Source: Actinomycetes bacterium
GTDB lineage: Bacteria; Actinomycetota; Acidimicrobiia; Acidimicrobiales; JAKAVM01
NCBI GenBank assembly: GCA_021827485.1
Contig: JAKAVM010000112.1
Coordinates: 1-32,027 of the forward strand
Reading direction: 5' to 3'
Length of the DNA: 32,027 nucleotides
A model generated the notes under the pieces. The model was not told where the DNA came from and did not search any database. It saw only the letters and a program-made list of their open reading frames with translations. Shown in pieces: positions 1 to 32,027 of this stretch (the first letter of the stretch is position 1; the number at the start of each line of letters is the position of its first letter). A program made the translations under genes and the position numbers.

Positions 1-120
1 AGAACGGTAGAGATTGGTCTGTTCAAGAGCTAAGTTCCAGACGTATCTAGCATCACTACAATGGCCAGACATGCCTTGACTTTGGATATCAGTTGGATAG
101 AGGCGATAGCGATGGGACAT
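1..120 (-). CDS. tnpB: TnpB (IS200/IS605-family, N-terminus only; runs off the window edge)
   Basis: My own translation of the minus strand from ATG at 120: MSHRYRLYPTDIQSQGMSGHCSDARYVWNLALEQTNLYRS. RYRLYPT...ARYVWNLALEQ is a typical TnpB N-terminal signature. Not in the ORF track because it is truncated. Confidence 0.88.
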   Translation of the reverse strand, partial: MSHRYRLYPTDIQSQGMSGHCSDARYVWNLALEQTNLYRS

Positions 121-205
121 CTGAGGAAAGTTTACCAAAGGGGTATGACATCGATGGGCGATCCTTGACCCACGACTAAAGTCGTAGGCTTGCGGCTCGG
201 TCTTG
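1..205 (-). mobile_element. IS200/IS605-type element, left end plus start of tnpB (copy 1, incomplete)
   Basis: Minus strand: TTGAC | CAAGACCGAGCCGCAAGCCTACGACTTTAGTCGTGGGTCAAGG..., a hairpin (ACGACTTTAGTCGT) followed by tnpB. The same sequence recurs at 3268 and 31855. Confidence 0.85.
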
Positions 206-361
206 GTCAAGCAGGACCTCACTTGCAGCGAACTGTCTTGCTGTAGCGGTCTTGCCACATGCTTTAGGCCCTTCGATAACAACAGTTCCGCTTGAATCCA
301 GCAGATCTGAGAGTTCTTTATCGACAATTCTCGCTCGATACAAGCTATTCGAATCGACCAT
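176..361 (-). pseudogene. AAA (AAA_14/DUF4143-type) ATPase, truncated after about 50 codons by IS copy 1
   Basis: YRARIVDKELSDLLDSSGTVVIEGPKACGKTATARQFAASEVLLD contains Walker A (GPKACGKT). Reading then passes into the IS left end (QDRAASLRL*) exactly after CTTGAC. Confidence 0.8.
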
Positions 362-366
362 TCGTA

Positions 367-446
367 ATATTGTAACAGATCTAACCGGGAGAATGTAACA
401 GTTTCAACAGGGATATTGTAAGGAATCCAACCGGGAGAATGTAATA
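367..446. repeat. Two imperfect 34-bp direct repeats (367-400 and 413-446)
   Basis: atattgtaacagatctaaccgggagaatgtaaca versus atattgtaaggaatccaaccgggagaatgtaata, offset 46 bp. Confidence 0.75.
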
Positions 447-449
447 ATC

Positions 450-839
450 CTAATTAGGATTTTGCTGAACGGGTTCCCTGGAATTACGATGCCGACCTTC
501 TGCCAAACGTAGTTCTGGCACGCGCCGGAAATCACGGACGTTCTTTGTCGCAAGGGTAAGAGAGTGCACAAGAGCGGTGGCCACTATCAGAGCGTCCGGC
601 ATTTTGAGTGAAGGGACGTCTCTGCGCAGGCGCCCTGCACGCTCGGCAACGCGCCGATCTATAGGTAACTCGTCCATTCCAGCGAGAAATCGTCGAAGAG
701 TGGGTTCGTCTGCGCTTGGATCGGCCAGCAATTCGGCTCTGGTAATCACGGAGTAGGCAAGTCTCCCAGACCGGCGTAAGCGCTTGATACCTTTCAAGTG
801 GTCGACGCAGATGTTTGTATCAACCAACAAGTCAGCCAT
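450..839 (-). CDS. VapC-like PIN-domain toxin
   Basis: LLVDTNICVDHLKG...SVITRAELLA...MPDALIVATALVHSLTLATKNVRDF: PIN acidic residues and arrangement; directly follows a RHH-like antitoxin. Confidence 0.85.
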   Translation of the reverse strand: MADLLVDTNICVDHLKGIKRLRRSGRLAYSVITRAELLADPSADEPTLRRFLAGMDELPIDRRVAERAGRLRRDVPSLKMPDALIVATALVHSLTLATKNVRDFRRVPELRLAEGRHRNSREPVQQNPN

Positions 840-1044
840 CGCGCACCCATTCCGAGCGTGATGGGATACCCGATCCTAGAGTCGGGAGTATTCCGAAGGT
901 TGCATCGAGATCATCCTCATCCTCCATCAACTTGTCTACTGCTTGACGGATTAACTGGGATACCGGAATGCCATCACGCCTTGCCCGATCAGATAATCGT
1001 GCTCTTTGATCGTCCGTTAGATAAATTTGAGTGCGAGTCGACAT
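832..1044 (-). CDS. RHH/CopG-like antitoxin (VapB-type)
   Basis: MSTRTQIYLTDDQRARLSDRARRDGIPVSQLIRQAVDKLM; ribbon-helix-helix pattern. The ORF track starts at 1053; an ATG at 1044 is the likelier start. Confidence 0.8.
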   Translation of the reverse strand: MSTRTQIYLTDDQRARLSDRARRDGIPVSQLIRQAVDKLMEDEDDLDATFGILPTLGSGIPSRSEWVRDG

Positions 1045-1067
1045 ATACACCATAGACTATACACCAT
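1044..1067. promoter_or_regulatory. Direct repeat tatacaccat x2, probable antitoxin operator
   Basis: tatacaccat at 1044-1053 and 1058-1067, overlapping and just upstream of the antitoxin start. Confidence 0.45.
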
Positions 1068-1211
1068 TGGGTTTTGTCCGGGAATCCTATATTCCCGAAA
1101 ATATTAGGCGGCTAGTTCAAGCGGGAACCCGCCGAGAGACTTACCTGGGATTGGGCTATTTGCCAGGTGCTTTATAGATTTGGCTCGACATCCAATGAAG
1201 TCTCAACAGGA

Positions 1212-1901
1212 CTAGAGCTTGTAAAGCCATCCCTTGGGACTGTTCGAGAAGATATATCGTTGAGATCTCTCAGAATCAACCGAGAACGAGTTGTTGTTTT
1301 CTAAGAATTTCTCAATCGCAACCAATGGACCCGGCCTAAATTTCCAAGCCCCTGGGAGTTCATCGGCTGCCCCATCTTGTACTAATAGAAAATCACCCGA
1401 ACGCATTAGCTCAGAGTAAATTTGAAGCTCACTCAGAACGTAATCTGCCGCATGATTTGAATCAAGAAGTACTAATAATTTTCCATCTGTACGAGTAGCA
1501 ATGAATTTAGAGACCTTATCCAATATCAATGGGTCGGTTGACGAGCCTTTGCAAAAAGTGATTCTCGGATGGGAGAAGTTCACCTTTGCATCAATGTCAA
1601 TGCTCATAATTCTTCCTCGACCAACAAAGTCGAATAACGAGGCCATGAAGAATGCTGATCCCCCGTTTAGGGTACCGCATTCGACTACCAACTCAATATC
1701 TTGTTCGAATATAGTTTCTTGAATTGTCCAAGCATCGCAGATATTTTGCATCATCGGCTTACCCAGCCAGGTAACCTTAGCAAAATTCTCAGTCCGTTCC
1801 GCCAGAGTAGTTAGGCCAGCAACTCTAACTTGCTGATTCAGAAGTCTAACTATTTTCCAATAGATTGAAGCCCAAAGCCTTTTAAGGGACATGCTGAGCA
1901 T
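1212..1901 (-). CDS. CmcI/cephalosporin-hydroxylase-like SAM-dependent enzyme
   Basis: IELVVECGTLNGGSAFFMASL...MSIDIDAK...LLVLLDSNHAADYVLSELQIYSELMRSGDFLLVQDGAADELPG...GPLVAIEKFL is typical of this family. ORF extends to 1946; ATG at 1901 is a plausible start. Confidence 0.8.
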   Translation of the reverse strand: MLSMSLKRLWASIYWKIVRLLNQQVRVAGLTTLAERTENFAKVTWLGKPMMQNICDAWTIQETIFEQDIELVVECGTLNGGSAFFMASLFDFVGRGRIMSIDIDAKVNFSHPRITFCKGSSTDPLILDKVSKFIATRTDGKLLVLLDSNHAADYVLSELQIYSELMRSGDFLLVQDGAADELPGAWKFRPGPLVAIEKFLENNNSFSVDSERSQRYIFSNSPKGWLYKL

Positions 1902-2646
1902 TCTTCTTTTGATTAAAGGAAGGGTAAAATTCTCTAAACCAGTCAAAAGTCTGGCGAAAACTTAACTGACCGCAAACAGGTTCACCAATTGCTGCATAAG
2001 TAATACTCGAACCAAAAGCCGGAAAGCATAATCTAGACATCCTTCCTTCTTGACCCATGGCAATTACAATCAGTCCAAGAGAGCTCTTGTCCAAAGTAAA
2101 TAATGAGAGTCTACGTAGGTCATCATTAGAGTTAGTGTTGACAGCAAGCTTTACCAGATCTGCTCCTAAATCCTTAGCTTGCAATGCTAACTGTTCCAGC
2201 TCTTCAATCGGTGGCGTAGCTTCAAAATCATGATGAGATATAATAACTAACTTGTCTTGAGATTTAGCCTTTGTTACAAGGTCGGCAAGAATCTCCTGTG
2301 AGACAAGTTCGATATCTACGCAATCTACGTAAGGTAGAACAGCTTTAGATATGTCTAGTCTTTCTTGGTCCTCACCTTTCCAGTTACCTCCTTGTGACTC
2401 AATGCGAACTGTGGCGATGGTGGGAAAGTCTACAAATCTCTGCACCTGACTAAGTATGTATTCGATCTCAAATGAGCCGTATTGATCAATCCGAAGTTCG
2501 GCTATATCAAGACCGTCTTCAAAAGCTGTTTTCAGGCTATTATCATCAGCGGTATCTGAGAAACTTGCTGCTATCAACGGGACTTGAGTACTGAGTAGTT
2601 CTTTCAGCGAGTATTTCTTAGATCGCAAGTTAGATGTCACTAGCAT
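1882..2646 (-). CDS. aroD: Type I 3-dehydroquinate dehydratase
   Basis: Motifs ELRIDQ, TVRIESQGG, ISHHDFEATP (catalytic His) and DLVKLAVNTNSNDDLRRL (Schiff-base Lys), then AMGQEGRMSRLCFPAFGSSITYAAIG. Confidence 0.88.
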   Translation of the reverse strand: MLVTSNLRSKKYSLKELLSTQVPLIAASFSDTADDNSLKTAFEDGLDIAELRIDQYGSFEIEYILSQVQRFVDFPTIATVRIESQGGNWKGEDQERLDISKAVLPYVDCVDIELVSQEILADLVTKAKSQDKLVIISHHDFEATPPIEELEQLALQAKDLGADLVKLAVNTNSNDDLRRLSLFTLDKSSLGLIVIAMGQEGRMSRLCFPAFGSSITYAAIGEPVCGQLSFRQTFDWFREFYPSFNQKKNAQHVP

Positions 2647-2700
2647 TAGATTTTATATTTTTCTGCTGTACTTAACAACTTAGACCACTTAGCATCGATC

Positions 2701-3267
2701 TTAACCGAATGAGCCCGATATTTGTAAGTAGCAGCGGTCCTTCGAAATTCCATTGGGGTTCCACCATCCGGCAAGGGATAGACGAACAAGCTCACCACGA
2801 TTAATCTTCTCGTGTGGTGCATCGAGTCCAGCAAAGGCAATGGAGTGTCCATCACTCGTGCGATACCTGCCATCTCGAAAGAGAAGTTGCTGATCGGCGA
2901 TCCAGAATCCTGTGCTACATGCGGGTAAAGCGTCGCACTTGGCTAGGTAGTAATTCTGTCCAGTATCAGTGAGTTTGCCTTCATAGGTTTCAAGGATGGA
3001 ACCCATCCATGGTTTGACAAGTTCCAGCACCGCCTTCTTCATATTTCGGGTAGTCTCAATGTGCTCAGCGCTACTGACGAGTACGTCCTCGACGTGAGGA
3101 GGAATCACGGTCTTACGTTTCTTAAGATTCATCCGCCACCGTTGACCCACACGGTACGTGTCTGGCATCGGATATTCACCAGATTCGTCGAATAAACGAA
3201 CAGCCTTGCCGCTATTAATAGTCAGACCTCCGACACAAGCATGTACTCCCATATGGGTCCGGCTGAC
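2701..3267 (-). pseudogene. Dual-OB (DuOB-like) protein, 3' part, separated from its first 7 codons (3588-3568) by the 300-bp element
   Basis: VSRTHMGVHACVGGLTINSGKAVRLFDESGEYPM...IPPHVEDVLVSS...GKLTDTGQNYYLAKCDALPACSTGFWIADQQLLFRDG. Upstream codons MNVEVLI at 3588-3568 join in frame when 3268-3567 is removed. Confidence 0.7.
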
Positions 3268-3567
3268 CGAAATCGAGCCGCAAGCCGACGACTTTAGTCG
3301 TGGGTCAAGGCTCGCTTGACGATGTCGTACCCCAGTTGTATAGTTGATTCTAACTGGTGGCGAGAACCAAGCCACCAACAATTAGCAGTACCGCCCGGAG
3401 CTTTGGCTCCGCGCATACCCCAGGGCCTGGGGCATGGCATCGGAGAAACAACCGATGTTGCTCGTCGAAGTCCACCTAGAGTGGCAGCGAGAACTTCTGA
3501 AGTGGAGGCAGCGTAAGTTGTCGCCACCGAGGGAATCCCACGACTTTAGTCGTTGGGAGGAGGTCAA
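3268..3567 (+). mobile_element. 300-bp tnpB-less IS200/IS605-type element (left end + omega-RNA-like body + right end)
   Basis: Left end CGAAATCGAGCCGCAAGCCGACGACTTTAGTCGTGGGTCAAGG matches copies 1 and 3. Right end is TCCCACGACTTTAGTCGTTGGGAGGAGGTCAA. Flank is CTGAC on the left, with no target duplication. Confidence 0.85.
3356..3567 (+). ncRNA. Candidate omega-RNA (reRNA) scaffold; guide would be the flank AATGAGTACTTCGACATTCA...
   Basis: Consecutive hairpins: GGTGGC/GCCACC, CGGAGC-TTTG-GCTCCG, CCCCAGG-G-CCTGGGG, CATCGG/CCGATG and the terminal CCCACGACT/AGTCGTtGGG, placed at the right end as in TnpB elements. Confidence 0.65.
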
Positions 3568-3584
3568 AATGAGTACTTCGACAT

Positions 3585-4067
3585 TCATGGTTCTATATGC
3601 TCCAACTTACAATTGAAGATATCCCCGATCCAACGCGCTGCTATTCCGCGATGGCATGCACTGGCCTGTTTCTCTACGCACAAGAGAGCGGGACGCCGAA
3701 ATTCAGATAGGCAAGTGACGATTAAGTTTGGATCGATCTTATTCAAGACTTCACGCTCATATCCTTCAATGAAAGCTGACGAGAGAGTATTACGGTCACT
3801 CTTTCTCATCTGTGAGAGGTGGTCTACATCACGTTGCAGACGGCGTAATTCGTTGGATGGCGCTAGAACTTTACAGACGATCGACTTGATGCCCTCTTCG
3901 TGAAGAGCGTGGTCGAGCCTTGTGGCATTTGCGAAGGCGTACTTTGCTCCCCGCACTGCTCGCCGCTGTCTCACATCGACGAGTGCATCAACTTTGGCTT
4001 GCCGAAGAGCAGCAAAGAAGCTGGATTTATCAAATTCATAAACTCCTATTGTGAAGAGCTTGTCCAC
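3585..4067 (-). CDS. DUF488-family protein
   Basis: LFTIGVYEFDKSSFFAALRQAKVDALVDVRQRRAVRG...LLCVEKQASACHRGIAA: DUF488 signature. Stop overlaps the DuOB ATG (ATGA at 3588-3585). Confidence 0.82.
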   Translation of the reverse strand: MDKLFTIGVYEFDKSSFFAALRQAKVDALVDVRQRRAVRGAKYAFANATRLDHALHEEGIKSIVCKVLAPSNELRRLQRDVDHLSQMRKSDRNTLSSAFIEGYEREVLNKIDPNLIVTCLSEFRRPALLCVEKQASACHRGIAARWIGDIFNCKLEHIEP

Positions 4068-4090
4068 CTATAGCGCTTTGCAACAATCCG

Positions 4091-4774
4091 CTAAATTCGA
4101 CTTCCATCGGGATGATACGCCCCAACGGATGTAATTAAGGTATCATCAAAGCCCAATGACTGCTGACCACCGTCGATCCTGCGTATTACAGTTTCATGAT
4201 CGCAGATAGTTCCATCAGGATCTATGTGCCGGACTGCAACCACCCCTCTTTGCCTAAGGTTTTCAGCTATGAGTTTGGTCCGATGACAGACTTCCGGTCG
4301 TGCTTCACTACACAATAGTGCAATTCGATATCCGTGCCGAGTTCCAGTTTCGATGCGTGAAAGACTTTCGACGAATGCTGGCTTGCTTGCGATGAAATCA
4401 TATCGAACGTGTCCTAAATGGTCATAGCAAGTGGGGTCATCAGGCCTACCGCCGAGTTGGTCTCCCATGAACAGGTAGCCGATTCCATCGCGTCGAAGTT
4501 TGTCAGCCAATACCGCACTACTGTATTCGGGACGATATTTCGAATGGGGCCTAGACCGAACGTCTACAACCCAATTGATGCCCACGTCCTTAAGGCGTCT
4601 AAGTAGCGATTCGAATGCCTCACTGCCATAGCCGATTGTCATCACAACAAAGGCACCATCACCCGAGTTCCATGTAGGAAATCTCTGATTCGCCACTACG
4701 GAGCGAGTGCCACCTACAGTCGCTTCAAAAGTCGAGGTGTCGATATTTATCGGAAGCCGGTTAGTAACGCTCAT
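4091..4774 (-). CDS. DUF488-family protein (second copy)
   Basis: FVVMTIGYGSEAFESLLRRLKDVGINWVVDVRSRPHSKYRPEYS...LGGRPDDP...IALLCSEARPEVCHR. ORF extends to 4822; ATG at 4774 is another possible start. Confidence 0.85.
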   Translation of the reverse strand: MSVTNRLPINIDTSTFEATVGGTRSVVANQRFPTWNSGDGAFVVMTIGYGSEAFESLLRRLKDVGINWVVDVRSRPHSKYRPEYSSAVLADKLRRDGIGYLFMGDQLGGRPDDPTCYDHLGHVRYDFIASKPAFVESLSRIETGTRHGYRIALLCSEARPEVCHRTKLIAENLRQRGVVAVRHIDPDGTICDHETVIRRIDGGQQSLGFDDTLITSVGAYHPDGSRI

Positions 4775-5147
4775 CCTACCACAGCGCCAATAAATAATCG
4801 GTGAATGTATACGGGAACCCATATATCAAGATTTTCTTATGTTCGCTTTGTGGATAGCTAGAAATAGAAGCTGTGAATCTCCTATGCTCGGTTACAGCTC
4901 TCTTGAACACATATTCGAGTATAGCGCTGCTCGTCATATAAATCAGATCATTGCGATTTTCAGCCAAATAGCAGTTCTTGAACCTGAATCAACTCCAAAT
5001 CCCGTACATGCGAGCCTACAATATAGGAGATTACGTCCATGGCTGAAAAGAAGAAAATTAAGCCTTTCCTAACACTAAGAATTGAAAGAGAATGCGGCCA
5101 AACTTATCTTTGCCAGCCAAATACCTCTTATTGAGATAGCTAAAACC

Positions 5148-7121
5148 TTAGTACCAACCCTGCTTTCGTAGAAAAAGTTCCAGCGTTAGCAGTGTCCAAA
5201 TCGCATGGCCGTTGTCTTTGCCAGCCATGTGCTCATCAACTATTTCTCGTACAGCGCTAATTTCAAGATGACTGGATAGTGCTGGAGGCCGCCCTGTGAA
5301 TTTGGGTCCAGCGAATTCTTGCCCAGCAGCAGGTTGCCCAACGAGATTTGAGGTAACAAAACCTTTTAGCTCATTTCTAAACCATCTATGTAGCGGAATA
5401 CCGAAGCCATGCTTTTTGCGGTGGAGAATTTCATGTGGGAGCAGATCCTTTGCAGACCTTCGAAGGACTCGCTTGAGTGACGTTCCCATTACCTTGTAAT
5501 GATCGGGCAGTGATATAGCATACTCAAAAAGCTCAGTGTCTAGGAATGGCGATCTAACTTCGAGTCCGTTTGCCATTGCCATTCTATCGACCTTAGGGAG
5601 TAAGTCGTCGAGAAGATAGGAGTCAATATTTATTAGTTGAAGCCTCTGAAGCTTGGTGAAACTACTCGAAGATTCATTCCAGAGACTCTGATAGTTGTCA
5701 ACACCCCAAGTGGAACCGTTCGGGACGAGTCTGCTATGCAATTGCGGATCGATAAAGCTCATCCACTTTAGATATGCCATCTCGATACTTAGACCGGAAG
5801 CCGAAAGCACGCGACTTGCTCTGTTCGCAACTGATCCGAGGCGACCAAAGTAGCTAGAACTTGTAAGTTTAGCAACGCTGTTGCGAACAATTGTGGGTAG
5901 CTGATCATACTTATCAAGCATCAAAGCCGCTGCAAATCGCTCGTAGCCAGCAAAAAGCTCATCACCTCCATCGCCACACAGTGCGACAGTGACATGTTTC
6001 TTGGTGAGTTCAGACAGCAGGTATGTTGGAAGTGCCGAGGAGTCGCCAAATGGGCCATCGTGATGGTAGATGAGTTTCTCGATTAGCTCTGAAGCGTCGG
6101 GCTTTACGACGAACTCGGTATGATTGGTTTTGTAGCGCCTGGCAACTTGAGCTGCATAGGGACGCTCATCGAAGCCTTCTGTGTCATCAAAGCCAATAGT
6201 GAAGGTATTGACAGGCTCACTCATAAGCTCAGACATGATTGCAACGACGACAGAAGAGTCAATACCGCCTGACAGGAAAGCGCCAAGTGGAACGTCTGAT
6301 ATAAGTCGCTTAGCGATAGAAGCAGTTAGTAGTTCTCCAACTTTGCTGGCTGCCTGATCAATATTTGGTCTGGCTGACAAATGAGCAGGTGCTCTTGAGG
6401 GTAGTTGGGAGCGGGTAAAGGCTGAGTTGTTAGCGCTGGTTTGCTTTGAGTGAGGGTTCCAGTAGCGTTCGATCGTGATAGAGCCATTGTCATCTCGGGT
6501 AAGAACATGTCCTGGCATCAGGGAAAAGATATTCTGATAAAATGTGCTGGGAGACGGTACATAACCAAAGGTAAGATAAGCAGGGATTGCATCTTCGTTA
6601 AGCTGACTTGGGATATTAGGATGTGCTAATAGCGCCTTTATCTCTGAGCCAAATACAAACAGATCGTCTCTGTGATAGTAGTAGAGTGGCTTCTTGCCCA
6701 TTCTATCTCGCCCTAGAATTAGCCTTTGCTTGTTTCCGTCTGCAATAGCAAATGCAAACATTCCATCCAACATGGATGCTAATTCAAGTGGACTGTGATC
6801 TTTGATGAGATGAACCAATACTTCAGTGTCACAGCTAGTCGATAGTTGATATCCCTGGGCAGTTATAGCATGTTGTAAAGACTTGTAATTATAGATTTCA
6901 CCGTTGAGTACCGCAGCTATCGTGCCGTCTTGGTTCTCTATCGGAGGATCTCCTGTAATAAGATCGATGATTGCAAGTCGCGACTGGCCAATAGTAGTCG
7001 TGGGATTTTGAAAGTAGCCACTTGAATCGGGGCCTCGATGTCTAATAGTTGCGAGTTGAACTGAAATGTTGCAACCACCAGATCTCGACAATAAGTGGGC
7101 ACATCCCGCAATCCCGCACAT
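5148..7121 (-). CDS. asnB: Asparagine synthase (glutamine-hydrolysing)
   Basis: MCGIAGC (N-terminal nucleophile Cys), RHRGPDSSG, AVLNGEIYNY, LGAFLSGGIDSSVVVAIM, ALCGDGGDELFAGYERF. Start set at 7121 so that Cys is residue 2. Confidence 0.93.
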   Translation of the reverse strand: MCGIAGCAHLLSRSGGCNISVQLATIRHRGPDSSGYFQNPTTTIGQSRLAIIDLITGDPPIENQDGTIAAVLNGEIYNYKSLQHAITAQGYQLSTSCDTEVLVHLIKDHSPLELASMLDGMFAFAIADGNKQRLILGRDRMGKKPLYYYHRDDLFVFGSEIKALLAHPNIPSQLNEDAIPAYLTFGYVPSPSTFYQNIFSLMPGHVLTRDDNGSITIERYWNPHSKQTSANNSAFTRSQLPSRAPAHLSARPNIDQAASKVGELLTASIAKRLISDVPLGAFLSGGIDSSVVVAIMSELMSEPVNTFTIGFDDTEGFDERPYAAQVARRYKTNHTEFVVKPDASELIEKLIYHHDGPFGDSSALPTYLLSELTKKHVTVALCGDGGDELFAGYERFAAALMLDKYDQLPTIVRNSVAKLTSSSYFGRLGSVANRASRVLSASGLSIEMAYLKWMSFIDPQLHSRLVPNGSTWGVDNYQSLWNESSSSFTKLQRLQLINIDSYLLDDLLPKVDRMAMANGLEVRSPFLDTELFEYAISLPDHYKVMGTSLKRVLRRSAKDLLPHEILHRKKHGFGIPLHRWFRNELKGFVTSNLVGQPAAGQEFAGPKFTGRPPALSSHLEISAVREIVDEHMAGKDNGHAIWTLLTLELFLRKQGWY

Positions 7122-9406
7122 TAGTTTTGCTTTGAGCGCAACGCATCTATCCAACCAAGATAGGTGCCAGCATCACTTGTGATCAACGCAAGTGTTGTAG
7201 CTATAACTCGAATTGGATTGAACAGCTTTCTCAAACTCATGTCATTTCTATGGCGGAGCAGAACTCGGGCGGTTCTGGCAAGATAGAAAGCTAGTATAAC
7301 TCGTGAAACTCGCCTCTTTGATTTCTTTGCGAGGAGAGATATAGCAAATAAGCCAACGTATTGCTTCGAAAGTCCATAGTGCCAGCGTGACTGTAGGTGT
7401 GCTTGGACATTTACCTTTGAATAGCTGCGCGTCCTGAGAAAAAGCTGAAAATAGTTAGAAGGTAAAGACCAATAAACAACTGCATTTGGTGCCCATGCGC
7501 ACTTTTCAGGTGTCTTTAGAAGTTCTTCAAAATATAAAAGGTCCTCCGCTGCCCTTAGATTTGGAAAGCCTTCAGTTTGTTCCCATAAATCTTTGCGAAT
7601 CATCATTGAGGAGCTCGTTGGCCCTCGAATGAGACCGTTTTGTGATCGTGTCTTCGGAGGAACAATTGCTGGCCAATAGTAGTCGGGGAGTCCCTTTGAC
7701 TTTGGCTCGTAGCTACCAAATGCTACCGATACTTCAGGGTTCGTTTTAGTTAGTTCTTCGAGTGCTCCAAGCCAATTTGGATCAGCGCTACAACCTCCAT
7801 CGATCATTGCTACCCATGGAAAGTTTGAGTGTTCTATTCCAAAGTTCCGGCCAACTCCAGGCGAGTTATTGAACTTCGTGTAAATTGTTACCGGGATAGG
7901 ACCAAGTTGGGTGGTGAGTACTGGCATATCATAATCTGTTTTTTGCGAATCATTACCTAGATGATGACTCGCTTGTGATTTACTCAGCTTTTCAAATTGC
8001 GTTTGCAATTCAGGGCTACTTAGAAAGCGGGTTGTTCGGGAAACGCGTTCACACACTTCTACGATCTTCTCTGTTGTCCTATCGCTTGAACCTCCATCAA
8101 CAAAGATAATCTCAGCGGGTAGGCACGACTGCAGGGCAATGGATTCAATTAGCTCTGCAAGTGATCCTTCCTCATTCTTTAGGGGAGTGACCAGAGTAAT
8201 TGGTGCTATTGAATGGCTTATGATTGCCGCCTGGTGGAGGCTAATTTTATCATTAGAACTGCTCCTTGCGGTATTGAAATATAACTTTTCAAACTGAGGC
8301 ACTATTGCTTCAATCGAGAGGTTTTGAATAACGGATTTTTTTGCATTTGAACCAATTGAGATGCGAAGCTTGGAATCACTGCACAGTTCATATAGTGCAT
8401 CAAGTAATTCCTTAGGCTGTCTTGGATTGACTAGAATTCCGTTTTCATGGTCATCGATGATATCTAATGACCCACTCACTTTTGAAATAACTAATGGTTT
8501 ACCAATCCACATTGCCTCTACCATGACTTGCGAAAATGCTTCGTGAAGAGTTGGAGATACTACAATATCACAACACGCTATAAGATCAGCTACGTCGGTT
8601 CGCCACCCAAGAAACGTCACGTGGTTTTCCAGACCCAATTCACATACTTGCTTGCGCAAGCTATCTGCTTCAGGGCCATCGCCACCTATAATGCAAATAA
8701 AGTCTGGAAATAGGTGCCTAAGTTGGCTTAGTCCTTCAAGCAAGAACTTATGGCCTTTTTCCCAGTGCAATCTACTAAAACAACCTATAAGGATATTTGT
8801 GCGCTCAGAAGCTCCACGCAAGAGCGAGTCACGAAGAGCTTTGATTGCTCGTGGTGGTTTGGAATGGTACTTTTCAGAGTCAAACGGATATGGAATATAT
8901 ACAATCTTTGTTGATGCCACACTTTGTTTTTCGACTAGCAAGTCTTTGATCTGATTGGAAGGAACGACTGTTGCTAGTGAACCGGAAGTTACTAATTTTT
9001 CAATATCGAGATATAGCTTCCTTCGCAGTCCGTCAGTTAGTAGGTAAATCTCATCTGAGTAGTGACGACCGACAATAAGGCAACATTTAGGGTTGATATA
9101 AGTTGCCAATAGTGCAATTGCTGCTGGGTCAAAGTGATGAGCATGGATGATATCTATTGAATTGTCTCTGAGTAACTTTGCCAATTTGAGAGTTGCCAGA
9201 GGGTAGGAGGAACGCGAATTGCAGTTCAGTTGATGGTGCTCAATCCCCACCTCGTCATACCGGGGATCTTGGATATTTGACTCTGGACTGAGTGTAGCAA
9301 CGCTTGCTTCAAAGCGCTCTGGATCAAGGTTCCTAACGATATTGTCGATGAAATCAAACCTGTTTATCTTGTCCGCAAAGTGGAGTACCCGTAATCGTGA
9401 CTTCAC
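7121..9406 (-). CDS. GT4-GT2 fusion glycosyltransferase
   Basis: N-terminal GT4: IGCFSRLHWEKGHKFLLEG...VTFLGWRTDVADLIACCDIVVSPTLHEAFSQVMVEAM. C-terminal GT2: ITLVTPLKNEEGSLAELIESI...EIIFVDGGSSDRTTEKI...MIDGGCSAD. Uninterrupted 761-aa frame. Confidence 0.88.
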   Translation of the reverse strand: MKSRLRVLHFADKINRFDFIDNIVRNLDPERFEASVATLSPESNIQDPRYDEVGIEHHQLNCNSRSSYPLATLKLAKLLRDNSIDIIHAHHFDPAAIALLATYINPKCCLIVGRHYSDEIYLLTDGLRRKLYLDIEKLVTSGSLATVVPSNQIKDLLVEKQSVASTKIVYIPYPFDSEKYHSKPPRAIKALRDSLLRGASERTNILIGCFSRLHWEKGHKFLLEGLSQLRHLFPDFICIIGGDGPEADSLRKQVCELGLENHVTFLGWRTDVADLIACCDIVVSPTLHEAFSQVMVEAMWIGKPLVISKVSGSLDIIDDHENGILVNPRQPKELLDALYELCSDSKLRISIGSNAKKSVIQNLSIEAIVPQFEKLYFNTARSSSNDKISLHQAAIISHSIAPITLVTPLKNEEGSLAELIESIALQSCLPAEIIFVDGGSSDRTTEKIVEVCERVSRTTRFLSSPELQTQFEKLSKSQASHHLGNDSQKTDYDMPVLTTQLGPIPVTIYTKFNNSPGVGRNFGIEHSNFPWVAMIDGGCSADPNWLGALEELTKTNPEVSVAFGSYEPKSKGLPDYYWPAIVPPKTRSQNGLIRGPTSSSMMIRKDLWEQTEGFPNLRAAEDLLYFEELLKTPEKCAWAPNAVVYWSLPSNYFQLFLRTRSYSKVNVQAHLQSRWHYGLSKQYVGLFAISLLAKKSKRRVSRVILAFYLARTARVLLRHRNDMSLRKLFNPIRVIATTLALITSDAGTYLGWIDALRSKQN

Positions 9407-10422
9407 AGAGTATGCCTCTTGATTGATCGGGCTTTTGCCGTGGCTAGAATATCTGCAATTCCAACTGGATGGGTCCCCGGATTTGATACAGAAATTGCAG
9501 CCGCAAGATTAGCGAGTTTCATTGCCACTTCAAGTTCAATTCCTGCTGCCAGGCAACCCGTAACTACTGAGACAACACAGTCACCAGCTCCAGTTACATC
9601 AACTGGATTACATTCGTGAGCCTCAACATCTATTCGACATGAACCTGATGGTCTATATAGAGACATTCCTTGAAATCCTCTAGTAATAATAAAGCTGGCG
9701 GATTCTTGGGTGTCTTTGATAAGATGTGCCACGCCATTGTCCATCGACAAAGTGTCACTTTGTGAAACCGATGATCCAAGTTCAAGTTCTCTTACGTTCG
9801 GAGTTATTACGGTTGAAAAAGAGTACTTCGAATAGTCAATGCCTTTGGGGTCCACAACCACGGGTATATTTCGAGTATTGGCAAATTCAATCACTTGTCG
9901 AGTCAACTCAGGTGTAAGAAGGCCTTTATCATAATCAGATAGCAGTAGCGCATCTATCATCGTCCCAGATTGTTGCAAAGCTATCATTATCTCATTCTGA
10001 AAAGACGTAGAGATCTTTTCGGAAGATTCAATGTCTATTCTTGCAAGCTGAGTGCCTGAATCAAAGATCCGAGTCTTAACACTCGTTGGGCGAGTTGAAT
10101 CTGTTATCAGCGAGCTAGTTATTAGCTCACTTGCAATGAGGGATTTCAAAGTTGAACCTTCGTTATCATCGCCAACCAGTGATATAAAAGTTACCTGTGG
10201 GCCAAGTAAGCTTACCCCAATCGCTGCATTTGCGGCGCCTCCTGCACACACAACCGTTCGATCAACAACTATGACGTTACAGTTGGCTTCGGGCGATTGT
10301 CTTGTCGTCCTGCCATAGTAAAAGCGATCTAACATCGCATCACCAATCACAACAACATGTTTATTGGCAGATCTTGTAGCTAACTCCTGCGCCGCTAAGA
10401 ACAGTTCATCGAAATCAATCAA
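9403..10422 (-). CDS. hldA: PfkB-family D-glycero-beta-D-manno-heptose-7-phosphate kinase-like
   Basis: VVVIGDAMLDRFYYGRTTRQSPEAN...VVCAGGAANAAIGVSLLG...VDVTGAGDCVVSV; pairs with the adjacent adenylyltransferase. Confidence 0.82.
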   Translation of the reverse strand: MIDFDELFLAAQELATRSANKHVVVIGDAMLDRFYYGRTTRQSPEANCNVIVVDRTVVCAGGAANAAIGVSLLGPQVTFISLVGDDNEGSTLKSLIASELITSSLITDSTRPTSVKTRIFDSGTQLARIDIESSEKISTSFQNEIMIALQQSGTMIDALLLSDYDKGLLTPELTRQVIEFANTRNIPVVVDPKGIDYSKYSFSTVITPNVRELELGSSVSQSDTLSMDNGVAHLIKDTQESASFIITRGFQGMSLYRPSGSCRIDVEAHECNPVDVTGAGDCVVSVVTGCLAAGIELEVAMKLANLAAAISVSNPGTHPVGIADILATAKARSIKRHTL

Positions 10423-10910
10423 AGGTTATTTTGCTCCAAGATGGAAGAGGTGGAATAGCCCTCAAGTAGCTGGACATAGTGGAGGCATCCGCCATAAGAG
10501 GAGATTACGCTGGCTTCAGGGATCGGCTTACCGTTAGGGGGAGCGTAGTCGCTTCCCTTACAACAGACTTCGGGCTTGAGTAGTTCAATTGCCGAGCAAG
10601 GAAGATCATCGTCTAGTTCAATAATGTGATCTACCACCGCAATTGCTGACAGGACTTTAGCGCGATCTCGAAAGCCATAGCGTGGTCTCCCGTCTCCCTT
10701 GAGGTGTCGGACGCTCGCATCGCTGTTCAAACCTACAACTAGGACATCTCCAAGTTTGGATGCCTCATGCAAAAGGTGCACGTGGCCAACATGCACTACA
10801 TCGAAGCACCCATTTGTCCACACAAGAGACTTTCCTTGCGCCTTCCAGTCCATGCGCTCACGGATTAGATTTTCCAGGCTGAGAACTTTGTCTGTGTTTT
10901 GAACCTTCAC
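10419..10910 (-). CDS. hldC: D-glycero-beta-D-manno-heptose-1-phosphate adenylyltransferase-like
   Basis: LVWTNGCFDVVHVGHVHLLHEASKLGDVLVVGLNSDASVRHLKGDGRP...CCKGSDY: cytidylyltransferase-like fold, RfaE2-type. Confidence 0.85.
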   Translation of the reverse strand: MKVQNTDKVLSLENLIRERMDWKAQGKSLVWTNGCFDVVHVGHVHLLHEASKLGDVLVVGLNSDASVRHLKGDGRPRYGFRDRAKVLSAIAVVDHIIELDDDLPCSAIELLKPEVCCKGSDYAPPNGKPIPEASVISSYGGCLHYVQLLEGYSTSSILEQNNL

Positions 10911-11346
10911 AATGGGTCAGGTTGATCTTAGGGTTAGATCGAAGGACCTAGTAAGACTGAGTTGAACACTGATGAAAGCTGCGATTGCCATGAAGTCTTC
11001 GGAGTAATTGAGCCATCTTAGCAATAATACCGCCTTCAACCCTGGCTGCCAACGGACAGTTGAATAATCTTGATCAAAAAGATGCTGTCCAATTGGATAA
11101 GAGTCCAGGTCATCGGGCATCTCTCACCCTAGTGCTAGGTTCTCATGTCTTGGGCTGGCACGAATGGCTGGTCGGAGTCGCCAACCTGAAGGGCTGGCCT
11201 TAGCACCGTGAAAACTTTGTGCTAATCGAGATAAATCTCGTCATGGGTTTTATCTCCTTGGAGTACTAAACTATTGAGAATAGGAGTTATTTGATGTTAA
11301 GAACAGTTCAAATAGGTATCGACACTGGATCTAGGGCTATTGCCAG

Positions 11347-11769
11347 TTGTTGTTGTCGATCTCTCGAGGAAGCGGGCGTCCGATGATTGCCATTGCCTGG
11401 AGTGCACTAAGCGTACTTGCTTTGATGTCTATTAGCTTCCTGTTTGATGGAAGGTCTGATCGGCGCTTACTTAGAGCAACTATTGAGAAGTTGGGATCTG
11501 ATCTCAACGCCAGGCTCGATCAGACAGACGGTAGAATCGACCAACTAGGTTCTGATTTCAATACCAAGCTAGATCAAACCAACGCCAGGCTCGATCAGAC
11601 AAACATTAGAATCGACCAACTAGGTTCTGATCTGAATGCCAGAATAGACCATCAAGCAAGTGAGATTCGTTCCGAGATATCGGAACTTCGTAGTGTCGTG
11701 CTATCTACCAATGCTCGACTTGACTCCTTGGGCGAGAGAATTATAGGTCTTGAATCTCATCGCATTTGA
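11347..11769 (+). CDS. Single-TM protein with repetitive coiled coil
   Basis: MIAIAWSALSVLALMSISFLFDG followed by LGSDLNARLDQTDGRIDQLGSDFNTKLDQTNARLDQTNIRIDQLGSDLNARID. Real start uncertain (M at about 11383 possible). Confidence 0.6.
   Translation: MLLSISRGSGRPMIAIAWSALSVLALMSISFLFDGRSDRRLLRATIEKLGSDLNARLDQTDGRIDQLGSDFNTKLDQTNARLDQTNIRIDQLGSDLNARIDHQASEIRSEISELRSVVLSTNARLDSLGERIIGLESHRI
11506..11637 (+). repeat. 57-bp direct repeat with 75-bp offset inside the coiled-coil ORF
   Basis: aacgccaggctcgatcagaca(g/a)ac...agaatcgaccaactaggttctgat at 11506-11562 and 11581-11637. Confidence 0.85.
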
Positions 11770-12007
11770 CTACGCTGTCTTTTGCCAAAACCTACACAAC
11801 AGAATTGTACGATTGGATGATGCACACGAGGTAGCGCATTTCGAGAGGAAATGCTTAGGTTTCTGGAAGGTCAGCATCAGAGAATCATCCAAGATGTATC
11901 GACAGTGCGCGAGATTTTGGCTATGGTAGCTAAAGTTGTTAGAACCTCGCTCGATCAGCTGACTATTGAAGATTGAACCTCTCCTTGCACGATTCATCTG
12001 ATAGGCC

Positions 12008-13141
12008 CTACTCATCTAAGACTTTGGTGGCGTGCTCTAAAATCTGGAGTGTTGAGATAGATTGCATCTGCCTACAGGGTTTGAAGTAACAAGTTTCCCA
12101 AGCACATCTATTTTTGCAATCCTCATCTGAGCCATAGAGGGGAATTACCTTGTCATTTCTCCGGCTGTGTTCGGGCCGGCTAGAGCGGAAAAGACCAACT
12201 GTTCTCGTGCCAACAGCGGCTGAAATATGCATGGGACCACTATCGCTGGAAATAACTAACTGAGAGATTCGAAGCAGCTCAATCAGCTCACCAACGGACA
12301 ACTTCCCCCTCATATCTATATACGAACTATTTTGCAATTCGTTACTGTCTCTAAGTTCAAATCGTGTCGCATCCGGACCACCTATAATAATTGGAACTGC
12401 TCCAAAGCGACTCTGTAATTCTGAGCAAAGCTGCCCTATTTTACTTAGGGGCCAATGCTGACGTTGGGTACTTCCGAAAGGATGAATTGAAACAAGACAA
12501 CCAGATTGATCAATACCTAGGCCAGCAAGCTTGGCATCGAGGGTGGTCCTGTACTCAAGATTCTCTCCAATGAACCCTTGCGAACTTCCTCCTTTGAATC
12601 CAAGGCAGCGTAACGCCCCCAATCTTTCTTCAACCCCCCATATTCTAGGCGAGCCAATGGAGTAGGTGTGGGTCAGAACTGGTGCGAGGAAACACTCTTT
12701 GGCCCCGATCCTGATCGGAATTTGTTGGATCTCGGCAAGTCCTAGTAGATCGTCGCCTAGTGCAATAACCACACAATCAAAACCTCCTCTAGAGATCCAG
12801 TTTCTTAGTTGCTTGGTCATCGGGGCATTGCGAATTGAAAATGGAGTGCCATCAAAACAATAGACCTCGGAAACGTTATCAAATCCAAGGAAAAGAGCTT
12901 GGTTAGTACTATTGGAGAGTACAGAGATATCGGTTCCAGGTAGTTCACGCCCGAGAGCTTCAAGTACGGGTAACGACATTACGCTGTCGCCAAGAAGTCC
13001 GGTTACGCATAAGAGAAGTTTCTTTGGTACTGACTCGTAGCTAGGGGGCGTGCCAGCTCTAATTTTGACGCTAATTTTGAAAAGCCAAAGTGCTAAGAGT
13101 CGTCGAACGAGAAAATATAGCTTATATAATGTGGTGCTCAA
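12008..13141 (-). CDS. GT9 / heptosyltransferase-like glycosyltransferase
   Basis: LLCVTGLLGDSVMSLPVLEALGRELPGTDISVLSN...VSIHPFGSTQRQHWPLSKIGQL...LVISSDSGPMHISAAVGTRTVGLFRSSRPEHSRR. Confidence 0.87.
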   Translation of the reverse strand: MSTTLYKLYFLVRRLLALWLFKISVKIRAGTPPSYESVPKKLLLCVTGLLGDSVMSLPVLEALGRELPGTDISVLSNSTNQALFLGFDNVSEVYCFDGTPFSIRNAPMTKQLRNWISRGGFDCVVIALGDDLLGLAEIQQIPIRIGAKECFLAPVLTHTYSIGSPRIWGVEERLGALRCLGFKGGSSQGFIGENLEYRTTLDAKLAGLGIDQSGCLVSIHPFGSTQRQHWPLSKIGQLCSELQSRFGAVPIIIGGPDATRFELRDSNELQNSSYIDMRGKLSVGELIELLRISQLVISSDSGPMHISAAVGTRTVGLFRSSRPEHSRRNDKVIPLYGSDEDCKNRCAWETCYFKPCRQMQSISTLQILEHATKVLDE

Positions 13142-14331
13142 CTTTGGCTAGTCTTTGGAGTTTTCCACTTTGAGCCGACGTATATGGGCGCTCCCATAAC
13201 TACACCCGTCGGAAGCTCAATATGGGAAGTTCCGGCCGCCTCAAACTGGCCAATAATGCTAAAGTCAAGGACAACCGCATCGCCAGAGTCAACTAGGCCA
13301 AGCCACAAGTATCCAGTGCCGCCAACGAGTGGATAGTAGTCAAGATCGCAAGCAATAGTTTCATAGCCTTGTTGAATCTCTATTGTATTGGTAACAACAA
13401 AGGCTGGAGATATGGGGGCTTGGCTAATTCCAATAAAGCATTTTCCGCTCCAAGAGATATCTGAATTCATCTCAATGACAACCGAGACCTTCTCACCGCA
13501 AGTAGGAGGTCCACTATCACTTGTAACTTTGATTGAAGTGAGCTGGATTGGCCCGCTATCTTTCAAATGAAGTGTGGCAAGCCCTTCGAGGGAACGCAGG
13601 TAGGAGTTTATTACTTGTTCGGTTGGTCCATCCATCGCAACGATCCCATTATCCAACCATATAGTTCGTTTACACATTGCTTGGACGGTAGATAGGTCGT
13701 GAGATACATAAACTAGCGTTGCGCCTTCTGCCAAGATCTCACGCATTCGCCCCAGAGATTTCTGCTGAAATGACGCGTCACCAACTGCAAGGACTTCATC
13801 GACCAACAAAACTCGGGGTTCCAACATCGCAGCTATAGAAAATGCAAGTCTCATCTGCATCCCGCTTGAGTAGAACTTGACCTGACGATCTATAGCCGAT
13901 CCAAGTTCAGCAAATACTACAATGTCTTCAAATCTCTCAGCTACGGCTTTCCTGGTCCAGCCCAGAAGAGAGCCGTAGATAAAAACATTTTCTCTGCCCG
14001 TCAAATCTTGGTGCAGCCCAGCCACAACCCCTAGAAGTGCGCCAACTCGACCACCTATCGAAGTCGTGCCTGCGTAGGGGACCATAACCTTAGACATCAA
14101 CTTCAACAAAGTTGTCTTGCCGGAACCATTGACGCCAATTAGACCGACAGATTCGCCCGGGGCGATCTCTATATTGATATCGCGAAGCGCCCAGCGCCAT
14201 CCTTCATCAGGGCGGCGAAGTACCTTAGCTAAAGCCCTTTGCATCTCATCGCGCAGCAACATCCGATGATCTGCTTTGAACCTCTTCCAGAGGTGTTCGA
14301 CGCTGATTGCTCCGTCAAGCAACGTCGGCAA
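13138..14331 (-). CDS. wzt: Polysaccharide ABC transporter ATP-binding protein, Wzt-like
   Basis: GLIGVNGSGKTTLLKLMSKV (Walker A), YSSGMQMRLAFSIAAMLEPRVLLVDEVLAVGD (signature/Walker B), plus a C-terminal extension as in Wzt. Confidence 0.88.
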   Translation of the reverse strand: MPTLLDGAISVEHLWKRFKADHRMLLRDEMQRALAKVLRRPDEGWRWALRDINIEIAPGESVGLIGVNGSGKTTLLKLMSKVMVPYAGTTSIGGRVGALLGVVAGLHQDLTGRENVFIYGSLLGWTRKAVAERFEDIVVFAELGSAIDRQVKFYSSGMQMRLAFSIAAMLEPRVLLVDEVLAVGDASFQQKSLGRMREILAEGATLVYVSHDLSTVQAMCKRTIWLDNGIVAMDGPTEQVINSYLRSLEGLATLHLKDSGPIQLTSIKVTSDSGPPTCGEKVSVVIEMNSDISWSGKCFIGISQAPISPAFVVTNTIEIQQGYETIACDLDYYPLVGGTGYLWLGLVDSGDAVVLDFSIIGQFEAAGTSHIELPTGVVMGAPIYVGSKWKTPKTSQS

Positions 14332-15184
14332 CCCTTGGCTCTAATCTCTTGAAGAGACTATATCCTATTGCAAGATATATGAACGAAGAAGGTATTGCAT
14401 AGGCAAGTAAATTCCATTCAGGCCCCTGATCAAAAAGAATGGCTTGACGAATGCTATCGATTATGGGAGCCAAGGGATTTATTGCAGAATAAATTACTTG
14501 GATATTCTCAGGGAGCTTTGAAAGTGAGTACATAACAGGGGTGGCAAAAAGACCGAATTGGACAATTATAGGAATGAGATGGCGAAGGTCTCTAAGGTAT
14601 ACCACGATGATTGAGGCAATCAGGGCTATTCCTAGCGTAAAAATTACTTCTAATAGGAAGAGAAACGGTACCCAGTAGGAGGTTGCAGAAGGGACGGTAT
14701 GTCCAATAGGGAACAAGACTAAGAAGATCAAGCTCGCTACAAACCCATCCACAATTGAAACCAAGACTGAAGAAATCGGAAAAACTTCTCTTGGGCAGTA
14801 GATCTTATTGACTAGATAAAGATTAGTCACAAGGCTCATCCCGCCTTGGGAGATTGAGTTAGCAAAGAACGTCCAGGGCACTAGACCTGCGTATGCAAAT
14901 AGATAGGCGGGTTTCCCGCTTGTACCTATGTTGATCACGCTATGAGCGGAAAGTAGCGTGAAAATAATCATGAGAGTTGCTGGGGTAAGAATTGCCCAGG
15001 CAAAGCCCAAGTGCGCTTGCTTGTAACGTACTCTAAGTTCCCGTTCAGTTAGGGCACGAAGAAGCCGTCTGGATCTGGCTAACTCTAATAAATCAGCTCT
15101 GGGGTTTAGTTTTCGTCGAAATCTAAGTTCACGAGGAGGCTGATCTGGTATTTGTCGGAATGGAGTTTCGCTAATGCTGCTCAT
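14315..15184 (-). CDS. wzm: ABC-2 type polysaccharide export permease, Wzm-like
   Basis: LRALTERELRVRYKQAHLGFAWAILTPATLMIIFTLL, multiple TM segments; overlaps the ATPase gene. Confidence 0.88.
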   Translation of the reverse strand: MSSISETPFRQIPDQPPRELRFRRKLNPRADLLELARSRRLLRALTERELRVRYKQAHLGFAWAILTPATLMIIFTLLSAHSVINIGTSGKPAYLFAYAGLVPWTFFANSISQGGMSLVTNLYLVNKIYCPREVFPISSVLVSIVDGFVASLIFLVLFPIGHTVPSATSYWVPFLFLLEVIFTLGIALIASIIVVYLRDLRHLIPIIVQFGLFATPVMYSLSKLPENIQVIYSAINPLAPIIDSIRQAILFDQGPEWNLLAYAIPSSFIYLAIGYSLFKRLEPRVADVA

Positions 15185-15341
15185 TTGATCGGATCAGTCT
15201 AGTTTATTGAATGGCTTGAGGGTGAAGTTTAGGCAGTTAGCACTATTAAATGAGGTTGGTAGTGAGGGTTTTCAGGGACCGCGGGAAGGTTTCAGACGGT
15301 GTGCACTTGTGGATCAAGGCCCATACCACTACTGTCTCATG

Positions 15342-15371
15342 CCCGTATAGTAAAGGCCATTACTATACGGG
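15342..15371. promoter_or_regulatory. Perfect 12-bp inverted repeat with 6-nt loop
   Basis: cccgtatagtaa-aggcca-ttactatacggg, in the gap between divergent genes; no T-tract follows. Confidence 0.6.
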
Positions 15372-15447
15372 TTAGGTCGTAATGTAACGGGTCTGCTGAA
15401 GCTTTGGCTTCCAAATTAGCTTAGAATGTTCTAATCAGCTTATGCTT

Positions 15448-15537
15448 GTGTGTTGATGGGTAGATTGAGATCAGCGCCACCGACAAATCGATGGTGGCGA
15501 CTGGACTACGCTGATGGGGGTAAGAAATAGTGTTTCT
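15448..15537 (+). pseudogene. Remnant of a P-loop ATPase gene, similar to 17271-17359
   Basis: caccgacaaatcgatggtggcgactggactacgctgatgggggtaaga...tgtttcta aligns with caccgacaaatcaatggtgatcactggactgcgcggggtgggtaagactgtgcttcta. Confidence 0.72.
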
Positions 15538-16989
15538 AAAGCTTTGGTAACGATCTGCTATGACGAAGTTCACTGGAAGGATCAATCGCTAACGATCGGT
15601 CCTTCACTGCAAAATCGAAGCGGCCCGATCCGAAACTACTGGGCTGCGATGTGTTGTTTCTTGGCACCAGAGAAGATGCAGCCGGTTGGCTCAGACGATA
15701 TAACTGAGAACCAGGAACCGTTCGTGTATCTAGTGGAACTCGACCCGGCTCCGAATGATTGGATTCTCGACGATCCCGACTACCAACTGATTGTATTGCC
15801 TCCAAAGGTGGAGCGGGCTATACGCCAGCGTCGGGCAATCGTTCTAGTATCGTACGCTCACGAAGGATTCCGACACTTTCAGGCCGGGCGTATGGCGCGA
15901 AATCGACTATTGCGATCGTTGAGTTCGCGAGGCCCGCTTCGGCGACAAGTTCAAACTAGCATTTTTGATACCCTTAGCGTTTTTGCCACTCTATATGACT
16001 TGTCGCCAGAGCAGCTGTGGTTTGTATCGGCCAATGTCAATGTAGTGGAGGAAGAGTCCCTATGGCGAACCGCAAGGGGGTTGAGCGTTTCCCCGTTTAC
16101 TTTGCGCCAATGCGAGATCACTTCATTTGGCATTGGACTTGCCGCTAGAGAGAGCTTTTTGCGCGGGAGAGGCCCCGCAACAATTTTAGAAGATTCAGAT
16201 CATGCTGAGAGGCGCGCAATTACTCTTAAGTGGGTACCGAATCCATTCTCAGGGTATGGGATAGATGATCAATGGCAAGAACCGAAGTGGAGATATTCTT
16301 TTCTGAATCGCAGGTTTAGGCAAAACCGGTGGTGGGTTCTAGAGCGGCTATTCGACTCAGGTCTACTGGAGTACGGATATGTTTCATTTCCAAGAATGAC
16401 CCCTGGTATGTTGAAGAAGGTTGAGGACAAGACTCGCGGTAATAGATTGGACGAACTTCTCACCCAGTTGCCACTGCACGCTGACATCGAATGGGTGAGC
16501 AATCCTCACGAAGTACTCTTCTACACTAATCCGGAAAATACTCACGCTGTTATGACTTATCCAACCGAGGTGGCTCGGGATTCGGCACTCCAGGTTGTCG
16601 TCGAGACTTATTACCAGAACGATTTCAGCAACAGCACTATGTTTACCGAGAAGTCCTTCAAGTGCCTCATGGGTCGCGGCCCTGCCATCATCGTTGGGCC
16701 ACGAGATACTTTGAAATATCTAAATTCAATAGGAGTCGAGACGTGGTCGAACGTCATTGACGAATCCTATGATAACTTCGGAGATTGGGATCTTATAACC
16801 CACCGACCACGTCGTTTGGATGCTGCGATGGATGCAGTACTTCCTGTCATTGGTGATGCTCGTGAATCACGGAAGGCTGTGTTTGCTTGCCAATCTCAGT
16901 ATAAGCATAATCTTCGATGGCTTATCGAGGCGGATAAGCCGTGGGACCGACTGTTGCAGGAACTCGAAAGTACACTTTCGTCCATGTGA
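15514..16989 (+). CDS. Uncharacterised glycosyltransferase-like protein
   Basis: 491-aa ORF. C-terminal FTEKSFKCLMGRGPAIIVGPRDTLKYLNSIGVETWSNVIDESYDNFGD resembles the TEK-x-KP-x-G / YD signature seen in some glycan-biosynthesis proteins. The first codons lie within the ATPase remnant. Confidence 0.5.
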   Translation: MGVRNSVSKALVTICYDEVHWKDQSLTIGPSLQNRSGPIRNYWAAMCCFLAPEKMQPVGSDDITENQEPFVYLVELDPAPNDWILDDPDYQLIVLPPKVERAIRQRRAIVLVSYAHEGFRHFQAGRMARNRLLRSLSSRGPLRRQVQTSIFDTLSVFATLYDLSPEQLWFVSANVNVVEEESLWRTARGLSVSPFTLRQCEITSFGIGLAARESFLRGRGPATILEDSDHAERRAITLKWVPNPFSGYGIDDQWQEPKWRYSFLNRRFRQNRWWVLERLFDSGLLEYGYVSFPRMTPGMLKKVEDKTRGNRLDELLTQLPLHADIEWVSNPHEVLFYTNPENTHAVMTYPTEVARDSALQVVVETYYQNDFSNSTMFTEKSFKCLMGRGPAIIVGPRDTLKYLNSIGVETWSNVIDESYDNFGDWDLITHRPRRLDAAMDAVLPVIGDARESRKAVFACQSQYKHNLRWLIEADKPWDRLLQELESTLSSM

Positions 16990-17141
16990 ATACCACTTAG
17001 GTTGAAGAAAAGCTTTCCCAATTTATTCTAATCGTATAGTGAAGACAATTAGCATACTATTACGACGTTATGAAAATAGAGCACACATCCAACATATAGA
17101 ATGAAGTTAGCAAAGGTATAGCAACTTATTGGAAGTTCAAT

Positions 17142-17166
17142 AGATATTCGATAAGTATGAATATCT
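17142..17166. promoter_or_regulatory. 8-bp inverted repeat upstream of the ATPase
   Basis: agatattc-gataagtat-gaatatct, about 17 bp before the start at 17183. Confidence 0.35.
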
Positions 17167-17182
17167 TTGATAAGTTAGAGAC

Positions 17183-18418
17183 GTGGATCCTAGAACTAAT
17201 CCTTACACCCCGAACGCTGGCGCCCAGCCGCCAGTACTGGCGGGTCGATCGAGCCTCTTGGATAACTTTTCTGTGTTGATGAATAGATTGAAAGCTGGGC
17301 GCACCGACAAATCAATGGTGATCACTGGACTGCGCGGGGTGGGTAAGACTGTGCTTCTAGGTGTCTTCCGTAAGAACGCCGATGATTCGGGCTGGGTGAC
17401 GCTTGAGAGCGAAATCTCCAAGCACGATGATATGGCATTTGGGAAGATGATCGCCAAAGAAATGCGTAGAGCACTTTTTTCCTTGGATCCTGCGCGCAAA
17501 TGGGCGAAACGAGCTCGACGTGCTGCGGGTGTACTCCGATCCTTTTCCTTGACGGTCGATCCAGGCGGGTCGCTATCTGTTGGACTCGATGTCGAACGAA
17601 TGTATGGCACCGCAGATTCAGGACAGCTCGATTCAGATCTTACCGATCTCTTTGTAGCCCTTGGTGAAGCGGCCCAAGAAAAGGGAACTGGCATTTTGTT
17701 ATTGTTTGATGAGATTCATTGTCTGTCGCTGTCTCAGCTTGAAGCTCTCATCATGGGCCTACACAAATGTGTCCAACGAAGCCTCCCCATCACCCTCGTC
17801 GGCGCAGGACTTCCTCAGACTTTGGAGTTGTCTTCCGAAGCTAAGTCGTATTCCGAGAGACTATTCTCATTCCCACAGATCGGAGCGCTTTCGGCCGACG
17901 AGGCTAAATACGCTCTCATTGAGCCAGCATCTCATCTCGGAATAACATTCGAGGAGTCTGCTATTGATTTCATTTGTGAGTACACCGGAGGCTATCCATA
18001 TTTTCTCCAGGAGTATGGAAAGGCTGTGTGGAATGTTTCTGGAGGTGAGATGATCACCTTAGAAGATGCAAAGGTTGCACAAAGTCTTGTCGAACATGAG
18101 CTTGATGAGAATTTCTTTGCGACCCGCATATCAGGCGCAACTCAATTGGAATATGCGTACATGAGGGCGATGGCTGAACTTGGCGACGGACCTCAGCTCG
18201 CTGGAGACGTTGCTTCGTTACTGGATCGCACATCTCCCCAAGTGTCGCCGACGCGCTCAAACCTCATTGCAAAGGGCCAGCTATATACCCCTCAATTCGG
18301 ATATGCGGATTTCACGGTGCCCCAGTTTGCGCGTTACCTCCGTCGCAGGGGACCACTCGAAGTGCCCAAACAACGTCCAAAAACAGGACGGGATCGTGTT
18401 GACGAACAATTGAGATAG
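17183..18418 (+). CDS. AAA/Orc1-like P-loop ATPase
   Basis: LAGRSSLLDNFSVLMNRL...MVITGLRGVGKTVLLGVF (Walker A), GILLLFDEIHCLS (Walker B), GGYPYFLQEYGKAVW; C-terminal wHTH-like region. Confidence 0.85.
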   Translation: MDPRTNPYTPNAGAQPPVLAGRSSLLDNFSVLMNRLKAGRTDKSMVITGLRGVGKTVLLGVFRKNADDSGWVTLESEISKHDDMAFGKMIAKEMRRALFSLDPARKWAKRARRAAGVLRSFSLTVDPGGSLSVGLDVERMYGTADSGQLDSDLTDLFVALGEAAQEKGTGILLLFDEIHCLSLSQLEALIMGLHKCVQRSLPITLVGAGLPQTLELSSEAKSYSERLFSFPQIGALSADEAKYALIEPASHLGITFEESAIDFICEYTGGYPYFLQEYGKAVWNVSGGEMITLEDAKVAQSLVEHELDENFFATRISGATQLEYAYMRAMAELGDGPQLAGDVASLLDRTSPQVSPTRSNLIAKGQLYTPQFGYADFTVPQFARYLRRRGPLEVPKQRPKTGRDRVDEQLR

Positions 18419-18484
18419 CATTGAGTAGCGGCTTAAGCGACTAATCCTATGAGATATCGAAGATTGGGAACTGCTGTCGGTTAC

Positions 18485-19054
18485 TCAGAGGGAGACCTTG
18501 AATATTGCTTCAATTGTATCTCCTAGGTTGGACCAATTTAGAACTGAATTGGTCACTGATTTTGCTACGCGGCCCACTCGATTATGCTCTGCAAAAGCCC
18601 GGAGTGCATTAGTTTCTGGACAAGTTCCACTCGTCAGTTCTGTTGCGGGCCTAAGAAGAGGAGCATCGCGATGGAGTATTTTTCTAAGAGTCGGTTCAGC
18701 AATATTTTTTGTTCGAATCCGAAGTGGAATGAATCCTTCTAAGGCAACCTTTGTGCGGAGAATGTTTGGCTCGAAATACGATATGTGGTCACCACCTATT
18801 GCTGACCAGCTATCTCGGAGAAGCCTCCTCGACAAAGAACTAAAGTTTGGAGTGGTGAGATACAGGATCCCACCAGGTGCAAGGACCTCCTTTGCTCTTT
18901 GAAAGAACTTACTTGGGTGGGGTACATGCTCAATTGTCTCGATCATCGTAATCACGTCGAATTTTCCATCTATTTCAAAAAAGTCAGCAGTTGTACACTG
19001 AGAATTTAGGATCGTACGAGCGATATTGATCGCAGACGGTGATCGGTCTATTTC
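18485..19054 (-). pseudogene. Class I SAM methyltransferase, 5'-truncated
   Basis: Open frame from 19054: EIDRSPSAINIARTILNSQCTTADFFEIDGKFDVITMIETIEHVPHPSKFFQRAKEVLAPGGILYLTTPN. It lacks the upstream glycine-rich SAM motif; TAA at 19057-19055 precedes. Confidence 0.75.
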
Positions 19055-19162
19055 TTATTGGAAGGTGCTATGAACCTACTCCATATTCCGTAGATACGAA
19101 CCTAAGATGAAGAAGAATATGCATAGGGTACAATTATCCTATTCGTGGACAAAGCGCCGCGA

Positions 19163-19537
19163 TTAAGGAGCATTGCTTTGGAGTAGAGGGTTAGAAAGAT
19201 GAAGATCCTCGATATGACCAAAATCATCAGTGTTGGCCGTCCACAACGTTGAGTTGTTCTCTATTGCAGTGGCTGCCACTATTGAATCACCTAGACTCAT
19301 TTGTTTGAGCTGGCGAAGTTTAATAGCTAGCTCGACAATAGCGTCTGTAAGCGGCAAGCCATATGATTCGTTAAAGAGTGCGTCAAGGAGCAAGAGTTCA
19401 TTTGCTGGAATACGCGAGTATCCCAATGCTTCAATTTTAGTAATACTCGCGTGAGCAATGTCTTTGTTGGCAACTAGCTCACTGCTTAGGATTCCTTTCG
19501 CTAGGTAAATGAATATATTAGTATCGAGAATGATCAT
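19163..19537 (-). CDS. VapC-like PIN-domain toxin (second module)
   Basis: MIILDTNIFIYLAKG...SITKIEALGY...SLGDSIVAATAIENNSTLWTANTDDF. Confidence 0.85.
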   Translation of the reverse strand: MIILDTNIFIYLAKGILSSELVANKDIAHASITKIEALGYSRIPANELLLLDALFNESYGLPLTDAIVELAIKLRQLKQMSLGDSIVAATAIENNSTLWTANTDDFGHIEDLHLSNPLLQSNAP

Positions 19538-19542
19538 CGCAC

Positions 19543-19806
19543 CTAAGCCCTTCCGGGAAGAGGACGATCCTTTCTGATGCCACGTTGCCATTCAACAGGA
19601 TTGCCTATATATGAATAGCTGTTGATTTCTTGCAACTGTCGAATCAGTTCCTGGATTCTCGCGCGGTCTTGCTTTGGCTTAGCAATAGGCAATCCAATAA
19701 GGGCTTTTTGTCCCAGCGTTAGTTGTGCATCCTCAACATATTGCTTAGGAACACGAAGAGCATACGAATTTCCCGTTCTTATTACTGTAACTAAATAGGT
19801 ACTCAT
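19543..19806 (-). CDS. AbrB/MazE-like antitoxin
   Basis: MSTYLVTVIRTGNSYALRVPKQYVEDAQLTLGQKALIGL: swapped-hairpin AbrB-like pattern, directly upstream of the PIN gene. Confidence 0.75.
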   Translation of the reverse strand: MSTYLVTVIRTGNSYALRVPKQYVEDAQLTLGQKALIGLPIAKPKQDRARIQELIRQLQEINSYSYIGNPVEWQRGIRKDRPLPGRA

Positions 19807-19815
19807 GTATATATG

Positions 19816-19829
19816 TTAGTATTTACTAA
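19816..19829. promoter_or_regulatory. Small palindrome, possible antitoxin operator
   Basis: TTAGTA-TT-TACTAA 10 bp upstream of the antitoxin ATG. Confidence 0.4.
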
Positions 19830-20032
19830 TAACTATAGTCAAAGTCATCATAGAAATCATGATTTCAGGAACACTTGAAACGCTGTTACCTTTGATCAAC
19901 AAGTGATAGCTATTGGTCTCAAGTCATCGCTCTTGTGTGCCGATAACCAAACGATGGTATCTTGGTACCAGCAATTATGATCCGGTTTCGAGGGCTCGAC
20001 CGGATGACGACATTGAGAACGAAAGGCATTCG

Positions 20033-21004
20033 GTGCGGGTACTCGTCACTGGAGGAGCAGGTTTTATCGGCTCCCATTTAGTTGAGCAACTGATAAAACG
20101 TGAAGACCAAGTTGTTGTGTTGGATGACTTATCGACTGGGTCTGTCGAAAATCTAAGACATGCTCAATCTATTTGTGATTTTGAAGTAGTTGAAGGCTCA
20201 GTAACTGATGAATTGCTGGTAGATAGCTTGGTGCAAGAGTGCGATGCAATTTTGCACATGGCCGCCGCTGTTGGGGTGAAACTGGTTATGGATCGGCCTC
20301 TAGAGTCTTTCCAAACAAATGTTCGTGGAACTGAAGTGGTCGTTGAAGCCGCTGATAGGCATTCGGTCAAAGTTTTAGTGGCATCGACCTCAGAAGTGTA
20401 CGGGAAAAATCGTTCCGGGGTATTTAGCGAAGACAGCGACTTCGTCTACGGCCCGACCTCGGTTACCCGGTGGACTTATGCCCTTTCAAAGGCAACCGAT
20501 GAAGTTATTGCTTACTACTATTTTCTTGAGAAAGGACTCTCAACCGTGATTTTTCGTCTTTTCAATACAGTAGGTCCCAGACAGAGTGGGGATTTCGGAA
20601 TGGTCCTACCGAGATTTGTTCGCCAAGCTCTAAGCGGTGCGCCATTGACTGTCCATGGTAATGGAACACAGAAACGGTGCTTTTGTCACGTCGAAGATGC
20701 GGTGAGAGGAATCTTATCTCTCCTGGATGAACCTAGAGCGATAGGCGGAACTTTCAATATTGGTTCCACTGAAGAAATTTCAATTATTGATGCAGCCAAG
20801 CGCGTGATTGAAGAGACAGGCAGCTCTTCTGAAATTCAACTTATTGATTACTTAGATGTATATGGAGCAGGCTTTGAAGATATTCCGAGGCGAGTACCTG
20901 ATATTTCTAAGATCTCTAATCTAACCGGTTGGAAACCTACTCGTGAGATGGATTACATAATTCAAAGTGTTATCGAGAGCGTTTCGTCAGAGCTAGTTCT
21001 TTGA
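20033..21004 (+). CDS. NAD-dependent epimerase/dehydratase (extended SDR, sugar-nucleotide)
   Basis: VRVLVTGGAGFIGSHLVEQL...VVLDDLSTGSVENL...HMAAAVGVKLVMDRPLESFQTNVRGTEVVV...ASTSEVYG...YALSKATDE. GTG start at 20033 is likelier than the ORF start at 19913. Confidence 0.87.
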   Translation: MRVLVTGGAGFIGSHLVEQLIKREDQVVVLDDLSTGSVENLRHAQSICDFEVVEGSVTDELLVDSLVQECDAILHMAAAVGVKLVMDRPLESFQTNVRGTEVVVEAADRHSVKVLVASTSEVYGKNRSGVFSEDSDFVYGPTSVTRWTYALSKATDEVIAYYYFLEKGLSTVIFRLFNTVGPRQSGDFGMVLPRFVRQALSGAPLTVHGNGTQKRCFCHVEDAVRGILSLLDEPRAIGGTFNIGSTEEISIIDAAKRVIEETGSSSEIQLIDYLDVYGAGFEDIPRRVPDISKISNLTGWKPTREMDYIIQSVIESVSSELVL

Positions 21005-21023
21005 GTAGATAAATTTCACTAGC

Positions 21024-22079
21024 ATGGGTAACAGTATCTGGATCATTTCTTTAGGTGTATCGTTTATAGTTTGTTTGGTCAGCGTTCCGCTTTTTCGGCA
21101 ATTGGCGATACGTACTGACTTTCTTGATCATCCTGCAGACCATAAACAACACGCTAAGTCAACTCCGTATTTGGGGGGTGCAGCAATATTTGTAGGTATT
21201 TTGGCAGCAGTTGTGGTAGGTCACGATACTTTACATTCAACTATAATCGGTATTGCCGTTGCGATTCTATTTTTTACAGGGCTTTATGATGACAAGAAGA
21301 CGCTGAGGCCGTTTGCAAAGCTAGCATTACAAGGTTTAGCTGCCATTATCGTATTCGTTGTTGGATTTCACTTGGAAGCTCAAGGAGTCTGGATACATCT
21401 TGTAAGTTCTCGGGCAATTGATTTGGTACCTACATTTGCTCTTTTTGTTCTAATGCCTAATTGCGTCAACCTATTAGACAATGCTGATGGCTTAGCTGGT
21501 GGGGTTGTTGGAGCATCGGCACTGGGGATTCTTATAGAATCTCTACTTCGTTCTCAGTTTGAACTAGCAATCGCAGCAGCAGCAGTACTCGGGGCGCTGA
21601 TGGCGTTTCTTATTTTCAATCGCAGTCCTGCTTCAATTTTTATGGGTGACGCAGGTAGCTTGCCTCTTGGCTTAGTACTTATAGTCCTTGCCGTTCGGGC
21701 AGGAGGAGTTCTATCCACGCCTGAAGGTGCGGCGATAACCTTGATGTATGTTGCAATTCCGCTAGCTGATACCGCAACCGTATTTGTGGCCAGGATTGTA
21801 AATGGCAGATCCATCTTTCAAGGCGGTCAAGACCATCTCTCTCATAGGCTTGCCACTTCGGGAATGTCTTTAGGAGTTTCTACCTGGCTTCTAATTGTAA
21901 GCCAAGCAGTCATTTCCGCAATGGGAGCCCTAGGCGCAAACGGCACTGTTTCGATATGGTTCTCAATTACTGTTGCAGCTATGGTTCTAGTATCTGTTAT
22001 GGCAATGGGTATCCGACCATCGGTTTCCAGAATTCTTTATCAAACCACCGATACAGTCCAGCCGGTTTCTGCAAGCTGA
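21024..22079 (+). CDS. WecA/MraY-family undecaprenyl-phosphate sugar-1-phosphate transferase
   Basis: DHPADHKQHAKSTPYLGGAAIF, GLYDDKKTLRPFAKL, NCVNLLDNADGLAGGV, NRSPASIFMGDAGSLPLG, GGQDHLSHRL; polytopic. Confidence 0.9.
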   Translation: MGNSIWIISLGVSFIVCLVSVPLFRQLAIRTDFLDHPADHKQHAKSTPYLGGAAIFVGILAAVVVGHDTLHSTIIGIAVAILFFTGLYDDKKTLRPFAKLALQGLAAIIVFVVGFHLEAQGVWIHLVSSRAIDLVPTFALFVLMPNCVNLLDNADGLAGGVVGASALGILIESLLRSQFELAIAAAAVLGALMAFLIFNRSPASIFMGDAGSLPLGLVLIVLAVRAGGVLSTPEGAAITLMYVAIPLADTATVFVARIVNGRSIFQGGQDHLSHRLATSGMSLGVSTWLLIVSQAVISAMGALGANGTVSIWFSITVAAMVLVSVMAMGIRPSVSRILYQTTDTVQPVSAS

Positions 22080-22178
22080 TAACTCCTGGTAGGCAGCATA
22101 GTCTATCTGAGCCTGAAAAAGGTTTGCTGCCTTCCAGTATATTTGAAGGTTATATAGCTAAAGCGTACAATATATTGT

Positions 22179-23555
22179 GTGGATGAAATCGTTATCCAAG
22201 AACTTATTGCGACATGGAATCCTCACTTTGAAGATCTAAGAAGAGGTGGCTGGGTGGGTACTGTTTCGCGCGAGAAGTATCTGACGCGCATAGAGCAGCT
22301 TATGGATATACGCCAGGCAATATTTCTTAGTGGTGTACGACGTTCAGGCAAGTCAACTATCGTACAGCAGCTAATCGGTCGACTCATAGAAAGGGAGGGT
22401 GTACCTCCTCAGAACATCTTGTATTTGTACCTCGACGATATTTTGGTGCAACCATACCTGTCCCTGGGGTCAGGCATGCTCGATCAGCTTTATGCTTATT
22501 ACAAAGAGAAGTACAACCCACAGGGTAGAGTCTACCTATTTCTCGACGAGATACAGAGTGTCGATAGCTTCAATCACTGGGTGGCAACTCATTACGAACG
22601 CAAGGAAGATATCAAGTTTATACTGTCAGGTTCTCGCAAGTCTCTCATAGAATCTGACACCGCAACCCTCCTAACTGGCAGGAACGTTGTTATTGAGGTC
22701 TACCCGCTTAGTTTCTATGAATACCTTGGTATGCGCAACGTTACAGTAGAGGACGGGGATGGGACGCTTCTCGGAATATACAGAGCCAATTACCACCAGC
22801 AGCTCTCTTTGTTGCACCACCTCGGCAACTTCTTTGTAGAAGGGGGCTTTCCCGAGATTGTGCTTGCCAAGACGCAAGAAGCTAAAACTGCCATAGCAAA
22901 TGGCTACTATAGGGATATCGTTACGCGAGATGTACTTATACCAAATAGGATTCGCAATGCAAGTGATGTTGAAGTATTGGGCTTGCAAATACTAAATGAC
23001 TTTGCGAAAACACATACATATAGCAGTCTAGGTAAGCCATACAAGCTATCTGTCGATACCGTAAAGAACTATTTCAAATATTTTACAGATGCCTACTTAT
23101 TTTATGAGAGTAAGTTCTTCTCATATAAAACAAAGGAGTCACAAGACATACAGCGACCCCGCAAAATATACATAGTCGATAACGGTATACGAAACTTTAA
23201 CTTGCCTATACCGAGGCCGGACTTCGGGCGCTGTGCTGAAAATGTTGCCTACATGGAACTAAAAAAGACCAGCACGCTTGTCTCCTACTGGAAGGGCAAG
23301 CGAGAGGTTGATTTTGTCGTCCAGAATGGTAGGCTGCATCTGTTTAATGTCTCATACACAAGTGAGCCTCATGAGCGAGAAATGGTTGGTATGGTTGAGG
23401 GACTAGAAGAGTTCGCTATTGCAGAAGGCTTAGTGCTCACAAAGGACTACTTTGAGACTAAAGTGATAGACGGAAAGACGTTAGAGTTCGTACCTTTATG
23501 GGTATGGCTCATAGCAAATTGTAAGGTGTTCTTTAGGGAACTACGGAATTCTTGA
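22179..23555 (+). CDS. AAA_14/DUF4143-family ATPase
   Basis: IRQAIFLSGVRRSGKSTIVQQLI, VYLFLDEIQSVDSFNHWV, KFILSGSRKSLIES, GRNVVIEVYPLSFYEYL, GYYRDIVTRDVL, ENVAYMELKK...VDFVV. Confidence 0.9.
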   Translation: MDEIVIQELIATWNPHFEDLRRGGWVGTVSREKYLTRIEQLMDIRQAIFLSGVRRSGKSTIVQQLIGRLIEREGVPPQNILYLYLDDILVQPYLSLGSGMLDQLYAYYKEKYNPQGRVYLFLDEIQSVDSFNHWVATHYERKEDIKFILSGSRKSLIESDTATLLTGRNVVIEVYPLSFYEYLGMRNVTVEDGDGTLLGIYRANYHQQLSLLHHLGNFFVEGGFPEIVLAKTQEAKTAIANGYYRDIVTRDVLIPNRIRNASDVEVLGLQILNDFAKTHTYSSLGKPYKLSVDTVKNYFKYFTDAYLFYESKFFSYKTKESQDIQRPRKIYIVDNGIRNFNLPIPRPDFGRCAENVAYMELKKTSTLVSYWKGKREVDFVVQNGRLHLFNVSYTSEPHEREMVGMVEGLEEFAIAEGLVLTKDYFETKVIDGKTLEFVPLWVWLIANCKVFFRELRNS

Positions 23556-23573
23556 ACTAAAGTTGGGCCAGTA

Positions 23574-24299
23574 TTGATGAACAAGTTGATAGGTAGGATA
23601 AGTCGCTCTATCAGGTATCGTTTGGGTTTTCTTGTCGCCAACGAAGCCCTCGAAAGCGGAGAGCGTTCAAAATATGTGGCGCATTATCAAGAGAGGATTA
23701 CTCACTGTCAGTTCCTCAGCGACCCCGAGCACTATGAACATCCGCGAGCTAGATGGGTTGTTGAAAGCTTGGGCAACGCTAATCAAGTATTGGAAATCGG
23801 GTGTGGCGATGGTGGCATGACAAAGATGGTTTCCCCAATGGTAAATCACATAACGGCCTTAGATGTGTCCGAGGTTTCCTTAGAACAAGTCCGCAAGTTG
23901 GAGCTGCCCAACGTGACAACCGCGTGTGGGCTAGTCGAAGAATATCATCCCGCAAACCAATTTGATGCGGCTATCCTGTCTGAAGTGATTGAGCACGTAC
24001 TCGAACCCGAACAAGTTCTGCGGGCCGTTATTGGCCTACTGGCACCTGGTGGAAAACTTCTAATCACTACGCCTAATGGACATTGGGAATCTGATGAGCA
24101 TATTCATATTTGGACTATATCTTCGCTTTTTAAGCTTTACACCAAACTTGATTGTGAAACTATTGAGATAGGTTATATTCGCGACGTAGAAAACAAACGA
24201 AGGTGGTTATCGGCTGTATTGACTAAGTCCATATCAAATCCTGCGTCCGATGATTTCCATTCGAAGGTTTCAACTATGCGTAAACGAGTTCGCTCCTAA
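23574..24299 (+). CDS. Class I SAM-dependent methyltransferase
   Basis: ANQVLEIGCGDGGMTKMVSPMVNHITALDVSEVSLEQVRKL...FDAAILSEVIEHVLEPEQVLRAVIGLLAPGGKLLITTPNG. Confidence 0.87.
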   Translation: MMNKLIGRISRSIRYRLGFLVANEALESGERSKYVAHYQERITHCQFLSDPEHYEHPRARWVVESLGNANQVLEIGCGDGGMTKMVSPMVNHITALDVSEVSLEQVRKLELPNVTTACGLVEEYHPANQFDAAILSEVIEHVLEPEQVLRAVIGLLAPGGKLLITTPNGHWESDEHIHIWTISSLFKLYTKLDCETIEIGYIRDVENKRRWLSAVLTKSISNPASDDFHSKVSTMRKRVRS

Positions 24300-24988
24300 G
24301 TTGAAAAGTATCAAATCGAGGGTTGAAAATATACGAAGGATTCCTGTTTCGGACTTGTTGCATCCCAAGAAACTGAAAGTCTTGAAGATTGCAGGCGCAA
24401 ATACGTTAATGCCAGCTTCGCGACTTTCACGAATTTGGGAGTTAGGTCTTTCTGTCCCAACTGGAAGGATCATTTGTGGAATGCGGAACTTACAAGGGCG
24501 GAAGCGCCGCAATGTTAATTTCAACGGCTGGTAATCGCGATGTGTGGCTTTATGATTCCTGGGAAGGATGTCCCGAGCCGTCCGAAGAGGATGTTGACCG
24601 GGGTGGCAACAAGGGCCGGCGCGGAGACTTTATGTCTTCATTGGAGTCATTTGAACTTATGTTGGGTCGGCTGCCGACCTATAAGTGCAAACTTCACATA
24701 ATGAAAGGATGGTTTCAAGATACAGTTCCTTCTAACAAAGATGAGATAGGCAAGATAGCGTTACTTCACCTTGATGGTGACTGGTATGAGTCAACCAAAG
24801 TCTGTCTTGAGTCGTTGTATGATGCTATCGTCCCAGGAGGTATACTGATAATTGATGACTATGGATACTGGAATGGCTGCAAGAAAGCGGTGGATGAGTT
24901 TTTTGAAAATCGACCTATCCAATTGGTTCAGCAAGACGATACGCAAGCAGTAGTATTTGTCTCACCCAAAGCGATCAACTTGGCTTGA
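24300..24988 (+). pseudogene. TylF-like methyltransferase split by a frameshift
   Basis: C-terminal frame (from 24446): VFLSQLEGSFVECGTYKGGSAAML...LYDSWEGCPEP...ALLHLDGDWYESTKVCLESLYDAIVPGGILIIDDYGYWNGCKKAVDEF. N-terminal part (VENIRRIPVSDLLHPKKL...LSRIWELGL) lies in the frame of 24250..24534. Confidence 0.65.
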
Positions 24989-24991
24989 TGC

Positions 24992-25933
24992 TTAATGCGC
25001 TCTTGGCGAAAGGGAATTTTGAAATCCTCTCGCCAAGCTATGACCGACCATTTTCCACCAAGTTTGGTGCATGGTAACAATCGGGGTATTCAAAGCCATA
25101 CTGAGCGCACACTTACCCACTTCCCATGGCAAATGATTTGCATAATAGATTCCAGCAAGAGATCGAAGCGCGGCCGACTTATGTTCTCGCGTAAAAGACC
25201 TAATCTCAGGGAATTCCGCAGCCGCCCAAGCAATCGTTTCGGTGATGAATTTGTAGCCTTCGATCGGATCCAGGGTATTTGTTATTTGACCTTGGTGCTT
25301 TCGGTAGGCGTATATAGGCATGTTGGTATATATGGCATGGCGCGATCGAGCGAAAGCTGAGATTCCAAATAGAGAATCAACATACACGCGCCTTGCCTCA
25401 TCTACCGATATATCTCTGATGGTTGAAGTTCTAAACAACGAATATCCTGGCATCGGCTGCCGTGGAAATGGATGAATAAGTCTCTTCCAGGTATAGTCGT
25501 GAACGCGACTGGCTCTTGGGGCCGGTCGATCGGAGATATCGTCCCAACTTGTATTCGCTTCGATATTAAAATGCACGCCAGAAACAATATCTGCTTGGTG
25601 GCCTTCCGCAACTTCGAGCAAAGCGATGAGAGCCCCCGGAGGCAACATATCGTCATCGGCTAAATCAAAGAACCACTGAGCTTTCGCTTCCTTGATACCC
25701 ATATTCAACAATGGTCCAAAATAATTTGCCCATGGAGATTGGAGGACCTTGACTCGATCATCCTGGATCTCCCTTATCATTAGCGCTTCAGTGTCTCCTG
25801 CGGTCCGTACAACTATCACTTCTACATCAACCTCCTGAGCGAATATTGAACGGAGAGAGTGCTTAAGAAGTTCTCTACGATTGTGCGTGCCAACCAGGAT
25901 GGACACGAGGGGTTTTGCCATCTTGTAAATCAT
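24992..25933 (-). CDS. GT2-family glycosyltransferase
   Basis: PLVSILVGTHNRRELLKHSLRSIFAQEVDVEVIVV...AKAQWFFDLADDDMLPPGALIALLE: GT-A fold with DDD motif. Confidence 0.87.
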   Translation of the reverse strand: MIYKMAKPLVSILVGTHNRRELLKHSLRSIFAQEVDVEVIVVRTAGDTEALMIREIQDDRVKVLQSPWANYFGPLLNMGIKEAKAQWFFDLADDDMLPPGALIALLEVAEGHQADIVSGVHFNIEANTSWDDISDRPAPRASRVHDYTWKRLIHPFPRQPMPGYSLFRTSTIRDISVDEARRVYVDSLFGISAFARSRHAIYTNMPIYAYRKHQGQITNTLDPIEGYKFITETIAWAAAEFPEIRSFTREHKSAALRSLAGIYYANHLPWEVGKCALSMALNTPIVTMHQTWWKMVGHSLARGFQNSLSPRAH

Positions 25934-26127
25934 ATCAGAAACGTCATATCAGCCCAGAAGAACAATCGATACGAGCCAGCAGTGGAGGGAGTTTGCAACA
26001 GTTCTTTGTTCGATTCCATTCGGTCAAGACTGACGATGATTAGTGTGACTTGATCGGCAACTTCTGAACTATCCGTTTTTTGGTCTAAACTCTTGTATTG
26101 TTTCAAGGGATCGGAACGGAATAATTA

Positions 26128-26901
26128 ATGAGTGAACAACGGGAGGTGCGTATATCTGACTACGGAACCGCCTACAGAGAAAATTACGGATTTGAGCAGG
26201 TTCTTGTTGAGAGCCGAAGAAAGATAATACTAGAACTCCTGGATAAAATATTGCCTAGAACGGTAGTGGAGGTTGGTTGCGGGACTGAGCTTCTTCTCAA
26301 ACAAGTGTTGGAGAAATATAGCATCAACTCACCAATAGAGCAATGGGTCGTTGTCGAGGCTAACAATGAGTTTGCGAAGAGCGCCGAAAAGGCTGATTTC
26401 CCTTCAGGTATATTTCGAGTTGTAAACGGATTTGCCGAGGACTCCGTTGAAGCTATTCTTGACCAATTCAAAAGGGGGCCAGATCTTGTAATTTGCTCAA
26501 GTCTACTACATGAAGTCGATAATCTAACTGAGATAGTTATAGCTCTAAGTAACATGTTGTCACCTGGAGCGTACTTGCACGCAAATGTCCCCAACGCTCT
26601 GTCGTTACATAGGCAGTTAGCGGTTTCTATGGGTCTAACGCAATCAGAGAAAGACCTAGGAGAACGAAACAAACTACTCCAACAAGCTCGTATATTTACG
26701 ATGGAGGAACTTATTGCTATTTTGGAAGAACGGGGATTCGAAATTGTTGAAACGGGTGGTTATTTCATTAAACCCTTTACTCATTCTCAAATGGATAATA
26801 TTCCGTTCATGAATCCCGAACTACTTGATGGACTATTTCAACTTGGACGCAAGCTACCTGAAATTGCTGCAGAGATTTATGTCAACGCTAGGAAACTATA
26901 G
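26128..26901 (+). CDS. SAM-dependent methyltransferase
   Basis: TVVEVGCGTELLLKQVL...VVVEANNEFAKSA...PDLVICSSLLHEVDNLTEIVIALSNMLSPGAYLHANVPN. Confidence 0.82.
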   Translation: MSEQREVRISDYGTAYRENYGFEQVLVESRRKIILELLDKILPRTVVEVGCGTELLLKQVLEKYSINSPIEQWVVVEANNEFAKSAEKADFPSGIFRVVNGFAEDSVEAILDQFKRGPDLVICSSLLHEVDNLTEIVIALSNMLSPGAYLHANVPNALSLHRQLAVSMGLTQSEKDLGERNKLLQQARIFTMEELIAILEERGFEIVETGGYFIKPFTHSQMDNIPFMNPELLDGLFQLGRKLPEIAAEIYVNARKL

Positions 26902-26998
26902 CAGAGACCTTGAGTCGTGCTTGGGTGAGATCAACCTGCTTGGTGTCTTGTGATTGAAGGAAGGGTGAGATCATTGGAAATGGTATATATTACAGATC

Positions 26999-27760
26999 GT
27001 GGCACTACCTAATTTAATCATTCCTGGTGCCCCCAAGGCCGGGACGTCTTCGCTACATAAATATCTATCCCTTCATGATGCAGTATATATGTCTGAACCC
27101 AAAGAGCTTCACTTCTTTAGTGTTGACGAACAATTCGAGAAAGGCGTTGCCCAATACGCTGTCAACTTTGAAGGAGTTCGCGAGGAGAAGGTCATTGGCG
27201 AGTCAAGTACAACATATTTTATTTTTCCAAATGTTGTGGAGCGTATCGCTTGTACGCTCGATAGTCCTAAGCTGATTTTTATACTTCGCAATCCAATAGA
27301 TAGGGTTTATTCACATTATCGGTGGATGCAAAGCTTGGGATTGGAAAATAGAAGTTTTATAGATGCTCTGTTGGCTGACAAAGACGATTCCCCAGATATA
27401 AATACAAGGATTTCTGGGAATAAGACAAAATATTATTTTGCAGAGAGCTGCTACGGTACCCATGTGGGGAAGTTCGTAAAACAGTTTGGGATGAGCCGAG
27501 TACTAATTCAGACAACCGAGCAACTAGGGGAGTTCCCATCAAGAGTGCTGGAAAACTGCGCACAGTTCCTTGGAATTGATTCCTTTGAGAAAATCGATCC
27601 AGTCTGGGAGAACGCAACAAGATCGGACAATACGCAACCCATAAGTGACGGCGATCACCGTTGGCTCACCGAGCATTTGTTTGACGAAGTAGAATCACTT
27701 AGGCAACTTACAGGATTACAGTTCACTGAGTGGGAGAATGACTTCCCGATTAGTAATTAG
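26999..27760 (+). CDS. Sulfotransferase
   Basis: [37 protein letters not shown] (5'-PAPS loop) and [21 protein letters not shown] (3'-phosphate loop). Confidence 0.88.
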
Positions 27761-27804
27761 TCCAAGTCGACGTTCATAAAATATCGAAGTTAGACTTGAT
27801 TGAA

Positions 27805-28902
27805 ATGGAGATACCTTTTCTGAACCTTTCGCTCACAAACGATTCCCTTAGATTTGAAATTGATGAATCTATTCGTAGGGTATTGGACAGGGGTCTTTAT
27901 ATTTTGGGGCCTGAAGTTGAGAAGTTTGAGTTAGAATTCTCAAACTTTATCGGTACTAAATACTGCGTAGGAGTGGGAAATGGGTTTGATGCCCTACATC
28001 TTTCCCTTAGAGCATTAGGGGTTGGCTCGGGTGATGAAGTTATTGTTCCGGCGAATACCTACATCGCCACCTGGCTAGCGGTATCGGCATGTGGGGCAGT
28101 CCCAATTCCAGTCGAACCTGACTTGAACACGTATAATATTGATCCAAGGAAGATTGAAGAACGAATAACTTCTCGAACTGTTGCAATTCTTCCTGTCCAT
28201 CTTTACGGGAATCCTGCGCCAATGAACGAAATTTGTAAACTTGCACGAAAATATAACTTAGCAATCATTGAAGACTGCGCCCAGGCTCACGGAGCTCGAA
28301 TTGGAGATAGGAGTGTTGGGTCCTTCGGGGAAAGTGGGGCATGGAGTTTCTTTCCTACTAAGAATCTTGGCGCACTTGGTGACGGAGGAGCGATCACAAC
28401 TGATGACTTTGAGGTAGCCGAGAAAGTTAAATTGTTACGCAACTACGGCTCTGGCAAGAAGTATTTCAATCATATAATTGGTATGAACTCAAGGTTGGAT
28501 GAACTGCAAGCTGCCATTCTCAGATGCAAACTCAAGTATCTGGAGACAGAAAACGAAAGTAGAAAACGCATTGCGGGGCTGTATCTGAGTGGTATTGGAA
28601 CTGAATATCTGACTTTACCGGAGATGCCTCAGGGTTGTAGCCATGTTTGGCATCTATTTGTTGTTAGATCGGCCGAGCGGGATCGTCTTCAAGATTTCCT
28701 GGCCAGCAAACGAGTAGAAACACTCATTCATTATCCAGTTGCTCCGTACCAGCAAGAGGCTTATCTTGCTGAGTTCAAGGACCGATTTGAACTTCCGGTC
28801 AGTGACAACATTCACAGTGAAGTACTGAGCCTTCCTATTGGCCCAAACTTGGGATCTGCGCAAGTCGACTATATTATTGAGTCAGCAAATGAATTCCGAT
28901 GA
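27805..28902 (+). CDS. DegT/DnrJ/EryC1-family sugar aminotransferase (FdtB-like)
   Basis: [15 protein letters not shown]...[65 protein letters not shown]...[43 protein letters not shown]. Confidence 0.9.
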
Positions 28903-28944
28903 TACGAATGAGCTGTCTTACACATTCATGAATTTAAGTTTGTT

Positions 28945-29367
28945 ATGACGACCATAAACGATTGCCAAATTTTAGACTTGCCTAAGATCGGTTCCGAACG
29001 AGGTAACCTAACCTTTATCGAGGGAAACAATCATGTTCCGTTTGAAATAAAAAGGGTTTACTATCTCTATGATATTCCTGGTGGTGAGACCCGCGGGGGG
29101 CACGCTCATCGAGAAATAGATGAATTTCTTGTGGCTGTTTCGGGGAGCTTTGACGTTATTGTGAACGATGGGAGTAATGAACGACGATTTTCGCTTAATC
29201 AGTCCTACTACGGGCTGCACATACCAAGCATGATCTGGAGAGAGTTAGTGAATTTTTCCTCTGGTGCCGTATGTCTTGTGCTTGCATCCGCTGTTTATGA
29301 TGAATCTGACTACATCAGGCAGTGGGTTGAATTCGAATCAGCAAAGACTACTAAACAATGCAAGTAA
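28945..29367 (+). CDS. WxcM/FdtA-like dTDP-4-oxo-6-deoxysugar ketoisomerase
   Basis: ERGNLTFIEGNNHVPFEIKRVYYLYDIPGGETRGGHAHREIDEFLVAVSGSFDVIVNDG...LHIPSMIWRELVNFSSGAVCLVLAS. Confidence 0.87.
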   Translation: MTTINDCQILDLPKIGSERGNLTFIEGNNHVPFEIKRVYYLYDIPGGETRGGHAHREIDEFLVAVSGSFDVIVNDGSNERRFSLNQSYYGLHIPSMIWRELVNFSSGAVCLVLASAVYDESDYIRQWVEFESAKTTKQCK

Positions 29368-29383
29368 TGGGCCCAAATCCCAA

Positions 29384-30268
29384 GTGAGTTCTCAACGCGA
29401 GGTATTTCCTTTTATCGTAGGCTGTGGACGGTCTGGTACTACGTTGCTGACAGTTATGTTGTCATCGCATCCTGAACTTTCGATCCCTGGAGAGACTGGA
29501 GGGTTTATTCTTCGGTTTCTTGAGCACTTTTCAGAATATGGAAATGATATGGCTAGTGTTGAAACACTACAGCTACCAACGGTCGAAACAATGATTGAAC
29601 AGCTTAGCGAGTCTCATCGTTTTAGCGCTTGGGACCTGGATAGGTCCGCCCTAATCTCTCGGATTTGCGAAAGTGGTGCGAGAAGTGCTGAAGACGTCAT
29701 ACGCTCTTGTTTTGCACAGTATGCATACCAACAAGGCAAGAAAAGGTTCGGTGATAAGACCCCGAATCACGTATTATGCATAAACGAACTAGCTAGAGCT
29801 TTTCCTGAGTCGGTATTTATACACCTAATACGAGATGGGCGTGACGTATCTCTCGCGATATTGGAAGCATCCTGGGGACCAGAAAATATAGTTGAAGCGG
29901 CTACCTACTGGAGGCACCGCGTTGAAGCCGGAAGTCACTCAGGTAAAGAACTTGGGGCAGAGCGATACCTGGAAGTGCGCTACGAGGATCTAATAGCAGA
30001 TCCCGAATCGATATTGAGGCAAGCATCGAACTTTATTGGAATCGATTACGATCCAGCGATGCTAAGCTACAGTGAGGCTGTTAGTCGCCAACTAGAAATG
30101 AGTCCAGTTCCGGTAGAAGATAAGAGCCTCCTCCTACCTCCAACCGCAGGACTTCGCGACTGGCGTACTCAAATGCCACCCGAAGATGTGCAGTTGTTTG
30201 AACTTGAAGCGGGTTCACTATTGGCGCAACTTGGCTATCCGGTTAGCGAAGATCAGCGCTCCGCGTAG
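29384..30268 (+). CDS. Sulfotransferase (Sulfotransfer_3-like)
   Basis: FPFIVGCGRSGTTLLTVMLSSHPELSIPGETGGF...FIHLIRDGRDVSLAILEASWGP. The ORF-track start at 29264 overlaps fdtA; a GTG at 29384 is likelier. Confidence 0.85.
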   Translation: MSSQREVFPFIVGCGRSGTTLLTVMLSSHPELSIPGETGGFILRFLEHFSEYGNDMASVETLQLPTVETMIEQLSESHRFSAWDLDRSALISRICESGARSAEDVIRSCFAQYAYQQGKKRFGDKTPNHVLCINELARAFPESVFIHLIRDGRDVSLAILEASWGPENIVEAATYWRHRVEAGSHSGKELGAERYLEVRYEDLIADPESILRQASNFIGIDYDPAMLSYSEAVSRQLEMSPVPVEDKSLLLPPTAGLRDWRTQMPPEDVQLFELEAGSLLAQLGYPVSEDQRSA

Positions 30269-30303
30269 TAAGAAATCGCAAGTTTTGTCGCTATCAATGA
30301 GAG

Positions 30304-31266
30304 TTACTTGAGGTCAAGGACGAACTCGTTGTAGATAACGCTTCCGGAGCCGAAAGATCGCTTGTAGTCGTATAATGCATCGTTGATTGCTGATCCAACT
30401 CCTGAAGGCGAAGTTCCAAAACTGAACCACTTCAATCCAATCTCGCGGGCCTTGGAAATCCCTTCCTCAATGGCAAGGTCCATTGCCCCAACTTTGTGGC
30501 CAGTTTCGTTAGATGCGGAGTATTGCAGGTGTAAAACAGAATTTTCAATGAAATACATCCCACCCGCAATAGTCTGATTGTCAAGTGTGCAAACACAAAG
30601 CATGATTTCATCAGGGAAAAGATCGCATAGAGAGCGTATTTCCTCAAGTGAATGTACTGGACTAGTACCATAGCGCTCTAGCAAACATTCGGTTAAGAGT
30701 CTCCAGTATTCGTCTAAATTATCAAGTGACCAACTGATACATAGCTCATAACGTGATGCAACGCTTTTCATATATTTGCGTCCCTTAGTCAGTTTTCGTG
30801 GTTGGGTCAGCTCAATTGCTGCTGAAAGTGAGGATCTAGTGATTCGAGCTCCTGCTGCAAAAAGCGCGTTTAGATCGTCTGAAGTCGTAACCTTGTGGAA
30901 GATAAGTGGAGCTGGTCTATAGATCAACTTTGAAAAGCCTTGTTTTGCATAAAAGTTGCTAATCTGATCAAAAACTTCAACGGTTTTACTTCCAAATAAG
31001 TTTATGGAGCAGACCAATCCTCCAAATGTTGCACCAGGATGACTTATTACACACTTTTCATCTTTTGGATCAACTGCGGCAGGGAAGAGCCCCTGCATCC
31101 TTTCTTGCTTATCTAAAACAATTACTGATACGTCAAGAAAGCGCCGCTTGTGATACGAGAGAAATTTACGAGTGTGCAAGAAAGTTCCATTAGCAGCGTC
31201 GCCCACAAATGAGTCCCATGCTTGAGCGTCTCTGAACTCATCGTAAGGAATTATGTGAAACGTCAT
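30304..31266 (-). CDS. GNAT/FemAB-like acyltransferase
   Basis: ANGTFLHTRKFLSYHKRRFLDVSVIVLDKQERMQGLFPAAVDP...GATFGGLVC...IAGGMYFIENSVLHLQYSASNETGHKVGAMDLAIEEGISKAREIGLKWFSFGTSPSG. Confidence 0.82.
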   Translation of the reverse strand: MTFHIIPYDEFRDAQAWDSFVGDAANGTFLHTRKFLSYHKRRFLDVSVIVLDKQERMQGLFPAAVDPKDEKCVISHPGATFGGLVCSINLFGSKTVEVFDQISNFYAKQGFSKLIYRPAPLIFHKVTTSDDLNALFAAGARITRSSLSAAIELTQPRKLTKGRKYMKSVASRYELCISWSLDNLDEYWRLLTECLLERYGTSPVHSLEEIRSLCDLFPDEIMLCVCTLDNQTIAGGMYFIENSVLHLQYSASNETGHKVGAMDLAIEEGISKAREIGLKWFSFGTSPSGVGSAINDALYDYKRSFGSGSVIYNEFVLDLK

Positions 31267-31318
31267 AGCAATGTGATCATATCATCGCTAAGTTTCTTCT
31301 GGGTCTGGCTGATGGCGA

Positions 31319-31854
31319 TCAAGTCAGTCTCAACTTTACTGTGCACCTAACGCAATTCTCCGATACATCAGACAAAAGCCTTTGTGGCAAGACCCTATGA
31401 AGATTAGCAATCCGTGCACATGCCTCTGACAGGGCATCGGGGAGTTGGCTGGAAAGTTGCAATGCCCTTTCAATCACTTCTTGCGAGAGTATTGCGAAAG
31501 TGGAAGCGACGTTAACCCAGCGAGATAAATTGACATACCTGATTGCGTACTGACCTCCTATGTTCATGGCCATTTGAAGTTTATGATACTGGTGATAGGG
31601 AAACATGCTTGCAACATCATATAGAGGACCTAGCCTTACTGAACCCCCGGCATGTAAGAGACAGTAGTTTTTGGCATGGGCGTCAGTACCTCCTATTAGC
31701 CAGTTGAAGATCAATGCGTCAATAAACCGGCGTTTGTCTATCTCAGATTTGTGGCGCGGAAAAATATGCTTTTCGAGCAGGCGAGCGATTCTCCGTGCTG
31801 TTGGTCCCCCGTCTCTTTCGTATTTGGAGTTCGGCATTACAGCGAAAGCTTGAC
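31319..31854 (-). pseudogene. hipA: HipA C-terminal fragment, 5' end cut by IS copy 3
   Basis: GQAFAVMPNSKYERDGGPTARRIARLLEKHIF...RRFIDALIFNWLIGGTDAHAKNYCLLHAGGSVRLGPLYDVASMFPYHQ: HipA C-terminal motifs (NWLIGGTDAHAKN). The N-terminal HipA domain is absent. Confidence 0.85.
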
Positions 31855-32027
31855 CAAAACCGAGCCGCAAGCCGATGACTTTAGTCGTGGTTCAAGTTGT
31901 AATGGACCGGCCGACTCCCGTTGCGCAATTTAGACGTGGGTCGTTCACAATTGAAGAGTACGTTGCCACAAAATTGAAGGGAGTCAGCCATTGCCATCAA
32001 ATAATTATAGCCGAGGAGGGTTTGTCC
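31855..32027 (+). mobile_element. IS200/IS605-type left end, copy 3 (extent unknown; window ends)
   Basis: TTGAC | CAAAACCGAGCCGCAAGCCGATGACTTTAGTCGTGGTTCAAG, the same left end as copies 1 and 2. Confidence 0.72.
31902..32027 (+). CDS. Unidentified ORF running off the window end
   Basis: My translation: MDRPTPVAQFRRGSFTIEEYVATKLKGVSHCHQIIIAEEGLS, open to the last base; begins 12 bp after the left-end core. Confidence 0.35.
   Translation, partial: MDRPTPVAQFRRGSFTIEEYVATKLKGVSHCHQIIIAEEGLS

Follow-up and report, generated by a model that had tools for sequence, protein, structure and literature searches.

In the archaeon Haloquadratum walsbyi, transposase-free elements of IS605 type were described as palindrome-associated transposable elements (PATEs); they have near-terminal palindromes, make no target duplication, outnumber the coding elements and also occur as end-only forms of about 50 bp, which arise by repeat-mediated deletion (PMC3119063). 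IS200/IS605 elements leave their short target unduplicated and insert on its 3' side (PMC8612924). Almost all TnpB omega-RNAs have a 3' hairpin that is separated from the guide by 10 nt, and those of the 'derived' NADXN clade have two stem-loops on the 5' side (PMC10278001).

The stretch of DNA analysed here (the window, 32,027 nucleotides from an uncultured actinomycete of the order Acidimicrobiales) contains at positions 3268-3567 of the forward strand a complete 300-base element (type A), delimited by a multicopy alignment to both ends and by an empty-site homologue. It has no transposase gene of its own and, according to the list of open reading frames, is too short to encode one. The preliminary description took it for a non-autonomous derivative of an IS605/TnpB element, and this view is supported by its exact ends, its TGAC target, the related tnpB element that the host genome also carries, and many dispersed, partly near-identical copies.

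The element splits a three-gene operon, DUF488-DUF488-DuOB (2701-4822). Codons 1-7 of DuOB, recognised from the joined frame and a homologue alignment, lie at 3568-3588 of the reverse strand, and the remainder of the gene (PF22557; domain search and homologue alignment) at 2701-3267 of the same strand. Deletion of 3268-3567 had been said to join DuOB in frame, and it does: the empty-site junction reads ...GGTCCGGCTGAC|AATGAGTACTTCGAC... and the product is a DuOB protein of 195 aa, which aligns without a gap across the junction to a protein encoded by a Rhodothermus marinus plasmid. The plasmid has the same gene order and the same 4-bp ATGA start/stop overlap, has no insert, and its operon adjoins cas1. 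Because the alignment to this insert-free operon is gap-free, we conclude that DuOB was split after codon 7 by the insert. Among 59 relatives a Pfam search turned up no DuOB homologue that was more than weak or partial, and in 397 genomes of the order the only DuOB recovered at the protein level was that of the window itself. A DNA-level search of four other genomes for the empty sites of ten copies gave no junction-spanning match; the matches fell almost all on a tRNA gene beside the copy on contig C120, the rest were to the flank of the C113 copy, and one weak match was at the C64 site.

Both boundaries of the element are exact and target duplication is absent. CTGAC at the left junction (3263-3267, forward strand), also remarked on in the preliminary description, is the insertion target and the presumed TAM; the family consensus is NTGAC, whereas the corresponding 5-nt motif of ISDra2 is TTGAT (PMC8612924). 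TGAC abuts 22 of 24 left ends located at different sites, for which the binomial chance is about 3e-51. On the other side the element runs to ...GGGAGGAGGTCAA, ending in GGTCAA at 3567, beyond which the sequence is unrelated; the last four bases, TCAA (3564-3567, forward strand), form the terminus in all 24 right ends extracted. A hairpin with the core ACGACTTTAGTCGT is subterminal at both ends, the outermost bases differ and there are no terminal inverted repeats. The left hairpin (3285-3304, forward strand) is common, with small changes, to the compared left ends. The right one (CCCACGACTTTAGTCGTTGGG, 3537-3557, forward strand) is supported by the fold and by pair counts, lies 10 nt from the end, and its position is comparable to that in TnpB omega-RNAs (PMC10278001). 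This end anatomy, a shared subterminal hairpin combined with a TGAC target, is of the IS200/IS605 type.

A complete tnpB-bearing element of 1370 bp, whose ends are the same as those of the tnpB-less copies, is present on contig C64. Its TnpB is intact (410 aa), and its three RuvC positions read GIDRG, EKLQ and NADIN (D/E/D catalytic positions); it is recognised by the TnpB models of Pfam and NCBIfam and matches in sequence the ISDra2 TnpB structures. The tnpB stop codon is 52 nt before the right end, so that the last part of tnpB lies within the RNA body, as it does in ISDra2; insertion without target duplication and, as we infer for our element, a guide read from the flank are further likenesses to the ISDra2 system (PMC8612924). 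ISDra2 has tnpA and tnpB, whereas the 300-bp element has neither. Of such an element the tnpB-less copies have kept the left end and, from the 3' part, about 176-190 nt. At the start of the window (1-205, reverse strand) there is a second tnpB-bearing member of the family, identified by sequence, domain and left-end comparison, of which only the left end and the first 40 codons of tnpB precede the contig boundary. The similarity of its left end to that of the 300-bp element, pointed out earlier, is real (88% over 60 bases, 199->140). Its TnpB is a 5' fragment only; the best candidate for a TnpB partner is the complete C64 copy. A close relative of the tnpB element (92% identity) occurs in another actinomycete metagenome-assembled genome, and the genomes of other relatives contain at most a right-end fragment. 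Viral contigs yielded neither a TnpB relative nor the reRNA motif, and plasmids yielded no DNA match. The host also has a second TnpB family with different ends, represented by 420-aa genes on contigs C5 and C45. Upstream of these genes, out of frame, we found HLVWWAKYRKGLL, which by eye only resembles the start of a Y1 transposase and is perhaps a remnant.

The host genome was searched as a fragmented assembly of 2.78 Mb (128 contigs, 92% complete), in which the 300-bp element had 44 BLASTN matches. Five full-length matches, the window copy included, were at least 96% identical, and other full-length ones 81-86%. Nine tnpB-less copies are complete (contigs C32, which is the window, C118, C15, C43, C120, C113, C67, C21 and C50). 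Their identity reaches 99.7%, they fall in groups A and B, with the C67 copy mixed, and near-identical copies occupy unrelated sites. Additional left ends at the edges of contigs C104, C71, C96 and C107 bring the tnpB-less copies of the window type to at least 13; the exact number is uncertain, because many contigs end within a copy. A second tnpB-less type (D), with similar ends and a different body, has at least four distinct right flanks and one complete copy (contig C55, 1371-1695). The C55 copy interrupts an apparent cas2 start just past the end of cas1, the two gene calls having weak Pfam support (E 0.0079 and 0.0037). The tnpB-bearing left ends number seven distinct ones, including 205->1 of the window; the tnpB-less form occupies more genomic places than the nuclease-carrying form from which it derives.

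Shorter derivatives were also seen. Copies of about 48 bp, which adjoin TGAC and consist of left and right ends fused via the shared hairpin, are present on contigs C110 (1608-1655) and C80 (about 568-615), and recall the loss of the core by repeat-mediated deletion that is known from PATEs. On contig C112 (about 773-816) two right ends face each other as a long perfect palindrome, CTTTGACCTCCTCCCACGACTTTAGTCGTTGGGAGGAGGTCAAAG; no other part of the element is present there. The window itself has an isolated left-end fragment beside TTGAC (31855-31896, forward strand; comparison with other left ends), and because of this stray fragment it holds three pieces of the family. In lacking a transposase, in its near-terminal palindromes, in the absence of target duplication, in being commoner than the coding element and in having end-only forms, the family is like the PATEs. 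The PATEs, however, are archaeal and were described before omega-RNAs were known, with RNA folding and guides outside that description, whereas in the present family the folding of the retained part as RNA was put to the test, and the same genome encodes a complete cognate TnpB.

The preliminary description had compared the hairpin chain of the element to the right end and reRNA of TnpB elements, and this likeness was borne out. The reRNA/omega-RNA-like body (3392-3567, forward strand), derived from the 3' end of tnpB and the right end, is 85% identical to the C64 element over element positions 149-300; the last approximately 176 nt match the right end/reRNA region of C64, and other tnpB right ends match too. 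The fold of the 300 bases was better than that of 200 out of 200 shuffled sequences (z = -5.65). A covariance model and pair counts support this body: in an alignment of 14 copies (nine tnpB-less, five of tnpB type) 99.2% of the cells of the consensus helices were paired, compared with 96.6% in shuffles and 34-49% in slid registers, and both-sided changes occurred in five pairs, in excess of the shuffled and slid controls, although relatedness of the copies inflates such measures of pairing and conservation, and part of the variation may predate the loss of tnpB. Hairpin 1 (3393-3414, forward strand) shows compensatory changes between tnpB-less and tnpB copies: its arms are CGGAGC/GCTCCG in groups A and B, GAGGACT/AGTCCTT in tnpB copies and GATG/CATC in type D, always paired. 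In the tnpB copies this hairpin doubles as protein-coding sequence, in the tnpB-less copies it is non-coding. Alternative paired versions exist for hairpins 3 and 4 as well. A further hairpin, GGTGGC...GCCACC (3356-3376, forward strand), is kept in group A and B copies and was not seen upstream of hairpin 1 in tnpB copies. Groups A and B are 84-93% identical over element positions 93-300 (93% at 93-124), compared with 55% over positions 47-92. These observations on sequence and pairing conservation support the retention of the reRNA region in the tnpB-less element. In three variable blocks of the RNA-body alignment (columns 77-79, 111-120 and 142-146) the copies, with and without tnpB, form a mosaic, as if sequence had been exchanged among them by gene conversion.

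In the body of the element, too, 10 nt separate the 3' hairpin from the guide, and this spacing, like the two 5' stem-loops, agrees with the omega-RNAs of NADXN-clade TnpB proteins, the C64 TnpB having NADIN (PMC10278001). Omega-RNAs of that clade are cut from the tnpB mRNA (PMC10278001), whereas a tnpB-less element would need its own transcript. A promoter-like sequence, TTGACG-17-TATAGT (3316-3344, forward strand), is in register with TAAACT upstream of tnpB in the tnpB-bearing copies, and in type D the sequence TTGCCC-16-TATAAT stands directly before hairpin 1. Because the -35 hexamer is not conserved in group B copies, the promoter reading is suggestive only. No Rfam family matched the 300-bp element, which weighs little, since few TnpB RNAs are in Rfam.

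The would-be guide of the window copy is AATGAGTACTTCGACATTCA (3568-3587, forward strand), whose sole genomic match is its own site. The guides at the 23 readable right ends are all distinct (23/23), none had a second full match in the assembly, where only chance-level partial matches were seen, and the assembly does not contain TGAC followed by the window guide. Lack of second matches would be expected if each guide recognised only its own empty site, and a passive element would show it too.

We think it probable that 3268-3567 is a non-autonomous, PATE-like element of the IS200/IS605 family (IS1341-like), whose movement depends on a Y1 transposase in trans and which probably continues to supply a guide RNA to TnpB, likewise in trans. 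It would have arisen from a tnpB-bearing element by loss of most of tnpB, with retention of both subterminal hairpins and of the 3'-terminal reRNA region. A Y1 transposase acting in trans would excise it and insert it 3' of NTGAC by single-strand peel-and-paste. The RNA of the element would have a scaffold of roughly 180-210 nt, with the last approximately 16-20 nt read from the right flank, and with this RNA a TnpB made elsewhere in the genome would cut the TGAC-marked empty site after excision, upon which sister-chromosome repair of the cut site would restore the element. Judged from sequence, action of the RNA in trans is plausible, and both the guide supply and the mobilisation by Y1 are steps that we infer. 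A Y1 transposase domain was not found in the host assembly (92% complete, fragmented); a genome of the same genus had seven Y1 transposase matches, and the mobiliser of the host may be lost, divergent or unassembled.

The main competitor, which we consider rather unlikely, is a passive miniature element of PATE or MITE kind, moved by a transposase in trans via its hairpin ends, whose body is an inherited remnant without a functional guide RNA. The end-only copies of about 48 bp, the poorly conserved promoter and the existence of PATEs without evidence of RNA function (PMC3119063) agree with such an element, and recent spread could partly explain the conservation. However, recognition by the transposase is expected to need the end hairpins only, whereas the 176-nt body is conserved in divergent tnpB-less groups, with compensatory pairing that extends to the non-coding hairpin 1.

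It is also conceivable, but very improbable, that the sequence is an immobile repeat, no longer transposon-like, which was domesticated, either as a regulatory RNA or for a structural role close to genes. Conserved RNA structure and the many different genes adjoining the inserts would fit this explanation; the split DuOB gene, the near-identical copies at unrelated sites and the lack of a second full genomic match for any guide speak against it. That the 300 bp are an ordinary, conserved intergenic part of the DUF488-DuOB operon, as their position within it might suggest, has practically no likelihood left: it is refuted by the dozens of matches elsewhere in the genome and by the Rhodothermus operon, which has the same ATGA overlap and where the homologous locus is without the insert.

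It is possible, although on balance doubtful, that guide-RNA-only transposons have been amplified in this genome: its tnpB-less copies, which number at least 17 and are of two structural types, would each make an RNA of their own and be served in trans by a few TnpB genes. Altae-Tran and colleagues reportedly described in 2021 standalone IscB omega-RNAs in Ktedonobacter, with many guide RNAs acting in trans to few nuclease genes per genome. That system is based on IscB, ours on TnpB, but it would be a precedent that lowers the novelty of such an arrangement.

Transposase-free IS605 derivatives were already known; the present case adds a bacterial family whose retained segment has a conserved guide-RNA fold, together with a cognate TnpB in the same genome. 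With 23 guides, a fixed TGAC motif and one complete cognate TnpB, the genome offers a natural test set. The older transposase-free IS605 derivatives, the PATEs, gain a concrete reading, namely that some of them may carry guide RNAs. Were the RNA functional, transposition, retention and the supply of nuclease would be separated from one another, and one TnpB could protect many short elements. Should the amplified guide-RNA-only set prove true, a guide RNA and the ends would suffice to maintain and spread an IS605 element.
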